Assembly: GCA_006218025.1 (NCBI GenBank)
Contig: VBWA01000041.1
Coordinates: forward strand, 1 to 58,094
Source of the DNA: Rhodocyclaceae bacterium
GTDB lineage: Bacteria > Pseudomonadota > Gammaproteobacteria > Burkholderiales > Rhodocyclaceae
Direction: 5' to 3'
DNA length: 58,094 nt
A program made the translations under genes and the position numbers. Numbering within the stretch: position 1 is the first letter of the stretch; each line of letters starts with the position of its first letter. The notes beneath the pieces were generated by a model, which was given only the letters and a program-made list of their open reading frames with translations, did no database searches and was not told the DNA's origin. Positions 1 to 58,094 of this stretch are shown here, one piece after another.

Positions 1-496
1 CGGCAACGACACGCTGCAAGGCGGCCTGGGTGACGATCTCCTGGACGGCGGGCAGGGCGTCGACAGCCTTACTGGCGGGGATGGCAACGACATCTATCGC
101 ACCGGCATCGGCGATGCGATCAGCGAAGCGAGCGGCGTGATGCTCGGCGGTGGCACGGATATCCTGGATATTCGCGCGGCCACGTCGGGCCTGACGGCGA
201 CGCTCGCCGCCGCCTTTGACAGCTTCAGCCAGGATCTGAAGTTCAGCCGGGTCAATGGAGGGCAGGACCTGCGTGTCGACCTGACCGTGAACGGGGGCGC
301 CTCTGCCGGCGCGATCACCGTGATCGGCATGGACAACCTGCAGACGATGGTCGAGACACTGCGGCTCTATCGCGCCAATGGTAGCCAAATCGGTGGCGCT
401 ATCGACCTGACCTCGGTCTGGGCGGCTGCCGGCGCCACGGCAAAGGCACTCATGCTCACGGGTGGCACCAGCGTACTTGGTGCGTTGGCAGCCTAA
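1..496 (+). CDS. C-terminal part of an RTX-type (calcium-binding repeat) secreted protein
   Basis: The frame is open from base 2, so the gene starts outside the window. The first 30 or so visible residues are nonapeptide-like RTX repeats (GNDTLQGGLGDDLLDGG, then LTGGDGNDIY), which in this family bind calcium after export. About 125 residues without repeats follow, ending in a small, hydrophobic and uncharged tail (LTGGTSVLGALAA). RTX proteins leave through type I secretion using an uncleaved C-terminal signal, and the tail is compatible with that. No secretion genes are in view. The substrate or activity of the full protein cannot be told from this fragment. Confidence 0.8.
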   Translation, partial: GNDTLQGGLGDDLLDGGQGVDSLTGGDGNDIYRTGIGDAISEASGVMLGGGTDILDIRAATSGLTATLAAAFDSFSQDLKFSRVNGGQDLRVDLTVNGGASAGAITVIGMDNLQTMVETLRLYRANGSQIGGAIDLTSVWAAAGATAKALMLTGGTSVLGALAA

Positions 497-584
497 GAAG
501 GAGTCAGCCGCCTCTGCCTGGATTGCGAATACCGATGGACACTCGTTCAGGGGCGCGAGCGCCACAGTCGGTACAATCGAACCA

Positions 585-1394
585 ATGAGCCTGCACACCC
601 AAGTCCGCCAGCAGTTGTTGGGCAACCTCGCCGAGGCGCAAGCCGACGAAGCCGCACAACTCAACAACGCCCTGCGCCAGCTGGCGAAGTGGCGCAGCCT
701 GTTGATCCAGAGCACCGTGTTGCAGCATCAGGGCACTGTGGTCATGAGCGGTCCGCTCAAGGGCTTGGACTTCCTGCCGCAGTCGGCCGAAGGCTGCCAC
801 ATTGCCAAACTGCTCGGCTGCTACGAACAGCCCTTGCTGCCTCACATCGAAGCGGCGATACAGAGCAATTACCCGGTCTTGCTCAACATCGGCTGTGCCG
901 AGGGTTACTACGCGGCAGGCATGGCCCGGCGCATGCCCGCCACCCGGGTGTTTGCTTTTGACCTGAATCCCAGGGCCCGTCAGGTCTGTGCCGCTCTGGC
1001 CCAGAAGAACAAGGTTGCAGAGCGGGTAAGCATCGGCACCTTGTTCAAGCCGGAAGATTTCGCTCCGTGGGCCGGACAAAAAGTGCTGGTGCTCTGCGAT
1101 ATCGAGGGCGCCGAGCGTGAGCTGCTCGATCTCGACGCGGCGCCGGCTCTGGCCGGCATGGACGTGATCGTCGAATCCCACGAATGCCTGATCCCGGGGA
1201 TTACCAGGCTATTGATCGAGCGCTTTTCCGCGACCCACCACATCTCGCTGGTGGAAGACGACGGCCAGCGTCAATTGCCGGACGCTCCGCCCTGGTTCAA
1301 GCAGCTCGCCCATCTGGACCAGTTGCTGGCCGTGTGGGAATGGAGGTCGGGCCCGACACCGTGGCTGGTGATGAAGACGAAAGCAAAGGAATAG
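585..1394 (+). CDS. Class I SAM-dependent methyltransferase (FkbM-like)
   Basis: Predicted 269-residue soluble protein. The SAM-binding motif I is clear near the middle (LNIGCAEGYYAAGMA), followed by an acidic end of strand 2 (VFAFDLNPRA) and a later strand CDIEGAERELLDL. The arrangement resembles FkbM-type methyltransferases. The ATG at 585 is preferred because upstream in-frame starts would overlap the RTX gene; no strong ribosome binding site is visible before it. The substrate is unknown, and the nearby RTX gene does not define it. Confidence 0.7.
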   Translation: MSLHTQVRQQLLGNLAEAQADEAAQLNNALRQLAKWRSLLIQSTVLQHQGTVVMSGPLKGLDFLPQSAEGCHIAKLLGCYEQPLLPHIEAAIQSNYPVLLNIGCAEGYYAAGMARRMPATRVFAFDLNPRARQVCAALAQKNKVAERVSIGTLFKPEDFAPWAGQKVLVLCDIEGAERELLDLDAAPALAGMDVIVESHECLIPGITRLLIERFSATHHISLVEDDGQRQLPDAPPWFKQLAHLDQLLAVWEWRSGPTPWLVMKTKAKE

Positions 1395-1481
1395 TTCACC
1401 AAACCGTCATCAGGAAACGAAAAAGCCCCTTGGTCAGCGGCCTTGCCGGGGTAGCGAGGCATTCCGATACGGCCTGATACG

Positions 1482-2360
1482 CTACTCCAGATTCTGCACC
1501 TGCTCCCGCATCTGCTCGATCAGCAGCTTGAGTTCCAGCGCGATGACGGTGACTTCTCCCGAGACCGACTTCGAGGCCAGGGTATTGGCCTCGCGGTTGA
1601 GTTCCTGCATCAGGAAATCGAGCCGCTTGCCGACGGCGCCGCCCTTCTTCAGCACGCGCTCGAGTTCGTCCATGTGGGTGGCGAGCCGTGCGATCTCCTC
1701 GGCGACGTCGATCTTGGCGGCGAACACGCCGACTTCCTGGCGGATGCGGTCTTCATCGAGATTCGCCACCGCCTCGCGCAGTTTGGTCGCGAGGCGCTCG
1801 CGGTAGGCTTCCAGCGCGGCCGGCAGCAGCGGCAGGGCGGCGCTCACCTGCTCGCGCATGCGGGCGGCGCGTTCGCGCAGCACGTCGGCGAGTTTGGCGC
1901 CCTCGCGTTCGCGCGTGGCGACGAAATCGTCGAGCAGCGTGGCGAACATTTCCTGCGCCGCGGCCTGCAGCTGTTCATTGGTCAGCGAGTCGTCGGCCAG
2001 CACCCCGGGCCAGCGCAGCACTTCGGCCACCGATAGCGGAGCGGCCTGGGGCAGGGCGCTGCGCACGACGCTGTCGAGTTTGCCCAGTTCTGCCAGCAGC
2101 GCCGGATCGGGCTTGCGCTCGTGGTGTGCCGCAGCCCCTTGTGCCGGCTGCGCCTGCAAATAGCCGCGACATTCGATCTTGCCGCGGCCGATGCGCCCGG
2201 CAATCTTCTCGCGCATCGCCATTTCAAGAAAACGCAGGTCTTCGCTGAGGCGGAAGCTGATATCCAGATAGCGCGAGTTGACGCTCTTGATCTCGAGGTT
2301 CATCACTGCGCTGCCGAGGTCACGGCTGGCAGCGGCGTATCCGGTCATGCTGTAGATCAT
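1482..2360 (-). CDS. yicC: YicC/YloC family endoribonuclease
   Basis: 292 residues, close to the 287 of E. coli YicC. The N-terminus MIYSMTGYA and the C-terminus (LDFLMQELNREANTLASKS, then ELKLLIEQMREQVQNLE) are diagnostic of the family. Members have been described as endoribonucleases acting on RNA. The start at 2360 matches the family; longer in-frame starts lack homology. The gene diverges from the kinase gene, with about 120 bp between them for two promoters. In E. coli yicC adjoins rph; here a kinase and a phosphatase lie between them. Confidence 0.9.
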   Translation of the reverse strand: MIYSMTGYAAASRDLGSAVMNLEIKSVNSRYLDISFRLSEDLRFLEMAMREKIAGRIGRGKIECRGYLQAQPAQGAAAHHERKPDPALLAELGKLDSVVRSALPQAAPLSVAEVLRWPGVLADDSLTNEQLQAAAQEMFATLLDDFVATREREGAKLADVLRERAARMREQVSAALPLLPAALEAYRERLATKLREAVANLDEDRIRQEVGVFAAKIDVAEEIARLATHMDELERVLKKGGAVGKRLDFLMQELNREANTLASKSVSGEVTVIALELKLLIEQMREQVQNLE

Positions 2361-2479
2361 GGTGTGGGGGGTCTCCGTTCCCTTTTCCCGGGACGCCGCC
2401 TCAAAGCAGTTGTTTACAGAGGGGAGGCGAACAAGGAAAATCACGGCAGTATATCAACCTGTTCCCCAATTCCCGCCCC

Positions 2480-3409
2480 TTGAGCACCCAGAACAATCAC
2501 GCACTGCCGCCCGGCTACGAACTGGAGGGCTATCGCATCGAGCGACAGCTTTCGGTCGGCGGCTTTTCGATCGTCTATCTGGCGCACGATGCAAAAGGCA
2601 CGCCGGTGGCGATCAAGGAATATCTGCCCAACGTCCTGGCCTTGCGCAAAGAGGGTGAAGTTGCGCCGACGATTCCGCCGGAGTTCCAGGCGGATTTCAA
2701 TCACGGCCTGAAGCTGTTCTTCGAGGAGGGGCGGGCGCTCACCGGGCTCGATCATCCGAACGTGGTGCGCGTGCTGAATTTCTTCCGCGCCAACGAGACC
2801 GTTTATCTGGTGATGCGCTACGAAGTCGGCCGCACCTTGCGCGACCATATTCGCCAGCATCGCGGCAAGCTGGGCGAGGTGTTCATGCGCAGGATGTTCA
2901 GCGGCGTGCTCGATGGCCTCGGCGAGGTCCATGGCCGCGGCCTGCTGCATCTCGACATCAAGCCGGCCAACATCTGGCTGCGCAACGACGACAGCCCCGT
3001 GCTGCTGGACTTCGGCGCCGCGCGCTACGCCATGGATATCGGTCCGCCCGAACCGCGGGCGATGTACACGCCGGGCTATGCGGCACCCGAGCAGTATCAC
3101 GGCAGGTTCACGCTGGGGCCATGGACCGACATCTACGCGGTCGGCGCCTGCATGTATGCGGCCCTGGCCGGCGGCGCCCCGCAGGCGGCCGACGAACGGA
3201 TGGTCGATGACCAGCTGCTACCCGCCCGGCAGCGCTGGGGTTCCGATTATTCGCCGCGCCTGCTGGCGACCATCGACGAATGCCTGCGCCTCGAACCGAC
3301 GCGACGGCCGCAGCACGCCCGTGCCCTGCAGGCTTCGCTCAACGCCGATCAGCCCGGAGACAAGCCGCCGGGAACGTGGCTTTCCCGCCTCGGCCTGCGT
3401 GGCTGGTAG
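2480..3409 (+). CDS. Ser/Thr protein kinase (Hanks type), soluble
   Basis: 309 residues with the kinase core from about residue 15 to 285. The glycine loop is [11 protein letters not shown], the ATP lysine is in VAIKEYLP, the catalytic loop is HLDIKPANI (HLD in place of HRD), the metal-binding motif is DFGAAR, and the APE motif appears as YAAPEQY. No membrane segment is predicted, unlike many bacterial PASTA kinases. The only suitable start is a TTG at 2480. The stop overlaps the GTG start of a PP2C phosphatase, so the two form a kinase-phosphatase pair; the target is unknown. Confidence 0.88.
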
Positions 3410-4320
3410 TGAGCTACACGATCGCACAGGAAACCCGCATCGGCGGTCGCGAGATCAATCAGGATCGTGTTGCCTGGCTTGCAACCGCAGACGCCGTGCT
3501 GATGGTGGTCGCCGACGGCATGGGTGGCCACCTGCAGGGCGAAGTCGCGGCGCAGATTGCCGTCGATACCGTGAGCGCGCGTTTTCGCAGCGAAGCAAAA
3601 ACGCGCCTGGCCGATCCGGCGCGGTTCCTCACCACGGCGCTGCAGCAGGCCCACCAGACCATCGTCCATTACGCCACCGACTGCCGCATCCCGCCGCACG
3701 CCGCACCGCGCACCACCTGCATCGCCTGCGTGGTGCAGGACGGGGAGGCCACCTGGGCGCATGCCGGCGATTCGCGGCTCTACCTGATCCACGGTCAGTC
3801 CCAGGGGCCGGCCGGTGTCGCTCAGACCCGCGACCACAGCATCGTTCAGCGCATGGTCGACGCAGGCAGTCTCAGCGATGCCGAAGCCGCCAGCCACCCG
3901 CTGCGCAACCGCGTTTTCAGTTGCCTGGGCGGCGACGAGGCGCCGCAAATCGAAGTCTCGCGCCGGGTATCTCTGCAGGACGGCGACCTGATTGCCTTGT
4001 GCACCGACGGCGCCTGGTCGCCGCTGGGCGAGACGCTGGTGGCCGAGCTCGGGCGCGCGCCGCTCAACAGGAGCGTGCCGCATCTGCTCGATGCCGCCGA
4101 GCGCGCGGCGGGTCCCGAGGCCGACAACCTGACCCTGATCGCCATGCGCTGGCAAGCGCCCGATCCCGATCAACATACCCTCGACATGGCTCCGGCTGCG
4201 CAGCCGGTGCAGCCGGTGCAGCCGGTGCAGATGGTCGCAGCGATCAGCGATGCGGAAATCGAGCACGCCATTGCCGAGATTCGCCGGCGCATTCCGCACA
4301 ACCCCAATGGAGCATCCTGA
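3409..4320 (+). CDS. PP2C-family protein serine/threonine phosphatase
   Basis: 303 residues from a GTG that shares one base with the kinase stop (TAGTG). PP2C metal-binding motifs are present in order: [29 protein letters not shown] and a final DNLTLIAM. It should remove phosphates placed by the upstream kinase, using two Mn/Mg ions. The C-terminal tail after about residue 255 is linker-like and carries a PVQ triplet repeat from a 9-bp tandem DNA repeat near 4200-4230. The stop overlaps the rph start. Confidence 0.88.
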
Positions 4321-5078
4321 TGAACCGCCCGACGCAACGCACCGACCGTAGCGCAACCCAGTTGCGCAGCCTCAAGATCACCCGCAACTACACCTGCCAC
4401 GCGGAAGGCAGCGTACTGGTCGAGTTCGGCGCCACCAAGGTGCTGTGCACCGCCAGCGTCGAGGAAACGGTGCCCGGATTCCTGCGCGGCACGGGTGCCG
4501 GCTGGGTCACCGCCGAATACGGCATGCTGCCGCGCGCGACCAACACGCGCATGGCGCGTGAAGCGGCGAAAGGCAAGCAAACCGGCCGCACCCAGGAAAT
4601 CCAGCGCCTGATCGGTCGCTCCCTGCGCGCGGTCACCGACATGGCGGCGCTCGGCGAACGCCAGATCACGCTCGACTGCGACGTGCTGCAGGCCGACGGT
4701 GGCACGCGCTGCGCGTCGATCACCGGCGCCTGCGTGGCGCTGCACGATGCCCTGGCTACGCTCGTCGCCAGCGGCAAGCTGGCGAGCCATCCGATGCGCG
4801 AACTGGTCGGCGCCGTCTCGGTCGGCATCGTCGAAGGCATTCCGGTGCTCGATCTCGACTACGCCGAGGATTCGGCCTGCGATACCGACATGAACGTGGT
4901 GATGACGGCCGGCGGCGGCATCATCGAAGTGCAGGGCACCGCCGAAGGCCCCCCCTTCTCGCGCGCCGAACTCGATACGCTGCTGGAACTCGCCGCGGTC
5001 GGCATCGCCGACATCGTCGCTGCCCAGAAGTCGGCGCTGGCGATACGGCGACCGTATGAACCTGGAAACAGCAATTGA
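4320..5078 (+). CDS. rph: Ribonuclease PH
   Basis: 252 residues; the family is usually about 238. RNase PH uses phosphate to trim 3' ends of tRNA precursors. Hallmarks are [31 protein letters not shown], the phosphate-binding region [15 protein letters not shown], and [12 protein letters not shown]. The start overlaps the PP2C stop (ATGA). The extra C-terminal residues after AAQK are encoded by a copy of the short dispersed repeat (5026-5054), so the family end seems to have been extended through it. Downstream rdgB and hemW complete a common betaproteobacterial cluster. Confidence 0.95.
5026..5054 (-). repeat. Short dispersed repeat, copy 1 (in rph)
   Basis: Read on the minus strand it contains the shared core CGTATCGCCAGCGCCGACTT. 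It forms the extra C-terminal codons of rph. The same core recurs at seven further places in this window with at most a few mismatches. Confidence 0.75.
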
Positions 5079-5206
5079 TCCGCAGATTCCGCAGATTGAC
5101 GCAGATGGGTCAAAGCAATGGCGGGAAAGGGCGCATCGCCCGTTCGGTGAGCCGGGTGCCCCCTCCAGCCCGTTGTTCAATCTGTGGAATCTGCGAAATC
5201 TGCGGA
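5079..5206. repeat. Intergenic long inverted repeat, copy A
   Basis: Fills the gap between rph and rdgB. The left arm (5079-5106) starts TCCGCAGATTCCGCAGATT and the right arm (5180-5206) ends AATCTGCGAAATCTGCGGA, so a long imperfect hairpin with a 73-base loop can form. Arms of the same family occur at 36563-36633 with a different loop. Similar intergenic repeats built on CGCAGATT are common in proteobacteria. It could act as an mRNA stabiliser or attenuator. Confidence 0.8.
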
Positions 5207-5225
5207 CGGAACTGAGGATTTTGAG

Positions 5226-5816
5226 ATGAAGAAACTCGTCCTCGCTTCCGGCAATGCCGGCAAGCTGCGCGAATTCGGGCAATTGCTGGCGCCTTTCGAT
5301 TTCGAAGTGTTGCCGCAGTCGGCCTTCGACGTGCCCGAGGCCGAGGAGCCGCACATCACCTTCGTCGAAAACGCCATCGCCAAGGCGCGGCATGCCGCGC
5401 GGCTCACCGGCCTGCCGGCACTGGCCGACGACTCCGGCTTGTGTGTCAGCGCGCTGGGCGGCGCGCCGGGCGTGTTCTCCGCCCGCTACGGCGGCGAACC
5501 GAAATCGGATGCGAACAACAACGCGAAGCTGCTCGCCGACCTCGCCGGCATCAGCGATCGCCGCGCGCACTATGTCGCGGTGCTGGTGCTGATGCGCCAT
5601 GCCGACGATCCGCAGCCGGTCGTCACCGAAGGCGAATGGCATGGCGAGATCATCGATACGCCGCGCGGCGCCGGCGGCTTTGGCTACGACCCCTACTTCC
5701 TGGTGCCCGACACCGGCCTTACCGCGGCGGAACTGCCGCACGAGGAAAAGAACCGCCGCTCGCATCGCGGCAAGGCCCTGGCGCAACTCATCGAGCGCCT
5801 GCGGCTGGGCATGTGA
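5226..5816 (+). CDS. rdgB: XTP/dITP diphosphatase (Ham1/RdgB)
   Basis: 196 residues, typical of the family. It hydrolyses non-canonical purine triphosphates (ITP, XTP) to monophosphates, cleaning the nucleotide pool. Motifs include LASGNAGKLREF at the N-terminus, FVENAIAKARHAA, ALADDSGLCV, GGFGYDPYF and the end SHRGKALAQL. The ATG at 5226 has a GAGGA-type binding site a few bases upstream. The last codons overlap the GTG of hemW, so the two are probably translated together. Confidence 0.95.
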   Translation: MKKLVLASGNAGKLREFGQLLAPFDFEVLPQSAFDVPEAEEPHITFVENAIAKARHAARLTGLPALADDSGLCVSALGGAPGVFSARYGGEPKSDANNNAKLLADLAGISDRRAHYVAVLVLMRHADDPQPVVTEGEWHGEIIDTPRGAGGFGYDPYFLVPDTGLTAAELPHEEKNRRSHRGKALAQLIERLRLGM

Positions 5817-7027
5817 TCCCGATCATCCCCGTCGTCGCCGTATCGTCAGCGCCGACTGTTGGCGAAGGTTCCGGCCTGGCGGCGCCGCCGCCGCTGGCGC
5901 TGTATGTGCACTGGCCGTGGTGCGTGAAGAAATGTCCCTACTGCGACTTCAATTCGCATGAGCGCCGGACTGAGGTCGACGAACCCGCCTATCTCGCCGC
6001 GCTGATCGCCGATCTCGAAGCCGCCTTGCCGCAGATATGGAACCGGCCGGTGATCAGCGTCTTCATCGGCGGCGGCACGCCGAGCCTGATGCGTGCCGAA
6101 ACTGCCGATGCGCTGCTCGCCGCGATCCGCATGCGCCTGCCGCTGCACCCCGGCGCGGAGATCACGCTCGAAGCCAATCCCGGCACCGCCGAGGCGGCGA
6201 AGTTCGCCGCCTTCCGCGCCGCCGGCGTGAATCGGCTTTCGATCGGCGTGCAGAGTTTCGACGACGCCAAGCTGGAGGCCTTGGGCCGCATCCACGACAG
6301 CGCCGAGGCGCGACGCGCGATCGACCTGGCGCTGAAATACTTCGAGCGCGTCAATCTCGACCTGATGTACGCGCTGCCGCAGCAGACGCTGAAGGAAGCC
6401 GAGCGCGACATCGCGACGGCGACCGGTGCCGGCGTCGGCCACATCTCCGCCTATCATCTGACGCTGGAACCCAACACGCCGTTTCACCATGCGCCGCCGC
6501 TGTTGCCCGACGACGACCTGGCGGCCGACATGCAGGAAATGGTCGAAGCAAAACTTGCCGAAGGCGGCTTCGCACAGTACGAAACTTCCGCATTCGCCAG
6601 ACCTGCAGGGGACACCAACTCGCGCTGCCAGCACAACCTGAATTACTGGAACTTCGGCGATTACCTTGGGCTAGGCGCCGGCGCGCACAGCAAACTCTCG
6701 AATCACGAGTCGATCTGGCGCGAGGCGCGCCACCGCAATCCGCGCGCCTATCTGGAAGGTGCGGCCCGCGGCAACTTCATCAGCACCCGGCAGCCCGTCG
6801 CCCGCGCCGATCTGCCCGGCGAGTTCATGATGAATGCGCTGCGTCTCAACGAGGGTTTCCCGCTCGGGCTATTCACCGAGCGCACCGGCCTGCCGCTGGC
6901 AGCGATCGAAGAGTCGGTGCTGGCGGCACGGCGCGCGGGGCTGCTGGAGACAGCGGACGGACATATCCGCCCCACGCCTCTGGGGCGGCGCTTCCTCAAC
7001 CAGCTCCTGGCCGGGTTCTTGAAATAG
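5813..7027 (+). CDS. hemW: Radical SAM heme chaperone HemW
   Basis: 404 residues. The [4Fe-4S] motif is WCVKKCPYCDF (CxxxCxxC), as in HemW, followed by FIGGGTPSL and VNRLSIGVQSF. HemW proteins resemble coproporphyrinogen dehydrogenase HemN but bind and transfer heme instead. The GTG at 5813 overlaps the rdgB stop by four bases (GTGA). Between this start and the conserved ALYVHWPWC lie about 25 variable residues, part of which (VAVSSAPTVGE) is encoded by a dispersed short repeat at 5831-5858; a later start is possible. Confidence 0.9.
   Translation: MIPIIPVVAVSSAPTVGEGSGLAAPPPLALYVHWPWCVKKCPYCDFNSHERRTEVDEPAYLAALIADLEAALPQIWNRPVISVFIGGGTPSLMRAETADALLAAIRMRLPLHPGAEITLEANPGTAEAAKFAAFRAAGVNRLSIGVQSFDDAKLEALGRIHDSAEARRAIDLALKYFERVNLDLMYALPQQTLKEAERDIATATGAGVGHISAYHLTLEPNTPFHHAPPLLPDDDLAADMQEMVEAKLAEGGFAQYETSAFARPAGDTNSRCQHNLNYWNFGDYLGLGAGAHSKLSNHESIWREARHRNPRAYLEGAARGNFISTRQPVARADLPGEFMMNALRLNEGFPLGLFTERTGLPLAAIEESVLAARRAGLLETADGHIRPTPLGRRFLNQLLAGFLK
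5831..5858 (+). repeat. Short dispersed repeat, copy 2 (5' end of hemW)
   Basis: Contains GTCGCCGTATCGTCAGCGCC followed by GACT, one mismatch from the shared core. It encodes part of the variable N-terminal extension of HemW. Confidence 0.7.
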
Positions 7028-7116
7028 TCCTGCCAGTGCTTTTGCTTGTTGCATTTGGCATGACGTTGAACTGGTCCCGTGTTAGAGTCGGCGCCACATT
7101 TTTCCTGGAGCGATTG

Positions 7117-7938
7117 GTGAAGAAAATCCTGGCCTTGGTCGGCGTCGGACTGGTGAGCGTCTGCCATGCGGAAGACGCAACTTTTCCCACGGCCATACTT
7201 GGCCAGGGAACAATGGACGCGGCGTTTTCGGTGGTCTCCGACTCGAATTCGAGCATCATCAACTTCAACGGAAACCCCGGCAGGCAGTCGCTGGACATCA
7301 CGGTGGAAAGCGCGCAAATCCGCTATGGCCTCGGCTCCGACTGGCACGTCGGTGCCCGGCTGGCCTATCGTTCGGAGGGGGTTGTGCGCACGGACTTCAG
7401 CAGTCCGCCGGGTCACTTCGTGGATACGACTTCCGAAGGGCGACAAAATCCGAGTCTGTGGGCCTCGTATGGTTTCATCAACGACAAGGCCAGCCCGTTC
7501 TCGCTGAGCGGAACAATTCTGGTCACTCCCGATACGACGGGCAAGCAAGACAGCCGCTACTCGGGACAGCTTGTCGCGGGGTGGTGGAGCAGCGACACGC
7601 TGCGACTGTACGGCGGCTATTCAGTGGCGGCCGGCAGGGACCGCGACACGGCGGATACAAGCGGGATTTCCGTCGGAGCGCGCACGTATCTATCGGAAAC
7701 CGTGGCCCTGATCCCGAGTGCCGGCTATACGCGATACCGTGCAACGGATACGTATTCATCCCGAACGCAGTACCAAATCGGCTTGTCGTCCCGTGTTCGG
7801 CTTATGAGAAACACTTACATTCTGCCAGGCGTCATGCTTTATCGAAACTCGTCGGGGGCGAGCAAGGACGGACTGTTCCGCCGCGATGCCACCGCGAATG
7901 GCAGAGTTCTGATACTCGAGTTCTACCATCTCTTCTAA
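7117..7938 (+). CDS. Putative outer-membrane beta-barrel protein
   Basis: 273 residues from a GTG with a GGAG site six bases upstream. It begins with a signal peptide (VKKILALVGVGLVSVCHA, cleavage likely before EDATF). The mature part alternates polar and aromatic residues in short strands (ARLAYRSEG, LRLYGGYSVAAG, ARTYLSETVALIPSAGYTRY) and ends in a terminal phenylalanine (EFYHLF), the usual signature for outer-membrane insertion. The substrate or role is unknown. It follows hemW by about 90 bases and is not obviously linked to it. Confidence 0.6.
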   Translation: MKKILALVGVGLVSVCHAEDATFPTAILGQGTMDAAFSVVSDSNSSIINFNGNPGRQSLDITVESAQIRYGLGSDWHVGARLAYRSEGVVRTDFSSPPGHFVDTTSEGRQNPSLWASYGFINDKASPFSLSGTILVTPDTTGKQDSRYSGQLVAGWWSSDTLRLYGGYSVAAGRDRDTADTSGISVGARTYLSETVALIPSAGYTRYRATDTYSSRTQYQIGLSSRVRLMRNTYILPGVMLYRNSSGASKDGLFRRDATANGRVLILEFYHLF

Positions 7939-8123
7939 GGCGAACATCTTCATCCATCCCTCGCCAGCGGCCACCAAACCTGTTGCGCCGCGCAGCGCAC
8001 CACGGGAACCGGTCACGGCAGCATTGCCCTGACAGGCAAAGCAGCCTCAATACGCTCCAGGCAGGTTCGCGGGTGAATCAAGGCGCTTGAATGAGTTGGT
8101 TTCCCAGGGTTCCATAAGTGCCG
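7939..8123. other. Intergenic gap without recognised feature
   Basis: Convergent gap between the outer-membrane-like gene and the minus-strand ligase gene. I see no gene, repeat or clear terminator hairpin here. Confidence 0.5.
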
Positions 8124-9008
8124 TTACAGTTTGTCGCGCACCCGCAGATATCTCGGGAAGCGCGGCATGCCGTTGTGCGTAAGCTCGCGATAGCGGTAGG
8201 TCACGAGCGTACCGACCGGCGGCGGATTGCGCCGCAGGGCGTCGGTCAAGCCGCTGCCAAGCGAAAAGCGCCGGCCGTCGGGCAGCTCCATCCGCAATGC
8301 GCCGACCACGCCGGCATATTTGCCCTTCCCGGGCAGATGCGCGACCACGTTGGCTTCGGCGTCGAGCCACGGAGTTACTTTGAGCAGTGTGCTGGAGCGA
8401 CCGGCTTCATAGACGGCATCGTCGCGGTGAAGCATCAGGCCTTCGCCACCGCTGCGGACGATATCGCGCAGCCTTTTCTGCAGCGCAGCCGCGTCCGGCA
8501 AACGGAATTGAGGAACAGCCTGCAACCAGGGCAGATTCGCTGCGGTGGTGATGGCTTTGATCTGCTCGACGCGGTCGGTAAAGCTGCCGGAGGCATTCGG
8601 CAATTCGAAAATCATGTAGCGCACGCGCCGCCATTCGGCGTCGTCGGGAGATTGGTGGCGGACGATGGCCGAGAGTTGATCAAAGGTGCCGCGTCCGAGC
8701 CAGAGTTCGCCATCCAGCGGCTGCCGGGGCAGGGCGTCGAGAAACCACGCCGGGGCCGGGACCGGGTTGCCGCTGCGAAACCTGAGGGCCTTGCCATCCC
8801 AGCTGGCACGCACACCGTCTAGCTTTTCGCTGACCCAGTAGCGCGAGACATCGATATCGCCGCGATAACGCTCGGCCAGCAACAGGCCCGGTGATATCGG
8901 TTCGGCGCCCAGCGCAGGTATTGCGCAGGCGGCTGCGGCAAGCAGAGCGAGAAATATGCCGGATATCTGGCGCAACGACCTGCCTGACCAACGGCGGTCA
9001 GCCGCCAT
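8124..9008 (-). CDS. Periplasmic ATP-dependent DNA ligase (Lig E type)
   Basis: 294 residues. The ligase core is a minimal adenylation plus OB domain. Motif I is EKLDGVRASWDG with the nucleotidyl lysine, then PLDGELWLG (motif III), GGEGLMLHRDD (motif IV) and LLKVTPWLDAEANVV (motif V). The N-terminus (RQISGIFLALLAAAACAIPALGA) is a signal peptide, so the enzyme should work in the periplasm, as known for Lig E proteins of Neisseria and Haemophilus, where a link to DNA uptake has been proposed. It is the last gene of the sugar operon and overlaps the fcl end by 11 bases. Confidence 0.85.
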   Translation of the reverse strand: MAADRRWSGRSLRQISGIFLALLAAAACAIPALGAEPISPGLLLAERYRGDIDVSRYWVSEKLDGVRASWDGKALRFRSGNPVPAPAWFLDALPRQPLDGELWLGRGTFDQLSAIVRHQSPDDAEWRRVRYMIFELPNASGSFTDRVEQIKAITTAANLPWLQAVPQFRLPDAAALQKRLRDIVRSGGEGLMLHRDDAVYEAGRSSTLLKVTPWLDAEANVVAHLPGKGKYAGVVGALRMELPDGRRFSLGSGLTDALRRNPPPVGTLVTYRYRELTHNGMPRFPRYLRVRDKL

Positions 9009-9930
9009 GGCGCGCCACGAAATCCCGGTAGGCCAGCGCGATGCCTTCACGCAGCGGCGTGCGCGCCTGCCAGCCGATGCCGCGCAGCCGGCCGACGTCG
9101 AGCAGCTTGCGTAGCGTGCCGTCCGGTTTGGTGCCGTCGAACACCATGCGGCCCTGGAAGCCGGTCACCGACATGACGGTCTCGGCCAGTTCGCGAATGG
9201 TCACATCCTCGCCGGTACCGATATTGTAGATGCCATCGGTGACGCCTCGTTCCATGAGAAAGACACAGGCGTCCGCCAAATCGCCGGCATAGAGAAATTC
9301 CCGCTTCGGCTTGCCGCTGCCCCACACCACAAGCTCGCCGTTGCCGCGCTGCTTCGCTTCATGCGCCTTGCGAATCAGTGCGGGCAGCACATGGCTGCTG
9401 GCCGGATCATAGTTGTCGTTGGGGCCGTATAGATTCGTCGGCATGGCCGAAAAGTACTGGGTGCCGTGCTGGCGGTTGTAGCTTTCGCACAGCTTGATGC
9501 CGGCGATCTTGGCGACTGCGTAGGGCTCATTGGTTTGTTCCAGCGGACCGGTAAGGAGGTAATCCTCCTTGATCGGCTGAGGACAGTCGCGCGGATAAAT
9601 GCAGCTCGATCCGAGAAAACACAAGCGTTGAACGCCGGCGAGCCAGGCACCATGAATCAGATTGGTCTCGATCGTCAGGTTCTGGTAAATGAAGTCGGCG
9701 CGCAAGCTGTTGTTGGCCTGGATGCCGCCCACCTTTGCCGCCGCGATGAAAATGAAGTCGGGCTTTTCCTTTTTCAGAAAAGCTTCCGTAGCCGCTTGGC
9801 TCAGCAGGTCCAGCTCGGCATGCGTGCGCGTGAGGATGTTTGCATAGCCGGCTTGCTCCAAGCGGCGAATCAGTGCCGAGCCGACCATGCCGCGGTGCCC
9901 GGCGACGTAGATGCGGGCGTCCTTTTCCAT
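8998..9930 (-). CDS. fcl: GDP-L-fucose synthase
   Basis: 310 residues, short-chain dehydrogenase fold. It converts GDP-4-keto-6-deoxymannose to GDP-L-fucose with NADPH by epimerisation and reduction. Evidence: Rossmann motif GHRGMVGSA, LGSSCIYPRDCPQPIKEDYLL, YAVAKIAG with the catalytic Tyr/Lys, and NLYGPNDNYD. It lies five bases after gmd, which makes its substrate. The ATG at 9930 fits the family N-terminus (MEKDARIYVAGHRG). Confidence 0.93.
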   Translation of the reverse strand: MEKDARIYVAGHRGMVGSALIRRLEQAGYANILTRTHAELDLLSQAATEAFLKKEKPDFIFIAAAKVGGIQANNSLRADFIYQNLTIETNLIHGAWLAGVQRLCFLGSSCIYPRDCPQPIKEDYLLTGPLEQTNEPYAVAKIAGIKLCESYNRQHGTQYFSAMPTNLYGPNDNYDPASSHVLPALIRKAHEAKQRGNGELVVWGSGKPKREFLYAGDLADACVFLMERGVTDGIYNIGTGEDVTIRELAETVMSVTGFQGRMVFDGTKPDGTLRKLLDVGRLRGIGWQARTPLREGIALAYRDFVARHGG

Positions 9931-9935
9931 GGGGG

Positions 9936-11027
9936 CTACTCGTTGCGATCGAAGGCCTTGAAGCCGTGCTTCTTGACCAGCTCGTCGCGTTCCGCCGCCT
10001 TGAGATCCTCCCGCACCATTTCGGCGACGAGTTCGGCGAAGGTGATTCTGGGTGCCCACCCCAGTTTTTCACGCGCCTTGGTCGCGTCGCCGAGCAGGGT
10101 TTCGACTTCGGTCGGACGGAAGTAGCGCGGATCGACCTGGACGATGCACTTGCCCTGCGCGTCATAGCCCTTTTCGTCGACGCCGGCGCCACGCCACTCG
10201 ACGGCAATGCCGATCTCGGCCGCCGCGGCATCCACGAAATCGCGCACGCTGTATTGCACGCCCGTGGCGATGACGAAATCCTCGGGCTGCTCCTGCTGCA
10301 GCATCAGCCACTGCATCTCGATGTAATCGCGGGCATGGCCCCAGTCCCGCTTCGAATCCAGGTTGCCGAGAAACAGGCAATCCTGCAGGCCGAGCTTGAT
10401 GCGCGCCAGCGCGCGGGTGATCTTGCGCGTGACGAAAGTTTCGCCGCGGACCGGGGACTCGTGGTTGAACAGGATGCCGTTGCACGCGTACATGCCGTAG
10501 GCCTCGCGGTAATTCACCGTGATCCAGTAGGCATAGAGCTTGGCCACCGCGTAGGGGCTGCGCGGATAGAAGGGCGTGGTTTCCTTCTGCGGCGTTTCCT
10601 GCACGAGGCCAAAAAGTTCGGAAGTGCTGGCCTGATAGAAGCGGGTTTTCTTCTCCATGCCGAGAATGCGCATCGCCTCGAGGATGCGCAGGGCGCCCAG
10701 CGCATCGGAGTTGGCCGTGTACTCGGGTTCTTCGAAGCTCACGGCAACGTGACTTTGTGCGGCGAGGTTGTAGATTTCGTCGGGCTGCACCTGTTGGATG
10801 ATGCGCACCAGACTCGAGCTGTCGGTCATGTCGCCGTGGTGCAGGGTGAAACGACGGTTCGCGACATGCGGGTCCTGATACAGGTGATCAATGCGGTCGG
10901 TATTGAACAGGGAAGTCCGCCGTTTGATGCCGTGAACCTCATAACCTTTATCCAGCAGAAATTCGGCAAGATAGGCTCCGTCCTGACCGGTGACGCCGGT
11001 GATAAGGGCAATTCCTGGATCAGACAT
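9936..11027 (-). CDS. gmd: GDP-mannose 4,6-dehydratase
   Basis: 363 residues. It makes GDP-4-keto-6-deoxy-D-mannose from GDP-mannose, the first step towards GDP-fucose or rhamnose/perosamine sugars. Motifs: [69 protein letters not shown]. An AGGAG site lies eight bases before the ATG at 11027. It overlaps the end of the upstream epimerase gene by eight bases, so the operon is tightly coupled. Confidence 0.95.
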
Positions 11028-12027
11028 TCGTGTAGCTCCTGTACCAATCGACAAAGCGGCGGACACCGTCAACTACCGGCATCCGGGGCGAAAAGCCGGT
11101 CGCGCGGTTGAGTTCGGTGGTATCGGCATACGTCGCCGGCACATCGCCGTCCTGCAGCGGCAAAAAATTCTTCGTTGCCTTCTTGCCCAAGGCCTTTTCC
11201 AGAGCCTCGATATAGGTCATCAGTTCGACCGGCTGATGGTTGCCGATGTTGAACACACGATACGGCGCCCAGCTTGTCGCCGGGTCCGGCGTCTGCTTGT
11301 CGAACCCGGGATTGGCCTGCGGCGGTCGGTCCAGCACCCGGATCACGCCTTCGGCGATGTCGTCGATGTAGGTAAAGTCGCGCCGCATCCGGCCGTGGTT
11401 GAATACATCGATGGGTCGGTCTTCGAGGATGGCCTTGGTGAAGAGGAACAGCGCCATGTCGGGCCGGCCCCACGGCCCATACACGGTGAAAAAGCGCAGC
11501 CCGGTGGTGGGCAGATTGAAGAGATGGCTGTAGGTGTGCGCCATCAGCTCGTTGGCCTTCTTGGTCGCCGCATAGAGGCTGACCGGATGATCGACGTTGT
11601 CGTGCTCCGAGAAGGGCATCCGCTCGTTGCCGCCGTAAATGCTGGAACTGCTGGCGTAGACCAGGTGCTCGATGCCGTTATGACGGCAGCCTTCCAGGAT
11701 GTTCACGAAGCCGACCACGTTGCTGTCGACATAGGCATGTGGATTCTGCAGCGAGTAGCGCACGCCGGCCTGCGCGGCCAGATTCACGACGCACTGCGGA
11801 CGCTCATTTGCGAACAAGGCAGCGACACCGTCCCGGTCGGCGATATCAAGGCGGGAAAGCCTGAAGCGCGCATTCGGCGTGAGCCGCGCCAGCCGCGCTT
11901 CTTTCAAGGCAACATCGTAGTAGTCGTTCAGGTTGTCTACGCCGACCACCTCATCGCCGCGCGCCAGCAGGCGCTCGCAGACGTGCATGCCGATGAACCC
12001 GGCAGCGCCGGTAACCAGAACTCTCAT
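11020..12027 (-). CDS. NAD-dependent nucleotide-sugar epimerase (UDP-glucuronate 4-epimerase-like)
   Basis: 335 residues, extended SDR family. The start [19 protein letters not shown] and the stretch [18 protein letters not shown] are typical of the CapI/LspL group that turns UDP-glucuronate into UDP-galacturonate. The catalytic motif is YAATKKANE, followed by [17 protein letters not shown]. The start shares ATGA with the glycosyltransferase stop. The product would be an acidic sugar for surface polysaccharide, beside the fucose pathway genes. Exact substrate is inferred from family resemblance. Confidence 0.85.
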
Positions 12028-12788
12028 TGGCCGCTTCGCTGAAAAGTCAGCATTTTCGCATACTTGGCGAAGCTCGCGCCGCAACCGACAAGGATGTGCA
12101 CCAGACCGGGAATGCCGTCGAGCAGACCCAGGCGGAAGAAGTAGAACTTGATGAAACGCAGCGATGGCGACAGCAGCAGATGCCAGACCGTCGCCCGCTT
12201 TCCGCTCGCCAGGGCCGCGTTGGCTGCAAGAGTGCTGTAGCGGTTTTGCTTGGCCAGATAGGTTTCCAGCGATTCCGCCGACTCGTGCAGCAGGTCGCCG
12301 TGCAGCGTGCCGATTTCGCCGGTGGCCAGCACTTTCTCGTGCACCGCATCGTCCGACCAGTGCGCGCGGCGGCGGTCGAAAAGGCGCAGGCTCCAGTCTG
12401 GATAGCCCTCGCCATGCCGCAGATAACGCCCCATGAAACGATTGCAGCGGGCAAAGCGATAGCATCCAAAAGTCGGCGCTTGCAACACGGCGGCGATGCT
12501 CTCGCGCAGGCGTTCGCTCACCCGCTCGTCGGCGTCAATGCAGAGCACCCAGTCGTGGCTCGCCTGTTCCACGGCAAACTGCTTCTGGGGTCCGAAGCCT
12601 TGCCAGTCAGCCTGGATTACCCGGGCGCCGTAGCGTCCGGCAATCGCGGCTGTGGCATCTTCGCTGCCGGAATCAATGACGATGAGTTCGTCGCAGAATG
12701 CCGCGCTGGCAAGACACCCGGCGAGTTGACTGGCGGCGTTTCTGGTAATCAGGACGGCAGAGAGAGGCTGACGGTCGGTGGAGGTCAT
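12024..12788 (-). CDS. Family 2 glycosyltransferase (WaaE/KdtX-like)
   Basis: 254 residues, single-domain GT-A fold. It starts with [17 protein letters not shown], followed by [12 protein letters not shown] and the metal-binding [11 protein letters not shown]. The sequence [12 protein letters not shown] and the segment after it match LPS inner-core transferases of the WaaE group. First gene of the minus-strand sugar operon. The ATG at 12788 is preferred over an in-frame TTG nine bases earlier. Acceptor and sugar are not determined. Confidence 0.8.
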
Positions 12789-12946
12789 GGGCGGCAATGA
12801 TTGCGCATGGAGTTCATTTTACGGCGCCCGGCTCGATTCCGTTGTTGCCGATGGGCATTCGGTGATGAGGCAGACCGGCTTTGCCTGACCCGGATGCCTC
12901 CCGCCACGCATGGGGCTGATTTCGGCAGGAACCAGGTGGTGCTCGA

Positions 12947-15445
12947 TCAGCGTGCCGGCGATAGATCGCGCGGCACGACGCGACCCTCCGGGACGGCACG
13001 ATCTTTCAGAGCGTGGTCAAGACGCAGGCGGAGCGTGTCCTGCTCTCCAGCCGGTACGCGCACGGAAACGACGGGAGCCCTGCCCAGCCAGAAGCCGGCG
13101 CCCGTGCCGACGAGTAGAGCCAGGGCCACAGCGGCAAACAGTCGGCGCCAGGCCGGCGCCGGCTTGCGGCTTGCGGGCGTCTCGTCTTCTCCCACGGCAA
13201 ACCCTGAAGCCGACGACTGCGCCGCGCCGGGCTGTTGCTCCGCCGCTGGACGGACGGCGGCGGCGCGCGCCGCTTCAGTCTCCTGCTCGGCGCGGCGCCG
13301 CGCTTCCTCCTCCGCCTCGTTTTCAGCTGCCAGACGCGACAAGGCCGCGGCATCGGCGACCCGCTCGATCCGCAACTGCTCGGCGGCCTGGTCCGCAGCA
13401 CGCCGTTCGGCGGCGGCCCGTTCCGTTGCCAGCCGGGCCAGTTCCCCTTCCTCTTGGGCGCGGGCAGTCGCCGCAGATGCGCGTTCGGCGGCGACTCGTT
13501 CGCGGCGCTCGGCCTCGGCCAAAGCGCGCTGCTCCGCTTGGATTTGCATGCCAAGGGCGGCGGCGGCCAGGCGTTCGGCGTGCGCCTGCTCCGCAGCGGC
13601 CGCTTCCGCCTCGGCAGCCGTGCGCGCAGCCAGCGCCGCGTTGGCCCGCTGCTCTGCGGCGAGACGCTCGGCGGCGGCGCGCCCTGCTTCGGCTTCCCGC
13701 TCCGCGCGGCCATGGGCCTCCTGCGCCGCCTTTTCTTCGGCCGCCGTACGCAACAATGCCGCGGCCTCGGCGCACTGCTCGACGCGCAATTGTTCGACGG
13801 CCTGGTCGGCCGCGCGTCGTTCGGCTTCTGCCCGCTCCAGGGCCAGCCGGGCTAATTCCTCTTCCTTCTTGATGCTCGCTGCGGCGGCGCTGGCGAGTTC
13901 GGCGGCAACGCGTTCATTGCGCCGGGCATCTTCCAGCGCGCGTTGCTCAGCCTCGACTTGCCGCCGCAGTTCGGCCATGGCCCGTCGCTCGACAAACTCG
14001 CTGCGCTGGGCTTCCATCACCGCGCCCTGTTCTGCTTCGATCCGCGCCCGCAGCGTCGCATCGGCGAGGCGCTCTGTCTGCTCCTGCTGTGCCGCAGCGG
14101 CCGCCGCCTCGGCTGTCATGCGGTCGACCTGCGCCGCGCTGGCCTGCTGCTCTGCGGCAAGGCGCGCGACGGCGGTACGCGTAGTTTCGGCTTCCTGTTC
14201 GGCGCGGTGACGGACTTCGGCGGTCGCCTCATTTTCCGCGGCCACGCGCGAAGAGGCCGCCGCTTCGGCGATCTGCTCGACACGCAACTGCTCGGCGGCC
14301 TGCTCGGCAGCGCGTCGTTCGGCGGCGGCACGTTCCGTCGCCAGCCGACCCAACTCCTCTTCCTTCTTGATACGGGCCGCGGCGGCGGCGGCCAATTCGA
14401 CGCCGGCACGCTCGCGGCGCTCGGCCTCCGCCACGGCACGCTGCTCCGCTTCGATTTGCGCGGCAAGGGCGGCTTCAGCCAGACGTTCGGCTTCGACCTG
14501 TTGTGCAGCAGACTCGGCCTCGGCTGCCGCACGCTCGGCCTGTGCCGCGCCGGCCTGCTGCTCGGCTACAAGGCGCGCGGCAGCGGCGTGCGCTGCTTCG
14601 GCCTCCTGCTCGGCGCGACGCACGGCTTCGGCGGCTGCCTCGTTCTCAGCCGTCGCACGCGACAAGGCAGCGGCTTCGGCGATTTGCTCGGCCCGCAACT
14701 GCTCGGCAGCCTGATCGGCCGCACGGCGCTCGGCGTCGATCCGCTCCAAGGCCAACCGAACCAATTCCTCTTCCTTCTCCACTCGGGCTGCGGCGGTGCT
14801 CATCAGTTCGGCGGCAGTTCGCTCATTGCGCCGGGCTGCCTCCAACGCGCGCTGCTCAGCCTCGATTCGCGCGCCAAGCGCGGCTTCGGCCAGACGTTCG
14901 GCCTCTGCCTCGGCAGCCACGCGCTCCACCTGTGCCGCGTTGGCCTGTTGCTCGGCGGCGAGGCGCGCGTCGGCGGCGCGCCCTGCTTCGGCTTCCTGTT
15001 CGGCGCGACGCCGGGCTTCGCCGGCCGCCTCCTCTTCCACCGCCGCACGTGCGCGCGCCGCGGCTTCGGCCTTCCGCTCGACACGCGACTGCTCGGCAGC
15101 CTGATCGGCCGCGTGTCGCTCGGCGGCGGCGCGCTTTGCGGCGAGGAGGGCCAATTCCTCTTCTTTCCTGATTCGGGCCGCGGCGGCGGCAGCCAGGTCG
15201 ACGGCGGCGCGCTCATTGCGCTGGGCTTCCGTGAAGCCTCGCTGCTCTTCCGCGATTCGAGTCCGTAGCTCGGCTTCGGCTACACGTTCGGCCTGAACCT
15301 GTCGCTCGGCCGCGGACTGCCCGGCAGTCTGGACTTGGCGCGAATCGGCGGCGCGGGCTGGCGCGGGCGGGACATTTCCCGCGGCACGCTCCCGACGCAG
15401 CCGCTCCGCCTCCATCAAGCCAGTCAAAAGTTTGCTCAAGCCCAT
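12947..15445 (-). CDS. Large repetitive Ala/Glu/Arg-rich coiled-coil protein with C-terminal membrane anchor
   Basis: 832 residues; no known function recognised. It opens with a short conserved-looking head (MGLSKLLTGLMEAERLRR). It then carries about 4.5 tandem repeats of 130 to 166 residues, beginning near residues 94, 224, 361, 527 and 665, each starting with a KEEEL or EEGEL motif and containing AERRAADQAAEQLR. Composition is almost wholly A, E, R, Q and L, predicting a very long helical coiled coil. Near the C-terminus a single hydrophobic segment (LFAAVALALLVGTGAGFWLG) is followed by about 40 residues. A cytoplasmic rod tethered to the inner membrane is likely. Long open frames on the other strand are by-products of the repetitive GC-rich sequence. 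Confidence 0.75.
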   Translation of the reverse strand: MGLSKLLTGLMEAERLRRERAAGNVPPAPARAADSRQVQTAGQSAAERQVQAERVAEAELRTRIAEEQRGFTEAQRNERAAVDLAAAAAARIRKEEELALLAAKRAAAERHAADQAAEQSRVERKAEAAARARAAVEEEAAGEARRRAEQEAEAGRAADARLAAEQQANAAQVERVAAEAEAERLAEAALGARIEAEQRALEAARRNERTAAELMSTAAARVEKEEELVRLALERIDAERRAADQAAEQLRAEQIAEAAALSRATAENEAAAEAVRRAEQEAEAAHAAAARLVAEQQAGAAQAERAAAEAESAAQQVEAERLAEAALAAQIEAEQRAVAEAERRERAGVELAAAAAARIKKEEELGRLATERAAAERRAAEQAAEQLRVEQIAEAAASSRVAAENEATAEVRHRAEQEAETTRTAVARLAAEQQASAAQVDRMTAEAAAAAAQQEQTERLADATLRARIEAEQGAVMEAQRSEFVERRAMAELRRQVEAEQRALEDARRNERVAAELASAAAASIKKEEELARLALERAEAERRAADQAVEQLRVEQCAEAAALLRTAAEEKAAQEAHGRAEREAEAGRAAAERLAAEQRANAALAARTAAEAEAAAAEQAHAERLAAAALGMQIQAEQRALAEAERRERVAAERASAATARAQEEGELARLATERAAAERRAADQAAEQLRIERVADAAALSRLAAENEAEEEARRRAEQETEAARAAAVRPAAEQQPGAAQSSASGFAVGEDETPASRKPAPAWRRLFAAVALALLVGTGAGFWLGRAPVVSVRVPAGEQDTLRLRLDHALKDRAVPEGRVVPRDLSPAR

Positions 15446-15559
15446 GCTCCCGGTTCCGGCCGTATCGCCGGCGTTGCGCGCCACGAAAGCTCCGTTTTCG
15501 AGCTTCCGGGTGGCACAGGCTACCCCAGAGCGGCGACGTGCCGAAGGTAGAATAGGCCG

Positions 15560-15940
15560 ATGGAAATGTCTCAAACCCGCAGCCAGACCCTGCTCGTTCT
15601 CACCAGCCTGCCCGATGAAGCCAGTGCGCAAGCGCTGGCAACGGCGCTGGTGACCGAACGCCTGGCCGCCTGCGTAAATGTCCTGGCGCCTTGTCGTTCG
15701 ATCTATCGCTGGCAGGGCGAGATCGAGAGTACGCCGGAAGTTCCGCTCCTGATCAAGTCCACAACGGCGCGCTACGCGGCGCTGGAGGCCGCGATCCGTG
15801 CCCGCCACCCCTATGAACTTCCCGAGATCGTCGCGGTCCCAATCGCGCACGGCCTGCCGGAGTATCTGGCGTGGTTGATTGCGGAAACTCGCACCGAAAC
15901 CCTTCTCGAACCCCCTGACGGAAACCCTGTTCAATGCTGA
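15560..15940 (+). CDS. cutA: Divalent-cation tolerance protein CutA
   Basis: 126 residues, slightly longer than the family norm because of the tail. Motifs: VLTSLPDEASAQALATAL, ERLAACVNVL, YRWQGEIE and EVPLLIKST, plus HPYELPEIVAVPI. CutA1 proteins form trimers and are tied to copper and other metal tolerance. The start could be the ATG at 15560 or that at 15566. Its end overlaps dsbD by seven bases; the cutA-dsbD pair is also seen in enterobacteria. Confidence 0.93.
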   Translation: MEMSQTRSQTLLVLTSLPDEASAQALATALVTERLAACVNVLAPCRSIYRWQGEIESTPEVPLLIKSTTARYAALEAAIRARHPYELPEIVAVPIAHGLPEYLAWLIAETRTETLLEPPDGNPVQC

Positions 15941-17760
15941 TCCGCTTCTTGTTCCTGCTGCTGTTCTCCCTGACCGGTCTGGCCCGTGCCGAAGAGCCTT
16001 TGGCTCCCGAAGAAGCCTTCCGCTTCTCGGCGCGCGCGATCGATGCCAGCACCATCGAGGCCCGCTGGCAGATCGCCGACGGCTATTACATGTACCGCGA
16101 CAAGTTCAAGTTCGCGCTCGAAGGCGGCACGCTTGGCGCGGCCAAGCTGCCGCCCGGCAAGATGAAGGATGACGAACTGTTCGGCAAGGTCGAGACCTAC
16201 CGCAAGGAGGTGAAGATCCTGCTGCCGGTGACGGCCGCCGGCCCTGTCACGCTGAAGGCCGTCTCGCAAGGCTGCTGGGACGGCGGCATCTGCTACCCGC
16301 CGCTCAGCCAGGAAGCGACGATCGAGCTGGCCGCAACATCCGGGCCTTCGCCGGCGACGGGCGCGCCGGTCGCCGTAGCGCCAGCGCCGGCCGAGTGGAT
16401 ACCGTCCCCGGCGCAGGCGCGCGGGGACATAACTTCTGCCAAGCCCGCCACGGCTGCGCCCGTCGACGAAAGCTCGCGCATTGCCGGGCTGTTCAAGGGC
16501 GACAATCTGGCCCTGGTGCTGGTCAGCTTTTTCGGCTTCGGCTTGCTGCTTGCGCTGACGCCCTGCGTGTTCCCGATGATCCCGATCCTGTCCGGGATCA
16601 TCGTCAATCATGGTCATGCAGTCAGTCACTTGCGCGCCTTCGTGCTCTCGCTGGCCTACGTGCTCGGCATGGCAGTCACCTATGCCCTGGTCGGCGTCGC
16701 CGCCGGACTGTCGGGCACGCTGCTTTCGGCTGCGCTGCAGAATGCCTGGGTGCTGGGCAGTTTCGCGCTGGTCTTCGTCGTGCTGTCGTTTTCGATGTTC
16801 GGCTTTTACGAACTGCAGCTGCCTGCAGCGCTGCAAAGCCGCGTCTCGGATACGGCCAACCGCCAGGGCGGCTCGCTGCCGGCCATCGCGCTGATGGGCG
16901 CGCTCTCGGCGCTGATCGTCGGCCCGTGCGTCGCCGCGCCGCTGGCCGGCGCCTTGCTGTACATCGCGCAAACCGGCAATGCGGTACTGGGCGGTGCCGC
17001 CCTGTTCGTCATGGCGCTCGGCATGGGTGCGCCCTTGCTGCTGGTGGGAGCCTTCTCCCGCTCGCTGCTGCCCAAGTCCGGACCCTGGATGGAAGGCGTC
17101 AAGAAATTCTTCGGCGTCATCATGCTGGCGACCGCCCTCTGGCTGGTTGCTCCCGTGATTCCGATGTGGCTGCAGATGCTCGGCTGGGCGCTGCTGATGG
17201 TCGTCCCGGCGATCTACCTGCATGCGCTCGACCCGCTGCCGCCGCACGCCCATGGCTTTCAGCGCCTGGGCAAGGGCCTCGGCGTCGCCCTGCTGGTCGG
17301 CGGCGCGGCGATGCTGATCGGCGTGCTCGGCGGCGCCAGGGACCCGCTGCAGCCGCTCGGCTTCCTGCGCGGCGCCACGGCCGCCGTGTCGCCAGCGCCG
17401 ACTTTCGAGCGAGTCGCGTCGGTGGAGGCTCTCGACATCCGCCTGGCCCAGGCGAAAACCGCGGGCAAACCCGTGATGCTGGATTTCTACGCCGACTGGT
17501 GCGTGAGCTGCAAGGAAATGGAGCGCTTCACCTTCGCCGATCCCAAGATTGCCCCGCGCATGCAGCAGCTTGTACTGTTGCAGGCCGACGTGACCGCCAA
17601 CAGCGCGGCCGACGCGGCGCTGCTCAAGCGCTTCGGCCTGTTCGGCCCGCCGGGCATCATCTTCTTCGATGCCGGCGGCCGCGAGATGCTCGACCTGCGC
17701 GTCGTCGGCTTCCAGCCTGCGGATAAATTTTTGCCTACCCTCGAGCGCATCCTGCGCTAA
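15934..17760 (+). CDS. dsbD: Thiol:disulfide interchange protein DsbD
   Basis: 608 residues. It carries electrons from cytoplasmic thioredoxin across the inner membrane to periplasmic DsbC/CcmG partners. Layout: signal peptide ending GLARA; periplasmic alpha domain with cysteines in GCWDGGICYPP; an eight-helix membrane core with LTPCVFPMIPIL and VGPCVAAPLAG; a C-terminal thioredoxin domain with DFYADWCVSCKEME. The linker before that last domain ([11 protein letters not shown]) is encoded by a dispersed short repeat. Confidence 0.95.
   Translation: MLIRFLFLLLFSLTGLARAEEPLAPEEAFRFSARAIDASTIEARWQIADGYYMYRDKFKFALEGGTLGAAKLPPGKMKDDELFGKVETYRKEVKILLPVTAAGPVTLKAVSQGCWDGGICYPPLSQEATIELAATSGPSPATGAPVAVAPAPAEWIPSPAQARGDITSAKPATAAPVDESSRIAGLFKGDNLALVLVSFFGFGLLLALTPCVFPMIPILSGIIVNHGHAVSHLRAFVLSLAYVLGMAVTYALVGVAAGLSGTLLSAALQNAWVLGSFALVFVVLSFSMFGFYELQLPAALQSRVSDTANRQGGSLPAIALMGALSALIVGPCVAAPLAGALLYIAQTGNAVLGGAALFVMALGMGAPLLLVGAFSRSLLPKSGPWMEGVKKFFGVIMLATALWLVAPVIPMWLQMLGWALLMVVPAIYLHALDPLPPHAHGFQRLGKGLGVALLVGGAAMLIGVLGGARDPLQPLGFLRGATAAVSPAPTFERVASVEALDIRLAQAKTAGKPVMLDFYADWCVSCKEMERFTFADPKIAPRMQQLVLLQADVTANSAADAALLKRFGLFGPPGIIFFDAGGREMLDLRVVGFQPADKFLPTLERILR
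17381..17405 (+). repeat. Short dispersed repeat, copy 3 (in dsbD)
   Basis: Contains CGTGTCGCCAGCGCCGACTT, an exact match to the core. It encodes part of the linker between the membrane core and the thioredoxin domain of DsbD. Confidence 0.75.
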
Positions 17761-17775
17761 TTTTCAGGAGTCTCC

Positions 17776-18381
17776 ATGTTCACGGGCATCATCACCGCCG
17801 TAGGAAAAATCAGCCACGTCCAGCCGCTGGAAAAGGGCGTGCGCCTCACCATCGAGGCGCCCGGCCTCAAACTCGCGGACGTCGCGCTGGGTGATTCCAT
17901 CGCGCATGGCGGCGTCTGCCTGACGGTGATCGCGAAGAAAAGGAACAGCTATCAGGTCGACGTTTCGCGCGAGACGCTGAACTGCACGGTCGGCCTCGAC
18001 ACGCAGGACGGCGAGGTGAATCTGGAAAAGGCCATGCGCCTGTCCGACTTCATCGGCGGCCACCTCGTTTCGGGTCATGTCGACGGCGTCGGCGAAGTGG
18101 AGAAGTTCGAGCCGGTCGGCGAATCGCATGAACTGGTGATCAAGGCGCCGAAGGAACTGGCGAAGTACGTCGCGCGCAAGGGTTCGATCACCGTCGACGG
18201 CGTGTCGCTGACGACCAATCGCGTGGGTGGCAAAGGCGGCCGCAGATTCTCCATCAACCTGATTCCGCACACGGTCGAGGTGACGACGCTGAAGCGCCTG
18301 CACCCGGGCGCCAGGGTGAATCTGGAGATCGACCTGATCGCGCGCTACGTCGAACGGATGCTGACGGCCGGCGCAGCGTAA
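17776..18381 (+). CDS. ribE: Riboflavin synthase alpha chain
   Basis: 201 residues. It dismutates two 6,7-dimethyl-8-ribityllumazine molecules to riboflavin. The twin lumazine-binding barrels begin MFTGIITAVGKI and MRLSDFIGGHLVSGHVDGVG, and SIAHGGVCLTV and SITVDGVSLT are the paired motifs. An AGGAG site lies ahead of the ATG. It begins the riboflavin cluster with ribBA and ribH downstream. Confidence 0.95.
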   Translation: MFTGIITAVGKISHVQPLEKGVRLTIEAPGLKLADVALGDSIAHGGVCLTVIAKKRNSYQVDVSRETLNCTVGLDTQDGEVNLEKAMRLSDFIGGHLVSGHVDGVGEVEKFEPVGESHELVIKAPKELAKYVARKGSITVDGVSLTTNRVGGKGGRRFSINLIPHTVEVTTLKRLHPGARVNLEIDLIARYVERMLTAGAA

Positions 18382-18473
18382 AATGCGCGCCTTCCCAACT
18401 TTCATGTAGCAATAGTCCGGCGCGCCCGATGATGAAACACGCGAAAGACGAATTGAAGGCCCGCCCCTCCCAT

Positions 18474-18491
18474 CCTCCCCTCACGGGGAGG
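18474..18491. other. Small perfect hairpin in the ribE-ribBA gap
   Basis: CCTCCCC and GGGGAGG pair around a four-base loop inside the 187-bp gap 18382-18568. No T run follows, so it is not a standard terminator. The gap contains no gene and no sequence resembling an FMN riboswitch. Confidence 0.4.
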
Positions 18492-18568
18492 CTTCCAATC
18501 AGTTCGCTTCGCTCGACTATCATCCTTCGCTGCGAACGAGCTATTTCGTTAAGCTTGGTACATCAGTC

Positions 18569-19675
18569 ATGAGCATCAGCCCCGTTCTCGATATCGTCGC
18601 CGACATGCGTGCCGGCCGCATGGTGATCCTGGTCGACGAGGAAGACCGCGAAAACGAAGGCGACCTCGTGCTCGCCGCCGACCACGTGACGCCCGAAGCG
18701 ATCAACTTCATGGCCAGGCATGGCCGCGGCCTGATCTGCCTGACGCTGACCGAAGCCCGCTGCCGCCAGCTCGACCTGCCGCTGATGGTGCGCGACAACA
18801 AGGCGCAGCACGGCACCGCCTTCACCATGTCGATCGAGGCCGCGGAAGGCGTCACTACCGGCATCTCGGCGCAGGACCGCTCGCGCACCGTGCAGGCGGC
18901 CGTGGCGAAAAACGCCACCCCGACCGACATCGTCCAGCCCGGCCACATCTTTCCGCTGATGGCGCAGAACGGCGGCGTGCTGGTGCGCGCCGGCCACACC
19001 GAAGCCGGCTGCGACTTCGCCCAGCTCGCGGGCCTCGAGCCCGCCTCGGTGATCTGCGAAATCCTCAAGGACGACGGCACCATGGCACGGCTGCCCGACC
19101 TGCTCGAATTCGCCCGCGAGCACAGCCTCAAGATCGGCACCATCCGCGACCTGATTCACTACCGCTCGGAAACCGAAAAGCTGATCGAATGCGTTGCCGA
19201 CAAGCAGGTCGAATGCGCGCAAGGCAGCTTCCGCATGCGCGCCTTTGCCGACCGCAGCAGCGGCGACGTGCATCTGGCGCTGTCCTGCGGCGAGCTCAAG
19301 CCCGGCGAGGAAACCCTGGTGCGCGTGCATGAAGCCGTCTGCGTGCTCGACTTCCTCGACCACGGCAGCCGCGGCCATACCTACAGCGTCGATTTCGCCC
19401 TGCGCGCCATCGCGCAGCAGGGGCCCGGAGTGCTGGTGCTGCTGCATCGCGCCGAAACCGGCAACGCCTTGCTGGCGGCGCTCAAGGCCGAGCGTACCGA
19501 GCGCCCGGCCTACACCTGGGACCCGCGCATCTACGGCATCGGCGCGCAGATCCTGCGTGAAGTCGGCGTCGGCAAGATGCGCCTGATGTCGAGCCCGAGA
19601 AAGATGCCGAGCATGGCCGGCTTCGGTCTCGAAGTCACCGGCTATTTCACCCCGACGGGAGAGAAGACAGCATGA
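18569..19675 (+). CDS. ribBA: RibBA: 3,4-dihydroxy-2-butanone-4-phosphate synthase with RibA-like domain
   Basis: 368 residues. The N-terminal half is a complete RibB ([50 protein letters not shown]), which makes the four-carbon unit of riboflavin from ribulose 5-phosphate. The C-terminal half aligns with GTP cyclohydrolase II but lacks its zinc-binding cysteine cluster; [15 protein letters not shown] stands where that motif should be. Such hybrids (RibBX type) are known to lack cyclohydrolase activity, so a separate RibA is expected elsewhere. The stop shares ATGA with ribH. Confidence 0.92.
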
Positions 19676-20130
19676 CTATTCGCGAACTCGAACCCAATCT
19701 GGCCGGCAAGGGCTTGCGCATCGGCGTCGCGCAAAGCCGCTTCAACGAGGACATCGGCGAAGGCCTGCGCTCGGGCTGCATGACCGAGCTGGCGCGCCTC
19801 GACGTGGCCGACACCGACATCACCTTCACCACCGTGCCCGGTGCACTGGAACTGCCCCTGACGCTGCAAACCATGGCGCAAAGCGGACGCTTCGATGCGC
19901 TGGTAGCGCTCGGCGCCGTGATACGCGGCGAGACCTATCATTTCGAGGTCGTCTCCAACGAGTCCGCGCGCGGCATCACCGACGTGCAGCTGAACACCGG
20001 CATTCCGATTGCCAACGCGGTCCTGACCACCGAAAACGACGACCAGGCTCTGGTGCGCATGCTGCAAAAGGGTGCCGAAGCCGCGCAGGCGGCTGTCGAA
20101 ATGGCGAACCTTTTGAAGGCCATCAAGTAA
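19672..20130 (+). CDS. ribH: 6,7-dimethyl-8-ribityllumazine synthase
   Basis: 152 residues. It condenses the RibB product with 5-amino-6-ribitylaminouracil. Motifs: [43 protein letters not shown] with the catalytic histidine, and [19 protein letters not shown]. It overlaps both neighbours (ATGA with ribBA, TAATG with nusB), so the block is translationally coupled. Confidence 0.95.
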
Positions 20131-20564
20131 TGAGCAGCGGCAAATCTCCGCGCCGACGCGCCCGCGAGTTCATCATCCAGGGCCTCTACCAATGGCAGGT
20201 CGGCGATCAGGATGCGGCGGCGATCCAGGTGCAGGCGGAAGGCGTGGCCGGCTTCGACAAGGCCGACAACGAGCTCTACAGCACCCTGCTGGCGGAGACG
20301 CGGCAAAACGCCGAAGCGCTCAAGCTCGATCTCGCCCCGCATATCGACCGCCCCTGGAGTGAAGTCTCGCCGATCGAACGCTGCATCCTGCTGCTGGGCG
20401 CCTGCGAACTCAAGCTCCATCCCGAAACACCCTATCGCGTGATCATCAACGAAGCCATCGAACTGGCCAAGACCTTCGGCGGCACCGACGGCCACAAGTT
20501 CGTCAATGGCGTGCTGGACAAGCTTGCGGCGACGCTGCGGGCGACGGAGATGAGAAAGCCCTGA
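20130..20564 (+). CDS. nusB: Transcription antitermination factor NusB
   Basis: 144 residues, all-helical RNA-binding protein that joins NusE/S10 in rRNA antitermination. Seen: RRRAREFIIQGLYQWQV at the N-terminus, SPIERCILLLGACEL and PYRVIINEAIELAKTFGG, VNGVLDKLA near the end. The usual partner order ribH-nusB-thiL is kept. Confidence 0.95.
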   Translation: MSSGKSPRRRAREFIIQGLYQWQVGDQDAAAIQVQAEGVAGFDKADNELYSTLLAETRQNAEALKLDLAPHIDRPWSEVSPIERCILLLGACELKLHPETPYRVIINEAIELAKTFGGTDGHKFVNGVLDKLAATLRATEMRKP

Positions 20565-20567
20565 GAG

Positions 20568-21605
20568 GTGCCGTCGGAATTCGAGATCATCGCGCGCTAT
20601 TTCACGCGCGGCACCTCCCACACAGTTCTCGGCGTTGGCGACGATGGCGCGCTGATCGCGCCGACACCCGGGCAGGAACTGGTGATATCCACCGACTTGC
20701 TGGTCGAGGGGACACACTTCCTTTCCGATGCCGACCCGGAGGCACTGGGCTGGAAAACCCTCGCCGTGAATATCTCGGACATGGCCGCGATGGGCGCACA
20801 ACCGCGCTGGGCGTTGCTGGCAATTACATTGCCCGGCTTCTCCGAAGCCGCCGCCGTCCATCCCACGGCCGGCTTTGCACAGCCGGCCGGCTACGCAGGC
20901 GCGGAGCAGTGCTCCGCGAAACCCCTGCTTCGCCCAACGCCGACTTCTGACTGGATCGAGGCCTTCGCGCGCGGCTTCTTCGCCTGTGCCGACAGCCACG
21001 GCGTCGACCTGATCGGCGGCGACACCACGCGCGGCCCGCGCGCCTTCTGCGTCACGATTCTCGGCGAAGTTCCCGCCGGAAAGGCGCTGCGCCGCGACGG
21101 CGCGCAAGCCGGCGATTCGATCTGGATTTCCGGCAAACCCGGGCGCGCGGCGCTGGGGCTGGCTCACCTGCAGGGGCGTACCAAACTCGCCGAACCGGCG
21201 CTCAGCGAATGCCTCGCCGCGCTGCACCGCCCGCAACCAAGGGTCGCACTGGGACTGGCGCTGCGCGGAATCGCCAGCGCCGCGATCGATATTTCGGACG
21301 GGCTGCTGGCCGATCTCGGCCATATCCTCGAACAGTCGGGACGCGCCGCGCGACTGCAGATCCGGAACCTGCCCGCCGCAGGACTGGCGCGTGATTGCCT
21401 GCTCGCCGGCGGCGACGACTACGAACTGCTGTTCACCGCCGCAGCGGCATTGGACCGCGACATCATGGCCCTCGCCGCCAAGCTCGAACTGCCGCTGACT
21501 CGCATCGGCGAAATCGTGGCCGGCCCGCCCGGCGAACTCGTCCTGCGCGACGCTGACGGCAGCGTCATCACGCCAGCACGCCGCGGCTACGACCATTTTC
21601 TCTGA
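20568..21605 (+). CDS. thiL: Thiamine-monophosphate kinase with an in-frame repeat insertion
   Basis: 345 residues; E. coli ThiL has 325. It phosphorylates thiamine monophosphate to the active diphosphate. Motifs: GVGDDGALIAP, ISTDLLVEGTHF, NISDMAAMGA, LIGGDTTRGP, DISDGLLADLG, GGDDYELLF. Residues about 95 to 128 (from AAAVHPTAGFAQPAG to LRPTPTSD) have no counterpart in the family and match a two-hairpin repeat also found at 33304-33362, ending in a fragment of the short dispersed repeat. The insertion keeps the frame and falls at a surface position between two conserved blocks. Start is a GTG at 20568. Confidence 0.92.
   Translation: MPSEFEIIARYFTRGTSHTVLGVGDDGALIAPTPGQELVISTDLLVEGTHFLSDADPEALGWKTLAVNISDMAAMGAQPRWALLAITLPGFSEAAAVHPTAGFAQPAGYAGAEQCSAKPLLRPTPTSDWIEAFARGFFACADSHGVDLIGGDTTRGPRAFCVTILGEVPAGKALRRDGAQAGDSIWISGKPGRAALGLAHLQGRTKLAEPALSECLAALHRPQPRVALGLALRGIASAAIDISDGLLADLGHILEQSGRAARLQIRNLPAAGLARDCLLAGGDDYELLFTAAAALDRDIMALAAKLELPLTRIGEIVAGPPGELVLRDADGSVITPARRGYDHFL
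20867..20924 (-). repeat. Two-hairpin repeat element, copy A (inside thiL)
   Basis: Stem 1 is GGCCGGCT/AGCCGGCC around TTGCAC (20867-20888). After an 11-base spacer comes stem 2, CGCGGAGCA/TGCTCCGCG (20900-20918), then AAACCCC. Copy B at 33304-33362 is in the opposite orientation with the same spacer and tail. Two stem differences between the copies are compensatory pairs. Confidence 0.8.
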
Positions 21606-22102
21606 TGGCCAAACTCCCTCCGCCGCCCCTCAAGTTCCTGTTCCGCCACCCCGCGCATTTTATTGCCTGCGGCATGGGCAGCGGGCTTTCCCGCTTCGCG
21701 CCGGGTACGGCCGGCACGGCCTTCGCATGGCTTACCTATCCGCTGCTGCGGATGTATCTGGAGAACGATCTGGGGCTGGCGATCTTCCTCCTGCTGGCCT
21801 TCGCCGTTGGTGTCGCGGCCTGCCAGATCACTGGACGCGCGCTCGGAGTGGTCGATCATGGCGCCATCGTCTGGGACGAAATCGTGCCCTTCTGGGCGGT
21901 GCTGATGTTTACCCCACCGGAACTGCTCTGGCAGCTCGCGGCCTTCCTCTGGTTCCGCTTCTACGACATCGTCAAGCCCGAGCCGGCCCGATTCTTCGAT
22001 ACGCAGATCAAGAACGGCTTCGGCGTGATGATGGACGACGTCATCGCCGCCGGCTACACGGTGCTGACCATCGCTCTGTTCAAGGCCTTTCTGCCGTTCT
22101 GA
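21605..22102 (+). CDS. pgpA: Phosphatidylglycerophosphatase A
   Basis: 165 residues, membrane enzyme making phosphatidylglycerol from its phosphate. Seen: GSGLSRFAPGTAGTAFAW at the N-terminus, VVDHGAIVWDEIVPFW, and FWFRFYDIVKPEPA-type sequence, with several hydrophobic segments. It overlaps the thiL stop by one base (TGATG) and pncC by one base. Confidence 0.93.
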   Translation: MAKLPPPPLKFLFRHPAHFIACGMGSGLSRFAPGTAGTAFAWLTYPLLRMYLENDLGLAIFLLLAFAVGVAACQITGRALGVVDHGAIVWDEIVPFWAVLMFTPPELLWQLAAFLWFRFYDIVKPEPARFFDTQIKNGFGVMMDDVIAAGYTVLTIALFKAFLPF

Positions 22103-22605
22103 TGGACGCCGACCTCGTTGCCCTGTCCGAATCGGTGGGTACGGCCGCATTGACCAAGAGCGGTCAGCGCCGACTTCTGCTTGCCACCGCAGAGTCCTGC
22201 ACCGGAGGCTGGGTCGCGCAAGTGATTACTCACACGAGCGGCAGCTCGGAGTGGTTCGATCGCGGCTTTGTCACCTACTCGAATGAAGCCAAGACGGATC
22301 TGCTCGGCGTCCGCCCCGAAACCATCGACAACTATGGCGCGGTGAGCCCGGAAACGGCAGCCGCGATGGCTGAAGGCGCGCTGAAAAACTCCAATGCGCT
22401 GATTGCATTGGCAATTACCGGAATTGCGGGACCGACGGGTGGCTCACCTGGTAAGCCAGTGGGCACCGTATGCTTTGCCTGGTGTCGGGTCGGCCAGACT
22501 GCCGAAACGGAAACTGCGGTTTTTGCGGGCGACCGTGAGGCAGTTCGCCGCCAGGCGGTGCTTCATGCCTTGCGTGGCCTGCTGCTACGACTCGACGCCA
22601 AGTAA
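22102..22605 (+). CDS. pncC: Nicotinamide-nucleotide amidohydrolase (CinA C-terminal domain type)
   Basis: 167 residues; this is the stand-alone C-terminal domain of CinA, without the N-terminal domain. It deamidates NMN for pyridine nucleotide recycling. Motifs: TAESCTGGWVAQVIT, SSEWFDRGFVTYSNEAK, ALAITGIAGPTGGSPGKPVG. The segment SGQRRLLL just before the active-site motif is encoded by a partial dispersed short repeat. In many genomes this gene precedes recA, as here. Confidence 0.93.
   Translation: MDADLVALSESVGTAALTKSGQRRLLLATAESCTGGWVAQVITHTSGSSEWFDRGFVTYSNEAKTDLLGVRPETIDNYGAVSPETAAAMAEGALKNSNALIALAITGIAGPTGGSPGKPVGTVCFAWCRVGQTAETETAVFAGDREAVRRQAVLHALRGLLLRLDAK
22163..22180 (+). repeat. 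Short dispersed repeat, partial copy (in pncC)
   Basis: GGTCAGCGCCGACTTCTG matches only the 3' part of the core; the 5' part is not conserved. It lies in a variable position of PncC. Confidence 0.45.
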
Positions 22606-22685
22606 CAAGCCCGTGCCAAACCCGGACAGCGCAAAAACTGTGCCATCCGTGACATAATTCACACAACTTCTGAGGAACGCATTCA

Positions 22686-23675
22686 ATGGACGACAACAAG
22701 AGCAAGGCCCTCCAGGCCGCCCTGGCACAGATCGAAAAGCAGTTCGGCAAGGGCTCCATCATGAAAATGGGCGAAGGCCTGGCCATCGACGATATCCAGA
22801 CCGTTTCCACCGGCTCGCTCGGGCTGGATATCGCCTTGGGCATAGGCGGCCTGCCGCGTGGACGGGTGGTCGAGGTCTACGGACCGGAGTCTTCCGGCAA
22901 AACCACGCTGTGCCTGCATATCGTGGCCGAGATTCAAAAAGCGGGCGGAGTAGCGGCCTACATCGATGCCGAAAACGCGCTCGACCCCGGCTATGCGGCA
23001 AAACTCGGCGTGAATGTGCCCGACCTGCTGATTTCGCAGCCCGATACCGGCGAGCAGGGCCTCGAAATTACCGACATGCTGGTGCGCTCGGGCGGCGTCG
23101 ATTGCATCGTGATCGACTCGGTCGCGGCGCTGACGCCGCGTGCCGAAATCGAAGGCGAAATGGGCGACCAGTTGCCCGGCCTGCAGGCGCGACTGATGTC
23201 GCAAGCCTTGCGCAAGCTCACCGCCAACATCAAGCGCACCAATACGCTGGTGATTTTCATCAACCAGATCCGCATGAAGATCGGCGTCATGTTCGGCAAC
23301 CCGGAAACCACCACCATGGACATCCGCCGCACCGGCGCCATCAAGAAGGGCGACGAAGTGATCGGCAACGAGACCAAGGTGAAAGTGGTCAAGAACAAGG
23401 TCGCGCCGCCCTTCCGCGAGGCGCATTTCGACATCCTCTACGGGGAAGGCATTTCGCGTCAGGGCGAAATCGTCGAACTCGGTGTCGAACACAAGATCGT
23501 CGAAAAATCCGGTGCCTGGTACGCCTACAAGGGCGAGAAGATCGGCCAGGGCAAGGACAACGCGCGCGAATTCCTGCGCGAGCATGCCGACATTGCCGTG
23601 GAAATCGAAAACCGGGTGCGCGAGGCCGTCGGTGTCGCCGCTCTTGGCGCTGCCGAACCGGTGAAGGGCAGCTAG
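22686..23675 (+). CDS. recA: Recombinase RecA with an internal 12-residue deletion
   Basis: 329 residues; the usual length is about 345-355. Walker A is GPESSGKT (66-73), MAW-type region [17 protein letters not shown], and the C-terminal core is normal ([16 protein letters not shown]). At residue 210/211 the sequence reads FGNPETTT then [12 protein letters not shown]. The invariant block GGNALKFYASVR, which forms the end of DNA-binding loop L2 and the next strand, is absent. The frame is kept, so exactly 36 nt are missing at 23315/23316. Homologous recombination and LexA cleavage by such a protein would be doubtful. A GAGGA site precedes the ATG; no CTG-N10-CAG LexA box is visible upstream. 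Confidence 0.93.
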
Positions 23676-23746
23676 GCGCGGTACCAACCCGCCGAGGGTA
23701 CGCATCTTGTCGAACAGCAGTTGCCGCGACTGGCGCGGCGAACACC

Positions 23747-24196
23747 ATGTCGAATGAACTGCGCCAGCAGGCAATCAAGCTGCTGGCCCGGCGCGAGCAC
23801 ACCCGCGTCGAACTCGCGCGCAAGCTCGCGGGTCTCGGCACGAAGGAGGAAATCGACGCGGTGCTCGCCGACATGGAGGCCTCGCAATTGCAGTCCGACA
23901 ACCGCACGGCAGAAAACTACCTGCGCAGCAATGCTTCGCGCCTGGGCGCCTCGCGCCTGCGCCACACCCTGAAAACCCGCGGCGTGGCGCCCGAAATGAT
24001 CGACGAGCAACTGGCGCAGGCCGACCTGCCCGAGGAGATCGAGCGTGCCCGCGCCGCCTGGAGCCGGAAGTTTTCCGCCGCGCCTGCCAATCCCAAGGAA
24101 TGGGCGCGCCAGGCGCGCTTCCTCCAAAGCCGCGGATTTGCCGGCGACATCGTGCGCAAACTGCTCAAGGACCCGATGGGAGCGGCTGAGGAATGA
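23747..24196 (+). CDS. recX: Regulatory protein RecX
   Basis: 149 residues, all-helical modulator that caps or inhibits RecA filaments. Seen: [24 protein letters not shown]-like LARKLAGLG, and the tandem three-helix repeats ([45 protein letters not shown]). It lies 71 bases after recA. The stop overlaps the lptB ATG (ATGA), an unusual coupling to an LPS export gene. Confidence 0.9.
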
Positions 24197-24951
24197 CTGC
24201 GCGAATGACTGCACCCGCCGCCACGCTCTCGGCGCACAACCTGCGCAAGAAGTACAAGTCGCGGACGGTCGTGACCGATGTCTCCTTCGAGGTCGGTGCA
24301 GGTGAAGTGGTGGGGTTGCTCGGTCCCAACGGCGCCGGCAAGACCACCTGCTTCTACATGATCGTCGGCCTGGTGGCCGCCGACGGCGGCGAGATCCGCA
24401 TCGAGAGCGGCAGCGAGCATCTGCGCCTCACCCACATGCCGATACACCAGCGCGCCAAACTGGGCCTGTCCTATTTGCCGCAGGAAAATTCGGTGTTCCG
24501 CAAGCTCACGGTCTCCGAGAACGTGCGCGCCGTACTGGAACTGCAGGATCTGGACGAAAGCGCGATGGATGAGCGCGAGGAAACCCTGCTGCAGGAACTG
24601 CACATCACCCACATCCGCGACAGCCTGGCGGCATCGCTCTCGGGCGGCGAACGCCGCCGCGTCGAGATAGCCCGCGCGCTGGCGACAAGCCCGCGTTTCA
24701 TCCTGCTCGACGAACCCTTCGCAGGCGTCGACCCGATTGCCGTGATCGACATCCAGAAAATCATCCGCTACCTCAAGGGAAGCGGCATCGGCGTCCTGAT
24801 CACCGATCACAATGTCCGCGAAACCCTGGGCATCTGCGATCGCGCCACGATAATCAACGCCGGCGAAGTTCTTGCTGCTGGACAGCCGGCGGAGATAGTC
24901 GATAATGAAAGTGTACGCCGGGTTTATCTTGGCGAGCATTTCAGAATGTGA
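24193..24951 (+). CDS. lptB: LPS export ABC transporter ATPase LptB
   Basis: 252 residues. It powers LPS extraction from the inner membrane with LptFG. Walker A is GPNGAGKTT, signature [16 protein letters not shown], Walker [14 protein letters not shown], switch histidine in [23 protein letters not shown] is typical of LptB. A GAGGA site precedes the ATG. LptA and LptC, usually directly upstream, are absent here; recA-recX occupy that place. The stop overlaps the rpoN start. Confidence 0.93.
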
Positions 24952-26411
24952 TGAATGCGATGAGGCAGGGACTTCAGCTCAGGCTTTCGCAGCACTTGGC
25001 ACTGACGCCTCAGTTGCAGCAGTCGATCAGGTTGCTGCAATTATCGACCTTGGAGTTGAACGCCGAAATCGATCAGGCATTGCAGGAAAATCCGCTGCTG
25101 GAGTTGGACGAGCCGGGGGAGCCGACGATGTTCGGCCTTGGTCAGGTGAATGATGGGCCGACGGCGCCGCAGACCAGCACCCCAAGCGAAAGCGACGAGC
25201 GCCAGGAGCCGAGGGGTGGCGATGACGAAGGTTGGGGCATGGATTTTTCCGGCAGCCACGGCCAGCGCGATCCCAACGACGACGACCTCGACAGCGGCGA
25301 AACGCAGGCCACGTCGACTTCCCTGCGGGAACATCTCGGGGCGCAGTTGGCGATGACCCAGTTGCCCGACCGTGAACGGGCGCTGGCGGGTTTTCTGGTC
25401 GAAGCCCTCAATGATGATGGTTACCTGACGCAACCGCTTGAGGAGTTGGTCGACCTGCTCGTCGCCGAAGACGACGAGGGGCGGGAGGCTCTTCTGGAAG
25501 AGCTCGGGATCGCACTGGCGCATTTGCAGAATCTTGACCCGCCCGGTATTGGCGCGCGCAACGCGCAGGAATGTCTGTCGCTGCAACTCCAGTGCTTTCC
25601 GGTCTCTGCCGAGCGCAATCTCGCGCTTGCCATCGTCGCCAATCACCTCGATCATCTCGCGGCGCATGATTTTGCGCGGATAAGGAAGTCTCTCGGTTGC
25701 GACGATAACGAATTGCGCGTGGCGCAAAGCCTGATCCGTTCGCTGAATCCGCGTCCCGGCGCGCAGTACGCGCAGATCGAAACGCGCTATGTGGTGCCGG
25801 ACGTCACGGTGAAGAAGTCCCAGGGGCGCTGGGTCGCGACCCTGAACCGGGATGCGATGCCGCGCTTGCGCATCAACCGGCTCTACGCCGACATCCTGCA
25901 TCGCCACCGCGGCGGCAACGGTTCATCGGCGGGGCTGGCCAGCCAGTTGCAGGAAGCCAAGTGGCTGATCAAGAACGTGCAGCAACGCTTCGACACCATC
26001 CTGCGCGTATCGCAGGCCATCGTCGATCGGCAACGGGCGTTTTTCGACCATGGCGAGGTGGCAATGCGGCCGCTGACCCTGCGCGAGATCGCAGAAACGG
26101 TCAAACTTCACGAGTCGACGATTTCGCGCGTGACGACCCAGAAATATCTGGCGAGCCCCCGCGGCATTTACGAGCTCAAATACTTTTTTGGGAGCCACGT
26201 CGCCACCGATAGCGGCGGCGCGGCTTCCTCCACCGCAATTCGGGCGCTGATCAAGCAATTGGTCGGGGCCGAGGACGGCAAGAAGCCGCTCTCGGACGCC
26301 CGTCTTGCGGAAATCCTCGGCGAGCAGGGCATCGTCGTGGCACGTCGCACGGTAGCGAAGTACCGCGAACTGCTCGGCATACCGCCGGTCAACCTCAGGA
26401 AATCCCTCTGA
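24951..26411 (+). CDS. rpoN: RNA polymerase sigma-54 factor
   Basis: 486 residues. Region I is Q/L-rich (LQLRLSQHLALTPQLQQSIRLLQ), region II acidic (residues 50-120), then the core-binding domain, HTH (LREIAETVKLHESTISRVT) and a C-terminal RpoN box (ARRTVAKYRELLGIP). It directs transcription from GG/GC promoters with activator ATPases. The ATG at 24951 shares one base with the lptB stop; another ATG nine bases on (MRQGLQLRL) is equally possible. Confidence 0.95.
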   Translation: MNAMRQGLQLRLSQHLALTPQLQQSIRLLQLSTLELNAEIDQALQENPLLELDEPGEPTMFGLGQVNDGPTAPQTSTPSESDERQEPRGGDDEGWGMDFSGSHGQRDPNDDDLDSGETQATSTSLREHLGAQLAMTQLPDRERALAGFLVEALNDDGYLTQPLEELVDLLVAEDDEGREALLEELGIALAHLQNLDPPGIGARNAQECLSLQLQCFPVSAERNLALAIVANHLDHLAAHDFARIRKSLGCDDNELRVAQSLIRSLNPRPGAQYAQIETRYVVPDVTVKKSQGRWVATLNRDAMPRLRINRLYADILHRHRGGNGSSAGLASQLQEAKWLIKNVQQRFDTILRVSQAIVDRQRAFFDHGEVAMRPLTLREIAETVKLHESTISRVTTQKYLASPRGIYELKYFFGSHVATDSGGAASSTAIRALIKQLVGAEDGKKPLSDARLAEILGEQGIVVARRTVAKYRELLGIPPVNLRKSL

Positions 26412-26437
26412 GACAATACTTCTGACAAGGAGACATC

Positions 26438-26752
26438 ATGAATCTCAACATTACTGGACACCACATCGAAGTTACCCCGGCCATTCGTGAATACGTCAAG
26501 GGAAAACTCGATCGCGTGCTGCGGCACTTCGACCAGGTAACCAGTTCGCACGTCATCCTGTCGGTCGACAAACTCCAGCAGAAGGCTGAAGTGACGCTTC
26601 ACGTCAAGGGTAAGGACATTTACGCCGATGCCATCGACGCCGATCTCTATGCCGCCATCGATCTGGTGGCCGACAAGCTCGACCGGCAGGTGGTCAAGCA
26701 CAAGGAAAAGGTCTCCGACCACACCCACGACAAGCGCGCACAGCCGGAATAA
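26438..26752 (+). CDS. hpf: Ribosome hibernation promoting factor (HPF/RaiA family)
   Basis: 104 residues, short HPF. It binds 30S subunits in stationary phase to dimerise or silence ribosomes. Sequence NLNITGHHIEVTPAIREYV opens the fold, and DADLYAAIDLVADKLDRQV is the second helix. AAGGAG lies six bases before the ATG. The order rpoN-hpf-ptsN-hprK is standard for betaproteobacteria. Confidence 0.95.
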   Translation: MNLNITGHHIEVTPAIREYVKGKLDRVLRHFDQVTSSHVILSVDKLQQKAEVTLHVKGKDIYADAIDADLYAAIDLVADKLDRQVVKHKEKVSDHTHDKRAQPE

Positions 26753-26847
26753 GCTCGATCTGCAAGCCTGGAGCGGCGGCGGTCCGTTAGCGTTATACTG
26801 CGCGCCGCCGCAACCTCCGCTCATTTGCAGACTTGCTTACTCCCATC

Positions 26848-27306
26848 ATGAATCACATCGCCGCCCTGCTGCCACTCGACAATGTGGTGGCCAATCTCGA
26901 CGCCAGCAGCAAGAAGCGCGTATTCGAGCAGGCGGGAATCCTTTTCGAAAACCATCAAAGCGTGGCGCGCAGCACGGTGTACGATGCCTTGTTCGCGCGC
27001 GAAAAGCTCGGCTCGACAGGCCTCGGCCAGGGCATTGCGATTCCCCACGGCCGCATCAAGGGCCTCAAGGCTCCGGTCGGCGCGTTTGCCCGCCTCGAGT
27101 CGCCGGTGCAGTTCGACGCACCCGACGGAAAACCGGTCGGGCTCATTTTTGTCCTGTTGGTGCCGGAAGCCGCCAACGAGCATCACCTGCAACTGCTCTC
27201 CGAGCTGGCGCAGATGTTCTCCGACAAGAGCTTCCGCGAACAGCTCGCCGCCGCTCCGGATGCCGCGGCGCTGCATGGCCTCTTCGCCAATTGGCACGCC
27301 AACTAG
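26848..27306 (+). CDS. ptsN: Nitrogen PTS EIIA component PtsN
   Basis: 152 residues. EIIA-Ntr receives phosphate on a histidine from NPr and regulates potassium, nitrogen and envelope functions. The phosphorylated histidine lies in GIAIPHGRIKGL. The ATG at 26848 is chosen over an in-frame TTG at 26833. The gap before it (26753-26847) holds a TATACT sequence near 26795 that could be a -10 box. Confidence 0.92.
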   Translation: MNHIAALLPLDNVVANLDASSKKRVFEQAGILFENHQSVARSTVYDALFAREKLGSTGLGQGIAIPHGRIKGLKAPVGAFARLESPVQFDAPDGKPVGLIFVLLVPEAANEHHLQLLSELAQMFSDKSFREQLAAAPDAAALHGLFANWHAN

Positions 27307-28244
27307 TCGTTTCCCAGCTGTTCGAACGCAACCGCGAGCGACTCCAGCTTTCGTGGGTCAGCGGCGCCATGACGCGGTCGATCTGCACCACGGAACACGT
27401 GGTGTCGCCCGCGGACCTGATCGGCCACCTCAACCTGATGCATCCCGAACGCCTGCAGGTCATCGGCGTGCCGGAAGTCGCCTGGGCGGAACGGCATGCA
27501 CCGGAAAAAGTGGTGCACCACATGCAGGAGATCTACAACGCGAGGCCGCCCGCAATCATCGTCGCTGACGGCTGCGCGATCGCAGAAGGCGTGCGCAAGG
27601 GTTGCGAAGCCTCGGGCACGCCGCTACTGCAGACGCCGCTGTCCTCGGCCTTCGTCATCGATACGCTGCGCGCTTTCGTGTCGCGGCAGCTGGCCGAAAC
27701 CGGGACGTTGCATGGCGTCTTCATGGACGTGCTGGGCATGGGCGTCCTGATCACCGGTGACTCCGGCGTCGGCAAGAGCGAGCTCGGCCTCGAGCTGATT
27801 TCGCGCGGACACGGGCTGGTCGCCGATGACGTGGTCGACGTGTCGCGCATCGGCTCCGACACGCTGGAGGGGCGCTGCCCCGAACTGCTCAAGGACTTCC
27901 TCGAGGTGCGCGGGCTCGGACTGCTCAACATCCGCACCGTATTTGGCGAAACCGCCTGCCGGCGCAAAATGCGCCTCAAACTCATCGTGCATCTGCAGAA
28001 GCCGACGCCGGGCGTGCCCGACGCCGCTCGCCTGCCGCTCGACGCGCAGAACGAAACCATCCTCGGCGTGCCGATCCGGCGCGTCACGATCCCGGTCGCC
28101 GCCGGCCGCAACCTCGCCGTGCTGCTCGAAGCCGCCGTGCGCGCCACGGTGCTGAAACTGCGCGGCATCGACAGCATGCAGGAATTCGTCAATCGTCAGG
28201 AAGCCGCCCTGCGGGCCGACTCCGGCGACGAGCCGGTCAACTAG
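27291..28244 (+). CDS. hprK: HPr kinase/phosphorylase
   Basis: About 317 residues. It phosphorylates and dephosphorylates a serine of HPr. Walker A is GDSGVGKSELGLEL, the family signature is LEVRGLGLLNIRT, and PIRRVTIPVAAGRNLAVL is the end of the kinase domain. The N-terminal domain begins VSQLFERNRERLQL. The start is uncertain: the only suitable codon upstream of that block is a TTG at 27291, which overlaps ptsN by 16 bases. With PtsN it forms the regulatory PTS of betaproteobacteria, where no sugar transport PTS is needed. Confidence 0.92.
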   Translation: MARQLVVSQLFERNRERLQLSWVSGAMTRSICTTEHVVSPADLIGHLNLMHPERLQVIGVPEVAWAERHAPEKVVHHMQEIYNARPPAIIVADGCAIAEGVRKGCEASGTPLLQTPLSSAFVIDTLRAFVSRQLAETGTLHGVFMDVLGMGVLITGDSGVGKSELGLELISRGHGLVADDVVDVSRIGSDTLEGRCPELLKDFLEVRGLGLLNIRTVFGETACRRKMRLKLIVHLQKPTPGVPDAARLPLDAQNETILGVPIRRVTIPVAAGRNLAVLLEAAVRATVLKLRGIDSMQEFVNRQEAALRADSGDEPVN

Positions 28245-28306
28245 GCCACGCCGGCCGCGTTAAGCAAGAACGGCGTTACGCCGTCCAATACCAAGGAGAC
28301 CCACAA

Positions 28307-28735
28307 ATGCACAAGCTGATTGCCGTTGCTCTTTCTGCCCTGTTCGCTGCCAGCGTGGCACTGGCACAGGCTCCCGCAGCCCCGGCCAAGGCCGCACCGG
28401 CCGCAGCGGCGCCCGCCAAAGCTGCAGAAGCTGCCAAACCCGCTGCGCCGGCCAAGGCCGCCGAAGCGGCCGCAGTTGCCAAACCCGCGGCCGCTGCGAA
28501 CGACTGCGAAGCCAAAGCCGTGAGCAAGGATGGCAAGCCCCTGCACGGCGCCGCCAAGGCCGCTTCGATCAAGAAGTGCCAGGGAGCCGGCAAGCCCGCC
28601 GAAGCTGCCAAACCGGCTGCACCCGCCAAATCGGGTTGTGCGGAAAAGGCTGTCGGCAAGGACGGCAAACCGCTCGCCGGCGCCGCCAAAGCCACTTTTA
28701 TGAAGAAGTGTGAAGCCGACGCGAAGGCCAAGTAA
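28307..28735 (+). CDS. PsiF-repeat exported protein
   Basis: 142 residues. A signal peptide (KLIAVALSALFAASVALA) is followed by an Ala/Lys/Pro-rich linker and two PsiF-type repeats, each with a cysteine pair: CEAKAVSKDGKPLHGAAKA then CAEKAVGKDGKPLAGAAKA, both closing with KKC. In E. coli PsiF is a phosphate-starvation-induced protein of unknown function. AAGGAG precedes the ATG. The second repeat is separated by another AAKPA linker. Confidence 0.85.
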   Translation: MHKLIAVALSALFAASVALAQAPAAPAKAAPAAAAPAKAAEAAKPAAPAKAAEAAAVAKPAAAANDCEAKAVSKDGKPLHGAAKAASIKKCQGAGKPAEAAKPAAPAKSGCAEKAVGKDGKPLAGAAKATFMKKCEADAKAK

Positions 28736-28756
28736 TTCGCTGGTCCCGCATCAAGA

Positions 28757-28790
28757 GCCGGCCCGCATTGCGGGCCGGCTTTTTAGTTTT
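28757..28790 (+). terminator. Rho-independent terminator after the psiF-like gene
   Basis: GCCGGCCCG pairs with CGGGCCGGC around a short loop, followed by TTTTTAGTTTTT. It closes the hpf-ptsN-hprK-psiF region. Confidence 0.85.
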
Positions 28791-28815
28791 TGGCTTCCCC
28801 TGATCCGCCTCAACC

Positions 28816-28850
28816 CTATGCAACGGATTGCAATGCAATTCGTTGCATAG
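28816..28850. promoter_or_regulatory. Palindromic operator before padR-fadH
   Basis: Ten-base perfect arms CTATGCAACG and CGTTGCATAG flank a 15-base centre that is itself nearly symmetric (TTGCAATGCAA). It ends 13 bases before the padR start and is the right kind of site for autoregulation by a PadR dimer. Confidence 0.75.
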
Positions 28851-28863
28851 TATGCTTTCGGGC

Positions 28864-32521
<3,658 letters not shown>

Positions 32522-32594
32522 ATTTGATCCTTTGATTGCGTACTTTAACCTTGCCAGCCCTTATGCAGGTTGATGCATATAGGACACACACTCC
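32522..32594. promoter_or_regulatory. Divergent regulatory region between regulator and tupB
   Basis: Only 73 bp separate two divergent starts, so both promoters and any tungstate-dependent operator must lie here. The TGCAGG..TGATGCATATAGG stretch is AT-richer than its surroundings. I cannot define boxes with confidence. Confidence 0.4.
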
Positions 32595-33299
32595 ATGACC
32601 GAATTCAGCGACAGCTTTCTCACTGCCTGGCAACTGCTTGCCGCCAGCGACGCACGCCTGTCCGCCATCGTCCTGCTGAGCTTGCGCGTCAGTCTCGCCG
32701 CGACCGTCATCGCCTGCGTGATCGGCATGCCGATCGGCGCCTTGCTGGCGGTCGGGCGCTTTCCGGGACGGCGCGTGCTGATCGTACTGTTCAACGGCCT
32801 CATGGGCCTGCCGCCGGTGGTGGTGGGCCTGCTGGTGTATCTGCTGCTGTCGCGCGCCGGGCCGCTGGGTCAATTCGGCCTGCTGTTCTCGCCGACTGCG
32901 ATGGTGATCGCGCAGGCCGTGCTGGTGACGCCCATCGTTGCCGCCCTGACGCGGCAGGTGATCGCCGACGAATGGAGCGAGTACCGCGAGCAGCTGCGTT
33001 CGCTCGGCGCCAGCCGCGCCCGGGCTGCCGCCACGCTCCTCTGGGACGGCCGCTTCTCGCTGTCGACGGCAGCGCTGGCCGGCTTCGGCCGCGCCATTGC
33101 CGAAGTCGGCGCGGTGATGATCGTCGGCGGCAACATCGACGGCGTGACGCGCGTCATGACCACCACGATAGCGCTGGAAACCAGCAAGGGAGATCTGCCG
33201 CTGGCGCTCGCCCTGGGCTTCATCCTGATCGCCGTGGTGCTGGCGATCAATGCCGTGGCCTATGCCGTGCGCGGCTGGGCCGAGAGGAGATGGGGGTGA
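32595..33299 (+). CDS. tupB: Tungstate ABC transporter permease TupB
   Basis: 234 residues with five or six membrane segments. The ATPase-docking EAA loop is EYREQLRSLGASRARAAATL, and the end AFGRAIAEVGAVMIVGGN-like region (GFGRAIAEVGAVMIVGGNI) is typical of TupB/WtpB permeases. With tupC and tupA it imports tungstate for tungsten enzymes. Confidence 0.9.
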   Translation: MTEFSDSFLTAWQLLAASDARLSAIVLLSLRVSLAATVIACVIGMPIGALLAVGRFPGRRVLIVLFNGLMGLPPVVVGLLVYLLLSRAGPLGQFGLLFSPTAMVIAQAVLVTPIVAALTRQVIADEWSEYREQLRSLGASRARAAATLLWDGRFSLSTAALAGFGRAIAEVGAVMIVGGNIDGVTRVMTTTIALETSKGDLPLALALGFILIAVVLAINAVAYAVRGWAERRWG

Positions 33300-33303
33300 G
33301 CCC

Positions 33304-33362
33304 GGGGTTTCGCGAAGCACTGCTTCGCGCCGGACGAACCGGTCGGCTGCGCAAAGCCGACC
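33304..33362 (+). repeat. Two-hairpin repeat element, copy B (between tupB and tupC)
   Basis: GGGGTTT, then stem CGCGAAGCA/TGCTTCGCG (33311-33329), an 11-base spacer, and stem GGTCGGCT/AGCCGACC (33341-33362). It is the inverted-orientation relative of the element inside thiL. It sits in the only sizeable gap of the tup operon and could affect relative expression. Confidence 0.8.
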
Positions 33363-33378
33363 ATGGGACGGAGGTCGC

Positions 33379-34065
33379 GTGAACACCTGGCTGACGATAG
33401 AAAGACTCGGCCTGACCGAGGGCAGCACGCGCATCATCGACGACGTCTCCTTGTCGCTGGCCGCGCAACGCACCGTTGTGCTCGGCCCCAATGGCGCCGG
33501 CAAGAGCACGCTGCTGCGCCTGATCCATGGCCTGCTGCATCCCAGCGAAGGCGCGCTGCGCTGGGCGCAGCCGCTGTCGCAAGCCATGGTCTTCCAGCGG
33601 CCGATCATGCTGCGCACCACGGCGCTGGCCAACGTGGTCTATGGCCTCAAGCTCAAGGGCCATGCGAAGGAGGTGTGTCAGCGGCGTGCCCTTGATTCAC
33701 TCGCGCACGTCGGCCTCGAACATCTCGCGCAACGCCCGGCACGCCTGCTTTCCGGCGGAGAGCAGCAGCGCGTCGCGCTGGCCCGCGTCTGGGCGCTGGA
33801 ACCCGAACTGCTGATCCTCGACGAACCCACCGCCAGCCTCGACCCGGCCAGCAGTCGCGAAGTCGAACGCATCATCAACGAGATTGCCGCGAGCGGCACG
33901 CGCATCCTGATGACCACCCACAACCTCGGCCAGGCACGGCGCATTGCCGAGGAAATCGTTTTCATCGACCGCGGCCGCATCGCCGAACAGACCCCGGTCG
34001 CCGAGTTCTTCACTCAGCCGCGAACCCTTGCGGCGCAAGACTTTCTCCAGGAGGAAATGCCATGA
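33379..34065 (+). CDS. tupC: Tungstate ABC transporter ATP-binding protein TupC
   Basis: 228 residues. Walker A GPNGAGKSTL, signature LLSGGEQQRVALARVWAL, Walker B LLILDEPTASLDP, and switch MTTHNLGQARR. The start is a GTG at 33379 with GGAGG seven bases upstream. It shares ATGA with tupA. No C-terminal Mop domain is present. Confidence 0.9.
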   Translation: MNTWLTIERLGLTEGSTRIIDDVSLSLAAQRTVVLGPNGAGKSTLLRLIHGLLHPSEGALRWAQPLSQAMVFQRPIMLRTTALANVVYGLKLKGHAKEVCQRRALDSLAHVGLEHLAQRPARLLSGGEQQRVALARVWALEPELLILDEPTASLDPASSREVERIINEIAASGTRILMTTHNLGQARRIAEEIVFIDRGRIAEQTPVAEFFTQPRTLAAQDFLQEEMP

Positions 34066-34883
34066 TCACCCGTCGCCTGTTCTGTTCCGCCCTCGCTTCG
34101 CTCGGCCTGCTGGCTGCCACCGCAAGCCAGGCCCAGGAACGCTTCGTCACTGTTTCATCGACCACCTCGACCGAGCAGTCCGGCCTCTTCAGCCACCTGC
34201 TGCCGATCTTCGAAAAGGCCAGCGGCATCAAGCTGCGCGTCGTTGCGCTGGGCACCGGCCAGGCGCTCGACATGGCCCGGCGCGGCGATGCAGATGTGGT
34301 TTTCGTGCATGACAAGGCCGCCGAGGAAAAATTCATCGCCGAAGGCTATGGCGTCAAGCGCCAGGAAGTCATGTACAACGACTTCATTGTGATCGGTCCG
34401 AAGGCCGACCCGGCCAAGGCTCTTGGCCGCGACATCCTCGAAGGCCTGCGCCGTATCGAGGCAACCAAGGCGCCCTTCGTTTCGCGCGGCGACAAGAGCG
34501 GCACCCACGCCGCCGAGCTGCGCTACTGGAAGGCCGCCGGCGTCGACCTCGACAAGGCCAAAGGCCCGTGGTATCGCGACACCGGCTCGGGCATGGGCCC
34601 GGCGCTCAACACCGCCGCCTCGATGAACGCCTACATCCTCGCCGATCGCGGCACCTGGCTCTCGTTCAAGAATCGCGGCGATCTGGGCATCATCGTCGAA
34701 GGCGATACGAAGCTGTTCAACCAGTACGGCGTGATCCTGGTCAACCCGGCGAAGCACCCGCACGTCAAGCAGGCCGACGGCCAGAAGTTCATCGACTGGG
34801 TGGTGTCCGATGCGGGCCAGAAGGCGATCGCCGACTACAAGATCGGCGGCGAGCAGTTGTTCTTCCCCAACGCGAAGCGCTGA
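34062..34883 (+). CDS. tupA: Tungstate-binding periplasmic protein TupA
   Basis: 273 residues with a signal peptide ending TASQA. Oxyanion-contact motifs of TupA are visible: VSSTTSTEQSGL at the mature N-terminus and FVSRGDKSGTHAAEL in the middle, then WYRDTGSGMGPALNTAASM. It delivers tungstate to TupBC with high selectivity over molybdate in known relatives. Confidence 0.92.
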   Translation: MITRRLFCSALASLGLLAATASQAQERFVTVSSTTSTEQSGLFSHLLPIFEKASGIKLRVVALGTGQALDMARRGDADVVFVHDKAAEEKFIAEGYGVKRQEVMYNDFIVIGPKADPAKALGRDILEGLRRIEATKAPFVSRGDKSGTHAAELRYWKAAGVDLDKAKGPWYRDTGSGMGPALNTAASMNAYILADRGTWLSFKNRGDLGIIVEGDTKLFNQYGVILVNPAKHPHVKQADGQKFIDWVVSDAGQKAIADYKIGGEQLFFPNAKR

Positions 34884-34964
34884 GCGGGCTGGGCTTGCAC
34901 CGGCGGGGGCAGTAGAATACGGCCCTCGCCGAATTTCCCCGGCGCATCAACCGGTTGCACTGCC

Positions 34965-36545
<1,581 letters not shown>

Positions 36546-36562
36546 AGGCAGAACGGCTTTGA

Positions 36563-36633
36563 TCCGCAGATTACGCAGATTACGCAGATGGATTCAATGG
36601 TGTTCATCTGTGAAAATCTGCGTCATCTGCGGA
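36563..36633. repeat. Intergenic long inverted repeat, copy B
   Basis: Left arm 36563-36589 (TCCGCAGATTACGCAGATT and on) and right arm 36606-36633 (ending GCGTCATCTGCGGA) form a hairpin with a 16-base loop. Same family as 5079-5206 but with a different, shorter loop. It follows the ybiT-like pseudogene. Confidence 0.8.
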
Positions 36634-36672
36634 AGATGAATTGAATCGCCCGCTTGCCGCAAGGTGCGGCTT

Positions 36673-36688
36673 GTATTACAGTTAATAC
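36673..36688. promoter_or_regulatory. Operator palindrome before the RHH/PIN pair
   Basis: GTATTA CAGT TAATAC, a perfect six-base inverted repeat, lies 24 bases before the antitoxin start. Ribbon-helix-helix antitoxins usually bind such sites to autoregulate. Confidence 0.65.
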
Positions 36689-36712
36689 ATTGCCCTTCCA
36701 GGAACCACCATC

Positions 36713-37000
36713 ATGACCACCACCGTTCGCCTTCCCCTCCGCGTTGAACAGGCGCTGGCGACGTATTGCGTCGAAACGAAACGCACCAAGTCGGAAGTGA
36801 TCGTCGAACTGCTTGAGCAGCGCTTCACGGGCACCGCCACCGAACGAACGCCTTACGAGCTGGCGCAGGAAGCCGGCTTTATAGGCTGCTTATCTGGCAA
36901 AGGCGCGGGCAACAGCGCCGGCAAGGCGAAGGCGGGCAGTACAAAGGAACGCGTTGTCGCCGCTATCCGTAAGAAGCACGGCAAGAAGCCGGCCGCGTGA
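36713..37000 (+). CDS. Ribbon-helix-helix antitoxin-like protein
   Basis: 95 residues. The N-terminus (TTTVRLPLRVEQALATYC, then TKRTKSEVIVELLEQRF) is a CopG/MetJ-type ribbon-helix-helix, and the C-terminus is lysine-rich and likely unstructured until it binds the toxin. It overlaps the PIN gene by four bases (GTGA), the standard arrangement of type II toxin-antitoxin pairs. Confidence 0.8.
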   Translation: MTTTVRLPLRVEQALATYCVETKRTKSEVIVELLEQRFTGTATERTPYELAQEAGFIGCLSGKGAGNSAGKAKAGSTKERVVAAIRKKHGKKPAA

Positions 37001-37413
37001 GTTCATTGCTGGTCGATACGGGTCCGCTGGTGGCGCTGGCGGACAAGCGCGACAACGCCCACGAAGAATGCAAGGTCTTCCTCGCCGCGTATCGCGGGCG
37101 GCTGGTGACGACCTGGGCCGTGCTCACCGAGTTCTCGCATCTGGCGCCTTCGGTATCCGCCACGCTGCCGCTGTATCGCTGGATCGACAAAGGCGGACTG
37201 GAACTGTTGCCGCTCGGTCGCGAGGAACTGGTGCGCGCCATCGACTGGATCGAGAAGTATGCCGACCGGCCGATGGACCTGGCGGATGCCTCGCTGGTGG
37301 TCGCCGCCATGAGCACCGGCATCCACACCGTGTGGACCCTCGACCGCAACGATTTCGAGACCTATCGACTGCCGGGGCGCAAGCGTTTCCGGCTGGCGAC
37401 AAACCCCAAATGA
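36997..37413 (+). CDS. PIN-domain toxin (VapC-like)
   Basis: 138 residues. PIN acidic residues lie in LLVDTGPLVALAD, TEFSHLA, PMDLADASLVV and TLDRNDF, consistent with a metal-dependent RNase. It starts with GTG inside the antitoxin stop. Its stop shares ATGA with the acyltransferase gene, so the pair is fused into the transcription unit of a housekeeping-like gene. Confidence 0.82.
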   Translation: MSSLLVDTGPLVALADKRDNAHEECKVFLAAYRGRLVTTWAVLTEFSHLAPSVSATLPLYRWIDKGGLELLPLGREELVRAIDWIEKYADRPMDLADASLVVAAMSTGIHTVWTLDRNDFETYRLPGRKRFRLATNPK

Positions 37414-37966
37414 GCCTGCTGCACGGTCCCGCCCGTTTCATTCTCAAGCTTCTGGGCTGGAGGCTGCTGGATCTGTCGCAGCGCCCCGCCAAGGCCGTGG
37501 TGATCGCCTATCCGCACACCTCGAACTGGGATTTTCCGGTGACGCTGCTGGCGTTGGCTGCCCTACCCTTCAGAGCGCACTGGGTGGGCAAGGACACGAT
37601 GTTTCGCGGCATCCTGGGGCCGATCATGCGGGGCTTGGGCGGCATCGCAGTGAATCGCCGCGAACGTACCGGCTTTGTCGAACGCGTCGCCGATGAATTT
37701 CGCCGCAGGGAGAACTTCCACCTGATCATCGCCACCGAGGGCACACGCAGCCGGCAAGCCGGCTGGAAATCCGGTTTCTACCGGATTGCGGTCGCTGCCG
37801 GAGTGCCGGTCATCATGGCTGTCGTCGATTACCCGAAGCGCGAGGCCGGTCTTTTGGCAAGCATCGAACTGACGGGCAACGAAGACGCCGACATGGCACG
37901 CATCGCCGCCTGCTACGAAGGCCGCAAAGGCTATCACCCCGAAAACGCTTCACCCATCCGGCTACT

Positions 37967-37970
<4 letters not shown>
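37410..37970 (+). CDS. PlsC-type 1-acylglycerol-3-phosphate acyltransferase-like protein
   Basis: 186 residues. The HX4D acyltransferase motif is HTSNWDF, the substrate-binding block is ATEGTRSR, and GGIAVNRRERTG lies between. It probably acylates a lysophospholipid at the inner membrane. The start overlaps the PIN gene stop (ATGA), and its own stop overlaps the next ABC-F gene. Confidence 0.8.
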
Positions 37971-39918
<1,948 letters not shown>

Positions 39919-39922
<4 letters not shown>

Positions 39923-39983
39923 GAGCGAGCTTGCTCGCGAATCGGCCGTCGCCGGGGCCTTTCGCGAGCAAGCTCGCTCCTAC
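39919..39983. repeat. REP-like perfect 22-bp inverted repeat
   Basis: The left arm begins GTAGGAGCGAGCTTGCTCGC (39919-39940) and the right arm is its exact reverse complement (39962-39983), with a 21-base loop. The stop codon of the ABC-F gene lies inside the left arm. Similar GAGCGAGCTTGCTCGC repeats are frequent in gamma- and betaproteobacteria. Confidence 0.85.
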
Positions 39984-40014
39984 GGGGGAGGACTAACAGG
40001 ATCAGGAGAATTGA

Positions 40015-41226
40015 ATGGCAGCTAAAGCGACGACAGCGAAGCAGGCCCCTGCCGTGCCGGACAAGGCGGCGCGCAAGGCTACGGCCAAGACTGTCGCCAG
40101 GACCGCCACGAAATCTGCCGTGAAAAAGCCTGCGACCCCGCGTCCGCGGCGACCGGCGTCCGGCGACGTGACGCCTTCCAAAACGCCGAAGGGCATCGCG
40201 AGCTTCGTGGTCAAGGACCGCTCGGATGCCGCCCACGATTCGAAGATCGAGGCGGTGCGCGACATCGTCGCCCATGCCAAGAAGGGTGAAGGCGCCAAGC
40301 TGGCCAAGGGCCTCAAGGCAGTGGTCGAGGGCGCCTCGCCCGACGACATCGAGGCGCTCAAGCAAGCCCTGCTGCAGCGCGAAGTCGCCGCCAGCGAACA
40401 TCCCGACGACGAGCTGGCGCCGAACTGGCGCGAGGGCGGCTACCCCTACCTGCACCTGATGACGCGGCGCAATTACGAACGGCAGAAATACCACCTGCAA
40501 GTCGAGCTGCTCAAGCTGCAGGCCTGGGTCAAGGAGACCGGGCAGAAAGTGGTGATCCTGTTCGAGGGCCGCGATGCGGCGGGCAAGGGCGGCACCATCA
40601 AGCGCTTCATGGAGCACCTGAATCCGCGCGGCGCGAGCGTCGTCGCGCTGGAAAAGCCCTCCGAGGTGGAACGCGGCCAGTGGTATTTCCAACGCTACGT
40701 GCAGCACCTGCCGACCGCCGGCGAGATTTCGCTGTTCGACCGCTCCTGGTACAACCGCGCCGGCGTCGAGCGCGTCATGGGTTTCTGCAGCGATATCGAG
40801 TATGAGGAATTCATGCGGCAGACGCCGGAGTTCGAACGCACGCTGGTGCGTAGCGGCGTGCATCTGATCAAGTTCTGGTTCTCGGTGTCGCGGCAGGAGC
40901 AGCGCCGGCGTTTCAAGGAACGCGAAACTCACCCGCTCAAGCAGTGGAAGCTCTCGCCGATCGACCTCGCGTCGCTCGACAAATGGGAGGACTACACCAA
41001 GGCCAAGGAATCGATGTTCTTCCACACCGACACCGCCGACGCGCCGTGGACCGTGATCAAGTCCGACTGCAAGAAGCGCGCGCGGCTCAATGCGCTGCGC
41101 TACATCCTGCACAAGCTGCCCTACACCAACAAGGACGTGCAGCAGATCGGTACGCTCGACACGCTGCTGGTGGGGCGCGCCCACATCGTGTACGAGATCG
41201 GCGAAAAAAGCGGCGTAGTCATCTGA
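40015..41226 (+). CDS. ppk2: Polyphosphate kinase 2 with a Lys/Ala-rich N-terminal tail
   Basis: 403 residues. The core (from about residue 150) has Walker A EGRDAAGKGGTI, FDRSWYNRAGVERVMGFC and RFKERETHPLKQWKLSPID, typical of PPK2 enzymes that phosphorylate nucleotides from polyphosphate. The first 70 or so residues are histone H1-like (repeats of AK, AR, KK with P and T, such as KATAKTVARTATKSAVKKP) and probably bind DNA, RNA or polyphosphate. AGGAG lies before the ATG. Confidence 0.9.
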   Translation: MAAKATTAKQAPAVPDKAARKATAKTVARTATKSAVKKPATPRPRRPASGDVTPSKTPKGIASFVVKDRSDAAHDSKIEAVRDIVAHAKKGEGAKLAKGLKAVVEGASPDDIEALKQALLQREVAASEHPDDELAPNWREGGYPYLHLMTRRNYERQKYHLQVELLKLQAWVKETGQKVVILFEGRDAAGKGGTIKRFMEHLNPRGASVVALEKPSEVERGQWYFQRYVQHLPTAGEISLFDRSWYNRAGVERVMGFCSDIEYEEFMRQTPEFERTLVRSGVHLIKFWFSVSRQEQRRRFKERETHPLKQWKLSPIDLASLDKWEDYTKAKESMFFHTDTADAPWTVIKSDCKKRARLNALRYILHKLPYTNKDVQQIGTLDTLLVGRAHIVYEIGEKSGVVI

Positions 41227-41240
41227 GCGGACGCGACTGA

Positions 41241-41876
41241 ATGTATCTACCCGCCCAATTCGAGGAAAACCGCACCGAGGTGCTGCGCGAGCTGATGGCC
41301 GGGCATCCCTTCGCCACACTGGTCACGCTTGGCGACGAAGGCCTGACGGCGAATCACCTGCCGCTGCATCTGGAACCCGAGATCGGTCCCTTCGGCGCCT
41401 TGCAGGGTCACGTCGCGCGTGCCAATCCCTTGTGGCAAAAGGCCGCGGACACGGAAGTGCTGGTGATCTTTCACGGCCCGCAGACCTACGTGACACCCTC
41501 GTGGTACGAGACCAAGCGCGAACACGGCCGCGCCGTGCCGACCTGGAACTACGTGGTGGTGCATGCCCGCGGCCGGCTGCGGGCGATCGACGATCCGATC
41601 TGGGTGCGCGAACAGCTCGAAACCCTGGTCACCCATCACGAGGACGGCTTTGCCGAACCCTGGGAAATCGACGACGCGCCACCCGACTACATCGACAAGA
41701 TGCTGACCGCCATCGTCGGCATCGAAATCGTCATCAGCGAACTCAGGGGCAAGTGGAAGATCAGCCAGAACCAGCCGCCCGCCAATCGCGCCGGCGTGGT
41801 GGCCGGGCTGCACGAACAGGGAACAGCGGATGCCCTGGCGATGGCAGACCTTGTCGAGGGCACCCTCATCCCGTGA
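41241..41876 (+). CDS. FMN-binding negative transcriptional regulator (PaiB-like)
   Basis: 211 residues. Family features: MYLPAQFEENR at the start, HPFATLVTLGDEGLTANHLPL, VLVIFHGPQTYVTPSWYETK and VPTWNYVVVHARG. PaiB of Bacillus affects protease and sporulation genes; members have a flavin-reductase-like split barrel. The stop overlaps the next start (GTGA). Confidence 0.88.
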   Translation: MYLPAQFEENRTEVLRELMAGHPFATLVTLGDEGLTANHLPLHLEPEIGPFGALQGHVARANPLWQKAADTEVLVIFHGPQTYVTPSWYETKREHGRAVPTWNYVVVHARGRLRAIDDPIWVREQLETLVTHHEDGFAEPWEIDDAPPDYIDKMLTAIVGIEIVISELRGKWKISQNQPPANRAGVVAGLHEQGTADALAMADLVEGTLIP

Positions 41877-43081
41877 ACCTGCAGCAAGCCGAACTGCCCG
41901 AACCTTCGGCCGACGCGCAGGCCGCCAGCGCGGCGCTGACCCGCCTCATCGTTGCCGAAATCGCGGCCGCCGGCGGCTGGATTTCCTTCGCCCGCTACAT
42001 GGAGCTGGCGCTGTATGCGCCCGGCCTCGGCTACTACTCGGGAGGCTCGCGCAAGTTCGGGGTGGAGGGCGACTTCCTCACCGCGCCGGAACTGACACCT
42101 CTGTTCGGCCGGGCGCTGGCGCGCCAAGTGGCGCAGGTACTGGCCGCCTCCGGTCCGCTGGTCATCGAGGCCGGCGCCGGCAGCGGACGGCTCGCGGCGG
42201 ACCTGCTGCCGGCGCTGGCCGCACTCGATTGCGCGCCCGAGCGCTACCAGATCCTGGAACTCTCCGGCGAGTTGCGCGCGCGCCAGCAGGCGACGCTGGC
42301 CGAACAAGCGCCGGAATTTTTCGATCGCGTCGAATGGCTCGACGAACTGCCGCAGCGCTTTTCCGGCTGCCTGATCGGCAACGAAGTGCTCGATGCGATG
42401 CCAACCCATGCCCTGCGCTGGAGCGACGAAAGTTCGCAGCCCGGCGTGCTGGAACGCGGCGTCGGGCTGGCCGACGGGCGGCTGGTCTTCGCCGAACGAC
42501 CGGCAAGCGGCGCCTTGCTCGCGGCAGCGCATGCGCTGGCAGTGCAGGCACCGTATCGCGGCGAGATCAGCCTCGCCGCCCGATCCTGGGTCTCCGAGCT
42601 GGCGCGGCGACTCGAGCACGGCGCGATGCTGCTGATCGACTACGGCCTGGCGCGCCACGAGCTGTACCACGCACAGCGCGACGGCAGCACGCTGCGCTGC
42701 CACTACCGGCATCGCGTGCATGACGACCCGCTCTGGTTTCCCGGCCTGTCCGACATCACCTCGCATGTCGACTTCACCGCAGTGGCCGAGGCCGGCTTCG
42801 ATGCCGGGCTGGAGGTGCTGGGCTACATCAGCCAGGCCAACTTCCTGATCAACTGCGGCGTCGGCGACTTGCTGCAGGAAGGCAAAGCCATGCGCAACGA
42901 TAGCCAGGAAGTCGGCGCTGATGCTACGGCGGATGTGGCCGACCTGCGTGCGCGCGGCGCGGTGAATGTGCTCATCTCGCCCAACGAGATGGGCGAGCTG
43001 TTCAAGGTGATCGCGCTGGGGCGCGGCGTGCCGACGCCGCTGCTCGGCTTCAGCCGCGGCGACCGTGTGCACGCACTGTGA
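41873..43081 (+). CDS. SAM-dependent methyltransferase, MidA/NDUFAF7 family
   Basis: 402 residues. Seen: ISFARYMELALYAPGLGYYSGGSRKFG, the loop GDFLTAPELTPLFGRALA, SAM motif VIEAGAGSGRLAADLL, and IGNEVLDAMPTHAL. The human relative NDUFAF7 methylates an arginine of complex I; bacterial roles are less clear. A weak copy of the dispersed repeat lies near its end (42907-42930). Start is a GTG sharing four bases with the paiB-like stop. Confidence 0.88.
   Translation: MNLQQAELPEPSADAQAASAALTRLIVAEIAAAGGWISFARYMELALYAPGLGYYSGGSRKFGVEGDFLTAPELTPLFGRALARQVAQVLAASGPLVIEAGAGSGRLAADLLPALAALDCAPERYQILELSGELRARQQATLAEQAPEFFDRVEWLDELPQRFSGCLIGNEVLDAMPTHALRWSDESSQPGVLERGVGLADGRLVFAERPASGALLAAAHALAVQAPYRGEISLAARSWVSELARRLEHGAMLLIDYGLARHELYHAQRDGSTLRCHYRHRVHDDPLWFPGLSDITSHVDFTAVAEAGFDAGLEVLGYISQANFLINCGVGDLLQEGKAMRNDSQEVGADATADVADLRARGAVNVLISPNEMGELFKVIALGRGVPTPLLGFSRGDRVHAL
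42907..42930 (-). repeat. Short dispersed repeat, degenerate copy
   Basis: Read on the minus strand, GCCGTAGCATCAGCGCCGAC then TTCC. It keeps the AGCGCCGACTT end and diverges in the first half. Confidence 0.4.
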
Positions 43082-43113
43082 TATATAGCCAACTGACCCA
43101 ACGGAGAACAAGA

Positions 43114-43482
43114 ATGCAAAAAGGATTGATGTCCAATACAGGAGCCGGCCTCGCCGCCATTTCGCTGCTGCTGGCCGGCTGCGGCGAGATGAACGTCAAG
43201 AAGTATTTGCCCTTCGGCAGCGATGCGCCGCAGGAACGCTCGCGCACGCCACCCAACTCGACCGAGTACCAGTGCGCCGCCGGCAAGCGCTTCTACGTCC
43301 GCACGCTGGACGGCGGCGCCGCCGTCTGGCTGATCCTGCCGGAACGCGAAGTCCGTCTGAACAAGATAGGCTCAAGCACGCGCTACAGCAACGGCATCGC
43401 GGTGCTGGAGCTGAACGGCAACGAGGCCACGCTGACGGATGGCGCGGCGAGTTCCTTCACCGGCTGCAAGGCTTCACTGTAG
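43114..43482 (+). CDS. MliC-like lysozyme-inhibitor lipoprotein
   Basis: 122 residues. The signal ends in the lipobox LLLAGC, so it is lipid-anchored. The mature part follows the MliC/PliC pattern: YQCAAGKRFYVR, VWLILPEREVRL, STRYSNGIAVLELNGNEATL and a final GC. MliC blocks C-type lysozyme in the envelope. The ATG at 43114 has a GGAGA site; an upstream in-frame ATG is less likely. Confidence 0.72.
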   Translation: MQKGLMSNTGAGLAAISLLLAGCGEMNVKKYLPFGSDAPQERSRTPPNSTEYQCAAGKRFYVRTLDGGAAVWLILPEREVRLNKIGSSTRYSNGIAVLELNGNEATLTDGAASSFTGCKASL

Positions 43483-43483
43483 G

Positions 43484-43520
43484 GCGGATTTCAATCCGCG
43501 ATGGCCGGCTGAAGCCGGCC
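43484..43520. terminator. Double hairpin between convergent genes
   Basis: GCGGATT/AATCCGC followed by GGCCGGCT/AGCCGGCC. No long T run, but the place between the lipoprotein gene and the minus-strand zinc-ribbon gene suits bidirectional termination or a REP-like repeat. Confidence 0.5.
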
Positions 43521-43534
43521 CTGCATCCTGCCGG

Positions 43535-43690
43535 TCACAGGCAGGCCTGTTCCAGCGCCTTTTCGCAGCCGTCGCAAAAGCCGTCGTCGCCGACCGGTCC
43601 CGGCCTGCCGCATCTGCGGCACACGGGCTGCTCTTGTCTGGGTGGATTCGCGGTGTTGTCGTCTTCGGGCGGGATTGCCGCATCGGTCAT
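43535..43690 (-). CDS. Small zinc-ribbon-like protein (51 residues)
   Basis: Too short for most gene calls. The ATG at 43690 has AGGAG six bases upstream. The sequence has a charged N-terminus (MTDAAIPPEDDNTANPP) and two CxxC pairs, VCRRCGRPG and FCDGCEKAL, expected to bind one zinc. Function unknown; a nucleic-acid or protein-binding zinc ribbon is likely. Confidence 0.65.
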   Translation of the reverse strand: MTDAAIPPEDDNTANPPRQEQPVCRRCGRPGPVGDDGFCDGCEKALEQACL

Positions 43691-43858
43691 GGCACGCTCC
43701 TGATTGGGCGGCGCCAGGACGCGAAGCAGCGGTCCGGCGCAAAGTACGACGCAAAGTACGGCGCACTATACCTTGTCCGCCGACCGGGGCGAAACGCAGC
43801 GCCCGGCATCGGGACAAACATCCCGAGCCGCCTTGAGACAGTGTTAGGGTAACCCGCA
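43691..43858. other. Intergenic region upstream of gcr
   Basis: About 170 bp between divergent genes. It contains two near-identical GCGCAAAGTACG-like units (CGGCGCAAAGTACGACGCAAAG, split by two bases) and must hold the gcr promoter. No further feature recognised. Confidence 0.35.
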
Positions 43859-45835
43859 ATGGAACCCAATCGAGACCCGACGGCAGACACAAGTTCGTCC
43901 ATTGGCCGCCTCGTGGCGCTGGTCAATCGCCTGCGGCCCCAGCCCGCGGATGATGTCGCCGCCGCCACGGCCAACATCGGGCGCGAAATTGCGCGAATCG
44001 CCGCGCGGCCCGCCGAGGCCGCCATGCTGCGTGCCGATCTGCTGCATCTGCTGGCCCTGCCCAGCCAGGCCGCCTTCTATGCCGAAACCGGAATCCGCAC
44101 GGCGCTGGGCTTCTGGCTCGAACTGTCGCAGCGCATCGGCCACCAGTTTCTGCCGCCGGTGCGGGACGAGACGCGACTGCGCGACATCCTGCATGCGGTG
44201 TTTCATCGTCCCGCGGATCACGCCTGGGTCGCGGCGATCGACGACCGGCTCTGGCTCGAACTCGCGCAAGCGATGGGCCTGCCAGAAGTCGGCGCTGGCG
44301 ATACGGCGACCTCTGGCGACACGGCGGCAACGCTGGATGCCACGCTGACGGGCAACCTGCTCGAAGCCACCCGCATGCTGTCCTACCGGCTCGCCGGCGT
44401 CGCGCTCGATCGCGAGCTGCTGCGCGCCGACCCGGCACTGGAGCGCCACATGTCGCCCTTTCTGGCGCAGAACGCCGCACTGGTGCCCCTGCTGGAGCGC
44501 GCCCGCAGCGGCAGCGGCGACCCAACCGCAATCGAGGTGCGCGACATCGACGTGCTGCTCGACCAGTGCGAGACAATGCTTGACGGCGTGCGGCGCAAGG
44601 CCGCCGAGAATGGCATCAGCATTCGCCTTACCTACCTGCTGGCGCGCCAGCGGCAACTGATCGACCGCCTGCGCCTGCTGCTCGATCTTGGCGTCGCCGC
44701 AGACCGGCCGGCTCAAGCCGTGAACCTGATGAAAACCCTGCTCGCCGCCGAGCAGGCGCGCGACCAGGTGGGCGAATTCGTCGGCGAGAACCTCAGCCTG
44801 CTGGCCCGCAACGTCACCGACCACGCCGGCCGCCACGGCGAGCACTACGTCGCCGCGGACCGCGCCGAGTGGCAGGCCATGGCGAGGAGCGCCGCAGGCG
44901 GCGGCATCGTCATCGCCTGCATGGCAATGATCAAGATCCAGCTCGCCCTGCTGCACCTGCCGCCGCTGACCGAGGGCATCGCCTTCGGCCTCAACTACGG
45001 CATCGGCTTCGTGCTGATCCACCTGCTCGGCTTTGTCGTCGCCACCAAGCAGCCGGCCATGACCGCCGCCGCCATCGCCGCGACGCTGGAAGAATCGCGG
45101 CCGAAGGAACTCGAACGCCTGGGCGACTTCGTGCGCGATGTGATCCGCACCCAGTTCGTCGCCGTGCTGGGCAATGTCGGCCTCGCCGTGCCGGTGGCCT
45201 GCCTGATCGCCGCCGCCTGGCCCCTGCTGTTCGGTACCGCCATCGCCCCGGCGGAAAAGCTTGCGCACATGCTCGACGAAGTTCACCCCTTCGCCAGCGG
45301 CGCGCTGTTCTTTGCCGCCGTCGCCGGCGTCGGGCTGTTCCTCTCGGGCCTGGTCTCGGGCTATTTCGACAACCAGGCGCGCTACCATCACCTCGCGCAG
45401 CGAATTGCCGCGGCGCCGCGGCTGGCCTGGCTGGGCAGCGAGCGTGCGGCGCGCTTCGGCGCCTACCTCGACGCACACTACGGCGCGATTCTGGGCAACC
45501 TGTTTTTCGGCATGTACCTGGGGCTGGCCGGCGTGGTCGCCACGCTCACCGGACTGCCGGTGGACATCCGCCACGTGGCGTTCTCCAGCGCCAACCTGGG
45601 AACCGCGGCGACCACGCTGGGGCTGGCGGCCGTGGCCGACGCGCTGCCCTGGGCCATCGCCGGCGTCATCGCCATTGCGCTGGTGAATCTGGCGGTCAGC
45701 TTCGCCCTGGCGCTGCATGTGGCCCTGCAGTCGCGCCGCGTCGGCGCGACGCAGATCCTGCGCCTGGGCGTGCTGGTGCTGCAACGTTTGAGGAAAGAGC
45801 CGCTGTCGTTCTTCCTGCCGCCGCCGGAAAAATAG
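43859..45835 (+). CDS. Gcr-family membrane protein (annotated as site-specific recombinase)
   Basis: 658 residues. The N-terminal 370 residues are helical and soluble; the rest has several membrane segments (GIVIACMAMIKIQLALL, GIGFVLIHLLGFVVATKQPA, ALFFAAVAGVGLFLSGLVSG, ILGNLFFGMYLGLAGVVATL). It belongs to the family named SpecificRecomb/Gcr, found mainly in betaproteobacteria, whose recombinase label rests on weak evidence; no integrase or resolvase motif is visible. A strong copy of the dispersed repeat lies in its soluble half. Confidence 0.8.
   Translation: MEPNRDPTADTSSSIGRLVALVNRLRPQPADDVAAATANIGREIARIAARPAEAAMLRADLLHLLALPSQAAFYAETGIRTALGFWLELSQRIGHQFLPPVRDETRLRDILHAVFHRPADHAWVAAIDDRLWLELAQAMGLPEVGAGDTATSGDTAATLDATLTGNLLEATRMLSYRLAGVALDRELLRADPALERHMSPFLAQNAALVPLLERARSGSGDPTAIEVRDIDVLLDQCETMLDGVRRKAAENGISIRLTYLLARQRQLIDRLRLLLDLGVAADRPAQAVNLMKTLLAAEQARDQVGEFVGENLSLLARNVTDHAGRHGEHYVAADRAEWQAMARSAAGGGIVIACMAMIKIQLALLHLPPLTEGIAFGLNYGIGFVLIHLLGFVVATKQPAMTAAAIAATLEESRPKELERLGDFVRDVIRTQFVAVLGNVGLAVPVACLIAAAWPLLFGTAIAPAEKLAHMLDEVHPFASGALFFAAVAGVGLFLSGLVSGYFDNQARYHHLAQRIAAAPRLAWLGSERAARFGAYLDAHYGAILGNLFFGMYLGLAGVVATLTGLPVDIRHVAFSSANLGTAATTLGLAAVADALPWAIAGVIAIALVNLAVSFALALHVALQSRRVGATQILRLGVLVLQRLRKEPLSFFLPPPEK
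44284..44311 (-). repeat. Short dispersed repeat, copy 5 (in gcr)
   Basis: On the minus strand, CGTATCGCCAGCGCCGACTT, an exact core. It is followed by a partial second unit (GCGACACGGCGGC), giving [16 protein letters not shown] in the protein. Confidence 0.75.
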
Positions 45836-45871
45836 CCGCAGTGGCGATTGACTCGCGCTGCGGTCGGGATC

Positions 45872-46342
45872 TCAGTTGCAGCTGGCCTTGCAGGCGGCGC
45901 CGGTGCAGTCCGCGCCTCCATCGACCTTGCATTCCACCCGCGTCCGCCAGGTGAAGTTGACGCCCTCGGCATAGCTGCAGACGAGCAGCGTCATCTTGCC
46001 CTGCTTGGCGACCCTGACGCCGGAGGCCTTGGCGGCCTTGACGCTTGCCGGCGGCAGATCGCAGGAGACATAGGCATTGAAGAAGCCGTCCGCGGATTCC
46101 CACAGCGCAACGTTCTTCAACTTGCGGTAGCGCCGGTAGTCGGTACAGACGTCGGTCTCGCCCTTGTAGGCTTTTGCGTCGTCACTGCAATAGCCGGTGA
46201 AGGTGTATTTCAGTTCCTCCTCGGCGGGACAGGCGCCGACCTGCACGGCGGTGGCCAGATCGGGACAGGCCACGGTAGCGGCCAGGGCAGCGGGCGACAG
46301 CGGCGCGACCAACAGGGCAAGAAGCAACAAACTCGTTTTCAT
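45872..46342 (-). CDS. Exported cysteine-rich protein of unknown function
   Basis: 156 residues with a signal peptide (MKTSLLLLALLVAPLSPAALA). The mature part has ten cysteines spaced through it (VACPD, GACPA, GYCSD, DVCTD, VSCDL, LVCSY, VECKV, ADCTG, AACKASC), so several disulfides are likely in the periplasm. An AAGG site precedes the ATG. No family recognised. It converges on gcr with a CCGCAG/CTGCGG hairpin in the 36-base gap. Confidence 0.6.
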   Translation of the reverse strand: MKTSLLLLALLVAPLSPAALAATVACPDLATAVQVGACPAEEELKYTFTGYCSDDAKAYKGETDVCTDYRRYRKLKNVALWESADGFFNAYVSCDLPPASVKAAKASGVRVAKQGKMTLLVCSYAEGVNFTWRTRVECKVDGGADCTGAACKASCN

Positions 46343-46365
46343 CGGAACCTTCCGCAGTAACAGAA

Positions 46366-47298
46366 TCAAGTCGACAGTGTAGTGCTGCCGCCATCGGATT
46401 GGACCTGATCCGCCAGCCATTGGCGAAATGCGTCCACCGCGGGATTCGCCGCCGCCCGGTCCGCCAGCAGCAGGTAGTAGGAACGCGGATTGGAAAAGCG
46501 CTGCGGCAGCGGCGCCACCAGCTTGCCCTGGTCGAGCAAGTCGGTCACCAGCGCCAGCATGGCGAGTGCCACGCCCTGCCCGTCGAGGGCGGCGCGAATC
46601 GTCGGCTCATATTGGTTGAAGGCGATGCTGCCGGCCGGACGCAGCGCCGCGACACCCGCCATCTCCAGCCAGACCGGCCATGACAGCCACGGCCGCCGCT
46701 GATCCTCGTCTTCGTAGGCCAGCAGAACGTGGTGCGCCAGATCGGCCGGCTTCGCCAGCGGCTTGCCGGATTTTTTCAGCAAGGCCGGGCTGACCACCGG
46801 CAGCACCGTGTCGCCGAACAGGCGCAGCGCCGTCGCCGGCGCGTCGCGATCCTGCAGGTAGCGCACCGCCGCGTCGAAGCGCCCGCGCTCGAGATCGACC
46901 AGCCGCGTGTCGGCCGAGATGCGGATGTCGATGCCGGGATGCCTGCGGCGGAAGTCGGCCAGGCGCGGAATCAGCCAGAAGCTGGCAAAGGCCTGCGTCG
47001 TCGCCAACGTGACGGTCGGCTCCTCGCCGCCGCGCAACTCGGTCGCCGCCCGGCGCAACTCGGCAAAGGCGATCCCGGTGGCGCGCTGCAGCCGGTCGCC
47101 CGCGGGGGTGAGCCCCAGCGCGCGCGTCTTGCGCTCGAAGAGGCGTGTCGCCAGCGCCGACTCCAGGGCAATCACCTGTTTGCTCACCGCCGACTGCGTG
47201 ACGAAAAGCTCCTCGGCCGCGCGCGTGAAGCTCAGATGGCGCGCGGCGGCATCGAAGGCGCGCAAGGCTTCGAGCGGCGGCAGGTCGTCCTTACGCAT
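46366..47298 (-). CDS. LysR-family transcriptional regulator (GcvA-like)
   Basis: 310 residues. HTH: FDAAARHLSFTRAAEELFVTQSAVSKQVIALE. The effector domain (TLATTQAFASFWLIPRLADF) is of the GcvA type. It is divergent from the DUF2917 gene, which it probably controls, as this pair is often seen together. Confidence 0.88.
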   Translation of the reverse strand: MRKDDLPPLEALRAFDAAARHLSFTRAAEELFVTQSAVSKQVIALESALATRLFERKTRALGLTPAGDRLQRATGIAFAELRRAATELRGGEEPTVTLATTQAFASFWLIPRLADFRRRHPGIDIRISADTRLVDLERGRFDAAVRYLQDRDAPATALRLFGDTVLPVVSPALLKKSGKPLAKPADLAHHVLLAYEDEDQRRPWLSWPVWLEMAGVAALRPAGSIAFNQYEPTIRAALDGQGVALAMLALVTDLLDQGKLVAPLPQRFSNPRSYYLLLADRAAANPAVDAFRQWLADQVQSDGGSTTLST

Positions 47299-47393
47299 TC
47301 CGTTTTCTCATGTATAGCACGCCTCGATATCGCTGGTCGAACAATTCCGCTGCGCCAATAATCCGGTCACCCCAACAGTCCGGAGAAACCATC

Positions 47394-47741
47394 ATGGATG
47401 CCACTGCCTACCTTGCTTCCTCGCTCATCTGCCAGTCGCAGGAGAAGCGTCGCTCGCTGTTCGCGGCGGTCGCCATGCGGGCAGACGCCGACAATGCTAC
47501 CGAATTCCCGGTGGGAATGCATCTCCCCAGCGTCGAACGGACCCTGGCGAAGAACCAGATGCTCGCCCTGCCCGACGAGAACCTGACCCTGGTTTGCCTC
47601 AGCGGCGAACTCTGGCTCACCCGCGACGGCGACAGGGAAGACTACATCCTCGGACCCGGCCGCAGCTTTGCCGTCCGCCGCGGCGACGACGCAATTGTGC
47701 AAGCCTTGCGGGCGAGCCGGGTGAGGCTGGCTTCGACCTGA
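47394..47741 (+). CDS. DUF2917 protein
   Basis: 115 residues. The domain runs from about residue 45 (SVERTLAKNQMLALP, then LSGELWLTRDGDREDYIL, GPGRSFAVRRGDDAIVQAL), a small cupin-like beta fold of unknown function. The ATG at 47394 has GGAGA upstream. It is divergent from a LysR gene with 95 bases between. Confidence 0.78.
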   Translation: MDATAYLASSLICQSQEKRRSLFAAVAMRADADNATEFPVGMHLPSVERTLAKNQMLALPDENLTLVCLSGELWLTRDGDREDYILGPGRSFAVRRGDDAIVQALRASRVRLAST

Positions 47742-47797
47742 AGGCCAGTGTATCGGCGTCCATAGCCAAGGCTTGCCGGCCATGCGACGCCGGCTTC

Positions 47798-47879
47798 TAC
47801 TAATTCACGTCGAGATTAGTAGACAATTGCCGAAGGCAGTGGCTATACTAATTCCTACTAATCTTGATATGAATTAGTA
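47798..47879. promoter_or_regulatory. Operator-like inverted repeats before fic
   Basis: Two 25-base units in opposite orientation (47798-47822 and 47855-47879) agree at 22 of 25 positions as reverse complements; each is itself flanked by TACTAAT-type half-sites. A fifth TACTAATTC lies at 47846-47854. The second unit ends four bases before the fic ATG, so a bound protein would block the start. Confidence 0.7.
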
Positions 47880-47883
47880 CACC

Positions 47884-49227
47884 ATGAGACTGCCTGACAC
47901 CGCCCCTGAATTAGGACAATTGCTTCAGGATCTGCCCGTCGATAGATTGCAGGCGATCTTCCAGCACACCACGCCCCTGCCGAAAGGGCGATATCTCCAC
48001 TGGGACGAGTTGCGGTACAGAGATCCGCCCGAGGGATTATCGCGGACGGACTGGTGGGTCACCGTCATGCTGGCCCGCACTCCGCTGCTGCAAGCCCTGC
48101 CGCTATTGGACAAACGCGGGATTCCATTCCGATTCGCAACCCCCAGCCCGGTCCTGATCGATCTGCACCATATCGACCGGGATGCCGCAGGACAAATTCA
48201 TACGGCTGCCGGAGAGCCCCTCCGGGAAGACCCCAATCGCTACCTGATGAGCTCCCTCATCGAAGAGGCAATCACCTCGAGTCAGCTTGAAGGGGCCTCC
48301 ACGACGCGTCAAGTTGCCGCCGCCATGCTTCGCACCGGCAGGAAACCGCGCGACCATAGCGAAACGATGATCTTCAACAATTTTCGGGCGATGGAGCACT
48401 TGCGGTCACTGAAAACGCAGCCTCTGACTCCCGAGCGCATTCTGGAATTGCACCGCATCCTCACCGAAGACACCCTGGACAATCCTGAAGACGCGGGCCG
48501 CTTCAGGCAAGCCGATGCAGTGAAGCTTATCGACAGCCGGGACAATACCGTGCTGCACGATCCGCCCACCTGCACCGAGCTCCCCGCCCGTCTGGAAAGG
48601 CTTTGCGCGTTTGCCAACGCCGACGAAACCTCGTTGCCTTTCGTGCATCCTGTATTGCGGGCGATTCTGCTGCACTTCATGATCGGCTACGAGCATCCAT
48701 TCGAGGACGGCAACGGCCGCACGGCACGGGCGCTGTTTTACTGGTCGATGGCCAGAAGCGGCTACTGGCTGATGGAATACACCTCGATCAGCCACATTCT
48801 GCGCAGAGCTCCCGTCCGGTACATGCGGTCCTACCTGCACACGGAAACCGACGGCAACGATACGACCTACTTCCTGCTGCACCAACTCAGCACGATAAGG
48901 CGGGCAATCGTCGCCCTCCATGAGTACATCGACAGGAAGGTGCGCGAGCAAAAGGAAACCGAGCGACTGCTGTCCGCTTCACCGGAGCTGCGGACCCGGT
49001 TCAACCATCGGCAGGTAGCCCTCCTCACGCATGCCCTGCGCAACACCGGGGAAGGCTATCGAGTCGATGCGCATCAGCGATCCCACAATGTTGTCTACCA
49101 GACGGCTCGTAACGACTTGATGGACTTGCATGGACTCGGGCTGCTGGAAAAGGCAAAGCAGGGGAATGCCTATGTGTTTTTTGCGCCCGAGGACCTGCGC
49201 GACCGCCTTGCCGCACTGGCAAAGTAG
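47884..49227 (+). CDS. Fic-domain protein with helix-turn-helix C-terminus
   Basis: 447 residues. The Fic active site is HPFEDGNGRTARALFYW, which transfers AMP or another nucleotide part onto target proteins. An inhibitory-helix motif SSQLEG (S/TxxxEG) lies upstream in the same chain, so the enzyme should be self-inhibited (class II). The C-terminal 100 residues look like a winged helix (VALLTHALRN, VYQTARNDLMDLHGLGLLEK). That, with repeated half-sites at its promoter, suggests autoregulation. Confidence 0.88.
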   Translation: MRLPDTAPELGQLLQDLPVDRLQAIFQHTTPLPKGRYLHWDELRYRDPPEGLSRTDWWVTVMLARTPLLQALPLLDKRGIPFRFATPSPVLIDLHHIDRDAAGQIHTAAGEPLREDPNRYLMSSLIEEAITSSQLEGASTTRQVAAAMLRTGRKPRDHSETMIFNNFRAMEHLRSLKTQPLTPERILELHRILTEDTLDNPEDAGRFRQADAVKLIDSRDNTVLHDPPTCTELPARLERLCAFANADETSLPFVHPVLRAILLHFMIGYEHPFEDGNGRTARALFYWSMARSGYWLMEYTSISHILRRAPVRYMRSYLHTETDGNDTTYFLLHQLSTIRRAIVALHEYIDRKVREQKETERLLSASPELRTRFNHRQVALLTHALRNTGEGYRVDAHQRSHNVVYQTARNDLMDLHGLGLLEKAKQGNAYVFFAPEDLRDRLAALAK

Positions 49228-49250
49228 CCGGCATTTCTTCGGCCTGACGA

Positions 49251-50429
49251 TCAGCGCTTGATCGCCAGCGGCGCGAGCAGGCAAAAGATGCCGAGGCTGC
49301 CGGTGGCGAGCATCCAGCCCAGCGCGGAAGTGCTCCCGCCGCCGGCGTCGAGCACCGCACCGGCGACCAGCGGCGAGAGGAAACCGGCGCCGAAGCCGGC
49401 CATCGAATACACCGCCATCACCGCGCCGCGCCGGGCCGGGTCGGCCACCGACACGAGGCCGGCGGTGAGCGCCGCCGAATCGGCCATCACCACCGCCTGA
49501 TAGACCACCAGCAGCGCCAGCAGCGCGAGCGGCCAGCTCGCGGCCGCGCCCACCGCCCATGCCAGCACGCCCGAGGCGAGCATGACGACGAGGATGGTGC
49601 GGCGCCGGTCGTGGTGGCCGGCGAACTCGTTGCCGAGGATGCTGGCCGGAATGCCGACGAGGTTGATCAGCGCCGCCGCCGTGGCCGGCGCCAGCGGCAG
49701 GCTGCCCTGCGTCGCGGAAAACGCCAGCAGGCCGACGATCCACGAGCGCAGGCCGAACAGCTCCCAGCAATGCGCGGAATAGCCCAGCACGTAGCCGCGC
49801 ACCGCGCGATCCTTGAGCACCGCGAGCTGCGCGCCCACTCCCGGCACATGCCCGCCGTGCGGCGCCACCGGCCTGAGCCCGCGCAGGATCAGCGCGATCG
49901 CGACAAAGGGGCCGATGCCGCCGACGACGAAGGCCGCGCGCCAGTCGATCAGGGCGATCCAGCCCGACAACGCATACGAGAGTGCGGCGCCGATGCCGAA
50001 GGTCGAGGTGTAGAAGGCGATGTAGCGCGGCAGGCGCGGCCCGGCGACACGATCGGTGAGCGCCTTGAGGCCGGGCATGTAGGTGCCGGCCAGGCCCGCG
50101 CCGCCGATGGCCTGCAGCAGGCAGGCGGAAACCAGATCGCCGGCGAACAGGGCGAAGCCGACATGGCCGACCGAAGCCAGCAGACAACTGCCGGCATAAA
50201 CGCGCCGCGCATCCATGCGATCGGTGAGGCCCGAGAGCACCGGCACGGCGAGCATGTAGCCGGCAAAATAGCTGCCGCCGATGGCGCCCGCCTCCTTGCC
50301 GGAAAGCCCCCATGCCGCCTGCAGTTCCGGCAGCAGCGCCGGCCAGGTCGAAAAGCCGGTCATGCTGAAAACCGCCGCGACGCACAGCAGCAGGATGATG
50401 CTCGAATCCTTCATCGGCGCCGCGCTCAT
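49251..50429 (-). CDS. MFS transporter
   Basis: 392 residues with about twelve membrane segments. MFS motif A-like GLTDRMDARRVY between helices 2 and 3, and the repeat DRRRTILVVMLA in the second half. Substrate unknown. The start at 50429 (MSAAPMKDSS) is preferred; MKDSS at 50414 is possible. It lies downstream of the thioesterase gene in the same direction. Confidence 0.8.
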   Translation of the reverse strand: MSAAPMKDSSIILLLCVAAVFSMTGFSTWPALLPELQAAWGLSGKEAGAIGGSYFAGYMLAVPVLSGLTDRMDARRVYAGSCLLASVGHVGFALFAGDLVSACLLQAIGGAGLAGTYMPGLKALTDRVAGPRLPRYIAFYTSTFGIGAALSYALSGWIALIDWRAAFVVGGIGPFVAIALILRGLRPVAPHGGHVPGVGAQLAVLKDRAVRGYVLGYSAHCWELFGLRSWIVGLLAFSATQGSLPLAPATAAALINLVGIPASILGNEFAGHHDRRRTILVVMLASGVLAWAVGAAASWPLALLALLVVYQAVVMADSAALTAGLVSVADPARRGAVMAVYSMAGFGAGFLSPLVAGAVLDAGGGSTSALGWMLATGSLGIFCLLAPLAIKR

Positions 50430-50437
50430 GCGGGCTT

Positions 50438-50923
50438 TCAGCGCCGCAGGCGTTCGAGGCAGGCGCGGATCCCGGGCGGGATCGTCGTCGGCTTGATTTC
50501 CTTGCGCGAGACGAAGACATGCACGAAGCTGCCCAGCGCCGCGGGCGCCTCCTCGCCCTGGCGGAACAGCGCGATCTCGTAGCGCACCGACGACTTGCCC
50601 AGATGCGCGACGCGCAGGCCGGCGTCGATGGTCTCGGGAAACGCCAGCGGCGCCAGATAGCGGCATTGCGATTCGACGCAGTAGCCGACCACAGTGCCGT
50701 CGTGGATGTCGAGCCCGCCCTCGCGGATCAGGTGCTCGTTGATGACGGTGTCGAAGTAGCTGTAGTAGACGACGTTATTGACGTGGCCGTACACGTCGTT
50801 ATCCATCCAGCGCGTGGGGATCGCGAGGAAATGCGGGTAATCGGCGCGGCCTGGAACGGGGGAAGGTGTAGCGGAAGCCGCAGGGGATGTGGCGGGTGCG
50901 GCGGGCGTGGAAATGGAACTCAT
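50438..50923 (-). CDS. Acyl-CoA thioesterase (4HBT hotdog family)
   Basis: 161 residues. The hotdog active-site block is TRWMDNDVYGHVNNVVYYSYFD, shown here in part as MDNDVYGHVNN. The start is an ATG with AGGAAG upstream. The first 30 residues are a low-complexity Ala/Pro stretch. It hydrolyses acyl-CoA to acid and CoA; chain preference unknown. Confidence 0.82.
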   Translation of the reverse strand: MSSISTPAAPATSPAASATPSPVPGRADYPHFLAIPTRWMDNDVYGHVNNVVYYSYFDTVINEHLIREGGLDIHDGTVVGYCVESQCRYLAPLAFPETIDAGLRVAHLGKSSVRYEIALFRQGEEAPAALGSFVHVFVSRKEIKPTTIPPGIRACLERLRR

Positions 50924-50988
50924 CGTGCGCTTCCTGGATATCGAAGCGCCCGATGATACCAACAGGAGTCAGCTCGGCTGGCGGGCGC

Positions 50989-51192
50989 TCACTGCTGGTT
51001 GCGGTACATTGCGGCGAGAAAAGCCTCGGCGTCGACTTCCTGCGAAGTCGCCGCACGGTGCTGAACTTCCTGCAAGCCGAGCTGAAGCTCGGGGCTGGCA
51101 GGAGTCCACTCGGCGCCGAGGACTTCATCCTCGAACGCTCCGAATTCATCCTCAATGACTTTGCCTGTGTTCATATCCATCACCATCAACAT
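50989..51192 (-). CDS. Small acidic hypothetical protein (67 residues)
   Basis: Acidic, soluble, with AGGAG six bases before the ATG. Sequence begins MLMVMDMNTGKVIEDEFGAF and ends EAFLAAMYRNQQ. No family recognised. It is followed by the thioesterase gene in the same direction after about 65 bases. Confidence 0.6.
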   Translation of the reverse strand: MLMVMDMNTGKVIEDEFGAFEDEVLGAEWTPASPELQLGLQEVQHRAATSQEVDAEAFLAAMYRNQQ

Positions 51193-51336
51193 GTCGATCT
51201 CCTGTTACGGAACCGTACGCTTCAAAGGATATAACGCGGCCGGCGCAGAAAAGTTGAATGAGGTTTGAACTTATGCAATGTTGTTGTTTTAGCGCCACGA
51301 CATGCCGCCAGCCACGGGCGGCAAGACGATTGACCA

Positions 51337-52608
51337 CTAGGCGGGAAGAGGAATTCCCGGCGCCGGCCGCCCATTCCATGGCGCCACCCTGAGCAGCAGC
51401 ACCATGCCTGGCACCGCGAGCACGGCGCAGAGCAGGAAGAAGCCGAGCCAGCCCATCTGCTCCACCAGATAACCGGTGGTGGCATTCATGAAAGTCCGCG
51501 GCACGGCGGCCAAACTGGTGAATAGGGCCAGTTGCGTGGCGGTATACAAGGGATGGGTGGTGCGGGCGATGAAGGCGACGAAGGCCGCGGTGCCCAAGCC
51601 CACGCCGAGCGCCTCGAAGCCGATCACCAGGGCCAGCTGTGTCAGCTCCGCCGCGCCCACCGCAGCGCGCGGGCCCAGCCACGACAGCCAGGCGAAGCCG
51701 AAGATGGCCACCAGCTGCACCACGCCGAACAGCCACAGCGCGCGGTTGATGCCCAGCCTGACCATCCACAGCCCGCCGATCAGGCCGCCGATCACCGCCG
51801 GCCACAAACCGGCGTTCTTCGCCACCAGGCCGATCTGCGATTTGGTGAAGCCCATCTCCAGATAGAAGGGCGTCGCCAGCGCGGTGCACATCGAATCGCC
51901 CAGCTTGTAGAGGAAGATGAAGCCGAGTATCAGCAGCGCCTCCCTGAGGCCGGCGCGGGTGATGAACTCGTGGAAGGGCTCGACCACCGCATCGCGCAAG
52001 GTCCGCGGCGCGTTGCCGGCGACCGCTGGCTCGCGCGCGAACAGGGCGAGGGCCATGCCCGGCAGCATGAACAGCGCCGTAATGACAAATACCTGAAGCC
52101 AGGGCAGGCGGTCGGCCAGGATCAGGGAGAGCGAACCCGGCACCAGCCCGGCGATGCGGTAGGCATTGACATGCACCGAGTTGCCCAGCCCCAGCTCCTG
52201 CTCCGAAAGGATCTCGCGCCGGTAGGCATCGAGCGCGATGTCCTGCGTCGCCGACAGCAGGGCCACCGTGGCGGTGAGCCAGAGAATCGGCACGATCTCG
52301 CTGCCCGGCGCGAACAGGCCGAGCGAGGCGATCGCCGCCAGCAGGCCGATCTGGGTGATCAGCATCCAGCCGCGGCGCCGTCCGAGCGGCGGCGCATAGC
52401 GGTCGAGCAGCGGCGACCAGAGAAACTTCCAAGTATAGGGAAACTGGATCAGCGCGAAGAGGCCGATGGTCTTCAGATCCACGCCCTCCGAGCGCAGCCA
52501 GGCCGGCACCAGATTGAGCAGCAGATACAGCGGCAGCCCCGACGAGAAGCCGGTGAACACGCAGATCAGCATGCGCCGGGTGAACAGCGCGGCGAGCCAG
52601 GGCGGCAT
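51337..52608 (-). CDS. ampG: Muropeptide permease AmpG
   Basis: 423 residues, twelve-helix MFS member that imports anhydro-muropeptides for cell-wall recycling. Characteristic: GFSSGLPLYLLLNLVPAWLRSEGV, LFALIQFPYTWKFLWSPLLDRY, SATQDIALDAYRREIL. The start is taken as the ATG at 52608, which shares one base with the vapC stop. Confidence 0.88.
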   Translation of the reverse strand: MPPWLAALFTRRMLICVFTGFSSGLPLYLLLNLVPAWLRSEGVDLKTIGLFALIQFPYTWKFLWSPLLDRYAPPLGRRRGWMLITQIGLLAAIASLGLFAPGSEIVPILWLTATVALLSATQDIALDAYRREILSEQELGLGNSVHVNAYRIAGLVPGSLSLILADRLPWLQVFVITALFMLPGMALALFAREPAVAGNAPRTLRDAVVEPFHEFITRAGLREALLILGFIFLYKLGDSMCTALATPFYLEMGFTKSQIGLVAKNAGLWPAVIGGLIGGLWMVRLGINRALWLFGVVQLVAIFGFAWLSWLGPRAAVGAAELTQLALVIGFEALGVGLGTAAFVAFIARTTHPLYTATQLALFTSLAAVPRTFMNATTGYLVEQMGWLGFFLLCAVLAVPGMVLLLRVAPWNGRPAPGIPLPA

Positions 52609-53039
52609 CAAGTTTTCACGGGTCGTGCGTCAGCTCCCGTGGCTGAGGGAAGCACCGGGCGCAGGCCGAGATGTTCGACGAAGGGGTCGAAATCCCTGTC
52701 GCTGTACAGAAGCGGCAGACGGTTCTCGATGCAGCGCGTGGCGATCAGGGTATCGATGGTCTTGCGCACCGTAACGCCCAGCGTCCGCAACGCACGGAAG
52801 TTCCGCGCCGCCTGGATGGCCACATCCTTGCCGCCGATGTCGATCATCGTCAGCGGGGCGAGAAGTTTTTTTGCCTGGTTGAAATCACGGTCGCTGCCGA
52901 AGCCCTGCAGGACTTCGACCAGAATCAGGTCGCCGATGGCCAGCGGTTCGTTCCCCAGCAAGCCGTCGAGCACCTCACACTGGGGCGTCGGCACGCCGCG
53001 GAAATAGTCGATCCACACGCTGGAATCGACCAGAATCAA
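52608..53039 (-). CDS. vapC: PIN-domain toxin VapC
   Basis: 143 residues. PIN acidic motifs: ILVDSSVWIDYFRG, ILVEVLQGFG, TIDTLIATRC and LLYSDRDFDPF. It should cleave tRNA or rRNA and be held by VapB. It overlaps vapB by four bases (ATGA) and lies directly downstream of the integron integrase in the same direction. Confidence 0.87.
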   Translation of the reverse strand: MILVDSSVWIDYFRGVPTPQCEVLDGLLGNEPLAIGDLILVEVLQGFGSDRDFNQAKKLLAPLTMIDIGGKDVAIQAARNFRALRTLGVTVRKTIDTLIATRCIENRLPLLYSDRDFDPFVEHLGLRPVLPSATGADARPVKT

Positions 53040-53230
53040 CGATCGGCCCTCATCGCATCCAGATCGCCCTGCCAGTCGAGTTTGCCGCGAAAACGCCGAA
53101 TCTCTTCCTGCTGGCGCAAGCGCAAAAGGGTGCGCAGACCCTCTTCCACGGCTTCGCGTTTGGTCTTGAGCCCGGTTGCCCGCAGCGTGGCCTTCATCAG
53201 CTTGTCGTCAATCACGATGTTGGTTCGCAT
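53036..53230 (-). CDS. vapB: VapB-type antitoxin
   Basis: 64 residues. N-terminal DNA-binding half (MRTNIVIDDKLMKATLRATG, KTKREAVEEGLRTLL) and a C-terminal toxin-binding tail (FRGKLDWQGDLDAM). This is the common small VapB family with R-x-G-x-L-x-W. An inverted repeat operator precedes it. Confidence 0.88.
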   Translation of the reverse strand: MRTNIVIDDKLMKATLRATGLKTKREAVEEGLRTLLRLRQQEEIRRFRGKLDWQGDLDAMRADR

Positions 53231-53233
53231 GGT

Positions 53234-53261
53234 GTGTATTCAATTAAAGGTCAATACACAT
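53234..53261. promoter_or_regulatory. vapBC operator
   Basis: TGTGTATT and AATACACA, perfect eight-base arms with a 12-base AT-rich spacer, end three bases from the vapB ATG. Such sites bind VapBC complexes for autorepression. Confidence 0.75.
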
Positions 53262-53305
53262 TCTAGTTGCCGATCGCCTATGGCGCAAGGGCGCAACGGT
53301 CGCCG

Positions 53306-54307
53306 TCAAGCCAGTCCCATCCTGTCGATGGGACTGACCACCCCTCGGCCACCCTTGTTCAGCACGTGGGTGTAGATCATTGTTGTCGACACATCGGAAT
53401 GCCCGAGCAGTTCCTGCACCGTGCGGATGTCGTAGCCGCCCTCCAGCAAGTGGGTGGCGAAGCTGTGGCGCAGGGTATGCGGTGTGGCTGGCTTGACGAC
53501 CCCGGCATCGCGTACCGCCTGTTTCATCGCCCGCTGCACCGCCTGGTCCTGCAAATGGTGGCGACGAATGCAGCCATCACGCGGATCGGTCGATAGAGCT
53601 CCGGAAGGAAACACGAACTGCCAGCGCCATTCGCGTCCGGCCCGCGGATATTTGCGCGAAAGCGCATAGGGCAGGAACACCTCGCCGCCGCCATCGGCGA
53701 CATCCCGTTCATGCAGCGCCCGCACTTTCGACAGATGCTCCTCCAGCGGTTTCGACAGCAATTCCGGCAGCATGGTGACGCGATCCTTGAAACCCTTGCC
53801 GTCGCGCACCAAAATCTCCCCGCGGGCAAACTCGATGTCCTTCACCCGCAAGCGCAGGCACTCCATGAGCCGCAACCCGGTGCCATACAACAGGCTGGCG
53901 ATCAGCCAATGCGTACCCGAAAAACGCGACAACACGGCGTGGATTTCGTCGCGGGTCAGGACCACCGGCAAGCGCCGGGGCGCCTTTGCCTGCTCCACGT
54001 TGTCGAGCCAGGGCAGTTCGTTGCCAAGCACCTCGCGATAGAGGAACAGCAAGGCACTCTTCGCCTGATTCTGCGTCGACGCCGCGACCCGGCCGACCAC
54101 CGCCAAATGCGTCAGAAAGGCCTCCACTTCGGCAGCGCCGAGATCCCGCGGATGGCGCTTGCCAAAATGCCGAATAAATCGTTTAATCCAATCGACGTAT
54201 GTCTGCTCGGTGCGCAAGCTGTAGTGCTTGAGACGAATCTTGCCCCTCACCTGATCCAGCAGACGAGGTGTTGCAGCCGCTTCCAAACGCGCCGGTATCG
54301 AGTTCAT
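53306..54307 (-). CDS. intI: Integron integrase IntI
   Basis: 333 residues, tyrosine recombinase. Catalytic residues R146 ([13 protein letters not shown]), H277 and R280 ([16 protein letters not shown]), H303 ([10 protein letters not shown]) and Y312 (MIYTHV). The IntI-specific extra helix region is present at about 214-235 ([21 protein letters not shown]). It captures and shuffles cassettes by attI x attC recombination on single-stranded attC. It is read away from the cassettes, and a LexA box lies upstream. Confidence 0.95.
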
Positions 54308-54433
54308 TTTTTAGGCCCCACTAAAAATGTCCAACTCACTGATGAATATCAGCTTAGCACATTACCTGTTTTTTTATACAGCCCACTTGATGGATAGTTT
54401 CCCATCTTGTAGGCGGCGGACTTAACGTTATGC
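54308..54433. other. attI region and joint to the first cassette
   Basis: The region between intI and the first cassette. The joint is GTTATGC at 54427-54433; cleavage in integrons falls after the G. Everything to the left is host attI. The inverted cassette gene reads into it. Confidence 0.75.
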
Positions 54434-54747
54434 GCCTCTGGCTCGTACCAGAATCGCAGCCTTGGCGGCTCATCGAAAACATGCACCACAACGCAGTCGC
54501 CGCCGTACCTGCGTTCTGCTTTCCTCAACGTCGCCCCGCTCTTTCGCGCTGTGTCAACGATCAGCAACGGGCGCAAATGTTCCGGGCATTCCGTGCCGTA
54601 GGGAATGAACGGAATCCCGAGAATGTGCGAGGCATACACGCTTGCCACCGCTCCACTTCGGCCTGGGCCAACTACAGCACGCACCTTCACGCCAAGCAAC
54701 CGCAGTCTGATCGCGCCGGAAAACTCGGCTTCGGAAACTATGCGCAT
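54349..54747 (-). CDS. Cassette 1: phosphoribosyltransferase-like protein, inverted in the cassette
   Basis: 132 residues. PRTase-like features are VVGPGRSGAVASVYAS and the PRPP-loop-like LLIVDTARKSGATLRKA. It starts at the ATG inside the R'' site (GTTATGC on this strand) of attC1; no ribosome binding site is clear. The gene points toward intI, and its frame crosses the attI/cassette joint at residue 107. The last 26 residues (from NVKSAAYKMGNYPSSG) are therefore encoded by attI DNA, including the LexA box. Activity is not established. Confidence 0.65.
   Translation of the reverse strand: MRIVSEAEFSGAIRLRLLGVKVRAVVGPGRSGAVASVYASHILGIPFIPYGTECPEHLRPLLIVDTARKSGATLRKAERRYGGDCVVVHVFDEPPRLRFWYEPEAHNVKSAAYKMGNYPSSGLYKKTGNVLS
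54366..54381. promoter_or_regulatory. LexA box upstream of intI
   Basis: CTGTTTTTTTATACAG fits the SOS consensus CTG-N10-CAG. On the minus strand it contains TATAAA, a likely -10 element for intI, about 60 bases from its start. It implies SOS-induced integrase expression, as established for other integrons. Confidence 0.85.
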
Positions 54748-54812
54748 AACATGGCGCTCAACCGGACTCCGGGCGATGAACCTGCCCGGAGCCGGTTAGC
54801 TCTACTTTGGGG
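54744..54812 (+). other. attC1
   Basis: R'' GCATAAC (54744-54750) is the exact complement of the cassette start GTTATGC. The stem CCGG(A)CTCCGGGC / GCCCGGAGCCGG keeps the extrahelical A. The R' side is TTTGGGG, with T in place of the usual G. Confidence 0.82.
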
Positions 54813-54819
54813 GTCTTAG

Positions 54820-55149
54820 ATGGAGACGCCGAAGGTCTACAAAATTCTGATGTCGTTTGACGACGCAAGCAAAATACTTGTTGCTGACGCCATAGAACAA
54901 GAAGGCTACTTTTGGCTTGTGCCCGAATGGCTCGGAAAGCACCCATCAGGACCGCGTGTACCAGAGCGAATGATTCGCCTAAATCCAAAGCACCTGAAGC
55001 TGGCACCTCCGAAGTACAAAGTGGACTACTACCTATCCGACCCACTACCAGCAATTCTCCGTGATGCACGATCAATAGAGCAAATACCGCCCGGTTTTGA
55101 GGTCCGGTTCGCAGTTCTGCAAATGGCAGAAGGCCAGATGAAACATTGA
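54820..55149 (+). CDS. Cassette 2, first gene: hypothetical protein
   Basis: 109 residues, soluble, starting 14 bases after the joint, as is common in cassettes. Sequence begins METPKVYKILMSFDDASKIL and contains EWLGKHPSGPRVPERM. No family recognised. Lower GC than the host genes. Confidence 0.65.
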   Translation: METPKVYKILMSFDDASKILVADAIEQEGYFWLVPEWLGKHPSGPRVPERMIRLNPKHLKLAPPKYKVDYYLSDPLPAILRDARSIEQIPPGFEVRFAVLQMAEGQMKH

Positions 55150-55215
55150 CGCTTTTGTTACCTTGCTCATTCATGCCACTCTCCATGTTGTACCGACCAA
55201 AGTAGGCCAAAAGTC

Positions 55216-55491
55216 ATGAAGCCAACTCGGCAAGATGTGCTGCTTTCGATCATTGCTATCGCGCTCGTCGCCATTGCAATCAAGCTGATCTTCTTTGGCC
55301 CGTCGACTAGAGGCGAGATGATTGCTATCGGAAAAATCCAAAATGCCGACGAAAAGAAGGCTGCTATTGAAAGCTTCGTAAATCGAAGCCAAGTTGTTTT
55401 TGTGCGTGGCGGTGACATTGAGGTTTCTGGATCGGTGGATGTTTCGGGCTCGTCGGTGACTGTTTCCGGGATAGTGGAAATTGAGCGCTGA
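55216..55491 (+). CDS. Cassette 2, second gene: small membrane-anchored protein
   Basis: 91 residues. One N-terminal membrane segment (LLSIIAIALVAIAIKLIFFG) followed by a soluble part ending in short valine/serine beta repeats (DIEVSGSVDVSGSSVTVSGI). No attC is seen between this and the preceding gene, so both share one cassette. Confidence 0.6.
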   Translation: MKPTRQDVLLSIIAIALVAIAIKLIFFGPSTRGEMIAIGKIQNADEKKAAIESFVNRSQVVFVRGGDIEVSGSVDVSGSSVTVSGIVEIER

Positions 55492-55505
55492 TGTAGCTTG
55501 TCGTT

Positions 55506-55862
55506 TCATTGCAGACCCCCAACCCCTCCGTCAACACGGACGCGCCGCGATGAAGCTGCGTCGCGCCGGTTACGTCGAACGTTGGGGGCTTGTGGTATGT
55601 CATTGAACAATGTCGCCAGTTCTTTCGCTACCAGCATGGCGGCGTCGTACTCGGCCTCGGTCAGTGGAACAAGTTCCGGCGATTTCGCCCGCCACGCAAG
55701 CCATTGCCCGAAGTGATTTTCCGTGCACCAGTCCCTCGCTTCGTCGGTAAAGTCCGCGAACCACGCAACGACCCTCCCGTTCACGAAGATCGCAGCCCCC
55801 AACCCTGCGGTCGACAAGGACTCCGCGCTATCAGTCTTCGGTGTTGCGTTTTCAGTGCTCAT
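55506..55862 (-). CDS. Cassette 3: hypothetical protein, inverted, reading through the joint
   Basis: 118 residues. AAGGAG lies upstream of the ATG at 55862, so it is a real gene. The core AAIFVNGRVVAWFADFTDEA and ENHFGQWLAWRAKSPELVPL match no family I know. Its first 22 or so residues lie within attC3. From residue 94 (NVRRNRRDAASSRRVRVDGG) the frame crosses the joint at 55581 and is encoded by attC2 of the previous cassette. Confidence 0.65.
   Translation of the reverse strand: MSTENATPKTDSAESLSTAGLGAAIFVNGRVVAWFADFTDEARDWCTENHFGQWLAWRAKSPELVPLTEAEYDAAMLVAKELATLFNDIPQAPNVRRNRRDAASSRRVRVDGGVGGLQ
55517..55587 (+). other. attC2
   Basis: R'' CCCCAAC (55517-55523), preceded by GAC, mirrors the cassette start TTTGGGGGTC. 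Stem CGG(A)CGCG / CGCGCCG around GATGAAGC; R' GTTGGGG at 55581-55587. Confidence 0.82.
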
Positions 55863-55919
55863 AGTTCTTCTCCTTGTTTTCCTTCGGCGGCGCGGAGCCT
55901 GTCACCTTGAACGTTAGAG
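55797..55919 (+). other. attC3 (long)
   Basis: R'' CCCCAAC (55797-55803), preceded by AGC, mirrors the cassette start GTTGGGGGCT. The stem GG(A)CTCCGCGC / GCGCGGAGCC keeps the extrahelical A. R' is GTTAGAG at 55913. The loop is long and contains the start and ribosome binding site of the inverted gene. Confidence 0.78.
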
Positions 55920-55925
55920 CACACC

Positions 55926-56207
55926 ATGATACGCAGAGCCATGCTTGGAAAAGCCGCAATTGCAGCTTGGTTTGTCTTTGCAACCTATGTCGTAATAACC
56001 ATTTATTTTGTCAATAACTTCAGTCCAAAGATTCTTGCGGAGCCAGGCACTACTACCCCTCCTTCTTGGGCCCTGAGTGTTTATGACTTTATGCGTCCGT
56101 TCTGGGCCCGAAATCAACTTATTGTTCCAGGTCTGCTTGCCATATCTGTTTCCATTACGCTTCTTTGGTACAAAAAAGCAAAGCAGTCCACAACTCTGAA
56201 TGCATGA
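55926..56207 (+). CDS. Cassette 4: small two-helix membrane protein
   Basis: 93 residues. Two hydrophobic segments (AIAAWFVFATYVVITIYFV and LIVPGLLAISVSITLLWYKK) joined by a polar loop. It starts 13 bases after the joint. Function unknown; small membrane proteins are frequent in cassette arrays. Confidence 0.65.
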   Translation: MIRRAMLGKAAIAAWFVFATYVVITIYFVNNFSPKILAEPGTTTPPSWALSVYDFMRPFWARNQLIVPGLLAISVSITLLWYKKAKQSTTLNA

Positions 56208-56240
56208 GGTTTTTCATAACTATGGGAATACCTATTTTTA

Positions 56241-56331
56241 GCTCTAACATGGCGCTCAACCCGGACGCCCGAACATCCGGCTTCACTTCGAATTGGCCGG
56301 CTCACGGGCGCCGGTTAGCTCTACGTTGGGC
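56241..56331 (+). other. attC4
   Basis: R'' GCTCTAAC (56241-56248) is the exact complement of the cassette start GTTAGAGC. The stem CGG(A)CGCCC / GGGCGCCGG has the extrahelical A. R' is the perfect consensus GTTGGGC at 56325-56331. Confidence 0.88.
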
Positions 56332-56358
56332 GTCTCAATCTCTTCACGCGAGGCACAC

Positions 56359-56940
56359 TTGACTCAGAAACTCCTACTCGTTGATTTTGAGAACGTGCAA
56401 CAGGTGGATCTTTCACGCCTGCACGACAACACAAACATCATCATCTTTGTCGGCGCAAGTCAGAAGGCTATTCCAATTGAGTTGGTAACGTCCGCTCAAC
56501 ACCTTGGCTCGCGGGTCGAATGGCAGAAGGTTGAAGGCAATGGCAGCAACGCTCTCGATTTTCACATTGCCTGTCACCTCGGTCGCGTGCTTGAAAAGTC
56601 TCCTCAAGTCCATTGCACCGTGCTGTCAAAGGACAAAGGCTTCGACCCACTCCTGCGCCAACTAAACAAGATCGGCCTCAAGTGCCAGCGCATAAACAGT
56701 TTGCTCGAACTCGACCCTAAGTCCGCGCCAGCGGATGACCCGAGTTACAAACGGGTGGTGGAAGTTCTCGGAAAGTCCGAGAAGAAGACCCGCCCTCGGA
56801 AGCTCAAGACGCTGTCGCAGCACATCTCGTCTATCTTCCAGAAGAACATCGCCCAGAAGGATATTGATCGCATCATTGATATGCTCTTCGCCAACAAGAT
56901 GATCTCCGAAACCAACAACACAATCTCGTATGCTTTCTAA
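56359..56940 (+). CDS. Cassette 5: PIN/NYN-like nuclease with C-terminal winged-helix-like domain
   Basis: 193 residues from a TTG at 56359 with GAGG five bases upstream. The PIN-like domain covers residues 4-115: LLLVDFENVQ with D9, GNGSNALDFHIACHLG with D67, and VLSKDKGFDPLLRQL with D92 and D96, the acidic set of a metal-dependent RNase. Residues 145-193 (KLKTLSQHISSIFQKNIAQK and on) resemble a winged helix. Proteins with this PIN7-like fold are often near defence genes. It may be an antiphage or stress RNase; that is inference. Confidence 0.75.
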   Translation: MTQKLLLVDFENVQQVDLSRLHDNTNIIIFVGASQKAIPIELVTSAQHLGSRVEWQKVEGNGSNALDFHIACHLGRVLEKSPQVHCTVLSKDKGFDPLLRQLNKIGLKCQRINSLLELDPKSAPADDPSYKRVVEVLGKSEKKTRPRKLKTLSQHISSIFQKNIAQKDIDRIIDMLFANKMISETNNTISYAF

Positions 56941-56995
56941 GACGCCCAACCCTGCGGTCGACCCCGTTCGCTTCGCTCTCTGGACGCTGCGCGAT
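56941..56995 (+). other. Degenerate attC5a
   Basis: GACGCCCAAC directly after the nuclease stop mirrors the cassette start GTTGGGCGTC. The left stem GG(A)CGCTGCGCG, loop ATGAAGC and first bases of the right stem (CGCGCA) are intact, then the sequence diverges. No R' follows, so the site is truncated. Confidence 0.65.
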
Positions 56996-57070
56996 GAAGC
57001 CGCGCACGCATCGTTCTCCGCCTTCATGAGTTGCTTTCGCGTAGGGCTTCGGCTTCGCTCTGTCTATGCT

Positions 57071-57097
57071 CGTCGCCGTGTCGCCAGCGCCGACTTT
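57071..57097 (+). repeat. Short dispersed repeat, copy 6
   Basis: Contains CGTGTCGCCAGCGCCGACTT exactly, preceded by GTCGC. It lies in the non-coding part of cassette 5. Confidence 0.75.
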
Positions 57098-57345
57098 CCG
57101 CGCCTGCGCAGGTTCGCGCCGCCGTTGATGTCGCGGCTTTGCCCATCGCAGCTATCCCACTGTCCGTGTTACTCAAACGGAAGGAAAAGCCAGTCAGTCT
57201 TGGCTGCGCGCCTGAGGGCGCGAAATCGTCGCGGTGTGTCGCTCATCGCCCATCGCGAAGCCCGCGCGGCGCGGACAACCGCATGAAAAACACAGTGTGC
57301 CGCCGCGTCGCTTTCTCGCGCCGTCCATTCTCGGTCGCGCGCCGT

Positions 57346-57372
57346 GGTCGCCGTCTCGCCAGCGCTGACTTT
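57346..57372 (+). repeat. Short dispersed repeat, copy 7
   Basis: CGTCTCGCCAGCGCTGACTT, two mismatches from the core, preceded by GTCGC. In the non-coding part of cassette 5. Confidence 0.7.
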
Positions 57373-57483
57373 GCTGCGTCAGTTGTTGCTTCCGTAGGCC
57401 GCGCGCTGTCTCATGCGCCGCGGTCTTTTCGCGTCTTAGGGTCAGTCGTCGCGGTCAAGTCGGGCAGCGGCATCGGCACCCAA

Positions 57484-57556
57484 GACGCCCAACCCATCGT
57501 TCCAGGGGACGCTGCGCGATGAAGCCGCGCAGCGCCCCTGAACTCAAACGTTAGCC
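57484..57556 (+). other. attC5b
   Basis: R'' GACGCCCAAC (57484-57493) again mirrors GTTGGGCGTC. The stem CAGGGG(A)CGCTGCGCG / CGCGCAGCGCCCCTG is perfect with the extrahelical A. R' is GTTAGCC at 57550-57556. Confidence 0.86.
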
Positions 57557-57573
57557 CACAGCTCGCATTCGTC

Positions 57574-58035
57574 ATGCCGTCAATCGTGCCCATCTCGTTA
57601 CGCTGTTTCGCCGTGTCGCCAGCGCCGACTTTTGGTGCCGCTTGTTCGTCTCGCTGCTCGCAGCCTCGTGGTTTCGTTGCAGCGTGGGCGGGGCGTGTTC
57701 GTCTCCCGCGTGGCTGTCGGCGCACGTCTGCCGCGTCGTGCGCGCTCGGCGTCTCGCTCGCACCGCGCTTGGGTGCCGTTCGTGCGTATCGTGGCTCGGT
57801 ACCCCCGGAGGCTTCGGGTGCGTTGGTGTCCCGTGCCTCCGGGCAGCTTCGTCGCCTGTATTGGGGCTCCTCCTTTGTGGCTGCTGCCGTCCTTGCTTGG
57901 CTCGCTCATTTCGTTTCGTGCGTGGTGTGCGTTCCGTGCTTCGCCCGCCGCTGCTGGGCTAACCCGGCGCTCAACCTCGCTCCCTTCGGTCGCTGGACGC
58001 TGCGCGATGAAGCCGCGCAGCGCCGGTTAGCTTGA
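57574..58035 (+). CDS. Cassette 6: doubtful open frame in adenine-depleted DNA
   Basis: 153 codons from an ATG 24 bases after the joint, ending inside attC6 (NPALNLAPFGRWTLRDEAA is attC sequence in translation). Its early part (AVSPAPTF) is encoded by the dispersed repeat. Two other forward frames and one reverse frame are also open. From 57661 to 57960 only about ten adenines occur on this strand, and all stop codons need A, so openness is not evidence of coding. Confidence 0.25.
   Translation: MPSIVPISLRCFAVSPAPTFGAACSSRCSQPRGFVAAWAGRVRLPRGCRRTSAASCALGVSLAPRLGAVRAYRGSVPPEASGALVSRASGQLRRLYWGSSFVAAAVLAWLAHFVSCVVCVPCFARRCWANPALNLAPFGRWTLRDEAAQRRLA
57607..57632 (+). repeat. Short dispersed repeat, copy 8
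   Basis: Contains CGTGTCGCCAGCGCCGACTT exactly. Within cassette 6, close to its start. Confidence 0.75.
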
Positions 58036-58044
58036 ACGTTGAAG
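57956..58044 (+). other. attC6
   Basis: R'' GGGCTAAC (57956-57963) is the exact complement of the cassette start GTTAGCCC. The stem GG(A)CGCTGCGCG / CGCGCAGCGCC with loop ATGAAGC is intact. R' is GTTGAAG at 58038, with G in the last consensus position. Confidence 0.86.
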
Positions 58045-58094
58045 CTGTAGAAAAACCCCTTTTTGATCAGTAAGCGATCACCCGAATGGCGCGA
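58045..58094. other. Start of the next cassette or end of the array
   Basis: The 50 bases after attC6 contain AAAAACCCCTTTTTGATCAGTAAGCGATCA, given here only in part as AAAAACCCCTTTTT, which is too little to assign. The window ends here. Confidence 0.4.

Follow-up and report, generated by a model that had tools for sequence, protein, structure and literature searches.

The segment at positions 53306-58094 of the window (the whole stretch of DNA analysed, 58,094 nucleotides, which is an entire 58-kb contig of a draft genome) very probably represents the integrase-proximal end of an integron of sedentary type, whose array is interrupted at 58041 by an element with inverted repeats that probably duplicates GTT. 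With few exceptions, the ends of this element and its relatives were observed to abut GTT or AAC, the integron core triplet. The integron itself is of an ordinary, known type, while two features look new: the location of the element on the GTT core at cassette joints and a 25-nt motif in gene-less cassette DNA.

Integrase gene and cassette array

The integron originally predicted at 53306-58094 proved to be real, and comprises an intact integrase gene, a LexA-type box and an array of attC sites. The distinguished features are as follows.

53306..54307, - strand: intI, integron integrase, intact ORF of 333 aa (TIGR02249 profile match)
54308..54427, + strand: intI-array interval with core GTT at 54427-54429, candidate attI from its position
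54366..54381, no strand assigned: LexA-type box CTGT-N8-ACAG, CTGTTTTTTTATACAG, some 58 bp before the start of intI
54428..54806, + strand: cassette 1; minus-strand ORF starting in attC1 and extending into the attI interval, no family match
54742..54815, + strand: attC1, 78.6 bits, R' core TTT instead of GTT
54807..55581, + strand: cassette 2; two + strand ORFs (54820-55149 and 55216-55491), no family above cut-off
55515..55589, + strand: attC2, 82.2 bits
55582..55913, + strand: cassette 3; minus-strand ORF (55506-55862) starting within attC3 and running beyond the cassette start
55795..55921, + strand: attC3, long loop, 54.1 bits, fold no better than shuffles
55914..56325, + strand: cassette 4; + strand ORF (55926-56207), no family match
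56240..56334, + strand: attC4, 55.4 bits
56326..57550, + strand: cassette 5; PIN7-domain ORF, damaged attC, gene-less stretch and attC5
56942..57034, + strand: damaged attC within cassette 5, right half degenerate, 33.8 bits
57485..57558, + strand: attC5, 85.4 bits
57551..58038, + strand: cassette 6, gene-less; longest + strand frame without codon-position GC signal
57955..58046, + strand: attC6, 74.9 bits, R' core GTT at 58038-58040
58041..58094, + strand: initial 54 bp of a multi-copy element bearing the 15-bp terminal repeat GAAGCTGTAGAAAAA, assigned to the IS1182 family via related copies

A profile search matched the integrase to TIGR02249 over profile positions 1-315 of 315 (485.1 bits; cut-off 265). 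In a tree of 83 proteins, which did not include L042 (82% identical IntI), L006 and L007, the protein fell on the IntI side as sister to relative locus L041 (SH-aLRT 99), so the predicted placement in the IntI clade was upheld. The gene is transcribed away from the cassette array. The CTGT-N8-ACAG box preceding it is presumably a LexA site; since 0.37 matches are expected per whole window, only about 0.0008 would be expected in the 120-bp intI-attI gap. L041 has an identical box in front of its intI, and among 80 loci of relatives nine have a perfect box immediately ahead of the gene. Judged from sequence, its position at the intI promoter points to SOS control, in agreement with the predicted SOS-type integrase. 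A stretch similar to the candidate attI interval is present in L041 and L166.

In integrons, the SOS response induces IntI, which cuts the folded bottom strands of attC sites and attI. Here, SOS induction would lead to the synthesis of IntI and to cleavage of attI and of the attC bottom strands in their folded form, and the enzyme would insert, excise and shuffle cassettes at G^TT.

The covariance search set beforehand as a test of the array recovered seven attC sites (33.8-85.4 bits), all on the + strand between 54742 and 58046, whereas the next three matches across the 58,094 bases scored just 9.0-9.5 bits. These sites delimit six cassettes of the same orientation, each with an attC end ("about six" had been predicted), although the model (R1) is partly window-trained: it was built from 14 attC sites of the window's genome, five of them window sites. 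The attC3 site and the damaged attC were absent from the training set. At gathering scores Rfam gave no match in the window, and RF01737, considered as an attC family, was rejected, as it is flpD. In single-strand DNA folds, attC1, attC2, attC4 and attC5 were better than shuffled sequences (z -3.0 to -5.3), the fold of attC6 was weaker (z -1.65; 12 of 200 shuffles equally good), and attC3 and the damaged attC had no advantage over shuffles (z 0.73 and 0.17, respectively).

Part of the array may therefore be poorly active, given the TTT core of attC1, the damaged attC and the shuffle-like fold of attC3. It is nevertheless unlikely that the whole array is a decaying relic with frozen cassettes that IntI no longer shuffles. 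Such decay would suit the TTT core shared by attC1 and cassette 2, the damaged site, the cassettes without genes and the element inserted at 58041, but the integrase retains a full-length open frame covering its entire profile, the LexA-type box is intact and four attC sites fold well.

As predicted, cassette starts are matched by their reverse complement (8-10 nt) at their own attC, but this holds for five of the six; cassette 2 begins with TTT, and its start matches only when the first base is treated as G. The claim that the cassettes have lower GC than the host is only partly true: it stands for gene-bearing cassettes (0.47-0.60 versus 0.651 for positions 1-53305) but fails for the gene-less stretches (0.647 and 0.666). 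The ORF of cassette 5 matched PF18475 (PIN7) with 95.3 bits, and this cassette contains two R'' copies (56941 and 57484), the first of which belongs to the damaged attC. Sequence searches of the PDB returned no match for the PIN7 protein and nine weak matches for the cassette-1 protein (E 0.13 or worse); a phosphoribosyltransferase motif read by eye in the latter gained no support from family searches. PADLOC identified no families among seven window proteins.

The sedentary-type integron described here shares with the sedentary chromosomal integrons found in beta- and gammaproteobacteria its IntI, the LexA-type box, an attC array oriented opposite to intI and cassette genes that are mostly unknown. 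It differs from them in that the genome carries two intI genes and the array is cut by an IS1182-family element. The second intI lies elsewhere in the same genome with its own array. Within the genus, intI was found in 14 of 19 genomes (two intI in five of them) and attC in 18 of 19. The integron in the window is presumably chromosomal.

The element at the contig end and its target

The element adjoins the GTT core of attC6. The contig stops inside it, so the end of the array is not seen; the array would continue past the element, perhaps into C24 or C101, two other contigs of this genome. The window carries just 54 bp, with one terminal repeat, and the family assignment comes from related copies, in which facing 15-bp repeats form the terminal inverted repeats typical of IS1182. 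The transposase of a complete copy (L238) matched NF033551 (IS1182) with 301.9 bits (cut-off 270). In the window's own genome the copies are ends only, or a degenerate 317-bp copy, with one flank being GGTCAAT, and a transposase of IS1182-like kind was not found in the assembly. No terminal repeat was seen in L253 (genome G023), which encodes a more distant transposase, so this locus is unusable as a control.

A scan of the 19 genus genomes by exact 15-bp ends, in which attC was not used, located 24 places, 23 of them with flanking sequence; 22 of these 23 abut GTT (13) or AAC (9), and one abuts AGC. A class-wide scan by transposase (369 genomes) yielded eight places in seven genomes, and the repeat was preceded by AAC in seven of the eight. 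In three named plasmids all five accepted ends abut GTT or AAC; two matches in L258 with 4 mismatches (at 1964 and 2832) and one in L259 with 3 mismatches (at 2982, within the transposase) were set aside. When one mismatch was allowed, the genus scan gave 44 matches versus 14 in a reversed control, so the inexact ends include chance matches.

Could this preference merely reflect the sampling of integron loci by an element with no special target? Some loci were indeed fetched by IntI or attC, and this biases the tally of 58 ends (52 at GTT or AAC, 6 other). We consider this explanation very unlikely, since the scans that relied on terminal repeats or transposase only still gave 22/23, 7/8 and 5/5.

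Among the complete copies listed from 18 chosen loci, GTT was found on both sides in 13 of 16 facing pairs. An attC model match ends on the repeat at 16 of the 17 GTT-side ends listed, i.e. the element shows the specific insertion at attC that is a feature of the IS1111-attC group. Three exceptions were noted: the second right end in L178 has the flank AGC, L230 lacks a recognisable repeat, and L206 has GTT, yet no attC match.

The element lies at the joint of two cassettes and has GTT at either side, a cassette-like arrangement that would fit entry as a cassette via IntI. Such an entry is highly improbable compared with transposition: the element has terminal inverted repeats, related copies encode a DDE transposase, an attC of its own was not seen at the right end, and the transposase occurs in both orientations. 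By transposition, the enzyme would recognise the end or core of attC and duplicate its GTT, a probable 3-bp duplication. Both the upstream attC and the start of the next cassette would be left whole; the array would thus not be destroyed, and the element may travel together with the following cassette as a single unit mobilised by IntI.

It is plausible, and we hold it with evenly divided confidence, that an IS1182 branch, with members from the genus of the window through to Alteromonadales, has specialised on integrons, inserting at the inter-cassette GTT core, duplicating GTT and leaving both neighbouring recombination sites usable. If so, transposition would be one route of spread and carriage on cassettes moved by IntI another, both for the element and for its short forms lacking a transposase (down to 97-158 bp). 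Such elements break draft assemblies within arrays, and array lengths in draft genomes may therefore be underestimated.

Relation to other attC- and hairpin-targeting elements

Insertion sequences of the IS1111-attC group (IS1111/IS110 type) target attC sites of integron cassettes, according to the accessible parts of two reports (PMC12444791, PMC11187229). The present element family also occurs at attC but, compared with what those parts describe, it has terminal inverted repeats, and its insertions lie on the GTT core and are flanked by GTT at either end. Its transposase is of the DDE-type IS1182 family: the domains identified in related copies were DDE_Tnp_1_6, DUF772 and DDE_Tnp_1, in place of an IS1111/IS110-type (DEDD) enzyme.

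IS1272/TnSha1, which belong to the same IS1182 transposase family, are described in the available portion of one source (PMC4923244) as inserting into hairpins without a primary sequence consensus, the target being partly deleted. The targets of both groups form hairpins, but, relative to that description, the present group has a fixed core triplet with an intact attC alongside. It is possible, if doubtful, that the target is any palindromic AACGTT or any hairpin, attC being just the commonest such site. The behaviour of IS1272/TnSha1, the self-reverse-complementarity of AACGTT and the occurrence of the transposase in both orientations are consistent with this. On the other hand, sites with CTACGTT, CCACGTT, AGACGTT and GGCGTT also have attC, and no end lay at an ordinary terminator among the ends found, although terminators were not searched as such.

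Specialisation on integrons would constitute a second, unrelated route to attC, in addition to that of IS1111-attC, by means of a DDE transposase whose family has been reported to target hairpins. This origin makes folded, single-stranded attC testable as the real target.

Dispersed repeats in gene-less cassette DNA

The repeat TCGCCAGCGCCGACTTT was considered as a feature of gene-less cassettes and rejected, as it occurs genome-wide. Apart from this repeat, blastn matched the gene-less stretches nowhere else in the loci compared.

Gene-less cassette DNA also contains copies of a 25-nt motif dispersed across the genus. A literature search found no DNA-uptake sequence reported for this group. 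DNA-uptake sequences are scattered over both strands in hundreds of copies, and the motif resembles them in its dispersal: 89 copies (≤3 mismatches) were counted in 460,357 bases, versus 0 in the reversed control, and it may be a DNA-uptake sequence.

Integrase and its control region

The 333-aa protein encoded at 53306-54307 on the minus strand matches TIGR02249 over its full length (485 bits). The catalytic residues and the IntI-specific patch ascribed to it in the original prediction are both visible by eye in the translation. Its placement as an integron integrase was supported by a quick maximum-likelihood tree (83 proteins, drawn from the 80 best of 575 confirmed relatives, that of the Gallionellaceae locus L042 being left out): it is sister to the protein of L041 (SH-aLRT 99) near Rhodocyclales IntIs, far from two Xer-like proteins that the genome also encodes and that served as outgroup. 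The closest named loci by IntI identity belong to MAGs of Rhodocyclaceae (L041, 87%), Gallionellaceae (L042, 82%) and Sulfuritalea (L043, 77%).

A perfect LexA-type box (CTGT-N8-ACAG) precedes the intI start by ~58 bp, in agreement with the putative SOS-type control proposed for this gene, and the box at the same position in L041 is identical. Perfect boxes are present anywhere in 13 of the 80 relatives' loci and directly upstream of intI in at least 9, a lower bound given the short upstream sequence in some loci. Right past the intI 3′ end lies a toxin-antitoxin pair:

52608-53230, minus strand: VapBC-type pair (PIN domain and VapB_antitoxin family matches)

The window's genome is a 4.44 Mb draft of 141 contigs (completeness 99.97%), of which contig C120 (58,094 bp) makes up the entire window. 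It carries a second intI (429 bits), sharing 60% identity over 321 residues with the window IntI and accompanied by its own attC array, which reaches the contig end:

L010 9240-13802 (contig C21, same genome): second intI and attC array

Within the genus, intI is present in 14 of 19 genomes, five of which contain two.

attC sites and cassette content

The attC covariance model was built from 14 attC of the window's genome, whose consensus fold has 17 pairs, nine of which retain pairing despite a change of both partners in one or more sequences. As predicted, the model recognized attC sites in the window: seven scored 33.8-85.4 bits and everything else at most 9.5. Among relatives it gave 75 matches (E ≤ 0.01) in 24 of 80 loci (224,172 bases), 74 of them on the strand opposite to intI; the remaining one mirrors a site in L042. 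Of 31 genomes searched with this model at E ≤ 0.001, matches occurred in 18 of the 19 of the genus (own included; the exception is G016) and in 5 of the 12 others of the order. In the stretches of the window's genome that were examined, it identified four further attC on contig C24, three on C101, one to three each on C3, C28, C32, C51 and C60, and a weak one on C36. Those of C101 show opposite orientations inside one short array (L122 17714-17786, plus; 18418-18491 and 19109-19202, minus).

The correspondence claimed between each cassette start and the reverse complement at its own attC agrees with the R″ copies, with the first base of cassette 2 as the sole exception. The core at this joint is TTT where GTT is expected, the changed base preceding the crossover; cassettes 1 and 2 may be mobile only as a pair. 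Several other attC are damaged, their right half being degenerate or gone, which left two cassettes fused; the break in L178 adjoins a piece of the IS1182-type element described below.

Altered attC sites
54806-54808: TTT core, attC1/cassette 2 joint
56942-57034: damaged attC, cassette 5
L010 11309-11403 and 12021-12124: damaged attC
L178 about 5140-5180: damaged attC

A single cassette product, from cassette 5, scores above the cut-off of a Pfam family (PIN7, 95.3 bits). Gene-less stretches are also present, in whose longest plus frames codon-position signal is absent (GC 0.68/0.63/0.64 and 0.66/0.68/0.67). The longest ORFs of cassettes 1 and 3 are on the minus strand. Each begins within attC and extends through the start of its cassette into the adjoining site (attI or the preceding attC), which would make its C-terminus dependent on the neighbour:

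54349-54747, minus strand: candidate gene, cassette 1
55506-55862, minus strand: candidate gene, cassette 3

An insertion element at attC sites

The GTT of attC6 is followed by GAAGCTGTAGAAAAACCCC, the end of a multi-copy element with 15-bp terminal inverted repeats, and the contig terminates 54 bases past that GTT. At the edge of contig C28, an attC is likewise followed by this end. The inverted end borders C24, C101 and C104 on their outer sides, beside GTTGGGC, GTTATGC and GTTCCTG. These recurrent ends indicate that the assembly broke in this element between cassettes, and that the window's array therefore continues elsewhere.

A scan of the 19 genus genomes with the 15-bp end (one mismatch allowed, attC not used) revealed 44 places, against 14 in the reversed control. 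Twenty-four ends were exact, and the flanks of 23 of these (G017:C77 omitted) were GTT (13), AAC (9) and AGC (1). An attC match ended on the repeat at 16 of the 17 GTT-side ends examined, none being found with the model at that of L206; the match at the L203 end is weak (21.1 bits). Facing end pairs numbered 16 in 18 hand-chosen loci. Thirteen of them delimit complete copies (97 to 2289 bp), each flanked by GTT at either end when read in one orientation; of the remaining three, one is the degenerate copy on C24, one involves a second right end in L178 and one, in L240, is a chance pairing. The overall tally of 58 distinct ends (at most one mismatch), biased toward integron loci, comprises GTT 26, AAC 26 and other 6.

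The complete 507-aa transposase of a related copy, L238, passes the IS1182 cut-off (301.9 versus 270 bits) and contains DUF772 and DDE_Tnp_1_6; against this model the L178 fragment falls below cut-off (83.5 bits). The unit following the L238 element resembles a HigBA cassette (named by eye), which begins with GTTAGACG and closes with CGTCTAAC. When 369 class genomes were searched with a transposase fragment, eight places in seven genomes were identified (E ≤ 1e-40), and at seven of the eight a repeat variant preceded by AAC lies past the transposase C-terminus (partly judged by eye); no repeat was found beyond the transposase in L230. Three Alteromonadales plasmids encode transposases 43-48% identical, and their five ends outside the transposase (up to three mismatches) are all at GTT or AAC. 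The window's genome yielded no IS1182-type transposase; its copies of the element may thus be non-autonomous, or may be located in unassembled sequence. Very short copies without a transposase (97 and 157-158 bp) occupy cassette joints of several genomes:

L042 884-980
L189 5782-5939
L191 6219-6376
L215 1501-1657
L247 4091-4248

Beyond the observed position, repeats, flanking triplets and transposase family of related copies, we propose that insertion would duplicate GTT, that the transposase would recognize attC and not bare AACGTT, that attC function would survive, and that the element could be carried as a passenger of cassettes. An element end precedes a similar cassette starting with GTTGGGCGTCACC on C24 of the window's genome and on C91 of genome G003, where the right end is not recognizable; passenger transport fits this arrangement, and shared descent fits it equally.

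The known attC-targeting group, IS1111-attC, is described in PMC12444791 and PMC11187229, and PMC4923244 reports insertion into hairpins, with partial deletion, for TnSha1/IS1272 of the IS1182 family. Two open-access papers mention IS1182, attC and integron together, PMC9137128 and PMC9908598; the former names IS1182 only among the elements detected. None of the open-access titles and abstract beginnings surveyed concerned an IS1182 element at attC, which speaks only weakly for novelty.

A dispersed 25-nt motif

A 25-nt motif (consensus CGCCGTNYCRCCAGCGCCGACTYTY) occurs on both strands, within and outside genes. In the gene-less part of the array it is present in three copies, two of them exact and the third with two mismatches.

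Motif copies in the window
57074, 57349 and 57609: gene-less part of the array
17389 and 30772: further copies

In 460,357 bases of the window's genome, a non-random set of integron pieces and one long contig, its core, CCAGCGCCGACT, was found 61 times over the two strands, versus 1.06 expected under a fifth-order Markov model. With up to three mismatches the consensus has 89 copies there and none in the reversed control; 50 lie in genes, at a density of 0.13 per kb versus 0.51 outside (simple gene finder). The motif 17-mer is present in all 19 genus genomes (1 to 137 copies each) and in none of the 12 others of the order. Its sharp edges, degenerate inner positions, occurrence on both strands and presence in genes fit a putative DNA-uptake sequence better than a mobile repeat. 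The literature surveyed at title and abstract level contained no earlier report of such a motif. The three copies within about 1 kb of array represent a mild excess over the about 0.5 expected for non-coding DNA. The motif also lies near the ends of some element copies of the genus, as in L178.
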